Assembly (NCBI GenBank): GCA_016199935.1
Contig: JACQFS010000066.1
Span: 1-46,408 of the forward strand
Direction of reading: 5' to 3'
Length of the DNA stretch: 46,408 nt
Source: Verrucomicrobiota bacterium
GTDB taxonomy: Bacteria > Verrucomicrobiota > Verrucomicrobiia > Limisphaerales > JACQFS01
This document shows positions 1 to 46,408 of this stretch, in pieces. Position 1 is the stretch's first letter. Every line of letters begins with the position of its first letter. The position numbers were made by a program, and so were the translations under genes. The notes under the pieces are model-generated. The model searched no databases. It had not been told where the DNA came from and worked only from the letters and a program-made list of their open reading frames with translations.

Positions 1-216
1 AACATTTTCGGCGGCATCATGGATTGCAACGTCATCGCCACCGGCATCGTTGCGGCGGTGAAGGAGACGGGCTTGAAACTCCCGCTCGTCGTCCGCCTCG
101 AAGGCAACAACGTCGTCGCCGGCAAGAAAACTTTGGCCGAGAGCGGCCTGACGATCATCAGCGGCGACTCGATGGCCGACGCGGCGCAGAAGGTCGTGAA
201 GACGGTTGCCAAGTAA
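1..216 (+). CDS. sucC: Succinyl-CoA synthetase beta subunit, C-terminal part (cut by window edge)
   Basis: The reading frame is open from the first base and ends in TAA at 214-216, giving about 71 C-terminal residues. They include [17 protein letters not shown] and [11 protein letters not shown], which match the end of the CoA-ligase domain of SucC. The beta subunit binds the nucleotide and pairs with SucD to convert succinyl-CoA and ADP or GDP to succinate, CoA and NTP in the TCA cycle. sucD begins 24 bases downstream on the same strand, the usual sucCD order. The N-terminal ATP-grasp part lies outside the window, so nothing can be said about its nucleotide preference. Confidence 0.95.
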
Positions 217-240
217 TCCAATTCAGAAAGAAAAATTTCC

Positions 241-1140
241 ATGGCCATTCTCGTCACTCCCCAAACCAAGCTCCTCGTCCAGGGCATCACCGGCGAATTC
301 GGTGCGCGCCACGCCAAGCTCTCCATCGAATACGGCACGCAAGTCGTCGCCGGCGTCACGCCCGGCAAGGGCGGCCAGTTCTTCGAGCACGCCGGCGCGA
401 AAGTGCCCATCTTCGACACCGTCGCCGATGCTGTGAAGCAAACCGGCGCGACCGCGAGCGCGGTGTTCGTGCCGCCGCCGTTTGCCGCCGATGCGATTCT
501 CGAAGGCGTGGATGCCGGACTCGAACTCGTCGTCGCCATAACCGAGGGCATTCCCGTGCGCGACATGGTGCGCGCGAAGCAGGCGATGGCCGGCAGCAAG
601 ACGCGCCTCATCGGTCCGAACTGCCCCGGCGTCGTGACGCCCGGCACCGGCAAGGATTCGCACGGCGGCTGCCGCATCGGCATCGCGCCCGGCTACATTC
701 ACAAAAAGGGAAACATCGGCGTCGTCTCGCGCAGCGGCACGCTCACTTACGAAGCCGTGTGGCAACTCACGAGCCGCGGCGTTGGTCAGAGCACCTGCGT
801 TGGCATCGGCGGCGATCCGGTCAACGGAACCTCGCATCTCGACGTCATCAAACTTTTCATGACCGACTCCGAGACCACGGGCATCATCATGATCGGTGAA
901 ATCGGCGGCAGCGCCGAGGAGGAGGCCGCCGAGTGGATCGCGAAGAATGGCAAGAAGCCCGTCGCCGGATTCATCGCCGGCGCGACCGCTCCTCCGGGAC
1001 GCCGCATGGGCCACGCGGGCGCGATCGTCAGCGGCGGCAAGGGCACGGCCGAGGCGAAGATCGCCGCGTTCAAGGCCGCCGGCATCGGCGTCGCCGTCAC
1101 GCCGAGCGACATGGCGGATACGCTTTTGAAAATGATGTGA
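241..1140 (+). CDS. sucD: Succinyl-CoA synthetase alpha subunit
   Basis: A 299-residue protein of normal family length. The N-terminal CoA-binding Rossmann fold begins [31 protein letters not shown] is the CoA-ligase signature and [17 protein letters not shown] carries the phosphorylated histidine (about H258). The subunit forms the succinyl-phosphate and thioester intermediates of the TCA-cycle step. It follows sucC by 24 bases, so the two are almost certainly co-transcribed. No Shine-Dalgarno sequence precedes the ATG; the leader is A-rich. A palindromic repeat lies directly after the stop. Confidence 0.97.
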
Positions 1141-1142
1141 GG

Positions 1143-1217
1143 CGTACGGAGTGAGGAGTAATCCGTAAAATGGGCTGGCCCGCCTTTCCCCTTACGCATT
1201 ACGAATTACTCGTTACG
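1143..1217. repeat. Palindromic repeat, family A (copy 1), between sucD and yggT-like gene
   Basis: Imperfect inverted repeat filling the gap between two co-directional genes. The left arm (1143-1168) contains gaggagtaatccgtaa and the right arm (1192-1217) contains ttacgcattacgaattac. The left-arm core recurs exactly in the perfect palindrome at 17924-17978, so this is a dispersed family. There is no T-tract, so it does not look like an intrinsic terminator. Confidence 0.75.
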
Positions 1218-1222
1218 GTCAC

Positions 1223-2119
1223 ATGTCTTTTCTCGACGCCATCCTGAACCTCGCCGCGCTGCTGCTGTGGGTGAGTTGGCGGACGGTCGGTCCCGTCGTC
1301 AACACGGCTCCCGTCAAGTCCCTCACCGCGCTGCTTCAGCCGACGGACAAGTCGCGCCGCGTGCCGCGTTTGCTGCTGTTCCTCGGCGCGCTGCTGCTCG
1401 TGCGCGCCGTGTTCTACTGGCAGATCGGCGCGCCGCTCGGCCAGACGCTCGGCCTCTCCGCCGGCGTGACGACCGTTTATTTCCGCTGCGACTACGTCGG
1501 CCTGATGTTGATTTACTCGCTGCTGAGCTTCGCGCGCACGCTCCTGATTTTTTATCTCCTGCTCCTGCCGCTCTCCATCCTGAACCGTGACGCCAACGAC
1601 TCCGAGCCGTGCCAGCGCTGGGTGCGTTTTCATCTCGGCGCGTTCGAGCGCTGGCCCGTGTGGCTCCAACTTACCGCCGTGGTGCTGGGCATCGCGGCGG
1701 CGTGGGCGGCGCTCACGCCGATGTTCCAGGCGCTGCACCTCGTGCCCGCTGCGCAAAAAAGCGGCGCGCTCGCGTTGGTGGTGGAGCAGGGGTTCATCGT
1801 CGGCGTCAGCGCGCTGCTCGTGTGGAAATATCTGATCGTCGGCCTGCTGCTGCTCCACGTGCTCAACAACTACATCCACTTCGGCGAGCAACCGGTCTGG
1901 AACTACGTCTCGCTCACGGCGCGCAATTTCCTCGGCCTCTTCGCCGGCCTGCCGCTGCGCGCGGGCCGCGTGGACTTCGCGCCGCTCGTGGTGATCGTCG
2001 TGGTGTGGCTGCTGGCGGCGTGGCTCGGCGGCGACGCGTGGCTCGGCAAATCCTGGGCGAAATATTTTCACGCGTCGCTCTGGAGCCTGCCGCAAGCCTT
2101 CCAATCACTGCACCCATGA
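1223..2119 (+). CDS. YggT-family integral membrane protein
   Basis: A 298-residue very hydrophobic protein with about six or seven membrane segments, near residues 5-20, 49-68, 88-120, 146-166, 190-215 and 252-270. The C-terminal part, from about residue 221 (QPVWNYVSLTARNFLG, then RAGRVDFAPLVVIVVV), fits the YggT domain: an amphipathic stretch, a conserved Asp-Phe-x-Pro and a final helix. An N-terminal hydrophobic half may be a second, degenerate repeat. YggT proteins have been linked to cell division or osmotic phenotypes, but no molecular function is established. It overlaps the DUF167/YggU gene by 4 bases (ATGA), the classic yggT-yggU pairing, which supports the assignment. It is longer than the roughly 190-residue E. 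coli protein. Confidence 0.75.
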   Translation: MSFLDAILNLAALLLWVSWRTVGPVVNTAPVKSLTALLQPTDKSRRVPRLLLFLGALLLVRAVFYWQIGAPLGQTLGLSAGVTTVYFRCDYVGLMLIYSLLSFARTLLIFYLLLLPLSILNRDANDSEPCQRWVRFHLGAFERWPVWLQLTAVVLGIAAAWAALTPMFQALHLVPAAQKSGALALVVEQGFIVGVSALLVWKYLIVGLLLLHVLNNYIHFGEQPVWNYVSLTARNFLGLFAGLPLRAGRVDFAPLVVIVVVWLLAAWLGGDAWLGKSWAKYFHASLWSLPQAFQSLHP

Positions 2120-2409
2120 CGCCGCCGTGGCTGCGCGCCGTCGCGGGCGGCGTTGAAATTTCCGTGAAGCTCCAGCCGCGCGCCAGCCGCAACGAAATCG
2201 GCGAAGCGCTCGGTCACGAACTCAAGATCAAGGTCACCGCGCCGCCCGTGGACTCGGCGGCGAACGAGGCACTCATCGAACTGCTCGCCGACGCGCTCGA
2301 TTGTCCGCGCGGCGCCGTGCAACTCGTGCGCGGCCACACCTCGCGGCACAAGACCGTGCGCGTGGCGGGGTTGACGGTGGCGGAAGTGGCGCGACGGCTG
2401 GCGCTCTGA
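2116..2409 (+). CDS. DUF167 / YggU-family small protein
   Basis: A 97-residue protein. GVEISVKLQPRASRNEI, followed by LKIKVTAPPVDSAANEAL and GHTSRHKTVRV, are the conserved blocks of the DUF167 (YggU) alpha/beta fold. The biochemical role of the family is unknown. The ATG start overlaps the TGA of the upstream YggT-type gene (ATGA), indicating translational coupling. The same frame is open far upstream, but the family begins at this methionine. It is followed by a palindromic repeat and then the convergent tatD gene. Confidence 0.9.
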   Translation: MTPPWLRAVAGGVEISVKLQPRASRNEIGEALGHELKIKVTAPPVDSAANEALIELLADALDCPRGAVQLVRGHTSRHKTVRVAGLTVAEVARRLAL

Positions 2410-2432
2410 CGTGAACGATCCGGCTGCGCGGG

Positions 2433-2514
2433 GTAGGGCGCGCTGTCCTCAGCGCGCCGCGAAAGCCGGGCGCGTTCGGCTTATCCGCGGCGCGGTGCGG
2501 ACACCGCGCCCTAC
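2433..2514. repeat. Palindromic repeat, family B, between yggU and tatD
   Basis: Large GC-rich inverted repeat. The left arm starts gtagggcgcgctgtcctcag (2433 on) and the right arm (2488-2514) is its reverse complement with three mismatches over 27 bases. The loop is about 26 bases. It lies between two convergent genes, and its right edge supplies the TAG stop codon of tatD (2511-2513). No T-tract follows on either strand. Confidence 0.8.
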
Positions 2515-3326
2515 GCAAGCTTCGGGAAAAATTTGTGCGCCGTGGCACACGTCAGAGCGCTCAGTTCTTCCAGCGTGCAGCCGCGCGCCTGCGCCACGGC
2601 GGTGGCGATCTCGCGCACGTAAGCGGGCTCGCAACGCTTGCCGCGATACGGCACCGGCGCGAGGAACGGCGCGTCCGTCTCCAGCATCAGCTCCGGCTCG
2701 GCGGCGGCGCTCGCGCGCACCGTCTCGCCGTTCTTGAAGGTCGCGATTCCCGTGAAGCTCACCAGCCCGCCGATCCCGCGGATGCGCTCCGCCTCCGCCG
2801 GCGTGCCGACGAAGCAGTGGAATACAAAGCGCACGCGGCCCGCGAACGGACGCAGCAGCGCGAGCGTGTCTTCGAGACAATCGCCGCGCTGGTGGATGAT
2901 GCAGTTGAGGCCGAGCACGGCGGCAACCTCGAGCTGCTGCTGCAAGGCGGCGGCCTGTTTCGCCTTCGCGCGCGCATCGTCCTCGGCCGTGCCGCCGCTG
3001 CCGCCGGCGGCGGTGGGGAGGCGATAGTAATCCAGCCCCGTCTCGCCGATGGCGACGACCTTGGGATGCTGCGCGAGCGCGCGCAATTCGGCGCGGAAAT
3101 CTTCCGGTGCGGTCACGGCGTCGTTCGGATGCCAGCCGGCGGCGGCGTAAACGGCGTGAAATTTTTCGGCCAACTCGATTGCGCGCCGGCTGCTGTCCAG
3201 ATCCGTGCCGATGGAGATGATCCGCGTGATGCCCGCGGCCGCGGCGCGCTCGACGAGGCCCGGCAGATCGGCGGCGAAGTCCGGAGAGTCCAGGTGCGCG
3301 TGGGTGTCGTAAAAAATCGGCGGCAT
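2511..3326 (-). CDS. tatD: TatD-family metal-dependent deoxyribonuclease
   Basis: A 271-residue TIM-barrel metal hydrolase. It begins MPPIFYDTHAHLDS, with the metal-binding His-x-His, and also shows GWHPND, VAIGETGLDYY with the conserved Glu, IIHQRGD, FHCFVGT and LETDAPFLAPVPYRGKR with the metal-binding Asp. TatD enzymes are 3'-5' exonucleases or deoxyribonucleases implicated in DNA repair or degradation. An Ala/Gly-rich insertion (TAAGGSGGTAEDDARAKA) follows GLDYYRLP where the family usually has a short loop. The frame is open further upstream, but THAHLD should be near the N terminus, so the ATG at 3326 is chosen. The last codon and stop come from the edge of the adjacent palindromic repeat. 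Confidence 0.92.
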   Translation of the reverse strand: MPPIFYDTHAHLDSPDFAADLPGLVERAAAAGITRIISIGTDLDSSRRAIELAEKFHAVYAAAGWHPNDAVTAPEDFRAELRALAQHPKVVAIGETGLDYYRLPTAAGGSGGTAEDDARAKAKQAAALQQQLEVAAVLGLNCIIHQRGDCLEDTLALLRPFAGRVRFVFHCFVGTPAEAERIRGIGGLVSFTGIATFKNGETVRASAAAEPELMLETDAPFLAPVPYRGKRCEPAYVREIATAVAQARGCTLEELSALTCATAHKFFPKLA

Positions 3327-3463
3327 CGCGGCGGCATTGAGCATCGAACAAACCGCCAAATGCAAATTGCAAATCGGCGGCTCGGCGCGGCTCCCCGGTT
3401 GAGTGATCGTTTCCCCCGCCTCGCCGCTTGCCATCCGGGCGCGCGACCGTTTTAATCCCGCCC

Positions 3464-4867
3464 GTGCTGAACCAGCAGACCATTGGCAAGCCCGTCACTT
3501 TTTCCGGCATTGGCCTTCACAGCGGCAACAAGGTCAAGATGACCTTCCTGCCCGCGCCGCCCAATTTCGGTCTGCGCTTCCGCCGCACGGACCTCGACGG
3601 CAAACCCGAGGTCGAGGCGCGCGCCGAGCACGTGAGCGAGACCAACCGCTCGACGACGCTCACGAAGGGCGCGGTGAAAATCCACACCACCGAGCACGTG
3701 CTCGCGGCGTTCGCCGGCGCGGGCGTGGACAATGCGGTCATCGAACTGGACGCGAACGAGCCGCCGATCGCCGACGGCAGTTCGCGCGAGTATGCGCGCA
3801 TGATCAACGAGGCCGGCCTCGTGCCGCAGACGGAGGGCCGCGAGGTGTATGCGATCCGCGAGCCCGTCGAGCTGCGCCTGGGCGAGACGGTGATGAGCGC
3901 GTTTCCTTACGACGGACTTCGCGTCACCTGCACGAGTGCGGACAAGCAGGGGCGGTTCACGCAATTTTTCTCGCTCGAGGTCACGCCCGAAACGTGGGCG
4001 AAGGAGTTGTCGCACGCGCGGACGTTTTGCTTCTACGAGGAGATCGAGTTCCTCTACAAGAACGGGCTCATCAAGGGCGGCTCGCTCGAGAACGCGATCG
4101 TCATCCGCGACGACGCGATCCTGACGAACGAGCCGCTGCGCTACGCGGAGGAGTTTGTGCGGCACAAGATGCTCGACATCCTCGGCGACCTCGCGCTGGT
4201 GGGGCGGCCGTTGCGCGGGCACATCATGGCGGTGAAGCCGAGCCATCAGGCGAACTGCGAACTGGCGAAGGCGCTCGGTGCGCAGATGCGCAAGCCGCTC
4301 CAGACGGCGCAGAGTTTCGCGCCGCCGCCGCCCGCCGCCGTGGCCGCGGCCGAGCGGCCCGCGCCCGCGAAGGCCGCGGAGATGAAGGTCGAAAAATCCA
4401 CCGCGCCCGTCCCCGAGGCGATGATCGTGGACGGCGCGACGCTCGACGTGATGCAGGTGATGAAACTTTTGCCACACCGCCCGCCCTTTCTCATGGTGGA
4501 CAAGGTGGTGAAGATCGAGGGCAACCGCGTGGTGGCCGTGAAGAACGTGACGATGGGCGAGCCGTATTTCGCCGGCCATTTTCCCGGCCACCCGATCATG
4601 CCGGGCGTGCTCCAGCTCGAGGCCATCGCGCAGGTGGCGGGCATCCTGGTGATGCGGCAGGCGGAGAACATCGGGAAGATCGCCTACTTCATGTCCGCCG
4701 AGGAAGTGAAGTGGCGCAAGCCCGTGCGGCCGGGCGACACGCTGACGATTGACGTGGAGCTGACGAAGATGCGCGGCAAGATCGGCAAGGCCAAGGGCGT
4801 GTGCTCGGTGGCCGGCGAGCCGGTGAGTGAGGCGAACGTGACGTTCATGCTGATTGATGGCGAATGA
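3464..4867 (+). CDS. lpxC/fabZ: LpxC-FabZ fusion: UDP-3-O-acyl-GlcNAc deacetylase / 3-hydroxyacyl-ACP dehydratase
   Basis: A 467-residue bifunctional protein. Residues 1-280 are LpxC, the zinc deacetylase that commits lipid A synthesis: GIGLHSG, zinc ligand in HTTEH (H74-H78), H234/D238 in RHKMLDILGD, and GHIMAVKPSH with the catalytic histidine. An Ala/Pro-rich linker of about 40 residues joins residues 325-467, a FabZ hot-dog dehydratase with LPHRPPFLMVDKV, FAGHFPGHPIMPG (catalytic H372) and LEAIAQ. The fusion couples lipid A and fatty-acid synthesis. The same fusion is known in Bacteroidetes and relatives. The GTG at 3464 is preferred because LpxC starts just before QxTI; an in-frame TTG at 3428 would add 12 residues. 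lpxA follows with a 4-base overlap. Confidence 0.95.
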   Translation: MLNQQTIGKPVTFSGIGLHSGNKVKMTFLPAPPNFGLRFRRTDLDGKPEVEARAEHVSETNRSTTLTKGAVKIHTTEHVLAAFAGAGVDNAVIELDANEPPIADGSSREYARMINEAGLVPQTEGREVYAIREPVELRLGETVMSAFPYDGLRVTCTSADKQGRFTQFFSLEVTPETWAKELSHARTFCFYEEIEFLYKNGLIKGGSLENAIVIRDDAILTNEPLRYAEEFVRHKMLDILGDLALVGRPLRGHIMAVKPSHQANCELAKALGAQMRKPLQTAQSFAPPPPAAVAAAERPAPAKAAEMKVEKSTAPVPEAMIVDGATLDVMQVMKLLPHRPPFLMVDKVVKIEGNRVVAVKNVTMGEPYFAGHFPGHPIMPGVLQLEAIAQVAGILVMRQAENIGKIAYFMSAEEVKWRKPVRPGDTLTIDVELTKMRGKIGKAKGVCSVAGEPVSEANVTFMLIDGE

Positions 4868-5640
4868 GTGCCACGATTCACCCCACCGCGGTCATTCATC
4901 CCACTGCCCAGATCGCCGACGGCTGCGAGGTCGGTCCCTACTGCGTCGTCGGTGAGCAATCCGTCATGGGCGCGGGCTGCAAACTGCACAGCCACGTCGT
5001 CATCGAAAGCCACACCGTCCTCGGCCAGCGCAACGAGGTCTTCCCCTTCGCGTGCCTCGGCGGGAAGACGCAGGATTTGAAATGGAAGGGCGGCACCACC
5101 TGGGTCCGCGCCGGCGACGACAATGTTTTCCGTGAACACGTCACCGTCCATCGCGCGACGAGCGACGGTGCCGCGACGGTCATCGGTTCGCACAACCTCC
5201 TGCTCATCCACGCGCACGTGGCGCACGACTGCGTGCTGCACAACCACGTGATCCTCTCCGGCTACGCGGGACTCGCCGGGCACGTGGTGATCGAGGATCA
5301 CGCCATTCTCAGCGGGTTCACGGCGGTGCATCAGTTCTGCCGCGTGGGCCGGCTCGCGATCACCGGCGGATGTTCACGGATCACGCAGGATTGCCCGCCC
5401 TTCATCATCACCGAGGGCAATCCCTCCGAGGTGCGCGCGCTCAACAAGATCGGCCTCGAACGCCACGGCGTGTCCGAGGAGGCGCAGGCCGCGCTCAAGC
5501 AGGCGTATCGGATTCTGTTTCGCGAGGGGCTGAAAATGTCCAACGCGCTGACGAAGGTGGAGGCGGAGGTCGCGCAACTTCCCGAAGTGCAGCACCTCGT
5601 GCAGTTCATCCGCAGCAGCGAGCGGGGCATCGGCAAGTAA
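4864..5640 (+). CDS. lpxA: UDP-N-acetylglucosamine O-acyltransferase
   Basis: A 258-residue protein, typical for LpxA. The first 190 residues show hexapeptide repeats of a left-handed parallel beta helix (IHPTAVIHPTAQIADGCEVG and following). HAHVAHDCVLHNHVILSG holds the catalytic histidine, and GGCSRITQDCPPFIITEGNP and GLERHGVS match the family C-terminal half. It transfers a 3-hydroxyacyl chain from ACP to UDP-GlcNAc, the first lipid A step; the product is the substrate of the LpxC domain encoded immediately upstream. The start codon overlaps the lpxC-fabZ stop (ATGA), so the two are translationally coupled. Confidence 0.96.
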   Translation: MSATIHPTAVIHPTAQIADGCEVGPYCVVGEQSVMGAGCKLHSHVVIESHTVLGQRNEVFPFACLGGKTQDLKWKGGTTWVRAGDDNVFREHVTVHRATSDGAATVIGSHNLLLIHAHVAHDCVLHNHVILSGYAGLAGHVVIEDHAILSGFTAVHQFCRVGRLAITGGCSRITQDCPPFIITEGNPSEVRALNKIGLERHGVSEEAQAALKQAYRILFREGLKMSNALTKVEAEVAQLPEVQHLVQFIRSSERGIGK

Positions 5641-5661
5641 CCAGCCGTTCCCGGGCCGCTC

Positions 5662-6462
5662 CTAAAACTTTATTGCCGTCCGCTTCCGCTGCGTGAACCG
5701 GCACGTCTCCGTGTAGCCCGCGCTGTGCGCCAGCGCGCGCGCGGCCTCGAAATCCCGGCCCACGTCGGTCGGCTCGTGCGAATCCGATCCGAAGGTGATG
5801 GGCACGCCGTGTTGCGCGGCGAGGCGCACGAACTTCGGGCTCGGATAAATTTCTTTGCACTCCTTGCGCAGGCCGGAGGTGTTCAGCTCAAAGGCCACGC
5901 CGGATTTTTTGGCCGCGCGCAGGAAGCGCTCGAACAGCGGCGCGCAGTCCTGCTTCGGATAAAAGCAAAATTTCTTCGGCAAGTCCGCGTGGCCGATGAT
6001 TTCAAACAGGCCCGACTCCGCCGCCGCCGTGAGCCGCTCGAAGTAAGCCGACCACACCTCCCACGGGTCGCGCTTTTTCCACTCGGAGAGCTTCGCCGGA
6101 TTGTCCACGTCCCACGACTCGGAGACGTAATGCACCGAGCCGATGAAGTAATCCCACGGATGTCGGGCGGCGAGTTCGCGAATCCACTCTTCGTGGCCGG
6201 GCAGGAAATCCACTTCGAGTGCGAGCTTGATGGTGAGCTGCGGAAACTCGCGCTGGGCGCGGCGGACTTTCTCCACGTATTCGTCGAGCTGGCTGTCGCG
6301 CATGCGCCAGTTGTCGAAATCATCGCGGCGCATCGGCGAGTGATCGCTGAAACCGATCTCGGTGAGGCCCACCTTGAGCGCGTGCGCCGCATACTCGACC
6401 GGCTCGCCGGTGGCGTGCTGGCAAAGCGGCGTGTGCATGTGGTAGTCGGCGACCGGACTCAT
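5662..6462 (-). CDS. PHP-domain phosphatase, histidinol-phosphatase (HisJ) type
   Basis: A 266-residue PHP-superfamily protein. YHMHTPLCQHATGEP at the N terminus provides the first metal-binding His-x-His, and IGFSDHSPM, LALEVDFLPG, IGSVHYV, EIIGHADLPKKF, ELNTSG and ITFGSDSHEPTDVG match the histidinol-phosphatase branch (HisJ/HisK), which dephosphorylates histidinol phosphate in histidine synthesis. No other his gene is in the window, so the substrate is inferred from similarity only. The gene converges on lpxA and is divergent from purA. Confidence 0.85.
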   Translation of the reverse strand: MSPVADYHMHTPLCQHATGEPVEYAAHALKVGLTEIGFSDHSPMRRDDFDNWRMRDSQLDEYVEKVRRAQREFPQLTIKLALEVDFLPGHEEWIRELAARHPWDYFIGSVHYVSESWDVDNPAKLSEWKKRDPWEVWSAYFERLTAAAESGLFEIIGHADLPKKFCFYPKQDCAPLFERFLRAAKKSGVAFELNTSGLRKECKEIYPSPKFVRLAAQHGVPITFGSDSHEPTDVGRDFEAARALAHSAGYTETCRFTQRKRTAIKF

Positions 6463-6522
6463 GCCGGCATGATGGGCAAGGCGACGGAGGGGAGGCGAAC
6501 CATTTTTCCGCCCAATCCGGCG

Positions 6523-7897
<1,375 letters not shown>

Positions 7898-7901
7898 CCG
7901 A

Positions 7902-7981
7902 GGTAGCAGCCGACGTGAGGAGGCTCCAACTATTTATTCGCCAGACGATTTGATCAGAGCCTCCTTACGTCGGCTGCTACC
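7902..7981. repeat. Palindromic repeat, family C, between purA and uppS
   Basis: Inverted repeat with 24-base arms at 7902-7925 (begins ggtagcagccgacgtgagg) and 7958-7981 (ends acgtcggctgctacc), one mismatch, and a 32-base loop. It occupies almost the whole gap between two co-directional genes. There is no T-tract after the right arm. I believe this motif recurs in verrucomicrobial genomes, but that is memory, not checked here. Confidence 0.85.
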
Positions 7982-7990
7982 AATTCACGA

Positions 7991-8728
7991 ATGAGCACAC
8001 CCGCTCCTCATCTCAGCCCCCAGGCGAAGGCGAATCTGCCGACGCACATCGCCATCATCATGGATGGCAACGGCCGGTGGGCGAAGCAGCGCCACCTTCC
8101 GCGCGTCGAGGGACATCGCAACGGCGTCGAGTCCGTGCGCGCCGTGGTGCGCGCGTGCGGCGAGGTGGGCGTGAAGTATCTCACGCTCTACGCCTTCTCG
8201 GTCGAGAACTGGAACCGCCCCAAGGACGAGGTGGACACACTGATGAAATACCTCGCGCGTTTCCTGAAGAACGAGATCGGCGAGCTGAACCGCAACAACG
8301 TGAAGCTCGAAGTCATCGGGCAGATTTACCGGCTGCCGGAGTTCGTGCAGGAGCAGTTGAAGAAAACGCAGGCCGCGCTCGCGAAGAACAGCGGCCTCAC
8401 GCTCATCCTCGCCCTCAGCTACGGCGCGCGGACGGAGATCGTCGAGGCCGTGCGCGCCATCGCGGGCAAGGCCAAGGCCGGCCGACTGGAGGCGGCGGAG
8501 ATCACCGAGCGCACCATCGCCGAGCATCTCTACACGCGGCACTTTCCCGACCCCGACCTGCTCATCCGCACAAGCGGCGAGTTGCGCGTGAGCAATTTCC
8601 TGCTCTGGCAGATTTCCTACGCGGAGTTTGTGGTGACCGAAACTCTGTGGCCCGACTTCCGCAAGGCCGAGTTGTTCGCCGCGATCGAGGAATACGCGAG
8701 CCGGCACCGGAGATTCGGCGGCGTCTGA
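7991..8728 (+). CDS. uppS: Isoprenyl transferase (undecaprenyl diphosphate synthase)
   Basis: A 245-residue cis-prenyltransferase. HIAIIMDGNGRWAK carries the catalytic Asp (D25), and GVKYLTLYAFSVENW, FPDPDLLIRTSGELRVSNF and YAEFVVTETLWPDF are the conserved substrate- and Mg-binding blocks. It condenses isopentenyl units to C55 undecaprenyl diphosphate, the lipid carrier for peptidoglycan and polysaccharides. It opens the block uppS-cdsA-dxr-rseP-ispG, whose dxr and ispG products lead to its substrate. A palindromic repeat lies just upstream and separates it from purA. Confidence 0.96.
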   Translation: MSTPAPHLSPQAKANLPTHIAIIMDGNGRWAKQRHLPRVEGHRNGVESVRAVVRACGEVGVKYLTLYAFSVENWNRPKDEVDTLMKYLARFLKNEIGELNRNNVKLEVIGQIYRLPEFVQEQLKKTQAALAKNSGLTLILALSYGARTEIVEAVRAIAGKAKAGRLEAAEITERTIAEHLYTRHFPDPDLLIRTSGELRVSNFLLWQISYAEFVVTETLWPDFRKAELFAAIEEYASRHRRFGGV

Positions 8729-8774
8729 CTTAAGCCTCGACACTCTTTTTTCCCCGCCGATAAGCTGCGCGCGC

Positions 8775-9707
8775 ATGCCAGACGCACCCGTTCTCCCCGC
8801 GCCCGCGCCGCCGTCCAAGCTCGCCACGCTGGTCCGCCGATTCTCCTCCACCGTGGTGCTCTGGACCGTGGTGCTCGCCTCGCTTTTCTCCGAACACAAA
8901 ATCATCGCGGACTACCTGTTCCTCGGCTTCATGGTCGCGCTCGCGTGGCTCGGCTTGCGCGAGTTTTACAACCTCGTCGAGAAGCGCGGGCTCGTGTGCT
9001 TCGACCATTCGGGCATCGCCGTCGGCGTGCTGATGATTGCGAGCACGTTCTTCTACGTGCAGCGCGTCTACGGCCGCTATGGCCACGCGGCGAAGGCGAA
9101 CGATTTCGAGACCGGCATCCTTGTCATCTTCGTGCTCGGCCTGTGCGTGCGGCAGTTCGTTTCCAAGCGCAACACCGAGGGCATCGTGGCGATCTCCACC
9201 ACGCTTTTCGGTCTGATGTATGTGCCGTGGTTGCTGAACTTCATCCAAAAAATAAAATTCTTCCCGCTCGTCAACGGCGTCGAGTTCAGCGGCAGCCTCT
9301 ACGTTTTTTACTTCATCCTCGTGACGAAGTTTAGCGACATGGGCGCTTATGTCACCGGCTCGCTCATCGGGCGGCACAAGATGATCCCGCGCATCAGCCC
9401 CGCCAAAACGTGGGAGGGCTTCGGTGGCGCGATCGTCTTCTCCGTCGGCGGCAGCCTGGCCTTCGCCCACTTCGCCGGAAAAAATCTGGCCGGCATGACT
9501 TTGGTTCACGCCGCGATCCTCGGCGTGATCCTGAGCGTCTCCGCCGTGGTGGGCGACCTCATCGAGTCGCTCTTCAAACGCGAGGCGGGGGTGAAAGACT
9601 CGGGTAAATTTTTTCCCGGCATCGGCGGCGTGCTCGACTTGCTCGACAGCATCCTGTTCAATGCGCCGCTCATGTATCTGTATCTGCGGCACGTCTTGAT
9701 GCGATGA
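8775..9707 (+). CDS. cdsA: Phosphatidate cytidylyltransferase
   Basis: A 310-residue polytopic membrane protein with about seven or eight hydrophobic segments. The C-terminal block SLFKREAGVKDSGKFFPG followed by IGGVLDLLDS is the CDP-diglyceride synthase signature. In the usual pattern the Gly-Gly is preceded by His and the first Asp is followed by Arg; here these positions are Ile and Leu. The enzyme makes CDP-diacylglycerol from phosphatidate and CTP for phospholipid synthesis. The stop codon overlaps the dxr start by 4 bases (ATGA). The cytoplasmic N terminus is Pro/Ala-rich. Confidence 0.92.
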   Translation: MPDAPVLPAPAPPSKLATLVRRFSSTVVLWTVVLASLFSEHKIIADYLFLGFMVALAWLGLREFYNLVEKRGLVCFDHSGIAVGVLMIASTFFYVQRVYGRYGHAAKANDFETGILVIFVLGLCVRQFVSKRNTEGIVAISTTLFGLMYVPWLLNFIQKIKFFPLVNGVEFSGSLYVFYFILVTKFSDMGAYVTGSLIGRHKMIPRISPAKTWEGFGGAIVFSVGGSLAFAHFAGKNLAGMTLVHAAILGVILSVSAVVGDLIESLFKREAGVKDSGKFFPGIGGVLDLLDSILFNAPLMYLYLRHVLMR

Positions 9708-10849
9708 AAAACGTCGTCCTCCTCGGTTCCACCGGTTCCATCGGCACCAGCACGCTGAAGGTGGCGGATGATCTGCCCGATCGCCTGCGGATCCTCGGCC
9801 TCGCGGCGGGGAACAATTCCGAGCTGCTCCTTCAGCAGACTTTGAAATACAAACCCGCGGCGATCTCCGTGACCGACCCGGCGAAGGCGGGGGAACTTCA
9901 GTCCGCGCTCGGCACCGCCGTCGAGGTCCACGCCGGCAACGACGGCCTGCTCAAACTCGCCACGCACCCGGACGCCGACATCGTGCTCATCGCCATCGTC
10001 GGCACGGCGGGGTTGCAGCCGGCCCTCGCTGCCATCCGCGCGGGCAAGGACATCGCCATCGCCTCGAAGGAAATTCTCGTCATGGCCGGCGAGACGGTGA
10101 TGAGCGAGGCGCGCAAACACGGCGTGAACGTCCTCGCCGTGGACAGTGAGCACTCCGCCATTTTCCAATGCCTTGATGGCAAACCCGGCGCGTCCGTGCG
10201 CAAGCTCTGGCTCACCGCGTCGGGCGGGCCGTTCCGTGACCGGGCGAAGTGGCCGAAGGAATCCTTTGCCGACATCACCGTCGAGAAGGCGCTCAAGCAT
10301 CCGTCATGGGTGATGGGCCGCAAGATCACGATTGATTCCGCCACGCTCTTCAACAAGGGCCTGGAGATGATCGAGGCGCGCTGGCTGTTTGACATCGAGA
10401 TGGCGCGCGTGGACGTGGTGGTGCATCCGCAGAGCGTGGTGCATTCGATGGTGGAGTTTGTGGACGGCTCGATGATCGCGCAGCTCTCCACGCCCGACAT
10501 GTGCCTGCCGATCCAATACGCGCTGCTGTATCCCGAGCGCGCGAAGAGCGACCGTGTGCAGACCAGCCTCGCGAAATACGGCTCGCTCACCTTCGAGGAG
10601 CCGGACCTTGATCGTTTCCCCGCGCTCGGCCTCGCGCGCCGCGCTGGCGAAGTGGGCGGCACCTTGCCGGCGGTGCTCAACGCCGCCAACGAAGTCGCCG
10701 TCGAGGCTTTTTGCCAGCGGAAAATTTCTTTCCCGCAAATCAGCGCGCTCGTGAAGCGCGTGATGGACGCGCACCACGTGACCGCGCATCCGACGCTCGA
10801 GCAGATCATCGCGGCGGATGCGTGGGCGCGCGCGGAGGCCGGGCGCTGA
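9704..10849 (+). CDS. dxr: 1-deoxy-D-xylulose 5-phosphate reductoisomerase
   Basis: A 381-residue protein of family length. GSTGSIGTSTLKV near the N terminus is the NADPH-binding loop. IASKEILVMAGE, AVDSEHSAIFQCL with the metal-binding Asp and Glu, WLTASGGPFRD and HPSWVMGRKITIDSATLFNK are the DXR catalytic blocks. It converts DXP to MEP with NADPH, the committed step of the non-mevalonate isoprenoid pathway. It is translationally coupled to cdsA and followed after 81 bases by rseP, a widely conserved bacterial order. Confidence 0.97.
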   Translation: MKNVVLLGSTGSIGTSTLKVADDLPDRLRILGLAAGNNSELLLQQTLKYKPAAISVTDPAKAGELQSALGTAVEVHAGNDGLLKLATHPDADIVLIAIVGTAGLQPALAAIRAGKDIAIASKEILVMAGETVMSEARKHGVNVLAVDSEHSAIFQCLDGKPGASVRKLWLTASGGPFRDRAKWPKESFADITVEKALKHPSWVMGRKITIDSATLFNKGLEMIEARWLFDIEMARVDVVVHPQSVVHSMVEFVDGSMIAQLSTPDMCLPIQYALLYPERAKSDRVQTSLAKYGSLTFEEPDLDRFPALGLARRAGEVGGTLPAVLNAANEVAVEAFCQRKISFPQISALVKRVMDAHHVTAHPTLEQIIAADAWARAEAGR

Positions 10850-10930
10850 AATCGCATTCCACAGGGTTGCCATTCGGCAGTTGGCCGTTAGATTCCTCGC
10901 CACGCCGTCCGAACGGCCGTTAATCAACAA

Positions 10931-12355
10931 ATGGACATACTGCGCATCATCTTCATCAGCCTGGAGGTCGTCCTCCTGTTCAACCTCCTCATCTTCGTCC
11001 ACGAGCTCGGCCATTACCTTGCCGCGCGCTGGCGCGGGCTGAAGGTCGAGCGCTTCGCCATCTGGTTCGGCAAACCGATTTTCAAAACCACGCGCAACGG
11101 CGTCGAGTTCGCCCTCGGCTGGATTCCCGCCGGCGGCTACGTCTCGCTTCCGCAGATGGCCCCGATGGATGTGATCGAAGGCAAAAGCGAAGAAAACGAC
11201 AAGGAGCCGCTCCCGCCGATCTCCGCCGCCGACAAGATCATCGTCGCGTTTGCCGGACCGCTGTTCAGCTTTCTCCTGGCCGTCGCGTTCGCGGTCATCG
11301 TGTGGCAGGTCGGCAAGCCGGAGCTCAGCGCGTCGGAAGATTCCACCGTCGTCGGCTGGGTCGAGCCGGGCGGGCCGGCGTGGAAATCCGGCCTGCGTCC
11401 CGGCGATCTCATCACCGAGGTGGACGGGGAGAAGGTCACCGCCTTCGCGCCGCCGTCGCAGGCCAGCATCACCTGGCGCGTGGTCACGAGCACCGGGACG
11501 AACATCGCGGTCAAATATCTCCGCGACGGCAGGGAGGCGATGGCCTACCCCGTGCCCTACAAGCGCCCGACGAAATGGTATGAGCGCAAGGCGCTCCGGC
11601 AGATTCTCATCGGCTCGGCGCATCCGGTGATCGTGTATGAAATCGCGACCAACAGTCCGGCGGCCAAGGCCGGCCTGCGCGCGGGCGACGAGATCCTCGC
11701 GTTGAACTCGGAAAAAATCTTCAACGCCCAACCAGTGCTCAGCGTCGCCGAGGCGATGACCAACGGCGCGCCGACGGCGGTGACGTTCACCATCCGACGG
11801 GGCAAGGAGGAGATAAAGCAGGACCTCACGCCGGCCCGGCCTCTCAGTCCCGCCGGCAGCAAGCCCTCCTTTGGCATCCTGAGCTGGCTGGGCAACACGA
11901 ACATCGTGATGAGTCACCCGAGTCCGTCGGTCCAGATCAAGGCCGGGGTCAGTCAGATCATCGCGACCCTCGGCGCGATCTTCGCGCCCAAGTCCGACAT
12001 CGGCGTGCAGCAACTTGGCGGGGCCATCATGATTTTCCGCGTTTACTCCGGGCTGTTCCAGAACGAGCACGGCTGGCGGCTCGCGCTGTGGTTCAGCGTG
12101 GTGATGAACGTGAACCTGGCGATGCTCAATATGCTCCCGCTGCCCGTGCTCGACGGCGGCCACATCACCCTCGCGCTGATCGAGGCCGTCCGCCGCCGCC
12201 CGGCGAGCGGCAAGGTTTTGCAATACATCCAGACCGCCTTCGCCGTCGCGCTCATCACCTTCATGCTCTTCATCGCCTTCTTCGACACCGGCGACTGGGT
12301 GCGCAGCGCGCGCCGGGATCGGAAGGAAGCGGAACCCATCGTCTTTGCTCCGTGA
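10931..12355 (+). CDS. rseP: RseP/RIP-type intramembrane zinc metalloprotease
   Basis: A 474-residue site-2 protease. The first membrane helix carries HELGH (H24-H28), the zinc-binding HExxH motif. Further elements are an FGKPIF segment, a large periplasmic region with two PDZ-like domains (around ESGLRPGDLITEVDGE-type and AKAGLRAGDEILALNSE stretches) and a C-terminal LDGGH (D408) completing the active site between membrane helices. Such proteases cleave anti-sigma factors or signal-peptide remnants in the membrane. The partner substrate cannot be told from this window. The C-terminal tail after the last helix is charged. It lies between dxr and ispG on the same strand. Confidence 0.94.
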   Translation: MDILRIIFISLEVVLLFNLLIFVHELGHYLAARWRGLKVERFAIWFGKPIFKTTRNGVEFALGWIPAGGYVSLPQMAPMDVIEGKSEENDKEPLPPISAADKIIVAFAGPLFSFLLAVAFAVIVWQVGKPELSASEDSTVVGWVEPGGPAWKSGLRPGDLITEVDGEKVTAFAPPSQASITWRVVTSTGTNIAVKYLRDGREAMAYPVPYKRPTKWYERKALRQILIGSAHPVIVYEIATNSPAAKAGLRAGDEILALNSEKIFNAQPVLSVAEAMTNGAPTAVTFTIRRGKEEIKQDLTPARPLSPAGSKPSFGILSWLGNTNIVMSHPSPSVQIKAGVSQIIATLGAIFAPKSDIGVQQLGGAIMIFRVYSGLFQNEHGWRLALWFSVVMNVNLAMLNMLPLPVLDGGHITLALIEAVRRRPASGKVLQYIQTAFAVALITFMLFIAFFDTGDWVRSARRDRKEAEPIVFAP

Positions 12356-12386
12356 AAAAATTCGCGCCCCGTTTCGATTGAAAGCC

Positions 12387-14192
12387 ATGCGTTACTGCGA
12401 AAATCCGTTCGTCTTTCACCGCCGCCTCACGCGCGAGCTCGTCGTGGGCGATCCCGCGCGCGGCGGCGTCATCATCGGCGGCACCCATCCCGTCGTGAAG
12501 CAGTCCATGCTCACGTGCGACACGATGGACACCGCCGAGTCCGTGAAGCAGACGCTCGAACTCGTCGCCGTCGGCTGCCAGATCGTCCGCATCACCGCGC
12601 CCACGGTGAAGGACGCGGCGAATTTGGAGAACATCGTCCGCGAACTTCGCGCGCGCGGCTGCCACGTGCCCATCGTGGCAGACATCCATTTCAAGCCTGA
12701 CGCCGCGATGGAATCCGCGAAGTGGGTCGAGATGGTGCGCATCAATCCCGGCAACTTCGCCGACTCGAAAAAATTCGCGGTGAAGGAATACACCGACGCC
12801 GCGTATGCCGAGGAAATCAAACGCATCGAGGAAAAGTTCACGCCGCTCGTGCACCTCTGCAAAAAGCTCGGTCGCGCGATGCGCATCGGCACGAATCACG
12901 GCTCGCTCTCCGACCGCATCATGAACCGCTACGGCGATTCGCCGCTCGGCATGGTCGAGAGCGCGCTGGAGTTCGCCCGCATCGCTCGTGCGAATGATTT
13001 CCACAACTTCAAGTTCTCGATGAAGTCGTCGAACCCGAAGGTGATGATCGAGTGCTACCGCCTGCTCGTCGCGCGATTGGAGCAGGAGGGGCCGGATTGG
13101 AATTACCCGATCCACCTCGGCGTCACCGAGGCGGGCGAGGGCGAGGACGGCCGCATCAAGTCCGCCATCGGCATCGGCTCGCTGCTGTGCGACGGGCTTG
13201 GCGACACCATCCGCGTCTCGCTCACGGAGGACAGCCCGCGCGAGATCGCGGTGTGCAATGATTTGCTGGAGCAGATTCCGGTGCTCGCGAATACCAAGTC
13301 TTCGGTGAGCGGTTTCAAATCGCAGGCCGATCTGGGTTATGACCCGTTTCACTATGAGCGGCGCGAGGCGCCGGAGATTGAACTCAGCGACACCGCGAAG
13401 TGCGGCGGCGAACAAACTGTCCGCGTCGTGGTGACGCGCGCGACGTTCGACAAAGTCGCGCCGAAGATTTCGCCGAAAGCCGACGTGAAGCCTGAGGGAA
13501 TTTACGAAGACCTCAGCCTCCTCGAACTCGACCCGACGCAGGATCTCCGCATCGAGGACATCAACTGCGACACGCAGCTCGTGACCGTGAAGGATGGCGT
13601 GCAGCTTCCGCCGATCACCGCGTTCCGGATTCTCGCGGCGAAACTCAAGCGCCTCGGCCGCGGCAATCCGATTCTGCTGAAGGACTGCCTGAACTTTGAG
13701 CCGGTGCCGCTCTCACCCGAAGTCGCGCTCCTCCGTGCCGCGGTGAACATCGGCTCGCTCCTCGCCGATGGCATTGGCGATGCGATTCTCGTGCGCGGCG
13801 AATCGGGCGCGGGCCAGAGCCTGCGGCTGGCTTACAATATTTTGCAGGCCGCGGGTTGCCGCTCCTTCAAGACCGATTACGTGGCGTGCCCGAGCTGCGG
13901 TCGCACGCTCTTCAACCTCCAGACCGTCACCGCGCGCATCAAGACGCGCACCGAGCACCTCAAGGGCGTGAAGATTGCGATCATGGGCTGCATCGTGAAC
14001 GGCCCCGGCGAAATGGCCGACGCCGACTTCGGCTACGTGGGCGGCGCGCCGAACAAAATCAACCTCTACGTCGGCAAGAAGCCGGTGAAGTTCAACATCC
14101 CCGAAGCCGAGGCCGTGGACCGCCTCGTGGACCTCATCAAGGAACACAACAAGTGGGTGGAGCCGGATGACAAAGAGGTCGCAGCAGTGTAG
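12387..14192 (+). CDS. ispG: 4-hydroxy-3-methylbut-2-enyl diphosphate synthase, long (plant/chlamydia) form
   Basis: A 601-residue protein. The N-terminal TIM barrel (VKQSMLTCDTMDTAESV, VADIHF, VRINPGNF) and the C-terminal 4Fe-4S domain (ACPSCGR near residue 500 and MGCIVNGPGEMADADFG near 533) match IspG. A large insertion domain between them (about residues 260-470) explains the length against about 370 residues in E. coli; this form is known from plants, chlamydiae and relatives. It converts MEcPP to HMBPP with reduced ferredoxin or flavodoxin in the isoprenoid pathway. The frame opens at a TTG inside rseP, but the family begins at MRYCENPF, so ATG 12387 is used. Confidence 0.95.
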   Translation: MRYCENPFVFHRRLTRELVVGDPARGGVIIGGTHPVVKQSMLTCDTMDTAESVKQTLELVAVGCQIVRITAPTVKDAANLENIVRELRARGCHVPIVADIHFKPDAAMESAKWVEMVRINPGNFADSKKFAVKEYTDAAYAEEIKRIEEKFTPLVHLCKKLGRAMRIGTNHGSLSDRIMNRYGDSPLGMVESALEFARIARANDFHNFKFSMKSSNPKVMIECYRLLVARLEQEGPDWNYPIHLGVTEAGEGEDGRIKSAIGIGSLLCDGLGDTIRVSLTEDSPREIAVCNDLLEQIPVLANTKSSVSGFKSQADLGYDPFHYERREAPEIELSDTAKCGGEQTVRVVVTRATFDKVAPKISPKADVKPEGIYEDLSLLELDPTQDLRIEDINCDTQLVTVKDGVQLPPITAFRILAAKLKRLGRGNPILLKDCLNFEPVPLSPEVALLRAAVNIGSLLADGIGDAILVRGESGAGQSLRLAYNILQAAGCRSFKTDYVACPSCGRTLFNLQTVTARIKTRTEHLKGVKIAIMGCIVNGPGEMADADFGYVGGAPNKINLYVGKKPVKFNIPEAEAVDRLVDLIKEHNKWVEPDDKEVAAV

Positions 14193-14258
14193 TTCGCGTT
14201 TGACCACCGTGCCTTAACGAATTGCCGCCCATTACTTTTTTCCAAACGTCTAATAACA

Positions 14259-15134
14259 GTGCCGCTGAATTTGCAAATTCTTCAAGGCGAGGAATCGAAG
14301 GAGCGATTTTACGAGCTTGTTTATCGCAGGTTCGCCCGTAGCCATGTTCATGAAATTACTTACTCTCTTGGTCGAGACGGAAAACTTACCTCCTGGCGAG
14401 GACATGACTCTGTCGGATGGCCAAAGGAGTTGAATTTAGCCGAGTGCTTGAGTTTCGGGTGGCCGATGGCTGAGGCCGGTGGGACTATCCGGGAAGTGTT
14501 GAACATGGTTTTGAAGCGTATTTACGTGGACGACCTGTTCCTTTGCCCAGAATGCGCATCTTTTCACCGACCTCAAAATGACGCGGGGACTTTGCAACTT
14601 AACGAACTAGAAAAGAATCCGTTTCAGTTTTTTCAGAGCATTGAAAGCCGTGCCAGTGTAAAGGAGTTCAGCCATAAGGTTTGCCCGGAGATTAACCTGT
14701 GCCAGTTGAGGCGGGAACTGGGTCAGAAAGCCTATCGCAAAATGCAATTGGAGGTGGCAGGTAGTCCTTCAAAATCTGTCGAGCTTCCGAAAACTCCGAA
14801 ATCCGTAGTGCATCCTCAAGCAGGCACCGCCGAAGACAAAATCTATCGGCCTCTTCAATCTGTTTATCTTATTGAGGGGAATAATTTCTTCAAAATTGGG
14901 ATTGCTTTGGATGTGTTAAGGCGGCTGAGGAGCATGAGAACGAGCACGCCCTTTGAATTAACAGTCGTCAAGGTTTGGAAAAGCACAAGAGCCTCGGAAG
15001 TCGAGAGGCTCTTGCACGAGAAATTTAAGGATCATCGAGTTAGAGGCGAGTGGTTCCAATTGCCGAAGGCCAAGATTGACGAATTGCTGCTCGTTTCCAA
15101 CTTAGATGATCTCCTTCCGCCCGAAGACGGATAA
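14259..15134 (+). CDS. GIY-YIG (T5orf172/Mug113-like) domain protein, probably horizontally acquired
   Basis: A 291-residue protein with a GTG start. The C-terminal third (about 200-270) reads SVYLIEGNNFFKIGIALD, LRRLRSM, ASEVERLLHEKF and RGEWFQL, the pattern of T5orf172/Mug113-type GIY-YIG nuclease domains, with the two strands, a conserved Arg, catalytic Glu near 249 and Gly-Glu-Trp-Phe. The N-terminal 190 residues are not recognised; CPEC at 96-99 and C142/C148 might form a zinc site. Base composition is visibly AT-richer: three 60-base rows counted by hand were 50, 47 and 40% GC, against about 65% in neighbours. It sits between ispG and the convergent recO, suggesting transfer. A DNA-processing role is inference. 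Confidence 0.7.
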   Translation: MPLNLQILQGEESKERFYELVYRRFARSHVHEITYSLGRDGKLTSWRGHDSVGWPKELNLAECLSFGWPMAEAGGTIREVLNMVLKRIYVDDLFLCPECASFHRPQNDAGTLQLNELEKNPFQFFQSIESRASVKEFSHKVCPEINLCQLRRELGQKAYRKMQLEVAGSPSKSVELPKTPKSVVHPQAGTAEDKIYRPLQSVYLIEGNNFFKIGIALDVLRRLRSMRTSTPFELTVVKVWKSTRASEVERLLHEKFKDHRVRGEWFQLPKAKIDELLLVSNLDDLLPPEDG

Positions 15135-15143
15135 GTAATCGCA

Positions 15144-15788
15144 CTAGCCGGACGCCGCCGCTTCACTCCTTCCAGTGGGAAATTTCCCGAGGTGATATAT
15201 CAGGAATCCGTGCAGGAACTGCTGCACCTCGCGCAACTCCATGTCGCTCGCCTGAAGCTCGGAGATCACCGGCCAATCCTCCTCCGTCAGCTTGCGCAGC
15301 AACGCGCGTGAGCCTTCGCTGTGCTTCGAGTCGTAGATGTCCGGTTCGAGGCCGAGTTCGCGCAGGGCTTTCATCTCGAACGCGAAGATGTTCAACGAAC
15401 GCGGCGCGGTTTGGTTGAGGTGACGGAGAAAACTTTCACACAGGTCGAACAGCTCCGGCACCGGAGATTCCGTCTCGGTGGTCTGCTCGATGAAGGCGGT
15501 GGCGTAGGAGGCCTGCTGGAGCGAGGCGAGTTCGCGGCGCAGGCCGGAGTGCGTCTCGTGCAGCACAATTTCGCGGAGCGTGTGCAAGTCCGAGCGGCGG
15601 CTGCGGGCGTAGCTGAAGTCGCCGAGGTAAAACAGGTCGAGCTTGCCACGGAACGGCGACTTGGGACGGCGTGCGCCCTTGGCCACGGTTGCCACGCGGC
15701 CGTGTTCGCGCGTGAGCCAGTGGACGATGAGGCTCGTCTCCGTGAGCGGACGGGTGCGCAGGATGATGCCGGTGGCGCGGTCGTCCAT
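15144..15788 (-). CDS. recO: DNA repair protein RecO
   Basis: A 214-residue protein. The N-terminal OB fold begins MDDRATGIILRTRPLTETS and continues LTREHGRVATVAKGARR, the RecO signature. The C-terminal helical part includes LHTLREIVLHETHSGLR and FEMKALRELGLEP. RecO anneals SSB-coated DNA and, with RecR, loads RecA at gaps. The C4 zinc finger seen in some RecO proteins is absent. The frame is open upstream, but the family starts at this methionine, two bases after the DUF502 stop. It is the last gene of the run phoH-ybeY-DUF502-recO. Confidence 0.85.
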   Translation of the reverse strand: MDDRATGIILRTRPLTETSLIVHWLTREHGRVATVAKGARRPKSPFRGKLDLFYLGDFSYARSRRSDLHTLREIVLHETHSGLRRELASLQQASYATAFIEQTTETESPVPELFDLCESFLRHLNQTAPRSLNIFAFEMKALRELGLEPDIYDSKHSEGSRALLRKLTEEDWPVISELQASDMELREVQQFLHGFLIYHLGKFPTGRSEAAASG

Positions 15789-15790
15789 TG

Positions 15791-15829
15791 TTAGGGCAGG
15801 AGGCGTGGGGCAGGGGGCAGGGAACCTGA
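15791..15829. repeat. Single repeat-like arm forming the 3' end of the DUF502 gene
   Basis: The + strand reads as near-tandem units of GGGCAGG and GGGGCAGG with no partner arm nearby. It encodes the proline-rich C terminus and stop of the DUF502 protein. It resembles an eroded half of the palindromic repeats elsewhere in the window. Low-complexity coincidence is possible. Confidence 0.4.
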
Positions 15830-16465
15830 ATACTCCGGCGACACGGCGCCGAGGCTGATGACGAACTTGATGCCGTCGGCCACGGACATGTCGAGCTTGG
15901 TCACCTTGTCTTCCGGCACGAGGATGAGGTAGCCGCTGGTGGGGTTCGGTGTGGTCGGCACGAAGATGGCCACGACTTTTTCCTTCGTCTTCGCCTGCAC
16001 TTCCTGGTTTTGCTCGCCGGTGATGAAGCCGAGCGACCACACGCCGTCGCGCGGGAACTCCACGAGCACGACCTGCTTGAACGACGACTTGCTCCCTGAG
16101 CCGAACGCCTCGTTCACCTGTTTGATGGTGCCGTAAATTTTATTGAGCAGCGGCACGTGCAACAGCAACTGATCGGCGTAAGCGATGAGCCGCCTGCCGA
16201 TGTAAATGCGCGCGAGCTGGCCGGTGAGCGTGACGACGACCACCGCGAAGACGAAGGCGAACAGACTCCAATGCCACAACAGCCCGCCCTTGCCGTCGTC
16301 AGCGTGCGTTAACTCGCGCGGGAGGAAAAAGAGGAGCTTGTCCGTGAAATTGGCGACGGTGCCGAAGAGCCAGACGAGGATGCCAACGGAAATGACCACC
16401 GGCAGCACGACGGCGAGGCCGGTGAAAAAACTCGAGCGCCAGCGGGCGAGCAGGCTCTTTTTCAT
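15791..16465 (-). CDS. DUF502-family membrane protein
   Basis: A 224-residue protein with two membrane helices (about 13-35 and 66-87). The conserved cytosolic block VPLLNKIYGTIKQVNEAF, then VVLVEFPRDGVWSLGFITGE and VFVPTTPNPTSGYLILVPE, are diagnostic of DUF502. The function is unknown in bacteria; plant relatives (LIKE-COV) affect vascular patterning. It overlaps ybeY by 4 bases and recO follows after 2 bases. The last dozen residues (GSLPPAPRLLP and stop) are encoded by a G-rich repeat-like arm at 15791-15829 and are probably not ancestral. Confidence 0.85.
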   Translation of the reverse strand: MKKSLLARWRSSFFTGLAVVLPVVISVGILVWLFGTVANFTDKLLFFLPRELTHADDGKGGLLWHWSLFAFVFAVVVVTLTGQLARIYIGRRLIAYADQLLLHVPLLNKIYGTIKQVNEAFGSGSKSSFKQVVLVEFPRDGVWSLGFITGEQNQEVQAKTKEKVVAIFVPTTPNPTSGYLILVPEDKVTKLDMSVADGIKFVISLGAVSPEYSGSLPPAPRLLP

Positions 16466-16956
16466 GGCGCGACCTTAGTGGTGCGCGCCAGCCGGCTCAA
16501 GGGGAAGCAGGCGCTCATTTCGCGGAGCAAACGGTTTTCCTCGCGCTTCATCGCGCGGCGTTTGGCGGCGGTGCGGTCATCGTGGCCGCGCAGGTGGAGG
16601 ATGCCGTGGATGACGTAGCGGGCGAGTTCGCGCGGCCAGGTGGTGCGGAATCGGCGTGCCTGTTTCACGGCCTCGTCGAGGCAGATGAAGAGTTCGCCGT
16701 GGAGCGATCCAAGTTGCTGGTTTCGGGTTTCGAGTTTCGAGTCGGCGTGGTCGAACGTGATGATGTCGGTGGACCCGGCATGGCGGAGGAAGTTCCAGTT
16801 CACCTCGGCCATTTCCTTCGCGCCCACCAGGTGGATGCCGAGTTCGTATTCTTTGAGGGCCGGTTGCGCGGCGAGCACGGCGCGCGTGAGGCGGCGGAGC
16901 AGGGGGACGTTCACCGCGCGGACGCGCTGGCGGTTGCGGATGAGCAGCTCACTCAT
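16462..16956 (-). CDS. ybeY: Endoribonuclease YbeY
   Basis: A 164-residue protein. NWNFLRHAGSTDIITF, LHGELFICLDEA and the metal motif HGILHLRGHDD (H117, H121) identify YbeY, a single-strand RNase needed for 16S rRNA maturation and ribosome quality control. In the canonical motif the third ligand is a His two residues after the Tyr; here the sequence is Gly-His-Asp-Asp, a variant. Residues 73-84 (SKLETRNQQLGS) are encoded by a repeat arm that looks inserted in frame between the two conserved blocks. It overlaps phoH by 8 bases and DUF502 by 4, so the three form one operon. Confidence 0.92.
   Translation of the reverse strand: MSELLIRNRQRVRAVNVPLLRRLTRAVLAAQPALKEYELGIHLVGAKEMAEVNWNFLRHAGSTDIITFDHADSKLETRNQQLGSLHGELFICLDEAVKQARRFRTTWPRELARYVIHGILHLRGHDDRTAAKRRAMKREENRLLREMSACFPLSRLARTTKVAP
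16709..16743. repeat. Single repeat arm inside ybeY
   Basis: The + strand reads ggtttcgggtttcgagtttc, a run of near-tandem 7-8 base units. This resembles the build of the intergenic hairpin arms. It encodes an extra SKLETRNQQLGS stretch in YbeY, in a loop. No second arm was found, so this may be a remnant. Confidence 0.5.
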
Positions 16957-17914
16957 GTTTCCGCGGCACGCGGCGCTCCTCGTAGGCGTGGATGATGCGC
17001 TTCACGAGCGGGTGGCGCACCACGTCGCGCTTGGTGAACTCGATGAGCGCGATGCCCTCCACGTCATGCAGGATTTGCCGCGCTTCGAGGATGCCGCTGT
17101 GCTTGTTCGCCGGCAGGTCAATCTGCGTCGGGTCGCCGGTGATGACGGCCGTGCTGCCGTGGCCGAGGCGGGTGAGGAACATGAACATCTGCTCGGCGGT
17201 CGTGTTCTGTGCCTCGTCGAGAATGATGAAGGCGTGATTGAGCGTGCGGCCGCGCATGTAGGCGAGCGGCGCGATCTCGATCACGGCGCGCTCCATGTAT
17301 TTCTCGATGTCCTCGGGCGGGAGCATGTCCATGAGCGCGTCGTGCAACGGGCGCAGATACGGCGCGAGCTTCTCGGACAGATCGCCGGGCAAAAATCCCA
17401 GCGCCTCGCCGGCCTCGACGGCGGGTCGCGTGAGGATGATCCGCGCGACTTTCTCCTCGCGCAGCGCGGCGACGGCCATCGCCATCGCGAGGTAGGTCTT
17501 GCCCGTGCCGGCGGGGCCGATGCCGAAGGTGATGTCGTGCTGGCGGATGGCCTCGACGTATTTTTTCTGGCCGGTGGTCTTGGGCGTGACCGTGGACTTG
17601 CGCGGCGAAGTGAGGATGCGCTCGGCGAACAGCCCCTTGAGCGCCTCCACGCCCTCATCTTTCACGACGTTCAACGCGGCGATGAACTCGCGGTTGCGCA
17701 CCGGTTGGCCGGCCTTGAGCGAGCCCTCGAGCAAATGGAACAAATGCTTGGCGCGCCCGACCGCTTCCTGGTCGCCCTCGAGTTTGATCCAACCGTCGCG
17801 CGAGGTGGCCTTCACGGCGAGGCGTTCTTCGAGCGTGGCGAGGTTGTGCGGGTCGTTGTTGAACAACTGCTGCGCCACGCGGGCGTTTTCGAAGTGGAGG
17901 GTCTCGGAGGTCAT
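16949..17914 (-). CDS. phoH: PhoH-like ATPase
   Basis: A 321-residue protein. A KH-like N-terminal region (about 1-90) precedes the PhoH ATPase domain: Walker A GPAGTGKT (133-140), RPAVEAGEALGFLPGD, Walker B IILDEAQNTTAEQM and VITGDPTQIDLP. PhoH-type ATPases are thought to act in RNA metabolism together with YbeY, whose gene overlaps it directly downstream by 8 bases; phoH-ybeY is a widely conserved pair. Biochemical function is not settled. A perfect palindrome separates it from the HIT gene. Confidence 0.93.
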   Translation of the reverse strand: MTSETLHFENARVAQQLFNNDPHNLATLEERLAVKATSRDGWIKLEGDQEAVGRAKHLFHLLEGSLKAGQPVRNREFIAALNVVKDEGVEALKGLFAERILTSPRKSTVTPKTTGQKKYVEAIRQHDITFGIGPAGTGKTYLAMAMAVAALREEKVARIILTRPAVEAGEALGFLPGDLSEKLAPYLRPLHDALMDMLPPEDIEKYMERAVIEIAPLAYMRGRTLNHAFIILDEAQNTTAEQMFMFLTRLGHGSTAVITGDPTQIDLPANKHSGILEARQILHDVEGIALIEFTKRDVVRHPLVKRIIHAYEERRVPRKHE

Positions 17915-17923
17915 TGCGGTTGG

Positions 17924-17978
17924 TTACGGATTACTCCTTACTCGTTTCGCGGCATAATGAGTAAGGAGTAATCCGTAA
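17924..17978. repeat. Palindromic repeat, family A (copy 2), between HIT gene and phoH
   Basis: Perfect 20-base inverted repeat: ttacggattactccttactc at 17924-17943 and its exact reverse complement at 17959-17978, with a 15-base loop. It fills nearly all of the gap between the phoH start and the stop of the upstream HIT gene. The arm matches the repeat after sucD. No T-tract on either strand. Confidence 0.9.
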
Positions 17979-17979
17979 T

Positions 17980-18468
17980 TCATTTCGCGAGCGCGGCCCT
18001 CAGCTTCGCCGCCGTTTCCTTCATCGCCTCGGGGACGACGCTCGTGTTCGCCAGCACGGGCATGAAGTTCGTGTCGCCGTCCCAGCGCGGGACGATGTGG
18101 ATGTGCAGGTGCTCGCGGATGCCGGCGCCGGCGCACCTGCCGAGGTTCACGCCAATGTTGAAACCGTCCGGCCTCATCGTGTCGCGCAATGCGTGCTGGC
18201 AGCGGCGCACGAGCTTCATCAGGTCCAGCATTTCCTCCTCGGTCAGTCCGTCGAAGTCCGGCACGTGCTTGTAGGGCACAACCAGGAGGTGGCCGCCGTT
18301 GTAAGGGTAGCGGTTGAGGAGCGCGAAGCAGCTCCGCTCGCGGGCGACCACGTAGTTCGCCTCGTCGTCGCTCGCGTTCGCGATGTCCGCGAACAGCGAG
18401 CCGCTGACGGGATTTTCCTTGTTTCCGAGAATGTATTCGATGCGCCACGGCGCATGGAGCGGTTCCAT
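17980..18468 (-). CDS. HIT-family hydrolase/phosphorylase (AP4A type)
   Basis: A 162-residue histidine-triad protein. EHLHIHIVPRW contains the catalytic HxHxH (H120, H122, H124), and NRYPYNGGHLLVVPYKHV and GFNIGVNLGRCAGAG match the branch resembling mycobacterial AP4A phosphorylase and FHIT-like hydrolases. Such enzymes act on dinucleoside polyphosphates or AMP-linked compounds. The exact substrate cannot be told. It is upstream of phoH on the same strand, separated by the palindrome, and follows the phosphorelay genes after 41 bases. Confidence 0.88.
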   Translation of the reverse strand: MEPLHAPWRIEYILGNKENPVSGSLFADIANASDDEANYVVARERSCFALLNRYPYNGGHLLVVPYKHVPDFDGLTEEEMLDLMKLVRRCQHALRDTMRPDGFNIGVNLGRCAGAGIREHLHIHIVPRWDGDTNFMPVLANTSVVPEAMKETAAKLRAALAK

Positions 18469-18509
18469 GCGCGGAGGCTAGAGGGCAGGGCGGGGGATGT
18501 CAAAAACCC

Positions 18510-19757
18510 TCAGGCCGGCTGCGGCTGGGGCGCGGGCGCGGCGGCGACGGGGGCCGGCGCTGACTGCGGCGGCGGCACAATCGGCTGGAGGCGGTTTTTG
18601 AAAACGTAGGTGAGCACCTTGACGTTGAGTTCCATGAAGAGGAACGGCTTGGCGATGAAGTCATTTCCTCCGCTGACGCTGGATTTCGCGCGGCTGTCGA
18701 AGTCGCTCATGCTCGTGACGAAAATCACGGGCGTGGCGCGGTAGTTCGGGAGCGCGCGAATCTTGGCGCAAAGGTCGTAGCCGTTGAGCTCCGGCATGTC
18801 CACGTCGAGGATGACGAGGTCAAACTGGTTGTCGTGGATCAGCGCGTTGGCGAGGTGCGCGTCGGGGACGCTGATCGGGCGCAGGCCGGCGCGTTCGAGC
18901 GCGAGCACGAGCGCCTTGCGCGAGATGAACTCATCGTCCACCACGAGGACGCTCACGGGCTTGACGTCCACCGGCGTGTTGTCGGCGGTGGCCATCGCGC
19001 CGAGGAAATCCATCGAGTTGGCCAGCGTTCGCAGCGTCGAAGAGTTGATGCTCTTGGGCTTGTCGTGCAGTTCCTTGAGCAAAGCCTCCAGCGCGGAGGA
19101 GAGCTGCGCGAGGCTGCGCAGTCCCGCGACGGCGGCGGCGCCGGTGAGGCCGTGAACGCGGCGGTAAATGTCGTCGAGCTGGTTGACGCGCGTGGTCTCG
19201 TCGTCAGTCTTGACGAGGCTCTGGAGCGACTGGCGGAGATTGTTGACCAGTTCCGGCGCGACTTCGGGAAAGGTGCGCGGGTCGTCTTTGCCGATGGGCA
19301 GCTTCTGGATGAACGAAGTCTGCGAGCTCACGGGCGCGGGTGCCGGCGTGCTGCCGGGCTTGCCGGCGTCGTCGGGCCGCGGCTGCACGCCGGCGGCGAT
19401 GACGTTGGAGATGGCCTCGACGAGTTCGCGCGGATTGACGGTGGCCTTGTTGAAGACCTGCTGGGCGCCGGCCTTGAGCGCGTCCTGCACCATGTCGGGC
19501 AGATACGCGTTGGTGAAGACGACGATCGGGAGTTTCTCGAACGATTTTTGCGCGCGGATCTTCTTCAGGATTTCCACGCCGTTGATGACCGGCAGCATGA
19601 GATCGAGCAGCACGATGTCGGGATGATGCTCGTGGATCTTGAAGAACCCGTCCTGGCCGCTGGCGCAGGTCTCGACCTTGAAGCCGTTCTTTTCAAACAC
19701 GCCGCGGTAGAGGTTGGCGACGATCGGATCGTCTTCGATGATGAGGAGTTTTTTCAC
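18510..19757 (-). CDS. REC-Hpt-REC phosphorelay protein
   Basis: A 415-residue protein. The first receiver (about 1-122) has LLIIEDD, D52 in VLLDLMLP and a conserved Lys in FNKA. A central helical region (about 163-255) resembles an Hpt domain, with H202 in RRVHGLTGAA where the usual motif is HxLKG. The second receiver (about 267-390) has VLVVDDE, D318 in VILDVDMPELNG, FVTS and AKPF. The tail is Pro/Ala/Gln-rich. No DNA-binding or enzymatic output is present, so it probably shuttles phosphate. It is last in the run of three signalling genes, 22 bases after the hybrid kinase gene. The two receivers allow two inputs or a phosphate sink. Confidence 0.85.
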   Translation of the reverse strand: MKKLLIIEDDPIVANLYRGVFEKNGFKVETCASGQDGFFKIHEHHPDIVLLDLMLPVINGVEILKKIRAQKSFEKLPIVVFTNAYLPDMVQDALKAGAQQVFNKATVNPRELVEAISNVIAAGVQPRPDDAGKPGSTPAPAPVSSQTSFIQKLPIGKDDPRTFPEVAPELVNNLRQSLQSLVKTDDETTRVNQLDDIYRRVHGLTGAAAVAGLRSLAQLSSALEALLKELHDKPKSINSSTLRTLANSMDFLGAMATADNTPVDVKPVSVLVVDDEFISRKALVLALERAGLRPISVPDAHLANALIHDNQFDLVILDVDMPELNGYDLCAKIRALPNYRATPVIFVTSMSDFDSRAKSSVSGGNDFIAKPFLFMELNVKVLTYVFKNRLQPIVPPPQSAPAPVAAAPAPQPQPA

Positions 19758-19779
19758 GGTGATAATTGGGTTGGGTGAC

Positions 19780-22233
19780 TCAGTTGTTTTTCGTCGGCGT
19801 CATCTTGCTGGCGAGAAAGGTGCGGATCGTTTCGAGCGAGGCGTAGGCGGATTCGAGCATCTTGGGCGCGCCGGCGAGGTCGTTCTCCTTGCCCTGGCGT
19901 TCCAACTCGCGCAACTGGGGGACGATGGCGTTCATGCCGCACGTCGCGCTCGCGCCCACGGAGCCGTGGGCGACGGAACGGATTTCCGGCGCCGCCTGCC
20001 GTTCGATGGCCGAGGCGATTTGCTCGAGCTGTTTCTCGGTTTGTTTGAACCAGACGTCCACAATGTCTTTCAGGCCGTCGGCGCTTCCGCCGGTGAAATA
20101 ATCCAAACGGTCCATGTCCACGGGAGCAGCTTCATTGCCATTGGCGGCGGGCGCGCTGGCGGCTGCCGCCGGGGTCGCGGGTTGCGCCGGGGCGCTCGGC
20201 TGGGCGACGGGCGCGCTTTTCCGCTGCCCCAAAAACGCACCCCACTTTTCCAGCATCGCCCCGAGCGTCTCCGGCCGGAGCGGCTTGGCCAGATAGTCGT
20301 CCATCCCGGCGGCGAGACACTTCTCCCGGTCGCCCACCATCGAGTTCGCGGTCATCGCGATGATGATCGGCCGCTGCTCGCGCGGAAACTTTTCGCAAAG
20401 CACGCGCGTGGCCGTGAAGCCGTCCATCACCGGCATCTGCACGTCCATGAAGACGATGTCGTAGGTCTCGCGCCCGGTGGCGTCCACGGCTTCCTGGCCG
20501 TTCAAGACGCGGTGCGGTTCGTAACCGACGCGCTGAAGCATCTTGGTGCCGACGGTCAGGTTGATGGCGTTGTCGTCCACGAGGAGGATTTTCAACGGCA
20601 GGCGCTCGGCGAGATTGTTCGCGGCCCTGGCCGGGGCCGCGGCGGCGACCGGCTGGTCCTGGGTGCCCTGCTTGAGTTGCAAAAGCGCGTGGAGCGCCTG
20701 CGCCGGCTTGACCGGCTTGAACAGCCGCGCGGCGAACGGGCCGGACTTGCACTCGTTCTTCTGGCTCACCGCGTCGAGATGCGAGAGCAGGACCATCTGC
20801 GGGGCGCGCTCGCCGAGCATGGTGCGGATTTCCGTCGCGAGATGGCGGCCGTTGGTTTTTGGCAGCGACAAATCCACAAGCGCGAAGTCCGCCGCGCCGC
20901 CCTGCTGAAACCACTTCACGGCCTCCTCGGCGTTGGCGACGGCGGCGACCTCCATGCCCCATTTGCGTGCGGCGTTCGCGAGCAACCGGCGGGACGTCTC
21001 GTGATCTTCGACCACCAGCAACCGCGAACCGCGCAAGGCCGTGGGCTCCGTCGCCTCGGCGTCCGGCGCGGGCGCGACCTCTAGGAGCACGGTGAAATGA
21101 AACGTCGTCCCCTTGCCGACTTCGCTCTCCAGCCACAGCCGCCCGCCCATCAGCTCGACCAGCCGTTTGGAAATCGTCAGGCCCAGGCCGGTGCCGCCGA
21201 ACTCGCGCGCGACCGACGCGTCGGCCTGGCAGAACGCCTGGAACAATTTTTCAATCTTCTCCGCGGCAATGCCGATGCCCGTGTCGCGGATCTGAAAGTG
21301 CAACGGCAGCTTCGCTCCGCGGGAGCCGTCGGCGTCCACGCCGACGCGCACGACGACCTCGCCGGCGGCCGTGAACTTGATCGCGTTGCTGACGAGGTTC
21401 ACCAGCACCTGCCGCAGCCGCGTGACATCGCCGCGCACCATCGTCGGCACGCCGTCGTCGGCATCGCACGCGAGGTCCAATTGTTTCTCGCCGGCCCGAG
21501 CCGCGAGCAGGTCGAGCGCTTCCTCGACGCACTTGCGCACGTCGAAGGGGCGGTCCTCCAGATCCATCTTGGAGGACTCGATCTTGGAAAAATCCAGCAC
21601 GTCGTTGATCAGCGAGAGCAACTGCTCGCCGCTGGTGCGAATCGTGTCGAGCAACTCGCGTTGCGCCGGGATGAGTTCCGTCTCGCCCAGCAGTGTCGTC
21701 ATGCCGATCACCGCGTTCATCGGCGTGCGGATCTCGTGGCTCATGTTCGCGAGGAACTGCGACTTCGCCCGGGTCGCGCCCTCGGCGGTGATGCGCGCGG
21801 CGTCCAGCTCGCGGTTGGCCTTTTCCAATTCGTCCTGCAGCCGCTTCTGGCGCACCACGGCGCGCACGCGCGCGCTGAGTTCGCCCATTTGAAACGGCTT
21901 GGTGATGTAATCCGTCGCGCCCATTTCGAACCCGCGAATTTTCGCCTCCACGTCGGAGCACGCGGTCAGCACGATCACGGGCAGGTGCGCGAGGTCGGCG
22001 TGGGCGCGAATTTTTTCCAGCACGGTGAAGCCATCGGAGTCCGGCAGGCGAAGGTCCAGCAGGACGAGGTCGAACGGATTTTCCGCCGCGGTGGCGAGCG
22101 CGTCGGCGGCGGTGGTGACCTGGGTGAGTTGCACGCCATCGGCCTGGAGGTGAACGGCCATGAGGTCCTTCACTTCCAGATCGTCATCAACTAGCAAGAT
22201 GCGGGGGCCAGCCCCGGTTGCGGGCGAATTCAT
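19780..22233 (-). CDS. Hybrid histidine kinase, REC-HisKA-HATPase-REC-REC-Hpt
   Basis: An 817-residue cytosolic protein with no membrane segment. An N-terminal receiver (about 10-125; D60 in VLLDLRLP, K112) precedes a coiled coil and a HisKA domain with phosphoacceptor H166 in [16 protein letters not shown]. The HATPase (275-395) shows [19 protein letters not shown]. Two more receivers follow ([12 protein letters not shown] with [17 protein letters not shown] with [11 protein letters not shown]), then an Hpt-like domain with His in [10 protein letters not shown], which lacks the usual Leu-Lys of HxLKG. It probably takes signal through the N-terminal receiver, perhaps from the upstream PAS kinase. 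The ATG at 22233 starts just before the receiver and lies 17 bases after the upstream stop. Confidence 0.9.
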
Positions 22234-22250
22234 GCGCGGCCGCGGAGCGG

Positions 22251-25200
22251 TCAGCGGCGGGCCGTGGCCTTCAAGGCCTCCAAGGCGGCGCGCGCACGTT
22301 CTAACTCTGCGGCCAACTGCGTGAGCAGGTCGCGTTCCGACATTTGAGAATTCTCCCGGAGCCCCTGCTCCAGTTTGAGGCACACGGCCGCCAGCGCCCG
22401 GGCGCCCATGTTGGTCGCGCTGCCCTTGAGCGTGTGCGCGGCCAGCCGCAGTTTGTCCCGGTCGCCCGCCTCGACGGCCGCGGTGATTTTCCCGATTTGT
22501 GACGGTGCGTCTTCCAGAAACAGGTCAATCAGCTCGATGACCAGCGGCGCCTGCGCGGGGTCGTGGAGGTCGCCGAGGTTCGCGAGCACGGCGTGGTCAA
22601 CCGGCTCCATGGCGGCCGGCGCGATTATTTCGGCGGTCGCGGCGATGGCGTGGGAAGCCGCCGTGGCGACTTGCGCGGAGACGTGTTCGCCGCTGCGGGT
22701 GAGCGCCGCACGGAGTTTCGCCACCTCGACGGGTTTGACAATGTAGTCGTCCATCCCGGCACCGATGCATTCCTCGCGGTCGCCCATCAACGCATTGGCC
22801 GTCATTGCGATGATGTAAACGCGTCGCGCGCCCGGCCCGGCCTGGGCCTCGCGCTGGCGGATCAGGCGCGTGGTCTGGTAGCCGTCGAGGTCGGGCATCT
22901 GGCAGTCCATCAGCACCACGTCGTATTGCTTCTGCGCGAGCGCGGCGAGCGCTTCGTTGCCGTTGGTCGCGTTGTCGGCGGTGAGGCCGAGCTTTTCCAA
23001 CTGCCGCAGCGCGACCTTGCGGTTCACCGCGTTGTCCTCGGCGAGCAGGATGCGCAGCGCGCGCCCCGGTGAAACGACGGTGACCTGCGTGTCGAACGCG
23101 GCCGGTTGTTCCGTGCGGTCGGTCCGCTCGCCCAGTAGCACGGCGGTCAGGCAACTGACGAGCCGCCTGAGGCGGACTGGCTTCGCGAGCTTTGCGGCGA
23201 CGGCGGCTTCGCCCGGGCCTTCGGTCTTTTCATCGAGCGACGTGAGCAGGATGACCTCGGTGGCGCGCAGGTTTTCGTCCGCCTTGATCGCGGCGGCCAA
23301 CGCGAGGCCGTCGGTGTCGGGCATCTGCGCGTCGGCCAGGACGAGCCGGAACGGATTTCCCTCCGCCGCCGCGCGGCGCAGCGCGGCGAGCGCGACGGTG
23401 GCGGAGTTGACGGCCTCGGCGGACATCTGCAACCCGGCCAGCGTGTCGCGCAGGCAGAGCGCGTGCGTGTGGTTGTCGTCCACCGCGAGCACGCGCTGCG
23501 ACGCCAGCGCCGGCACGGAAAGCGGTGCCGCGGGCAGCGTCTTGAACGGCAGCGTGAACCAGAAGGTCGAGCCGTCGCCCGGCGTGCTCTCGATGCCGAT
23601 CTTGCCGCGCATCAACTCGACGAGTTGTTTGGAAATGGACAGCCCGAGGCCCGTGCCGCCGTAACGCCGCGCCATCGAGCCGTCGGCCTGCGTGAAGCTT
23701 TGGAAAATTTTCGCCTGCGCCTCGGGCGTCACGCCGATGCCGGTGTCGCTCACGGTGAAACGCAGTGTGACCTCGTCGCCGTTTTCGCCTTCCTTCTCCA
23801 CGCGCACGACGACCTCGCCCTGCTCGGTGAACTTCACGGCGTTGCCGACGAGGTTGGTGAGCACCTGCCGGAACCGGCCGGGGTCGGCGCGCACGGCCGT
23901 CGGCACGTCAGGCAGAATGAGGCTCATGACCTCGATGCCCTTCGTCTGCGCCCGGCCGGCGAGCAGTTCGATGGTCGTCTCGACCGCGTCGCGGAGGTCG
24001 AACTCCACCGAGTCGAAGGTGAGTTTGCCCGCCTCGATTTTTGAGAAGTCGAGGATGTCGTTGATGATCGTCAGCAGCGCCTCGGTGCTGACGCGGATGG
24101 TCTGGGCGAAGTCGCGCTGCTTGGCGCTGAGGCGCGTGTCGAGCAGCAGGTCCACCATCCCCTGGATGCCGTTCATCGGCGTGCGGATCTCGTGGCTCAT
24201 GGTCGCAAGGAACTGCGACTTCTGCCGCGCCATCTCCAGCGCCGCGTCGCGCGTGACCTGGAGTTCGCCCTCGATGCGCTTGAGTTCGGTGATGTCGCGC
24301 GAGATGCCGATGAGTCCGATGACTTCGCAGGCACGGTTGCGCATCGGCACTTTCGTGACGGACGCCCACAACTCCTCGCCGTGCGAGCCGGTCTGGCGCT
24401 CGGCCTTGTTCACGATGGCGTGGCCGGTCGTCATGATGAACTGCTCGTCTTCGCGGAATCGCTGCGCGTCCGCCGCCGGATGAACGGCGAAATCATCCTT
24501 GCCGATGAGGTCTTCCTCGCTGTTGACGCCGAGCCGTTTCACCATCGCGAGACTGCAGCGGATGAATCGCGAGCTCGTGTCCTTGAAGTAAATGCGGTCG
24601 GGCACGTTGCCGAGCAGCGCGCTCAACAGGTCGCGCTCGTGCGCCAGCGCCTGCTCCATCTGCTTGCGTTCCGTCTCGTCCCAGAACAATCCCTGGATGC
24701 CGATGACGCGGCTGGCCGAATCCACGAGCGGCGTCTTCAGCACGTGGACGTGGCGTTTGCCGCCGTCGGGAGCCTCGTATTCCTCGACCGTCTCGAACGC
24801 CTGCCGCGTCTCCATCACGCGCCGGTCGTCCGCCTGGTATTTCTTCGCCAGCTCCGCGGGGAAAAAATCGAAATCCGTCTTGCCGAGGATGTCCTCAAGC
24901 GACCGCCCGAGGATCGTGCAGAACCGCTGGTTGGCGAACGTGAACCGCTCCTCGGTGTCCTTCCGGAAAATGTTCACCGGCAGGCTCTCGACCAGCGAGT
25001 GATAAAGCAGCTCCGACTCGCGCAGCGCGATCTCGTAGCGTTTGCGCGCGGTGACGTCCTGCACCGTGCCCTCGTAGTAGAGCAGCCGCCCGCCGGCGTC
25101 ACGCACGGCGTGGGCGTTCTCCGCGATCCAGATTTTGCTGCCGTCCTTGCGGAAGATTTCCGACTCGAAGTCGTTGATGCGGTCATGCTCCGCCATCAGC

Positions 25201-25829
25201 CGCGCGAACTCCGTGCGCCGGTCGTCGTCCACGTAGAGCTGCGCCTCGATGCTGCGCACGGCGGACTTCAATTCCTGCGCCGTCTCGTAGCCGTAGATTT
25301 GCGCCAGCGTGTCGTTCGCCGTGAGATAGCGCCCGTCGGGCGTCGTCTGGAAAATTCCCTCCGAGACATTTTCGTAAATGCTCCGGTAGCGTTCCTCCGC
25401 CAGCCGCATCTGGTCCTCCGTGCGGCGACGGTCCGTCACGTCGCGCGCCCGCACCGCGGCACCCAGTTGCCGGCCGAGCCAGTCCGTGAGCGGGTTGTAG
25501 AAGACTTCGTAGACGCGGCGGAAGCCGGAGTCCGCGCCGAGTTCGCGTTCGTCGGTGAACTGCTCGCCGGCCAGCGCCCGCTGCCACAGCGGCACCAGCC
25601 GGTCGCGTTCCTCCGGCAGGTGCTCCAGCAGTTCGGGCAGGCTGGCGCCGACGGTGACGTCCTTGTGAAACACTTTCTTGAACTCCTCCCGGAACGCGCG
25701 GTTGAACGCGGTGAACCGCAGGTTCATGTCCACCGCGGCGATGAAATCCGGGCTGCCCTCGAGGATGCCGCGCAACACCTGGATGTATTGCTCGTCGTGG
25801 AGGAAATCGCTGGACGGGTGCTCAGGCAT
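22251..25829 (-). CDS. Large PAS-domain hybrid histidine kinase
   Basis: A 1192-residue cytosolic sensor. Four PAS domains are visible (about 12-135, 145-265, 272-392 and 395-520), the second to fourth ending in DVTxRK-, DETERK- and DITELK-type PAC segments. HisKA follows with H546 in [16 protein letters not shown], then HATPase ([17 protein letters not shown]), receiver 1 ([21 protein letters not shown]), receiver 2 ([21 protein letters not shown]) and a C-terminal Hpt with canonical [14 protein letters not shown]. There is no membrane anchor, so it likely senses redox, light or small ligands inside the cell; the ligand is unknown. It is first of the three-gene phosphorelay run. Confidence 0.93.
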
Positions 25830-25914
25830 AACAGCGCCGGGAAATTCTCACGCGCCGCGGCACGTGGCAAGGATGCACGCACGTCCCCGAAAAGGCGCGG
25901 GACGCGGTCAGGTT

Positions 25915-27213
25915 CTACTTCAGCCACTTCGGCACCGACTCGCCCGCCCACAACTCGGGCAGTTCTTGCCGCGCGCGCACCACGGCGGATTTGTTTCCGC
26001 TCACCAACACTTCGGCCGCCTGCGCGCGCGTGTTGTAGTTCGACGCCATCACGAAGCCGTAGGCCCCCGCGCTGAGCAGCGCGAGGTGATCGCCCTCGCC
26101 CACCTTCGGCAGCGGGCGGTTCTTGCAGAAATAATCGCCCGACTCGCAGATGGGGCCGACCACGTCGGAGGAAACGGGCGCGCCGCCCTGCTTCGTCAGC
26201 GGCACGATCTGGTGATACGAGTCATAGAACGCCGGGCGGATGAGATCGTTCATCGCGGCGTCCACGATCACGAAATTCTTTTTGCCCGTGCGCTTCACGT
26301 ATTCCACGCGCGTCACGAGGATGCCCGCGTTGCCACAGATGAAACGGCCCGGCTCCATCAGGATTTTCAGCCCGAGCGGCTTGAGCAAAGGCACAAGCGT
26401 GTTCGCGTAACTTTGCGGCGTGAGAATTTTCTTCGCCTTCGGCTGCTCCCACCACTTCGCGTCACCGCTGTCGAGCGCCGGGTCATAGACGATGCCCAGC
26501 CCGCCGCCGATGCTGAAGAACTCGAAGTCATATTTCCTCGCGAGCTTCGTGACGAGCGGCAGCACCTTCTTCACCGCCAACTCGAATGGCTTCACCTCGG
26601 TGAGCTGCGAACCGATGTGCATTTGGAGGCCGCGCAGGCGGAGATTCTTCAACCTGCTCGCGCGCGCATACACGCCTTCGACCTGCTCGAAGGCGATGCC
26701 GAATTTGTTTTCGTAGGTGCCGGTCGTGATCTTCGCGTGCGTGTGCGCGTCAATGTTCGGGTTCACGCGCACGGCGACGGGCGCGATTTTTTTCAGCCGC
26801 GCCGCGACTTTGTTGATGCGCCGCAGCTCCGGCTCGCTCTCGGCGTTGAAGCAGTAAATTCCCGCGCGCAGGGCGAACTCGATCTCGCACTCGGTCTTGC
26901 CCACGCCGGCGAAGACGCACTTGCGCAAATCGCCGCCCGCCGCCTTCACGCGGCGCAATTCCCCCTCGCTCACCGTGTCGAAGCCGCCGCCGAGATTCAC
27001 GATTGTGCGGAGCACGGCGAGATTGGAGTTGGCCTTGAGCGCGAAGCAGACGAGGTGATCGAGCGGCGCGAGCGCGGCATCGAGCTTGGCGAAATGATCG
27101 GCGAGCGTGTGCTGCGAATAGACGTAAAGCGGCGTGCCGTGCCGCTTCACGAGCGACTCGACGGACACGCGTTCGCAATACAGCTTCGAACCGACATAAC
27201 GGAAATCATGCAT
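25915..27213 (-). CDS. lysA: Diaminopimelate decarboxylase
   Basis: A 432-residue group IV PLP-dependent decarboxylase. The PLP lysine is K60 in CFALKANSN; GGGFDTVSEGEL, RVNPNIDAHTH, LQMHIGSQLTE, FSIGGGLGI, MEPGRFICGNAGI and ICESGDYF with the active-site Cys follow in family order. It makes lysine from meso-diaminopimelate. The length and motifs are normal, in contrast to the divergent relative at 44635. It stands apart from the signalling genes by 85 bases and from the SanA-like gene by 67 bases. Confidence 0.93.
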   Translation of the reverse strand: MHDFRYVGSKLYCERVSVESLVKRHGTPLYVYSQHTLADHFAKLDAALAPLDHLVCFALKANSNLAVLRTIVNLGGGFDTVSEGELRRVKAAGGDLRKCVFAGVGKTECEIEFALRAGIYCFNAESEPELRRINKVAARLKKIAPVAVRVNPNIDAHTHAKITTGTYENKFGIAFEQVEGVYARASRLKNLRLRGLQMHIGSQLTEVKPFELAVKKVLPLVTKLARKYDFEFFSIGGGLGIVYDPALDSGDAKWWEQPKAKKILTPQSYANTLVPLLKPLGLKILMEPGRFICGNAGILVTRVEYVKRTGKKNFVIVDAAMNDLIRPAFYDSYHQIVPLTKQGGAPVSSDVVGPICESGDYFCKNRPLPKVGEGDHLALLSAGAYGFVMASNYNTRAQAAEVLVSGNKSAVVRARQELPELWAGESVPKWLK

Positions 27214-27280
27214 GGCGCGTCGTTATGCCAAAGCGCGGGGAACGGGGCAAAGGGTAAAATGGTCGAAGCACTTCGCGCGC

Positions 27281-27949
27281 TCACTGCGCGGCGATCTGAA
27301 TTTCCACCGGCTCGCCGAGGAAATGCGGCCCGCGACGGAACACGAATACATCGAGCGCCGCCAGGCAGCGCGCCGCGACCTCGCGGGCGCGTGAGCGGAA
27401 CGACCAGCTTGCCGGCACGCGTTCAGAGCAGAACACCACCGCCTCCACTCCGGAGTGTCGCGCGAGGAACACGGCACGGTGCGCATGAAAATCATCGGTG
27501 ATGAGCGTGAGTCGCGCCTGACCAAAAACTTTCCTGGCGCGCACGACCGAGTCGAGCGTGCGGACGCCGGCGTAGTCGAGCGTCATCGCGCGCTCGGGCA
27601 CGCCGAGGGCGAGCAGGGCGCCCTTCATCGCGGTCGGCTCGTCGTAGGTGGCGGTGTGATTGTCGCCGCTCAGGAGCAGGTGTTTCACCTTGCCCACGCG
27701 CCAGAGTTCCGCGGCGGCGGCGATGCGGTTTCTGAAATGCAGGTTCGTGCGCCCGCCCTTCACGGTCGGCGCGGTGCCGAGCACGAGGCCGACATCATTT
27801 GCCGGCAGCGTGGAAATGTCGGTGAAGACACTGGCATCGCCGCCGCGGACAACCCACCAATTGAACAGCGTCGCAATCGTCGTCGCAACGGCGATGGCTG
27901 CGAGCAGGATTGCAGTGGCGACGCGCCGTTTTCTGATGAGCCATTTCAT
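27281..27949 (-). CDS. SanA/YdcF-like (DUF218) membrane-anchored protein
   Basis: A 222-residue protein with one N-terminal membrane helix (about 12-33) and a periplasmic DUF218 domain: VGLVLGTAPTVKGGRTN, FRNRIAAAAELW, LLLSGDNHTATYDEP, LDYAGVRTLDSVVRAR and ITDDFHAHRAVFLAR. This is the SanA branch, linked in E. coli to envelope exclusion of vancomycin. Enzymatic activity is not established. The ATG at 27949 overlaps the TGA of the upstream gene by 4 bases, so it is coupled to the secreted GH18-like protein. The longer upstream frame belongs to the neighbour's antisense-free shadow and was not used. Confidence 0.85.
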   Translation of the reverse strand: MKWLIRKRRVATAILLAAIAVATTIATLFNWWVVRGGDASVFTDISTLPANDVGLVLGTAPTVKGGRTNLHFRNRIAAAAELWRVGKVKHLLLSGDNHTATYDEPTAMKGALLALGVPERAMTLDYAGVRTLDSVVRARKVFGQARLTLITDDFHAHRAVFLARHSGVEAVVFCSERVPASWSFRSRAREVAARCLAALDVFVFRRGPHFLGEPVEIQIAAQ

Positions 27950-28956
27950 GGTTTGCCTTCGCCGGATTTGGGCACGGCAGGGGAAGTTTTGCCAGCCACC
28001 ATTTCCCGAAACGCCTTGTAGTGAAAATACGCGATGCCGCCGAAGCCGCGCTCGCTGCCGAAGGCGTTCGTGACCTTGGCGGTCTCCGTTTCCATCTCCT
28101 TCGCCGTGCGACCGAAGAACGTCTCCATGCGCGGGCCGATGTCCGCCATTTTCACGCCGACGAAAACTTTCGCGCGCCGCGCTGCCGTGTCCTTCACCGT
28201 TCGTTCCGTCAGGGCGACGAGACCGTTCTTGCCTTCGGCGGTGTTGCGGTAGGACATGAGCACGACATTGTCCGCGAGGTCGCCGAGATGTTTCGTCGCA
28301 TCCTGCGTGCGGCCGTTGAGTGTCACGGGCCAGCGGGTCGAGCCGTCGTCCGCGGGCTTGTCGAACCAGAAGGGCAGGTCCACGCCGAAAACCACATACG
28401 GGTTGCCGCGTAGGCGCGCGGCAGCGCGGGCGTTCACCTCCACGAACTGTTGCAAAATCGCCGTGCGTTCCGCGTCGGTGCTCGTCTTCCAAGCTGGGAG
28501 GCCGTGCGGCTCGATGTCGAAATGAATTCCGTCGAAGCGCTCGCCCGCGGACGCGGCGGCGTTGAACTCGAGCACCGCGTCCACGTGCGCGAGCGGGCGG
28601 TCGTGCTTGTCGCGCAGCGCGTAAGACGGATCGCCGCTCAAGGCGTGGACGTGCAAGCCCGCGCGGTGCGCCTCGCCGAGGAGCGCGCGCAGGGCGGGCG
28701 TGTCCGCCGCGGGCACCGTGCTGGAATATTTTCCGCGCTCGTCGCTGCCGCGGGCGTAGTGCATTTGGAGAAAGATTTCCGTGATGCGGCGTTCACGGGA
28801 GAAGGCAACGAGCTGCGCACGCTCGGCGGCGTTCGTGAGCAGCGCCTTGGTTTCGTAAACCCACATCGCGCCCGCGGGCGCGGCGGTTTCCGCGGCCGAC
28901 GCGACGGTCGCGCCGAGGAGGAACGCGAGCAGGGCGGGGAGCCGGCCGGTTTTCAC
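27946..28956 (-). CDS. Secreted protein with GH18-like motif, function unknown
   Basis: A 336-residue protein with a clear signal peptide (MKTGRLPALLAFLLGATVAS, cleavage near residue 22-27). ITEIFLQMHYARG, then FDGIHFDIEPHG (142-152), then VVLMSYRN and VFVGVKMADIGP, are spaced like the strands of a TIM barrel. DGIHFDIE resembles the DGxDxDxE catalytic motif of GH18 glycosidases, with His at the second Asp and E149 as the likely acid. The family is not recognised beyond this. The GTG at 28956 is chosen because it overlaps the upstream stop (GTGA) and gives a proper signal peptide. It is coupled to the SanA-like gene downstream. Confidence 0.7.
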   Translation of the reverse strand: MKTGRLPALLAFLLGATVASAAETAAPAGAMWVYETKALLTNAAERAQLVAFSRERRITEIFLQMHYARGSDERGKYSSTVPAADTPALRALLGEAHRAGLHVHALSGDPSYALRDKHDRPLAHVDAVLEFNAAASAGERFDGIHFDIEPHGLPAWKTSTDAERTAILQQFVEVNARAAARLRGNPYVVFGVDLPFWFDKPADDGSTRWPVTLNGRTQDATKHLGDLADNVVLMSYRNTAEGKNGLVALTERTVKDTAARRAKVFVGVKMADIGPRMETFFGRTAKEMETETAKVTNAFGSERGFGGIAYFHYKAFREMVAGKTSPAVPKSGEGKP

Positions 28957-29234
28957 TTCCTGGCGTTGCGGACGGCTTCCCGTTTCGCCTCCCACTCGGC
29001 GGTCAGGCGCGGCTTCTCCTCTTTCCAACGGCTCTCGGCCTCGTCCATCGCGGAGATTTCGCCCTTGTCGGCGGCGGCGTTCATCTCGTCGCGGGTGGCG
29101 AGTTCGCGCTCGGCGACCTTCGCCTTGTAAACGCGGTCGAGTTCGGCGAGTTCCTCTTTCTGTTTGGCGGTGAGCTTGACGGGCGCGGACTGTTTGCCCA
29201 GGCGCTCCATGGCGATTTCGTAGGCAGATTTCAT
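28953..29234 (-). CDS. Small charged helical protein, unknown function
   Basis: A 93-residue protein, rich in Lys, Glu and Ala, predicted by eye to be almost all alpha helix with heptad-like spacing (KLTAKQKEELAELDRVYKAK; AESRWKEEKPRLTAEWEAK). No signal peptide or known motif was recognised. It begins the overlapping run with the secreted GH18-like and SanA-like genes (4-base overlaps), which supports it as a real gene. A palindromic repeat lies just upstream of its ATG. Confidence 0.65.
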   Translation of the reverse strand: MKSAYEIAMERLGKQSAPVKLTAKQKEELAELDRVYKAKVAERELATRDEMNAAADKGEISAMDEAESRWKEEKPRLTAEWEAKREAVRNARK

Positions 29235-29237
29235 TTT

Positions 29238-29326
29238 GAGTCAGTGGTCAGCGGTCAGTGACGGGAGGGAATGTAGCGAGGCCGTGTGGTGAAAGCTACT
29301 GACAACGGACAACTGACTACTGACTC
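29238..29326. repeat. Palindromic repeat, family D, between Rieske gene and small charged gene
   Basis: Inverted repeat of GTCAGT-type units: left arm gagtcagtggtcagcggtca (29238 on) and right arm ending aactgactactgactc at 29326. The outer 14 bases pair with one mismatch, the inner part is looser, and the loop is about 35 bases. The right arm supplies the last codons and TAG stop (29317-29319) of the Rieske gene. Confidence 0.75.
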
Positions 29327-29622
29327 GCCAAATAAATCCTCCCATCCTCCACGCGCACCGGCACGCGCGTCGCGGGGCGCGCGGGAACCTCGGCGCAGGC
29401 GCCGGTGCGGATGTCGAAACCCCAGCCGTGCAGCGGGCAGAAGACCTGGCCGTTCTCGCAAAAGCCCTCGCCGAGCGGACCGGCCTTGTGCGGACAACGG
29501 TCGTCGAGGGCGAAGACTTCGCCGTCGAGGAGGAAGAGCGCGATCTCGCGTTCGCCGGAACGCACGCGCAGGGGGCGGCCGGCGGGGAGGTCGGAGAGTT
29601 GGGCGAGAGGAGTGGGCGTCAT
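29317..29622 (-). CDS. Rieske 2Fe-2S ferredoxin, NirD-like
   Basis: A 101-residue single-domain Rieske protein. C43-P-H45 (DRCPHKAGPLGEG) and C62-P-L-H65 (VFCPLHGWGFD) are the two cluster-binding motifs. Size and sequence resemble the small subunit of assimilatory nitrite reductase (NirD) and stand-alone Rieske ferredoxins. No nirB or oxygenase is in the window, so an electron-carrier role is inferred. The final Ser-Gln and stop fall in the adjacent palindromic repeat. Confidence 0.88.
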   Translation of the reverse strand: MTPTPLAQLSDLPAGRPLRVRSGEREIALFLLDGEVFALDDRCPHKAGPLGEGFCENGQVFCPLHGWGFDIRTGACAEVPARPATRVPVRVEDGRIYLASQ

Positions 29623-29636
29623 TCTTTGCTTTTGCT

Positions 29637-30173
29637 TCAGCCAGTTCGTGTTTGCAGTTTTCTTAGAAGCGCGAGCTCCAAGGCGAACACGGCACCGGGA
29701 ATTGAACAGAGAAATGAGAAGACAATCTCTTCTGTCGAGGCTCCAACGCCTTTCACATACCAGATGATTATTCCGTCAGCCCATCCGATCCATTCGTGCG
29801 GATTTCCCGACGCGATCTGACGATTCGCGCGCTCCCACGCATCGTTGTCTGACGGAGCCGGAAAGTTTGCGATGCGCCAGCTTCGAGGCGACAGATTTGC
29901 ACCGAGGATTATGACGAAGGCGAGGATTCCTACCGTGGCTCCAGTCACCAAAATGCTTTTGGGAAGCATTCCTGCAAACATGGCCAACACGGAAACAGGC
30001 AAGACGGCAATGAAAGCAGCTCGTGACAAAAATTTAAGCGGTGCAGCGGTCAACTGGGATTCCAACAGCCCTTGGTCGAAGCCTGCCAACTCGATAATCC
30101 ACGCACCAACCACTACGAAGATGAAAACGGCGAGCACGACGAGAATTGGAAGCCGCCAAGCCATTACTTTCAT
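29637..30173 (-). CDS. Integral membrane protein, unknown function, AT-richer than neighbours
   Basis: A 178-residue protein with four hydrophobic helices (about 8-30, 50-70, 73-93 and 145-168) and a soluble loop (about 95-140, RIANFPAPSDNDAWERANRQ) between the third and fourth. No family was recognised. Two 60-base rows counted by hand were 43 and 50% GC, lower than flanking genes, so it may be acquired. ATG 30173 is preferred: a GGGGGA stretch lies about 10 bases upstream and the gene then starts 7 bases after the TPR stop. A TTG at 30191 would add 6 residues and overlap the TPR gene. Confidence 0.6.
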   Translation of the reverse strand: MKVMAWRLPILVVLAVFIFVVVGAWIIELAGFDQGLLESQLTAAPLKFLSRAAFIAVLPVSVLAMFAGMLPKSILVTGATVGILAFVIILGANLSPRSWRIANFPAPSDNDAWERANRQIASGNPHEWIGWADGIIIWYVKGVGASTEEIVFSFLCSIPGAVFALELALLRKLQTRTG

Positions 30174-30180
30174 AATATGG

Positions 30181-30636
30181 TTATCCCCCAACCTTCTTGT
30201 TCTTCTTCCACGGCATATCGGGCATGGTGGCCGGGAGGGTGACGGGTTTGGGCTTGGGCTGGGCGAGTTGGAGTTCGGGATCGCCCTCGGGCTTCGCGTT
30301 CGGGTCGGGCTTGGCCATGTTGCCCTTCCACGAGGCGACGCGCGCCTGCAGGCCGTGGTGCTCGGCGGTCGTTTTGTCGCCCGCCTTCATGTAGAAGAGC
30401 GAGAGGTTGGTGTGGACGAGCTGTTCGTTGGGCCGCAGCTTCTCGGCCTTGTGCCCCTCGGCGATGGCGGTCGCGTAGTCGCCCTTGCGGTAATGGCACA
30501 TGGCGAGCGAGAGCTGCGCGTCGAAGTTCGCCGGGTCGGCGTCGAGCAGCGCGCGGAATTTCGCGATGGCCTGGTCGTATTCGCCCTGGCTGAAGTCGAA
30601 CATCGCGTCGTCGTATTGCTCCTGCGGCGTGGTCAT
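30181..30636 (-). CDS. TPR-repeat protein
   Basis: A 151-residue protein. The first 100 residues form about three tetratricopeptide helices pairs: YDDAMFDFSQGEYDQAIAKF, DAQLSLAMCHYRKGDYATAI and LVHTNLSLFYMKAGDKTTAE. A Pro/Lys-rich tail follows (KPEGDPELQLAQPKPKPVTL). There is no signal peptide, so it is cytosolic and likely a protein-interaction scaffold; partners are unknown. The ATG at 30636 begins just before the first repeat; a longer open frame upstream was not used. It is divergent from the HAD gene across a palindromic repeat. Confidence 0.8.
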   Translation of the reverse strand: MTTPQEQYDDAMFDFSQGEYDQAIAKFRALLDADPANFDAQLSLAMCHYRKGDYATAIAEGHKAEKLRPNEQLVHTNLSLFYMKAGDKTTAEHHGLQARVASWKGNMAKPDPNAKPEGDPELQLAQPKPKPVTLPATMPDMPWKKNKKVGG

Positions 30637-30702
30637 GGGTTCGCGTTTGACAATGGAGGGTATCTCACGAGTCTTGCCGGACGCAATGCGCGGGATTGTT
30701 TT

Positions 30703-30780
30703 CAAGTTTTCAGGTTATCAAGTTGTCCGGTCCGCCGTGCGCAGATGACGCACCAGATAACTTGAAAACCTGACAACCTG
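30703..30780. repeat. Palindromic repeat, family E (copy 1), between TPR and HAD genes
   Basis: Inverted repeat made of TTTTCAGGTTATCAAGTTGTC-like units. The reverse complement of the left arm (30703-30727) matches the right arm (30756-30780) at about 21 of 25 positions. It lies between divergent genes, 12 bases before the GTG of the HAD gene. The same arm sequence recurs at 38466-38559. Confidence 0.8.
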
Positions 30781-30792
30781 TTAACTGAACCA

Positions 30793-31578
30793 GTGAAATC
30801 TCCGATCAAACTCCTCTCCACCGATTTCGACGGCACGCTGCACGCGGAGTTCGAGGACCCGCCAGTGCCGGTGCGGTTGCAGGAATTGATCGGCCAGCTC
30901 CAGCGCCAGGGCGCGAAGTGGATCATCAACACCGGCCGCGATCTGCCGAGCCTGATGGAGGGAATGGCGCGCGCGCGGATGTCGGTGAAGCCCGACTACC
31001 TCGCGCTGGTGGAACGTGAAATTTACGTCCACGAAGGATCGCAATACGTTCCGCTCGCGGATTGGAACGCGCGTTGCGACGCCCGGCACGCGGAACTTTT
31101 CGTTCGGTTGCGCGGCGACGTGGAGGAGTTGCGCGCGTGGATTGACCAGCGCTTCGACGCGACGATTTACGGCGACATGTGGTCGCCGTTCTGCGTGATC
31201 ACCAAGACGCTGGAGGACATGGATGCCGTGCAGGTGTTCCTCGAAGATTATTATCAAGCCGCGCCGGACGTGGCCGTGGTGCGCAACGATGTGTATCTGC
31301 GTTTCAGCCATCGCGACTTCAACAAGGGCACCGCACTCGCACGCATTGCTTCGCTGGTCGGCGCGCGGCCCGAGGAAACTTTTGCGGCCGGCGACCACCT
31401 CAACGATCTGCCGATGCTGTCGCGAGAATTCGCCGGGCTGTTGGCCGCGCCGGCGAACGCGGTGCCCGCCGTTAAAAATTCGGTGCGCGTGCAGTCGGGC
31501 TTCGTGGCGGAGGAACCGTTCGGGCACGGAGTTTTTTCCGCGCTGGAACATTTTCTTGGCGGACGCGGCGTGCATTAA
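30793..31578 (+). CDS. HAD-superfamily (Cof-type) hydrolase
   Basis: A 261-residue protein with a GTG start. LLSTDFDGTLH (D11, D13) is HAD motif I, WIINTGRD motif II, the Lys of motif III is near FNKGTAL, and FAAGDHLNDLPML is motif IV. The Cof-type cap lies between motifs II and III. Such enzymes dephosphorylate sugar phosphates and other small metabolites; the substrate is not known. It begins directly after a palindromic repeat and is divergent from the TPR gene. No Shine-Dalgarno sequence is seen. Confidence 0.87.
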   Translation: MKSPIKLLSTDFDGTLHAEFEDPPVPVRLQELIGQLQRQGAKWIINTGRDLPSLMEGMARARMSVKPDYLALVEREIYVHEGSQYVPLADWNARCDARHAELFVRLRGDVEELRAWIDQRFDATIYGDMWSPFCVITKTLEDMDAVQVFLEDYYQAAPDVAVVRNDVYLRFSHRDFNKGTALARIASLVGARPEETFAAGDHLNDLPMLSREFAGLLAAPANAVPAVKNSVRVQSGFVAEEPFGHGVFSALEHFLGGRGVH

Positions 31579-31704
31579 GTCTCTTAAAACCAAAAGGTCG
31601 TGAATCAAGGACGCTAATTCGCGTCAGCCGACCCGGCCCGCCGGTTTGTCCAGACACCCGCCAGGTGCCTGATTTCATTGGCTTTTCTGCGCTCTGAATA
31701 CCCT

Positions 31705-31732
31705 TTGACACGAAAGGTTCGGGTGATACGGT
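31705..31732 (+). promoter_or_regulatory. Candidate sigma70-type promoter for korAB
   Basis: TTGACA at 31705-31710 matches the -35 consensus fully; TACGGT lies 16 bases further at 31727-31732 as a weak -10. The site is in the 247-base gap between the HAD gene and korA, giving a leader of about 90 bases. The -10 shares TACG with the candidate purA promoter. I saw no other structure in this gap apart from short GC-rich stretches. Confidence 0.45.
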
Positions 31733-31825
31733 TTTCGCCCGCGTCCTTCCCGGTTGGGTGAAGCGGCGGGATTTTCGTCACGTCTGACGAAAGGCCATGA
31801 GAACATTTTATTGAGCAACGAATTT

Positions 31826-33655
31826 ATGAGCGACACCACGACAGCGGCAGTTTCCGGCGGCGGCAGCGGGCCGAAGCTGACCAAGATCAACGAAGCGGTC
31901 ATCCGCATCGCCGGCAATTCCCAGGACGGCATCCAGGCCATCGGCGGTTTTCTGGCGCGGCTTGCCGGGCGCAGCGAGCAGGAAGTCATGACGTTCATGA
32001 CGATTCCCTCGACCATTTCCGGCGGCCCCTCGATTTTCCAGGTGCGCATCGGCTCGGGCGAAGTGCTGAGCGCGGGCGATGAGGCGGACATGCTCCTGTG
32101 CTTCTACCAGCACAGCTACGAGGACCACATCAAGTCCATCAAGCTCGGCGGCATCGTGCTCTACGATTCGGACCACGTGACGCCGAAGCCGGAGTGGCAG
32201 GAAACTTACCGGCACGTGGGCGTGGCGATCTCGAGTCTCGTCGTCGAGGCCATCGGCGGCACGGGCCGCGACAAGGGCAAAAACATTTACGCGATGGGGT
32301 TGCTCGCGAAAATTTACGACCTCAACGTGCCGAAGCTCACGAAACTCATCGAGGAGCGTTTCACCGGCAAGGACACGAGCGTGGTGGCGAATGCGCTCAC
32401 GTGCTTCAACGCCGGCTATAGTCACTCGCTGGAGAATCTCCTGAAGACCTACCAGTTCTATCCCGCCGAGGGTAAAACCGGCAGCCAGGTCGTGATGAAC
32501 GGCAACGAGGCGCTCACCTTCGGACTCATCGCGGCGGGCGTGCGCTTTGGCGCGGGCTATCCCATCACGCCGTGGTCGGACATCATGGAATCGCTGCGGC
32601 GCGAGTTGCCGAAATACGGCGGCATGTTCATCCAGACCGAGGACGAGATCTCCGCGATCTCGATGGCCATCGGCGCAAGCTACGGCGGCCGTGTCGCGGT
32701 CACCGGCTCCAGCGGCCCCGGCATCTCGCTCAAGACTGAGGCGCTCGGCTGGGCTTCGATGGCGGAAATGCCGCTCGTCGTTGTGGACGTGCAGCGTGGC
32801 GGTCCCTCGACGGGCATGCCGACGAATGTCGAGCAGTCCGACCTGAACATCGCGTGCTTCGGCGGCCACGGTGACAGCCCGCGCGTGGTGCTCGCGCCGG
32901 CGAGCGTGGAGGATTGTTTTTACACCGCGATCGAGGCGGTGAACATCGCGCGCAAATACAGCACGCCCGTCATCATTCTCACCGACCAGGGCATCGCGAC
33001 GCGCATCGAGGCGTTCCCCGAGCCGGACCTCGCGAAGATTTGCCAGGACATCTCGCCCGACTTCACGACGGTCGCGGAGCACAAGCCTTACGACCTCAGC
33101 GCGCCGGACGGCATCACGCGCCACCTCGCGCCGGGCACGCGCGTCGCGAGCGGAAAATATCCCATCGCCACCGGACTCGAGCACGATGAACTCGGCCATC
33201 CGACCGGCTCGCCGAAGTTGCACATGCAGATGACCGCCAAGCGCCGCAACAAGCTCAAGAAGCTCGGCACCGATCTGCCCACGCCCAAGACCATCGGGCC
33301 AAACGAGGGCCAGATTCTTTTGGTCGGCTGGGGCTCCGCGCTCGGGCCGATCACCGAAGCCGTCACGCGCGGCCGCAGCGTGGGCGACGCGATCTCCGGC
33401 CTGCACCTCAAGCACATCAACCCGCTGCCGAACGGTCTCGGGGAAATCTTCAAGGGCTTCCACCACGTCTTCGTCGTCGAGTTGAATGACGAGGGGCTCT
33501 ACGGCTACGGCCAGTTCGCGCAGGTTCTCCGCGCTCGCTATGCCGATCCGAAAATCCGCGGCATCAACAAATCCGACGGTCTCACTTGGAAGATCAAGGA
33601 GATCCTCGACCGCGCGCGCACGCTGGCCGACGCGGTGCAACAAGGCAAAGCCTGA
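31826..33655 (+). CDS. korA: 2-oxoacid:acceptor oxidoreductase, alpha subunit with fused gamma domain
   Basis: A 609-residue protein. The N-terminal domain (about 15-190, INEAVIRIAGNSQDGIQAIG) is the gamma subunit, fused to the alpha/pyrimidine-binding domain from about 215 (GNEALTFGLIAAGVRFGAGYPITPWS) and the C-terminal domain II (ILLVGWGSALGP; FVVELNDEGLYGYGQ). The complex oxidises a 2-oxoacid, probably 2-oxoglutarate, to acyl-CoA with ferredoxin as acceptor. korB follows after 33 bases. The frame opens earlier, but ATG 31826 just before the gamma domain is the family-like start. No delta ferredoxin subunit gene is present, as in many aerobic KorAB enzymes. Confidence 0.93.
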   Translation: MSDTTTAAVSGGGSGPKLTKINEAVIRIAGNSQDGIQAIGGFLARLAGRSEQEVMTFMTIPSTISGGPSIFQVRIGSGEVLSAGDEADMLLCFYQHSYEDHIKSIKLGGIVLYDSDHVTPKPEWQETYRHVGVAISSLVVEAIGGTGRDKGKNIYAMGLLAKIYDLNVPKLTKLIEERFTGKDTSVVANALTCFNAGYSHSLENLLKTYQFYPAEGKTGSQVVMNGNEALTFGLIAAGVRFGAGYPITPWSDIMESLRRELPKYGGMFIQTEDEISAISMAIGASYGGRVAVTGSSGPGISLKTEALGWASMAEMPLVVVDVQRGGPSTGMPTNVEQSDLNIACFGGHGDSPRVVLAPASVEDCFYTAIEAVNIARKYSTPVIILTDQGIATRIEAFPEPDLAKICQDISPDFTTVAEHKPYDLSAPDGITRHLAPGTRVASGKYPIATGLEHDELGHPTGSPKLHMQMTAKRRNKLKKLGTDLPTPKTIGPNEGQILLVGWGSALGPITEAVTRGRSVGDAISGLHLKHINPLPNGLGEIFKGFHHVFVVELNDEGLYGYGQFAQVLRARYADPKIRGINKSDGLTWKIKEILDRARTLADAVQQGKA

Positions 33656-33688
33656 GTCGGACGAAAAAATATCTTACCAATCACCACC

Positions 33689-34648
33689 ATGAGCACCCTC
33701 ACCGTTCCTTTTGAATCGCTGGCCCGCACGACCAGCACCGTCAACCTCCCCGTGCCCGCGCCCATCGCCGACGCCGACCGCAAGGGCCTAACCAAGAAGG
33801 AAACCGCCGCCGACCACCCGACGTGGTGCCCCGGCTGCGGCGATTTCTCCGTGCTCGCGCTCTATTTCAAACTCATCGAGAAGCGTAAGATCTGGCACGA
33901 GAAGATCACAACCATCGCCGGCATCGGCTGCTCCAGCCGCTTCCCGTATTTCGTGCAGGCGCATGGGGCGCACTTCATCCACGGGCGCGCGCTTCCCTTC
34001 GCGAGCGGCGTTTCGCTGAGCCGGCCCGATCTGCATGTGTTCGTCTTCGGCGGCGACGGCGACGCGTTCTCCATCGGTGGAAATCATTTCAACCACACCG
34101 CGCGCAAGAACATCAAGATGACCTACTGCGTCATGGACAACTTCGTCTATGGCCTCACCAAGAAGCAGACCTCGCCCACCTCGCCAATCGGCTTCAAGAG
34201 CAAGACCGACACGTGGGGCGCGGTGGACCAGCCCATCAACCCGATGAAGCAGGCCGTCAGCGCGGGCGCGACCTTCGTGGCGCGCACCTCCGCCACGAAT
34301 CCGAATCACGTCCTCGCGATGATGGAAGCCGCGATGGACCACGACGGCTTCAGCTTCATCGAGTGCCTGAGCGAGTGCGTGGAGTTTTTCCCCGGCGCGT
34401 TCGACGCCTCGAATCCGCGCAAGGGCGGCAAGTTTGAGAACATGCCCGAGGGCCACGACGTGACCGATGAACTCGCCGCCTACAAGCTGGCGGGCGAACC
34501 GTTCCCCGGCCGCTTCGGCATCTTCTACAAGGTGAACCGCCCGACGAAGAACGCGCTCGAAGCCGGCATCAACACCGCCGCGCAGGCGAAGGTCGCGGGC
34601 AAGAAGGACTGGGAAATCCTCCAGGCGACGTTCAACCGCATGAAGTGA
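33689..34648 (+). CDS. korB: 2-oxoacid:acceptor oxidoreductase, beta subunit
   Basis: A 319-residue protein. HPTWCPGCGDFSVL and AGIGCSSRFPYF hold the cysteines that bind the 4Fe-4S cluster. FGGDGDAFSIGGNHFNH and the downstream Asn (VMDNFVYGLTKKQTSPTS) are the thiamine-diphosphate and Mg-binding motif. It carries the catalytic cofactor of the KorAB enzyme, which with SucCD gives a ferredoxin-linked route from 2-oxoglutarate to succinate. The 40-residue N-terminal extension is longer than usual. A strong intrinsic terminator follows the stop. Confidence 0.94.
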   Translation: MSTLTVPFESLARTTSTVNLPVPAPIADADRKGLTKKETAADHPTWCPGCGDFSVLALYFKLIEKRKIWHEKITTIAGIGCSSRFPYFVQAHGAHFIHGRALPFASGVSLSRPDLHVFVFGGDGDAFSIGGNHFNHTARKNIKMTYCVMDNFVYGLTKKQTSPTSPIGFKSKTDTWGAVDQPINPMKQAVSAGATFVARTSATNPNHVLAMMEAAMDHDGFSFIECLSECVEFFPGAFDASNPRKGGKFENMPEGHDVTDELAAYKLAGEPFPGRFGIFYKVNRPTKNALEAGINTAAQAKVAGKKDWEILQATFNRMK

Positions 34649-34670
34649 GACACGCGAAAAAAGTTTCACC

Positions 34671-34699
34671 AGCCCCGGCAGCGATGCCGGGGCTTTTTT
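34671..34699 (+). terminator. Intrinsic terminator after korB
   Basis: A 9-base perfect stem, AGCCCCGGC (34671-34679) with GCCGGGGCT (34686-34694), has a 6-base loop and runs straight into a stretch of six Ts. It lies 23 bases after the korB stop and should end the korAB transcript. Confidence 0.9.
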
Positions 34700-34701
34700 G
34701 T

Positions 34702-34763
34702 GACACACGGATTTCACGGATGCACACGGATTCAATTCGTGCCAATCCGTGAAATCCGTGTCC
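34702..34763. repeat. Palindromic repeat, family F (copy 1), upstream of POTRA/Sel1 gene
   Basis: Inverted repeat with a perfect 17-base core: acacggatttcacggat at 34705-34721 and its reverse complement at 34745-34761, with a 23-base loop that itself carries an ACACGGATT unit. The right half (34729-34763) is repeated in direct orientation with changes at 37910-37943, at the other end of the gene. Confidence 0.85.
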
Positions 34764-34843
34764 AACGTCTGCGAATGGCCGGCTTGCGTTCCGGTCCTCC
34801 CGATGGTCTGCTCGCGCCAACAAACCCCAATCCGGAGTCACCA

Positions 34844-37800
34844 GTGATCGCGCCCAACTCTTCCGGCCACTTGCCGCGGCTTCGATTTTTTCCGGTTCCC
34901 CCTCCGGTCAGCGTCCTGATTCTTTGTTTGATCGCGTCGCTGGTGGCCGGCGCGCAGCCCGGCCTGCCCGTTGGGAAAAAACCGCTCCCTCCTCCGGTCG
35001 CGCGCAGGGACTCGGGTCCGCGTGTCGGCAACCTCGGCGAGACGTCGCGCCTCGACTTCACCGGCCTGAAATCCTTTCGGACCAACGACCTGACCGACGC
35101 CCTGTTGAAGTCGCCGGATTTCCTGCTCGCGTCGCACCCGGTCGCGCCGCGGGACGGATATGCGCCGGCCCTCGCCAAGCTGCTCCGGGCCGGCTTGCTC
35201 GCCAACGGATTTCCCGAAGCCCGGGTGACCGCGCGCCTGGACGAGCCGGCTGGCCGGATGCGCGTGGCGATTGCCGAGGGGCCGCGGTTTCATTGCGGGG
35301 CCGTGCGCCTGCCCGGCGCCAAAAGCATCCCGGTGGACGAGGTCGTGAAGCGATTGGTGAACGCGTGGCCGCCGAAGGATGAGTCCAAGCCCGCGCCGGA
35401 TGTCTTCGCCGCGGCCAGGGAAAACCAATCCGCGGCGGACCGGAACGCGGAGACGAAACAAACGGCGGCCTTGTGGAAGCGCGGCGACTCGGTGTCGTTT
35501 CATCCCGCGGAGGACAAGGACCGCACGAATCGCGTGAGCGAGGTGCTGTCGGAATGCGGCTACTTTTTCCCTGTGTTCACCGTGCGCGTCGAGCGTCGCG
35601 AAGGCACCGGCACCGCGGAACTCGTCATCGAGATTCAGGACGAAGGCCCGCACGGGACCATCGGCGCGATCGAGGTGCGCGGGCTGAAGAAGAACACGCC
35701 CGCCGAGTTTCTCGAATGGCTCAAGGCGAAGCCCGGCCAGCCGGTGGCGTTCGATCTGGTGAGCCGTGTCGAGCATCAACTGTGGGAGTCGGCACGGTTT
35801 CTTGGCTACCAGGTGGTGCCGGCGAGCGTCGCCAGCCAGCCGGGGAAGGTGTCACTGCAGATCGAGGCGAAGGAGTATCCCGCCGCGCCGAAGCTCACGG
35901 AGCCGTTCACGCCCGAGGAGCGCGCGTGCCTCAAGTGGCGCGACTGGATGGAGGACGCGCTCGGCCGCGGCGAGGAGTTTATCTTCGGCGTGGAGGTGAC
36001 AGACTTCTCCTTCGGGATGGGCCGTTTCACCGGGAAGCTCGAACTGGCCGTCTCGCGCGACTCACTGGTGGTCGTGAGCCGCACGGGGGGAAAAATCGGA
36101 GGTGCGCTCCTCGTCGCGACCAACGGCGCGACCTACTTCAACGCGGCGACCGGCCGCAGACTTCAGTTTCCCCTCGGCGGTGCGCGGTTTCGGGCTTCCG
36201 TCGCGGTCCAGCCGCGGCCCGGGGCGGACGCGGATTCGGATTCGGATTCGCTCTTCGACTTCACTTTCTGGGCCGGTCTCGCCACGAACAACGAGGACGA
36301 CCACGGCGGGCCGGTGAAGTTTGAATTCAAGCTCGCACCTTCGGCTTTTCTTTCTCAGGCGCACGGCTCGGACAGCTCTGTGCATCTCGAAAACGGCGTC
36401 CTCTCGATCTCCTCCAGCAACGGAGTCACCCGGGTCAACGCAACCAACGGCACCTTGATCGAGTATTCCAGTCAGTCCGAGTATTCCAGTCAGTCCAGGG
36501 AAGACCCGGACGGTCGGAGCGCGATCCGCATCCGTTCCGAGCGCGGCGCGATCGGGCGCCTGACGCGCGAGATCGCGACGGCGGGTGGTTCCGCGCCGAA
36601 TCTGTTTCGCACCAACCAGCCGCTCGCCTCGTTCACGGCGGTGGCCGCGGCGGAATTCATCGAGTCACCGGCGTTCACTTTCCTGTTCACCAATGCGCCG
36701 CCCGTCGCGGCGCGCCGCGAGTCCGCGAGCGCGCTCGAACACCTGCTCCAAGCCGGGGCGCTCGAGCCGCTGGAGCGGTGGTTCGCGGACTGGACCCGGC
36801 CGACGGACGGCGACTCGACCTTCAGCATCCCGATGGACGAACCGTCCTCGCTGCCGGAAATGCAGCGGCTCCTCTGGACCTGGGGCGCGTCGCTCGTCTC
36901 CCAGTTCAGCCAGCAATATCTGCCGGCCGGCTCGTGGTCCGCGACGCTCGCGCGTGAGACCGTGATGATTTTCGGCGGGCGGCCGGCTTATTCCGAGGCG
37001 GAACTCAACCGCGTCTTCGATTCGCCGCACACCGGGCCGATCGGTTTTCTCGCCGGCGCCGCCGTGCTCAAGGCGGCGGGAATGCCACGCGTCGCCGCGC
37101 AATTCGCCGAGCGCGGCCAGCAGCGGCTCGCGCTCGCGGATTTCAAACGGGACGCCGCGCTCGTGCTCGATTCCGCCACGCCGCTCGGGCGCGAGTTCGA
37201 CCATTGGGTGGCTGCGTTTGAAGTGCTCGACGCGGAGGAACGGCGCGCGTTGGCCGGCTTGCTGCCGGCCGCGGCGGTTGAGTTTTTTAACTCGCGAGCC
37301 GGCGCCGGAAAAATCCGCGCGCAGCTCGAGCCGCAGCTCGACGAACTCTGGAAGACCTCGCTTCAGGCCCGGATGGACACGGCCCTCAAAAACCTGCTCG
37401 CCAGCACCGGCGTGCAACTTGAAGCGGAGCGGCTCTACAACGAGGGGTTGGCGAACTTTCAGGGAACCGGCCGGCCCAGAAATCCGCCCGAGGCCGCGCG
37501 CCTCTTCCGGCTCGCGGCGCAAAAGGGCAGCGCCCAGGCGGAGTATGCGCTCGCGCTCATGCACGAGCAGGGCGAGGGTGTCGAGCGCGACTTGACGAAG
37601 GCGCTGCCACATTTCGAGCGTGCCGCGAGCAATGGCGTGCTCGCCGCGCAGATGAAGCTCGGCGAGCTTTACAGCAGCGGCTTCGACGTGCCGGCCGATC
37701 CCGTCGCGGCGCTGTTCTGGTATCGGGTGGCGGCGCTGGGCGGCGATCGCGTGGCGGTGGCGCTGGGCAACTCGGTCGCCCGCCGCCTCACGCCCGAGCA

Positions 37801-37900
37801 AGCCGTTGCCGTGGCGCGACGACTGCAGGAGTTTGTGCCCGAGGCGATGAAGCGGCCGGCCGCTCCATCGGCGGAAAAGGCCGGTGGAATCGGGCGGTGA
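34844..37900 (+). CDS. Large secreted protein with POTRA-like and Sel1-repeat regions
   Basis: A 1018-residue protein with a signal peptide (hydrophobic core VSVLILCLIASLVAGA, about residues 22-37). Residues about 65-175 (LDFTGLKSFRTNDLTDALL; LLANGFPEARVTARL; GPRFHCGAVRLPGAKSI) and about 240-345 (GTIGAIEVRGLKKNTPAEFL; ESARFLGYQVVPASV) resemble POTRA domains of BamA-type proteins, but no C-terminal beta barrel is visible. A beta-rich then helical middle follows, unrecognised. The last part (about 865-980) contains Sel1 repeats (NPPEAARLFRLAAQKGSAQA; AEYALALMHEQGEGV; ALFWYRVAALGG). The GTG at 34844 has a GGAG six bases upstream and gives a normal signal peptide; an ATG at 34775 would add 23 residues. 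A periplasmic or surface scaffold role is inference. Confidence 0.7.
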   Translation: MIAPNSSGHLPRLRFFPVPPPVSVLILCLIASLVAGAQPGLPVGKKPLPPPVARRDSGPRVGNLGETSRLDFTGLKSFRTNDLTDALLKSPDFLLASHPVAPRDGYAPALAKLLRAGLLANGFPEARVTARLDEPAGRMRVAIAEGPRFHCGAVRLPGAKSIPVDEVVKRLVNAWPPKDESKPAPDVFAAARENQSAADRNAETKQTAALWKRGDSVSFHPAEDKDRTNRVSEVLSECGYFFPVFTVRVERREGTGTAELVIEIQDEGPHGTIGAIEVRGLKKNTPAEFLEWLKAKPGQPVAFDLVSRVEHQLWESARFLGYQVVPASVASQPGKVSLQIEAKEYPAAPKLTEPFTPEERACLKWRDWMEDALGRGEEFIFGVEVTDFSFGMGRFTGKLELAVSRDSLVVVSRTGGKIGGALLVATNGATYFNAATGRRLQFPLGGARFRASVAVQPRPGADADSDSDSLFDFTFWAGLATNNEDDHGGPVKFEFKLAPSAFLSQAHGSDSSVHLENGVLSISSSNGVTRVNATNGTLIEYSSQSEYSSQSREDPDGRSAIRIRSERGAIGRLTREIATAGGSAPNLFRTNQPLASFTAVAAAEFIESPAFTFLFTNAPPVAARRESASALEHLLQAGALEPLERWFADWTRPTDGDSTFSIPMDEPSSLPEMQRLLWTWGASLVSQFSQQYLPAGSWSATLARETVMIFGGRPAYSEAELNRVFDSPHTGPIGFLAGAAVLKAAGMPRVAAQFAERGQQRLALADFKRDAALVLDSATPLGREFDHWVAAFEVLDAEERRALAGLLPAAAVEFFNSRAGAGKIRAQLEPQLDELWKTSLQARMDTALKNLLASTGVQLEAERLYNEGLANFQGTGRPRNPPEAARLFRLAAQKGSAQAEYALALMHEQGEGVERDLTKALPHFERAASNGVLAAQMKLGELYSSGFDVPADPVAALFWYRVAALGGDRVAVALGNSVARRLTPEQAVAVARRLQEFVPEAMKRPAAPSAEKAGGIGR
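36231..36250. repeat. GGATTC hexamer run inside the POTRA/Sel1 gene
   Basis: Three tandem copies of a GGATTC hexamer encode an Asp-Ser run (DADSDSDSLF). In-frame microsatellite-like tract; its expansion or contraction would alter length by two residues per unit. Confidence 0.7.
36461..36496. repeat. 18-base perfect tandem duplication inside the POTRA/Sel1 gene
   Basis: gagtattccagtcagtcc at 36461-36478 is repeated exactly at 36479-36496, encoding EYSSQS twice in a low-complexity Ser-rich stretch. Perfect identity at the DNA level points to a recent in-frame duplication. Confidence 0.9.
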
Positions 37901-37909
37901 ATTCCGGCG

Positions 37910-37943
37910 GATTCAATTCGTGATAATTTGTGGAATTCGTGTC
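37910..37943. repeat. Family F half-site (copy 2), downstream of POTRA/Sel1 gene
   Basis: gattcaattcgtg, then AAT, GTG, AAT and CGTGTC blocks, align in order with 34729-34763 in the same orientation. Only one arm of the hairpin remains. It lies between the stop of the large secreted gene and the FmdB start, so copies of one family flank that gene. Confidence 0.7.
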
Positions 37944-37957
37944 AAAAAATCCGGGCC

Positions 37958-38464
37958 ATGCCGATTTACGAATTCGCCTGCCCGAAGTGCCGGCGCATTT
38001 TCAGTTTCCTCTCCCAGCGGGTGGACCCCGACCGCCTGCCCGTCTGCCCCAAGTGCGGCCACAAAAAGTTGAGCAAGCAGCTCAGCCGCTTCGCGATGAC
38101 GAAGGGCCTGAAGGAACCCGCCGCCACGGGAGCCGGCTCTGAAGACGAAGGCGGACCGCCGCTGCCCGACCTCGACGACCCGCGCGTCGCGCGCGCGATG
38201 GCCGAGATGGAGCGCGACCTGGAGCACCTGGACGAAAACAACCCGAAGCACATGGCCGTGATGATGCGCAAGATGAAGGACCTGATGCCGCCCGGCTCCA
38301 TGCCCAAGGAACTCGACGTGGCCATCAAACGTCTCGAAGCCGGCGAAGACCCGGAGAAGATCGAGGCGGACATGGGCGATGTGCTCGGCGAGTTCATGGG
38401 CGGCGAAGGCGGCGGGCGCGGGGGTGGCGAATATTCGCGTGACAGCGGGCTTTATGATTACTGA
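37958..38464 (+). CDS. FmdB-family zinc-ribbon protein
   Basis: A 168-residue protein. MPIYEFACPKC with C8/C11 and LPVCPKCG with C30/C33 form the CxxC...CxxC zinc ribbon of the FmdB/regulatory family. The rest (about 70-145) is acidic and helical (ARAMAEMERDLEHL; MAVMMRKMKDLMPP), with a Gly-rich tail ending in Tyr. The family is annotated as putative regulators, without firm function. ATG 37958 is chosen because the ribbon should start at residue 1-4. Repeats lie on both sides. Confidence 0.85.
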   Translation: MPIYEFACPKCRRIFSFLSQRVDPDRLPVCPKCGHKKLSKQLSRFAMTKGLKEPAATGAGSEDEGGPPLPDLDDPRVARAMAEMERDLEHLDENNPKHMAVMMRKMKDLMPPGSMPKELDVAIKRLEAGEDPEKIEADMGDVLGEFMGGEGGGRGGGEYSRDSGLYDY

Positions 38465-38465
38465 A

Positions 38466-38559
38466 ACGGTTTTCAGGTTTTCAGGTTTTCAAGTTTTCAA
38501 GTGCTTCGACTACGCCCCGTGCCGCACCTGACAACTTGATAACCTGAAAACCTGACAAC
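38466..38559. repeat. Palindromic repeat, family E (copy 2), between FmdB and Nudix genes
   Basis: The left arm (38468-38502) is built of ggttttcaggttttcaag-type 8-9 base units; the right arm (38527-38559) reads ctgacaacttgataacctg and then repeats the unit. The arms are complementary with slippage. The same sequence makes up the repeat at 30703-30780. It ends about 10 bases before the Nudix ATG. Confidence 0.85.
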
Positions 38560-38569
38560 AACGTCCCCC

Positions 38570-39052
38570 ATGCCCCACCTCCACGAGAAAATTGATTTCA
38601 CCGTCGCCATCTTCGTCGTCCACGACGGCCGGGTGCTGCTCATTCACCATCGCAAGCTCGACAAGTGGCTGCCGCTCGGCGGGCACATCGAACTGGACGA
38701 GGAGCCGGAGCAGGCCGCGTTGCGCGAGGCGAAGGAGGAGAGCGGCCTCGACGTGGAGTTGCTCGGTGAGCGTCCACCCACGACCGAGCCGGGCACCCGC
38801 GCGCTCATCGCCCCGCGCTTTCTCGACATCCACCGCATCAATCCGACGCACGAGCACATCGGCATGATTTACTTCGCGCGCCCGCGCGGCGGCGACGTGA
38901 CGCTCGCCACCGAGGAGCATCACGACATCCGCTGGTGCCGCGCGGCGGATTTGGAAACGCTTCACCCGCCGATGAGCAACGCCGTGAAATGGTATTGCCG
39001 CCAGGCTCTTGAGGAAGTCGGCACTCGCCCTCGCTCGTCGCAGTCGAGGTGA
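38570..39052 (+). CDS. Nudix hydrolase
   Basis: A 160-residue protein with a complete Nudix box: G38-x5-E44-x7-R52-E53-x2-E56-E57-x-G59-L60 (GHIELDEEPEQAALREAKEE in the core). Nudix enzymes hydrolyse nucleoside diphosphates linked to another group; the substrate is not predictable here. Flanking strands (FTVAIFVVHDGRVLLIHH; HIGMIYFARP) fit the fold. The short C-terminal tail is basic. It stands between two palindromic repeats, so it is likely its own transcription unit or a loosely joined one. Confidence 0.9.
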   Translation: MPHLHEKIDFTVAIFVVHDGRVLLIHHRKLDKWLPLGGHIELDEEPEQAALREAKEESGLDVELLGERPPTTEPGTRALIAPRFLDIHRINPTHEHIGMIYFARPRGGDVTLATEEHHDIRWCRAADLETLHPPMSNAVKWYCRQALEEVGTRPRSSQSR

Positions 39053-39089
39053 CGAGACTCACGCTCCTGGGCATCGGGCGGTTCATTTT

Positions 39090-39215
39090 TTAACGCAAAG
39101 GCGCAAAGATGCGGAGGCGATGTTTTTTGAAAGTCCGGCAAGCGGCGACGACTGATCAGGGAAGGACTTCGTAGCCTCCGGTTTGCGTCTTGGCGTTTTT
39201 GCGCCTTTGCGTTGA
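39090..39215. repeat. Palindromic repeat, family G, between Nudix and MFS genes
   Basis: A perfect 16-base outer stem: aacgcaaaggcgcaaa at 39092-39107 and its reverse complement at 39198-39213. A second inner pairing exists (CGGAGGC with GCCTCCG; AAGTCC with GGACTT), so the whole 125-base element can fold as a long interrupted hairpin. It fills most of the 223-base gap; the remaining bases before the MFS start hold only a short catttgccatttgcattt tract. Confidence 0.85.
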
Positions 39216-39275
39216 AAGCCCTTCCCCGCATTTGCCATTTGCATTTCGACCGCCGCGCCGTTCAATCCGCGCGCC

Positions 39276-40475
39276 ATGCGCCGGTTGCCGCCAGGATTCA
39301 AGCTGGGTGTTTACGCCCTCGAAGGTCTCAACACCTTCGCGTGCGCGTATTACGGCAACTACCTGCTCTTCCTCCTGCGCGACCGGCACGGCTTCGGCAA
39401 CGCGCAGAACCTCACGCTCGGCGCGTGCCACGGGCTGCTTTACGTCGGTGCGTCGCTCTACGCCGGAAAATTCGGGCAGCGCCGCGGCTACTTCACCTCG
39501 CTGCGCGTCGGCTTCGCCGGCATGGCGCTGGCAATGCTGGCGGCTTTGCTCCTGCCGCAACTGCCGGGGCAACTGCTGGCGTTCGGCGCGTGGACCGTCG
39601 CGATGTGTTTCACGTGGCCGATGCTCGAGGCGCTGGTGAGCGAGCACGCGGCTCCCGCGGCGTTGCCGCACCGGCTCGGGCTTTACAACCTCACGTGGGC
39701 TTCCATCTCGGCGACCGCTTACTTCACCGGCGGCATGATTTTCGAAAGAGTTGGGGCATCCAGTCTCTACTGGCTGCCAGCTTCGCTCTACGTCGTGAAT
39801 TTCATCGCCACCTTCCCGCTCGCCCGCGCGCATGACGCGTGGCTCGCGCGGCAAGATGCGGTGAGCCTCTCACAAGACAATGCAGCGGCGACGACCGACG
39901 AGCCCGGCCCGAGGCCGCGCTATTTCCTCAAACTCGCATGGCTCGGAAATCCCTTTGCCTACATGGCGATCAACACCTTCACCGCCGTCGTGCCCGGGAT
40001 CGCCAAGAACGCCGGTCTCACGATCGCGCAGGCGGGCATGGTGATGTCGGTGTGGTTCATCGTGCGCGCGGGGGCGTTCGTGGCGCTGTGGGCGTGGCAC
40101 GGGTGGCACTACAAGTTCCGTTGGTTCATCAGCGCGTTCGGCCTGCTCATCGCGAGCTTCGTGACCGTGATGCTCGCGCGCGAAATCTGGCTGCTCGTCG
40201 TCGCGCAGGTTTTCTTCGGCTGCGCGACCGGCCTCATTTACTACTCGTCGCTGTTTTACTCGATGGACGGCAGCGAGACGAAGGGCGAACACGGCGGCAC
40301 GCACGAGGCGCTCATCGGCGCGGGCATTTGCGGCGGGCCGGCGATTGGCGCGTTGAGCTTGTGGGTCGCGCCCGCGGCGGCGATGGCTCCGGCAATCGCG
40401 GTGGGCGCGATGCTCGTGGCGGGATTGGCGGGACTGATGGCAGTGCGGTGGCGCAAAATGACGAATGACGAATGA
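39276..40475 (+). CDS. Major facilitator superfamily transporter
   Basis: A 399-residue protein with about 11-12 membrane segments in two halves joined by a polar loop near 190-210. AGKFGQRRGYFTSLRVG between helices 2 and 3 is the MFS motif A region. Substrate is unknown; related proteins are annotated as sugar or general MFS permeases. The last six residues (KMTNDE) and the TGA stop are encoded by the left arm of the adjacent palindromic repeat, so the native C terminus may have been altered. fabI follows on the same strand. Confidence 0.87.
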   Translation: MRRLPPGFKLGVYALEGLNTFACAYYGNYLLFLLRDRHGFGNAQNLTLGACHGLLYVGASLYAGKFGQRRGYFTSLRVGFAGMALAMLAALLLPQLPGQLLAFGAWTVAMCFTWPMLEALVSEHAAPAALPHRLGLYNLTWASISATAYFTGGMIFERVGASSLYWLPASLYVVNFIATFPLARAHDAWLARQDAVSLSQDNAAATTDEPGPRPRYFLKLAWLGNPFAYMAINTFTAVVPGIAKNAGLTIAQAGMVMSVWFIVRAGAFVALWAWHGWHYKFRWFISAFGLLIASFVTVMLAREIWLLVVAQVFFGCATGLIYYSSLFYSMDGSETKGEHGGTHEALIGAGICGGPAIGALSLWVAPAAAMAPAIAVGAMLVAGLAGLMAVRWRKMTNDE

Positions 40476-40520
40476 CGAATGGTCCGGCCGGCCGCCTCGT
40501 CCATTCGTCATTCGTCATTT
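40456..40520. repeat. Palindromic repeat, family H, between MFS gene and fabI
   Basis: The left arm (40456-40482) is a tandem run of the 7-mer GACGAAT, and the right arm ccattcgtcattcgtcattt (40501-40520) pairs with its inner 20 bases at 19 positions. The 18-base loop is GC-rich (GGCCGGCC). The left arm contains the stop codon of the MFS gene (40473-40475). Confidence 0.9.
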
Positions 40521-40585
40521 GAATCCCGTCTTGCCTGCGCGCGCCCGTTCGCCGCAATGTTCCGCGCACAAACGAAAGGCACATC

Positions 40586-41356
40586 ATGTCAATGCTCGCA
40601 GGAAAACTCGGAATCGTCTTCGGCGTCGCCAACAAACGCTCCATCGCCTGGGCCATCGCCCAGTCGTGGCACAAGGCCGGCGCGAAGCTCGCCTTCACTT
40701 ATCAGGGCGAGCGCCTCAAGGAAAACGTCGAGGAACTCGCCGGCACCTTCGGCCCCGACACGCTCCTCATGCCCTGCGACGTGACCAAGGACGAGGACAT
40801 CGCGAATGTTTTCAAAACCGTCGGCGAGAAATTCGGCAAGCTCCATTTGCTCCTGCACTCAGTTGCCTTCGCGCCCAAGGAAGCGCTCGAAGGCGAGTTC
40901 GTGAACACCAGCCGCGAAGCCTACCGCATCGCGCACGACATCAGCGCCTATTCGCTCGTCGCGCTCGCGCGCGGCGCGGCCCCGCTCATGACCGAAGGCG
41001 GGAGCATCGTGGCGATGAGTTATTACGGCGCGGAGAAAGTGGTGCCGCACTACAACGTCATGGGCGTCGCCAAGGCGTCGCTCGAAGCCAGCACGCGCTA
41101 CCTCGCCTACGACCTCGGCCCGAAAAAAATCCGCGTCAACTGCATCAGCGCCGGCCCGATGAACACGCTCGCCGCGCGTGGCATCAGCGGCTTCACCGAG
41201 ATGCTCAAGCATTACGAGGCGCACTCGCCGCTGAAGCGCAACGTCCTCCCCGACGAACTCGGTGCCACCGGCACCTTCCTCGCCAGCGACGGCGCGGCGG
41301 CCATCACCGGCCAGGTCATCTACGTGGACAGCGGGTATCAGATCATGGGGATGTAG
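40586..41356 (+). CDS. fabI: Enoyl-[acyl-carrier-protein] reductase (NADH)
   Basis: A 256-residue SDR-type enoyl reductase. GKLGIVFGVANKRSIAWAIA is the FabI cofactor-binding start. LLHSVAFAPKEALEGEF, SYYGAEKVVPHYNVMGVAK with the Tyr-x6-Lys catalytic pair, RVNCISAGPMNTLAARGI and AITGQVIYVDSGYQIMG complete the family pattern. It performs the final reduction of each fatty-acid elongation cycle. One of the few genes in the window with a good Shine-Dalgarno-like AAGG, six bases before the ATG. The gene lies directly upstream of the restriction-modification pair but is not overlapped by it. Confidence 0.96.
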   Translation: MSMLAGKLGIVFGVANKRSIAWAIAQSWHKAGAKLAFTYQGERLKENVEELAGTFGPDTLLMPCDVTKDEDIANVFKTVGEKFGKLHLLLHSVAFAPKEALEGEFVNTSREAYRIAHDISAYSLVALARGAAPLMTEGGSIVAMSYYGAEKVVPHYNVMGVAKASLEASTRYLAYDLGPKKIRVNCISAGPMNTLAARGISGFTEMLKHYEAHSPLKRNVLPDELGATGTFLASDGAAAITGQVIYVDSGYQIMGM

Positions 41357-41380
41357 GCGCCTCGCGCTGTTCTGCGGCGT

Positions 41381-42034
41381 ATGCCCAAATCACTCACCAT
41401 TCCGCTTCTGCAAAAGGAAGCCGCCGCATTCGCCAAGGCCGAGTCGAAGCACGTTGAGCCAAGCCTCTTTGGTGTCACCGATGGGAAAGCCGTCGGAACT
41501 TACCTTGAGCACAAATTCCAAGTCGCGCTTCAACGCCGCTTTGGATATGCGCGTGGCAATTCCGCCAAGGGCATTGATTTTCCGGAACTCGAAGTGGACA
41601 TCAAGGTGACCAGCATCCGGCAACCGCAGTCATCCTGCCCATTCAAGAGCGCGCGGCAGAAGATTTACGGGCTGGGCTACTCGTTGCTCGTTTTCGTTTA
41701 CGACAAACGCGATGACGAAGCCAATCGCACTGGGCGGCTCGATATTCAGCACACCATCTGTGTTGAGAAGGAGCGCACGGCCGATTTTCAGACCACATCC
41801 GGCCTGCTTCGCCTGCTGGCGAACAAGGCGAACCGCGACGACATCCTTGCGTTCTTTCAGGAGCGCCTGCTGCCGGTTGATGAAATCGAAGCCGGCAACC
41901 TTGCCGACGAAGTTCTCCGCTCCCCGCCGCAACCCGGCTACCTGACCATTTCAAACGCCTTGCAGTGGCGGCTTCAATACAGCCGCGTCATCGAGCAGGC
42001 TGGTGCAGTCGGTAGCATCCTTCGCTTGAAATGA
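41381..42034 (+). CDS. Putative type II restriction endonuclease
   Basis: A 217-residue protein. GTYLEHKFQVALQRRFGY and then GIDFPELEVDIKVTS give a PD-(D/E)xK-like core: D66, then D73-I-K75. SIRQPQSSCPFKSARQKIYG and GYLTISNALQWRLQYSRVIE look like conserved blocks I associate with uncharacterised restriction enzymes. The stop overlaps the methyltransferase start by 4 bases (ATGA), the strongest support for a restriction role. The recognition sequence is unknown. Composition is somewhat AT-richer than fabI. Nuclease activity is inference. Confidence 0.75.
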   Translation: MPKSLTIPLLQKEAAAFAKAESKHVEPSLFGVTDGKAVGTYLEHKFQVALQRRFGYARGNSAKGIDFPELEVDIKVTSIRQPQSSCPFKSARQKIYGLGYSLLVFVYDKRDDEANRTGRLDIQHTICVEKERTADFQTTSGLLRLLANKANRDDILAFFQERLLPVDEIEAGNLADEVLRSPPQPGYLTISNALQWRLQYSRVIEQAGAVGSILRLK

Positions 42035-43644
42035 AATCGAGCGCACAAGTTGAGTTCGGCGATTTCCAGACACCGCCGGTGCTGGCGAAGGAAGTTTGCG
42101 GACTCCTCCGCCGGCAGCGGCTGGTTCCGGATTTCGTTCTTGAGCCGACGTGTGGAATGGGGGCCTTTCTTGTTGCGGCTGCGGAAATGTTTCCCCGCGC
42201 GACCTTGCGGGGTTGGGACATCAACCAGGACTACGTTCGCCAGGCGACGGCGGAACTGGCACGCGTGGGCGCATTGAAGCGTGCCGCCGTGGCCCGCCAG
42301 GATTTTTTCGCGCACGACTGGGAGTCGGAGTTGCAGCAGTTGCCCGGCAGGCTGCTCATCCTCGGCAACCTGCCGTGGGTGACGAACTCCGCCGTCGCCG
42401 CGATGAACGGCAGCAACCTGCCGGTGAAGGAAAATTTTCTCGGCCTGCGCGGCCTCGCGGCACGCACGGGCAAATCCAACTTCGATATTTCCGAGTGGAT
42501 GCTTATCCGCCTTGTCCGCGCGCTGCGTGGCCGTGCCGCAACCATCGCGATGCTTTGCAAGACCGCGACGGCGCGAAAACTTTTGCGCTACTCGTGGCAA
42601 AACGACGGCCGCGTCAGCGAGGCGTCGCTGCATCGGATCGATGCCGCCGCGCACTTCGGTGCTTCGGTGGACGCCTGCCTGTTGCTCGCGCGCACCGGTT
42701 CCGCCGGGCCGGTGGAGGCGGACATTTACGAATCCCTCTCGGCGACAAAAACTGAAGGGCGAATTGGTTTGGCGGGACAGGATTTGGTCGCCGACATCCG
42801 CGCCTACCGTGAGTTGCAGCAGCTTGAAGGTCTTTGCCCCTTTCAATGGCGCTCCGGCGTCAAGCACGACTGCGCCGATGTCATGGAGCTTCGGCCTGTT
42901 GCCAACGGCACGGTGGAAAACAAACTCGGCGAGCACTTCGAGCTGGAGCCGGATTACCTCTACCCGCTCCTGAAATGCAGCGACCTCTCCAACGAACGCC
43001 TGACGCCTAAGCGTCTGGTGTTGGTGACGCAGCGCGGTGTGGGCGGCGACACGGCGTGCATTGCCTCCTTGGCTCCGCAGACTTGGCGCTATCTACAAAG
43101 CCATCGCGCCAAATTCGCGGCGCGCAAGAGTTCCATCTACAAGGGCCGTGTGCCGTTCGCCCTGTTCGGCATTGGCGAATATGCCTTCGCGCCGTGGAAA
43201 GTCGCCGTCTCCGCACTGCACCGGCCCGCGCGCTTTCAAGTCGTCGGTCCCTTCCATACCAAGCCAGTCTTCCTCGACGACACTTGCAACTACTTGCCCT
43301 TTGACGACGAAGCCTCGGCGCGTCTTGTGGCGGAAGTTCTGAACTCGGCTCCCTGTCAGCAGTTCCTGCAATCGCTCATCTTCACCGGCAACAAGCGCCC
43401 CATCACGGTCGAGTTGCTTCAGCGGTTGAATCTCGGCGCCATCGCGGACAAGGCTGGCCATGGACGACGCTGGCGGACTCTTCAGCACGAGCGCTATCAA
43501 CCAGCTTCGACCGTGCCGCAGATTGAACTGGTGATGGAATCCGCAAGGCCCACCCGACGCGCACCTTCCGCCAAAGTTGTCGTTTTGCGTTACCCTCACG
43601 CCCGGAACTCTCGGAAGAAACCGTCCCGATCCAAGACCGCATGA
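42031..43644 (+). CDS. DNA adenine methyltransferase of the restriction-modification pair
   Basis: A 537-residue protein. LEPTCGMGAFL (38-47) is the SAM-binding motif I, GWDINQDYV motif II, and GNLPW (N113-W116) the catalytic motif IV of N6-adenine (or N4-cytosine) methyltransferases, with Leu in place of the more common Pro. The C-terminal half (about 290-480: YPLLKCSDLSNERL; KSSIYKGRVPFALFGIGEYA; TKPVFLDDTCNYLPFDDE) resembles a target-recognition domain of the TaqI-like type. It would protect host DNA from the nuclease encoded upstream. It is translationally coupled to that gene. The basic C-terminal tail (HARNSRKKPSRSKTA) may bind DNA. Confidence 0.83.
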   Translation: MKSSAQVEFGDFQTPPVLAKEVCGLLRRQRLVPDFVLEPTCGMGAFLVAAAEMFPRATLRGWDINQDYVRQATAELARVGALKRAAVARQDFFAHDWESELQQLPGRLLILGNLPWVTNSAVAAMNGSNLPVKENFLGLRGLAARTGKSNFDISEWMLIRLVRALRGRAATIAMLCKTATARKLLRYSWQNDGRVSEASLHRIDAAAHFGASVDACLLLARTGSAGPVEADIYESLSATKTEGRIGLAGQDLVADIRAYRELQQLEGLCPFQWRSGVKHDCADVMELRPVANGTVENKLGEHFELEPDYLYPLLKCSDLSNERLTPKRLVLVTQRGVGGDTACIASLAPQTWRYLQSHRAKFAARKSSIYKGRVPFALFGIGEYAFAPWKVAVSALHRPARFQVVGPFHTKPVFLDDTCNYLPFDDEASARLVAEVLNSAPCQQFLQSLIFTGNKRPITVELLQRLNLGAIADKAGHGRRWRTLQHERYQPASTVPQIELVMESARPTRRAPSAKVVVLRYPHARNSRKKPSRSKTA

Positions 43645-43689
43645 AGAGTTTTTGCAGGCGCGGCTCTGCTGCTCGTCTATATTCGCCCG

Positions 43690-44568
43690 ATGTCTGAGCA
43701 AGCTCTCCAAATCAAAAATTCCCTCGCCGCGGTGCAGGATCACACGCGGACATTCAGCGACTTCACGTTCATCTATCCGGTCATCTCGCGGCGTTCGCGC
43801 GGACTCTCCATCGGCATCAATTTGAACCCCGACAAGGTCTGCAACTTTGACTGCATCTACTGCTGCGTGGACCGGCGCGTCCCCGGCAAGGTGGCCGACC
43901 TGGACTTGAACCAGATGCGCGATGAGCTGAAGGCCATGATTCATTTCGCCCGTGACGGCGGGCTGGCGAAGGAGCCGAAATTCAACGAGGTCCCGTGGCT
44001 CACGCGAGACGTGCGCGACATCGCCTTCAGCGGCGATGGCGAACCGACGATGATTCACAACTTCGCCGAGTGCGTGCAGGCCGTCGCCGACGTGAAGAAG
44101 GCCGAGGGCTTGGACGGCGCCAAGATCGTGCTCATCACCGATGCCGCCGGACTCGACAAGACCGACGTGAAGCGCGGCTTGGAGATCATGGACGCGAACA
44201 ACGGCGAGGTCTGGGGCAAGCTCGACGCGGGCACGGAGGCTTACTTCCACACGATCAACCGCACGAACGTCCGCTTCGATCGCATTCTGAAAAATCTGCT
44301 GGAGACCGCGCGCGTCCGCCCGATCGTGATCCAGAGCATGTTCCTCAAGCTGCACGGCGTGGGGATTTCGGCCGCGGAACTGGAGGCGTATTGCGGGCGG
44401 CTGAACGACATCGTGCGCGGCGGCGGAAAAATCAAGGAGGTCCACGCCTACACCGTCGCGCGACCGACGCCCGAGGATTTCGTCACCAAGCTCACCACTG
44501 CGGAACTCAACGCCCTCGCTGAGACGATCCGCCAGAAGACCGGCCTGACGGTGTATGCGTTCGACTAG
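43690..44568 (+). CDS. Radical SAM protein (COG0731-like)
   Basis: A 292-residue protein. CNFDCIYC (C51, C55, C58) binds the 4Fe-4S cluster and SAM; FSGDGEPTM is the following Gly-rich SAM-contact strand. The order and length fit the COG0731 group, which includes wyosine-type tRNA enzymes in archaea and uncharacterised bacterial proteins. The bacterial substrate is unknown. It has a short gap (45 bases) after the methyltransferase and is followed by a palindromic repeat and a PLP decarboxylase-like gene on the same strand. Confidence 0.87.
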   Translation: MSEQALQIKNSLAAVQDHTRTFSDFTFIYPVISRRSRGLSIGINLNPDKVCNFDCIYCCVDRRVPGKVADLDLNQMRDELKAMIHFARDGGLAKEPKFNEVPWLTRDVRDIAFSGDGEPTMIHNFAECVQAVADVKKAEGLDGAKIVLITDAAGLDKTDVKRGLEIMDANNGEVWGKLDAGTEAYFHTINRTNVRFDRILKNLLETARVRPIVIQSMFLKLHGVGISAAELEAYCGRLNDIVRGGGKIKEVHAYTVARPTPEDFVTKLTTAELNALAETIRQKTGLTVYAFD

Positions 44569-44571
44569 CGC

Positions 44572-44633
44572 GGAGCGCAGAGCTCCAGCTCTGCGCGAAC
44601 ATACCAACCCGCGGAGCTGGAGTTCCGCGCTCC
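44572..44633. repeat. Palindromic repeat, family I, between radical SAM gene and decarboxylase-like gene
   Basis: 20-base arms ggagcgcagagctccagctc (44572-44591) and gagctggagttccgcgctcc (44614-44633) pair with two mismatches across a 22-base loop. The right arm ends one base before the ATG of the next gene, so the hairpin would mask its translation start. Confidence 0.9.
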
Positions 44634-44634
44634 A

Positions 44635-45939
44635 ATGAAATTCAACTTCGGTCATCCACCTGCGACCCTCGCCTTCTGGCGCGGCTTGGTTCGCGCCGCC
44701 CTCGTAGGAGGGACGAGCTCCGCGAGTCCCCATCTATCCCCCCGACCGGCGAAGTCAGGGACTCGCGGAGTTCGTCCCTCCGAAACGGTGACAACGCCCT
44801 TCTATCTGTTCTCCGCCGATCCGGTTCGCGAGGCCATTGGGGAACTGGAGGCGCTGGAGTTTGGTTTGCCCGCGGTCCACTGGCTCTCGTGCAAGACGCA
44901 GCCACTGGCGCCGCTGCTGCGTTGGTGGCGCAAACAGAACCGGCCCATCGAAGTGGTGAGCGAGTTTGAATTCCTCGCCGCGTTACACGAGGGCTTCGAG
45001 CCGCACCAGATTCTCATCAACGGCCCGGCCAAGCATCAGTGGCTCCCCAAGCACGCGCGGCGCGGGCTGCGGGTGAACTTCGATTCTCGCGCTGAACTCA
45101 ACGCGCTCCTGCCGCTGGCGAAGAAACTCGACTGGAGCGTCGGCGTGCGCGTGCTGACACGCGAGGAGTTCGATCCGGAGAATCCGCCGTGGCCGACGCA
45201 GTTTGGATTCGAGTTCGACGAGGCGGTCGGGGCGCTCAAGAAACTTCAGCGATCAAAGGCGCGCGTGGAGACGATCCATTTCCGCCTGCGCACCAATGGC
45301 GCGTCGCACGTGATATACGAGCGCGCCATCGCGGAGGTCGCGGAGATCTGCCGGTCGGCGAAGTTCGCGTCGCTCCACCTCGACATCGGCGGCGGGGTGC
45401 CGCCGCGGCACGTGCTCACGCGCGGCGGCAAGACTTACACGGCGGAGTTCAGTCTGAATGCGTTCGCGGCGATGCTGCGGCGCGGCGTGAAACAGTTTCC
45501 AGGACTGTGCGAGTTGTGGCTGGAGAACGGCCGCTTCGTCAGCGCGCGCTCAGGCGTGCTGGTGGTGAAGGTGCTCGACGTGAAGGAGCGGCGCGGGCTG
45601 CGGCAGTTGATCTGCGACGGCGGGCGGACGATGAACGCGCTCATCTCGACCTGGGAGCAGCACGAACTTTTTTCCATCCCAGAGCGGCGCGGGCAAAACG
45701 CGATGACGGCGGTGCATGGCCCGACGTGCATGGCCTTCGACCAGTTCACACGGCGCGAACTGCCGCGCTCCATCCGCGCGGGCGACCATCTCGTGTGGAT
45801 GGACGCGGGCGCGTATCACCTGCCGTGGGAGACACGCTTCTCGCACGGGCTGGCGGCGGTGCTATGGCACGAAAACGGAAAAATCGAACGGGCACGGTCG
45901 GCGGAGTCGTTCGATTCGTGGTGGGCGCAGTGGCGGTGA
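44635..45939 (+). CDS. Divergent group IV PLP-dependent decarboxylase
   Basis: A 434-residue protein of the ornithine/diaminopimelate/carboxynorspermidine decarboxylase fold. The PLP lysine is K87 in WLSCKTQPLAPLL; HLDIGGGVPPRH is the phosphate-binding Gly-rich loop; GPTCMAFDQF carries the active-site Cys and DAGAYHLPW the Tyr. HxGS is replaced by HFRLRTNG and EPGR by ENGR, so it is not a standard LysA; the normal lysA is at 25915. Residues 24-50 (LVGGTSSA to RPSE) are encoded by an in-frame palindromic repeat between the N terminus and TPFYLFSADPV. The substrate is unknown. A later start at about 44790 would avoid the repeat but no good start codon is seen there. Confidence 0.8.
   Translation: MKFNFGHPPATLAFWRGLVRAALVGGTSSASPHLSPRPAKSGTRGVRPSETVTTPFYLFSADPVREAIGELEALEFGLPAVHWLSCKTQPLAPLLRWWRKQNRPIEVVSEFEFLAALHEGFEPHQILINGPAKHQWLPKHARRGLRVNFDSRAELNALLPLAKKLDWSVGVRVLTREEFDPENPPWPTQFGFEFDEAVGALKKLQRSKARVETIHFRLRTNGASHVIYERAIAEVAEICRSAKFASLHLDIGGGVPPRHVLTRGGKTYTAEFSLNAFAAMLRRGVKQFPGLCELWLENGRFVSARSGVLVVKVLDVKERRGLRQLICDGGRTMNALISTWEQHELFSIPERRGQNAMTAVHGPTCMAFDQFTRRELPRSIRAGDHLVWMDAGAYHLPWETRFSHGLAAVLWHENGKIERARSAESFDSWWAQWR
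44704..44784. repeat. Palindromic repeat, family J, in frame inside the decarboxylase-like gene
   Basis: 24-base arms at 44707-44730 (begins ggagggacgagctccgcgag) and 44758-44781 pair with one mismatch across a 27-base loop. The element has no stop in the reading frame and encodes about 27 residues between two otherwise contiguous parts of the enzyme. It is the only complete hairpin in a coding region of this window. Confidence 0.9.
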
Positions 45940-45945
45940 CGTGCG

Positions 45946-46408
45946 TCAAGCGATGCACCGGAGCTTTGCTACGTAAGCCCCATCCACTCCGTCCGCGAAC
46001 GGAAGCAGCTCGCGCTCGCTCTCCAGTTTGAAATGCGTATGCGTGGCGAGAAACGCTTTCACGGCCTCGCTGTTCTCCTCCGGCTCCAGGCTGCACGTGC
46101 TGTAGACAAGCGTGCCGCCGGGCTTGAGCAGCGGTGCGACCTGCGCGAGCAGCTCGCGCTGCGTCTTGGCGAGGCGCGAGATTTCTTCCGGCCGGATGCG
46201 CCAGCGCAAATCCACGCGCCGGCGGAGCACGCCGGTGTTCGAGCAGGGCGCGTCCACGAGGACCCTGTCGAAGCGCCAGTTCGCGGCGTCCACCTGCGAC
46301 TGAAGCGGCGCGGAGGTGGTTTCGACGCAGGTCACCCCGAGGCGGGCGCAGTTTTCCCGGACGAGCCGGAGGCGGTTGGGTGAGTTGTCCACGGCGACGA
46401 TGCGGCCG
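45946..46408 (-). CDS. rsmB: RsmB/NOP2-type rRNA cytosine-C5 methyltransferase, C-terminal part (cut by window edge)
   Basis: About 153 C-terminal residues; the frame is open to the window edge (GRIVAVDNSPNRLRL precedes the first in-window GTG). VLVDAPCSNTGVLRRRVDLR contains catalytic motif IV with the resolving Cys, and LVYSTCSLEPEEN motif VI with the nucleophilic Cys. The family methylates cytosine C5 in 16S rRNA; RsmB is the likeliest member, but RsmF or a relative cannot be excluded without the N terminus. It converges on the decarboxylase-like gene with a 6-base gap. Confidence 0.88.
   Translation of the reverse strand, partial: GRIVAVDNSPNRLRLVRENCARLGVTCVETTSAPLQSQVDAANWRFDRVLVDAPCSNTGVLRRRVDLRWRIRPEEISRLAKTQRELLAQVAPLLKPGGTLVYSTCSLEPEENSEAVKAFLATHTHFKLESERELLPFADGVDGAYVAKLRCIA

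What the first reader, a model, noticed from the sequence alone, without database searches (positions are those of the whole stretch)
44704..44784. Complete hairpin repeat inserted in frame into a decarboxylase-like enzyme
Arms with 23 of 24 paired bases lie inside the coding region, add about 27 residues with no stop, and separate the N terminus from the conserved TPFYLF strand. It resembles the in-frame palindromic elements (RPE) of Rickettsia proteins, but the sequence is unrelated. Together with the hairpin ending one base before the ATG, this gene carries two different repeat families within 150 bases.
Basis: partly seen in the sequence, partly recalled or inferred. Interest (0 to 1): 0.66.

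Follow-up and report, generated by a model that had tools for sequence, protein, structure and literature searches.

The report
Mobile hairpin repeat inside an enzyme
A small mobile DNA hairpin has landed inside a bacterial decarboxylase gene without breaking its reading frame, apparently adding a floppy 25-residue loop; dozens of such in-frame hairpins sit in other conserved genes of this genome, a phenomenon already described in relatives but here involving repeat families with a new end tag.

Summary
A 75-nt hairpin (44707-44781, 23 of 24 arm bases paired) lies in phase 0 inside a fold-type-III PLP decarboxylase gene (44635-45939). All 14 orthologues found keep the helix before it (F14 W15 invariant) and the TPFYLF strand after it, and none has the block; taking out the 75 nt leaves a 5-residue linker like theirs. 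The element is one of about 31 dispersed copies. Each arm is a REP (tag GGAG plus imperfect palindrome); two face each other around a variable spacer: a REPIN. The hairpin just before the ATG is a second GGAG-tagged family. Of 114 REPINs sampled here (4 families) 36 lie in frame inside genes (hisC, nuoM, mfd, uvrA twice, trpC, hemL...); none was seen to break a frame. In a relative, GGAG-tagged REPs flank RAYT genes. Best reading: RAYT-mobilised REPINs tolerated in flexible loops. Intragenic REP dimers were reported in Opitutus terrae (same phylum) in 2013 (PMC3733652), and Rickettsia RPE-4/-6 are REP-like, so the kind is known; the GGAG-tagged families are the new part. Translation of the insert is not proven.

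The parts
44635..45939 (+). host gene: fold-type-III PLP decarboxylase of the diaminopimelate/ornithine decarboxylase superfamily, 434 aa with the insert
   Evidence: Pfam PF02784 and PF00278 above cut-off; AlphaFold model closest to DapDC structures; 14 orthologues 48-65% identical
44707..44781 (+). REP-1 REPIN inserted in frame (25 codons: GGTSSASPHLSPRPAKSGTRGVRPS)
44707..44730 (+). left REP: tag GGAG + imperfect palindrome (GGGAC-GA-GC-TCC-GC-GA-GTCCC)
   Evidence: arm consensus from 48 arms
44731..44757 (+). variable spacer of the REPIN (27 nt; 15-31 nt in the family)
44758..44781 (-). right REP, inverted; one difference from the consensus (GAGTTCG for GAGCTCG on the + strand)
44572..44633 (+). 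REP-2 REPIN filling the gap between the stop of the radical SAM gene (TAG 44566-44568) and the ATG at 44635
44635..44706 (+). conserved N-terminal segment upstream of the insert (MKFNFGHPPATLAFWRGLVRAALV), a helix in the model
44794..44811 (+). conserved TPFYLF strand downstream of the insert (residues 54-59)

Best explanation
The hairpin is a REPIN: two copies of a GGAG-tagged REP in head-to-head inverted orientation around a non-conserved spacer, belonging to a dispersed family (REP-1) of this verrucomicrobial genome. It is a non-autonomous element, most likely copied by a single-strand REP-associated tyrosine transposase (RAYT, Y1/HUH family), either one of the genome's own or a lost one (inferred). 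It inserted between the N-terminal helix and the first strand of the decarboxylase, in phase and stop-free, and is most likely translated as a hydrophilic disordered 25-residue loop that the enzyme tolerates. Insertions that break frames or hit protein cores were removed by selection, leaving the in-frame ones seen in dozens of genes. Shown: insertion relative to orthologues, family, REP anatomy, frame retention, the loop position in a predicted model. Inferred: mobilisation by a RAYT, translation, neutrality.
For: Block absent from 14 of 14 orthologues with both flanks conserved. Removing 75 nt gives linker VETVT, 5 residues as in two orthologues. Family of about 31 places. Arms carry GGAG in 43 of 48 (REP-1) and 69 of 72 (REP-2); spacers vary in length and sequence. 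In REP-2, pair 8-21 inside one arm is G-C 36 times and A-T 31 times of 72, while the two arms of one element differ at that position in 30 of 36, so the single-arm hairpin is what is conserved. 36 of 114 REPINs lie in frame in genes; the 7 suspected frame breaks read as gene junctions. Host genes give family hits on both sides of inserts, e.g. hisC, nuoM, mfd, uvrA, trpC, hemL. AlphaFold: residues 31-48 under 50 pLDDT, helix 9-24 and strand 56-60 predicted. RAYT genes in a relative (L237, L239) are flanked by GGAG-tagged REPs; the own genome has a RAYT with GTAG-tagged REPs beside it.
Against: No RAYT was found next to REP-1 or REP-2 in the own genome, so the mobilising enzyme for this family is not identified. 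No close strain with an empty site is in the collections; orthologues are from other families of the order. In-frame copies have core lengths of all three residues modulo 3, so insertion of one fixed unit does not explain all frames; small indels or target loss must be assumed. No proteomic evidence.
Confidence: 0.87

Rival explanations
1. True translation starts downstream of the hairpin (for example GTG 44788), so the repeat is in the 5' untranslated region.
For: Codon scoring alone prefers GTG 44788 as start; REPs near N termini are often mis-annotated as coding (PMC3733652).
Against: The upstream segment MKFNFGHPPATLAFWRGLVRAAL is homologous to orthologue N termini; F14 and W15 are invariant in 15 of 15 and lie in a confidently predicted helix. 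Starting at 44788 would delete it.
Confidence: 0.07
2. The insertion inactivated the gene; it is a recent pseudogene whose frame is open by chance.
For: An insert near the N terminus could hurt folding or the dimer; a random 75-nt insert of this family is open in about half of the frames.
Against: The frame is intact for 434 codons and all columns invariant among orthologues are kept; the same kind of insert occurs in frame in genes expected to be important, such as hisC, nuoM, uvrA and hemL.
Confidence: 0.06
3. The inserted peptides are functionally adaptive (exapted) and kept by positive selection.
For: The same loops are hit repeatedly: the hisC loop has REP-1 in two families of the order; another gene has REP-2 in this genome and REP-1 in a relative at one loop.
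Against: The hisC loop and both uvrA loops are length-variable in relatives without a REP there, so tolerance suffices; peptides differ in frame, orientation and family.
Confidence: 0.06
4. Element of the Rickettsia RPE type unrelated to REPs.
For: Same outcome: in-frame palindrome in proteins.
Against: Anatomy is a dimer of GGAG-tagged REPs, not CGTC-tagged and not the longer RPE-1 type.
Confidence: 0.02

Closest known systems
Intragenic GTAG REP dimers of Opitutus terrae and others (Di Nocera and colleagues 2013, PMC3733652)
   Same: Dimers of tagged palindromes inside known genes, 20-30 aa, several per genome, two in uvrA, in the phylum Verrucomicrobia
   Different: Tags here are GGAG for the two families at this gene; the paper gives GTAG with degeneracies GYAG, GYRG, GTRG, GTMG, GTGG, and CGTC; other species and sequences
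REPINs of Pseudomonas fluorescens SBW25 (Bertels and Rainey 2011, PMC3116915)
   Same: Two inverted REPs plus spacer as the dispersed unit, associated with RAYTs
   Different: There nearly all are extragenic (14 16-mers overlap genes); here about a third of the sampled ones are in frame in genes
Rickettsia palindromic elements (RPE; reviewed in PMC10969869)
   Same: In-frame palindromic elements in unrelated protein genes
   Different: Different sequence and length; RPE-4 and RPE-6 carry a CGTC tag according to PMC3733652

Membership tests
REPIN | two REPs in inverted orientation with a spacer, forming a hairpin | tested here: met
   24 REP-1 doublets, spacers 15-31 nt
REPIN | each REP is a (often imperfect) palindrome next to a conserved tetranucleotide tag | tested here: met
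   GGAG in 43 of 48 arms; arm folds as 5 bp, tandem GA mismatch, 2 bp, 3-nt loop. The fold of one REP-1 arm alone is not better than shuffles (z -0.67); the REP-2 arm is (z -3.0) and shows compensatory changes
REPIN | dispersed and multicopy in one genome | tested here: met
REPIN | cognate RAYT gene flanked by the same REP | tested here: inconclusive
   not found for REP-1 or REP-2 in the own genome; GGAG-tagged REPs of other sequence flank RAYTs in relative G002
REP in the strict sense of the name | extragenic location | tested here: not met
   this copy is intragenic; about two thirds of sampled doublets are extragenic or at gene ends
GTAG REP super-family | GTAG tag (with the listed degeneracies) | tested here: not met
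   tag is GGAG; REP-3 and REP-4 of the same genome do meet it
Rickettsia RPE-4/RPE-6 (CGTC REPs) | CGTC tag | tested here: not met
   tag GGAG in the arms
Diaminopimelate decarboxylase LysA (host gene) | NCBIfam equivalog score above cut-off | tested here: not met
   TIGR01048 101.9 bits against 297.9; superfamily membership is met; a second LysA-like ORF lies at 25915-27213

The most novel reading that the evidence does not exclude
In this order of Verrucomicrobia several REPIN families act as a standing source of new protein loop segments: the same permissive loops of housekeeping proteins are hit again by different families, some inserts (hisC) persist beyond family-level divergence, and GGAG-tagged REP/RAYT pairs form a distinct lineage.
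Probability: 0.25. Interest if true: 0.65.

Novelty: new variant of a known kind. Interest (0 to 1): 0.48.

Why it matters
It offers a natural experiment on how short mobile DNA adds peptide segments to folded enzymes, with host, frame and loop known for dozens of cases in one genome. It extends RAYT-associated REPs to a GGAG tag, and warns annotators that 20-30 residue blocks of this kind in such genomes are repeats, not conserved domains.

Tried and rejected
Idea that GGAG tags favour coding insertion because they avoid the TAG of GTAG: rejected, GTAG-tagged REP-4 is in frame at least as often (14 of 40) although only 36% of its frames are open against 81% for REP-2. Seven apparent frame-breaking copies: read one by one and rejected as gene junctions. 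A genome-contig scan with the protein gave one extra orthologue only. A literature search for a GGAG tag found nothing relevant. RAYT genes of the own genome were searched for REP-1/REP-2 neighbours without success.

Full report
Observation. Arms 44707-44730 and 44758-44781 pair at 23 of 24 positions around a 27-nt spacer, the single strand folds far better than shuffles (z -7.4), and no match is expected by chance. It starts at phase 0 of the ORF that begins at ATG 44635 and is exactly 25 codons without a stop.

Insertion test. Fourteen orthologues (48-65% identical) were found: thirteen in other genomes of the order and one in a named Verrucomicrobia MAG. In the alignment every orthologue keeps the N-terminal helix with invariant F14 and W15, and the TP-x-x-x-F strand, and none has the window's block between them. 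Removing 75 nt leaves the linker VETVT, 5 residues as in L023 and L031; removing 78 nt leaves 4, as in others, so the exact ends cannot be fixed. The conserved upstream helix indicates that translation starts before the repeat. AlphaFold puts the insert in a low-confidence loop (residues 31-48 under 50 pLDDT) between helix 9-24 and strand 56-60. The host is a member of the diaminopimelate/ornithine decarboxylase superfamily, not a LysA equivalog.

What the element is. The same arms recur at about 31 places in this genome. Arms are conserved, spacers are not. Each arm is a tag GGAG followed by an imperfect palindrome, and two arms face each other: a REPIN. The hairpin before the ATG belongs to another family (REP-2, 36 doublets examined), GGAG plus an 8-bp palindrome. 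In REP-2 the paired positions within one arm covary (G-C 36, A-T 31 of 72 at pair 8-21) while the two arms of one element differ at that position in 30 of 36, so the small hairpin is the conserved unit, as expected for a substrate of a REP-associated tyrosine transposase (the expectation rests on PMC8266576). Two further families in the window, at 2433-2514 and 7902-7981, carry GTAG tags.

Genome-wide pattern. Of 114 REPINs of four families at fetched places, 35 were scored in frame inside coding sequence, plus the window one. The scoring is codon-based; 20 of these proteins were then compared with NCBIfam and many match one family on both sides of the insert: HisC, NuoM, Mfd, a pseudouridine synthase, TrpC, UvrA (two inserts, REP-2 and REP-3), BioA, HemL, CstA, an Aas-type ligase, a sugar ABC ATPase, a SNF2 helicase. 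Seven apparent frame breaks are gene junctions on reading. The encoded peptides are hydrophilic (mean GRAVY -0.99). The hisC loop and both uvrA loops vary in length among relatives that have no REP there. REP-1 sits in the same hisC loop in relative G002, and one further gene has REP-2 in this genome and REP-1 in G002 at the same loop.

Mobilisation. The own genome has four Y1 transposase genes, one at the RAYT cut-off (80.2 bits, cut-off 80) with GTAG-tagged REPs next to it, none beside REP-1 or REP-2. In G002 the RAYT genes at L237 (76.9 bits, just under the cut-off) and L239 (87.7 bits) have GGAG-tagged REPs on both sides. So GGAG is a RAYT-associated tag, but the enzyme for REP-1 is inferred.

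Comparison. Intragenic REP dimers of 20-30 aa, most numerous in Opitutus terrae and including doubly hit uvrA genes, were reported in 2013 (PMC3733652); that paper also ties Rickettsia RPE-4 and RPE-6 to CGTC-tagged REPs. REPINs as units come from PMC3116915. The present case is therefore a further example of a known phenomenon. New here, as far as the papers held show, are the GGAG-tagged families, their RAYT association in a relative, the orthologue proof for this gene, and the use of one loop by different families.

Limits. The genome is a fragmented assembly (260 contigs, 97.7% complete, 4.3% contamination); the census is not exhaustive, and the searches for REP-2 to REP-4 scored only the best 40 candidates; some REP-4 calls have arms with 3-5 mismatches. 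That the organism is a verrucomicrobium is inferred from the nearest named orthologue. No expression data exist.

Noticed in passing
window 2433-2514 and 7902-7981: Two further REPIN families with GTAG tags (REP-3, REP-4), each with about 20 to 40 places found in the genome.
   Followed up: yes
L054 and L135 (uvrA of this genome): The uvrA gene carries two in-frame REPINs of different families, as reported for Opitutus terrae uvrA; both sites are length-variable loops in orthologues.
   Followed up: yes
L062 (hisC) and L175/L186 (hisC of relative G002): REP-1 in frame in the same hypervariable hisC loop in two families of the order, both 64 nt long; shared or independent origin not settled.
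   Followed up: partly
L256 2-3600, minus strand (relative G002): A RAYT gene with a GGAG-tagged REPIN sits between the N-terminal and C-terminal parts of alaS, which are in different frames; the downstream alaS part carries another similar insert. Split enzyme, disruption or assembly error not settled.
   Followed up: partly
L020 1501-2829, minus strand (decarboxylase orthologue of G029): The orthologue has its own in-frame insert with a GGAG-tagged palindrome in a different loop (about residues 52-87).
   Followed up: partly
window 41381-43644: A restriction-endonuclease-like ORF and a methyltransferase-like ORF; in L019 and L023 a fabI-like gene end lies directly before the decarboxylase. 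Judged from translations only.
   Followed up: no
window 38468-38559, 30698-30769, 40456-40520, 34705-34761, 17924-17978: Other inverted repeats built of short repeated motifs such as GTTTTCAGG, AATGACGAATGACG and ACACGGATT; not REP-like.
   Followed up: no
G013 (relative): Hundreds of REP-1-like candidates, some in tandem with about 97-nt spacing, and about 30 Y1 transposase matches, many partial.
   Followed up: no
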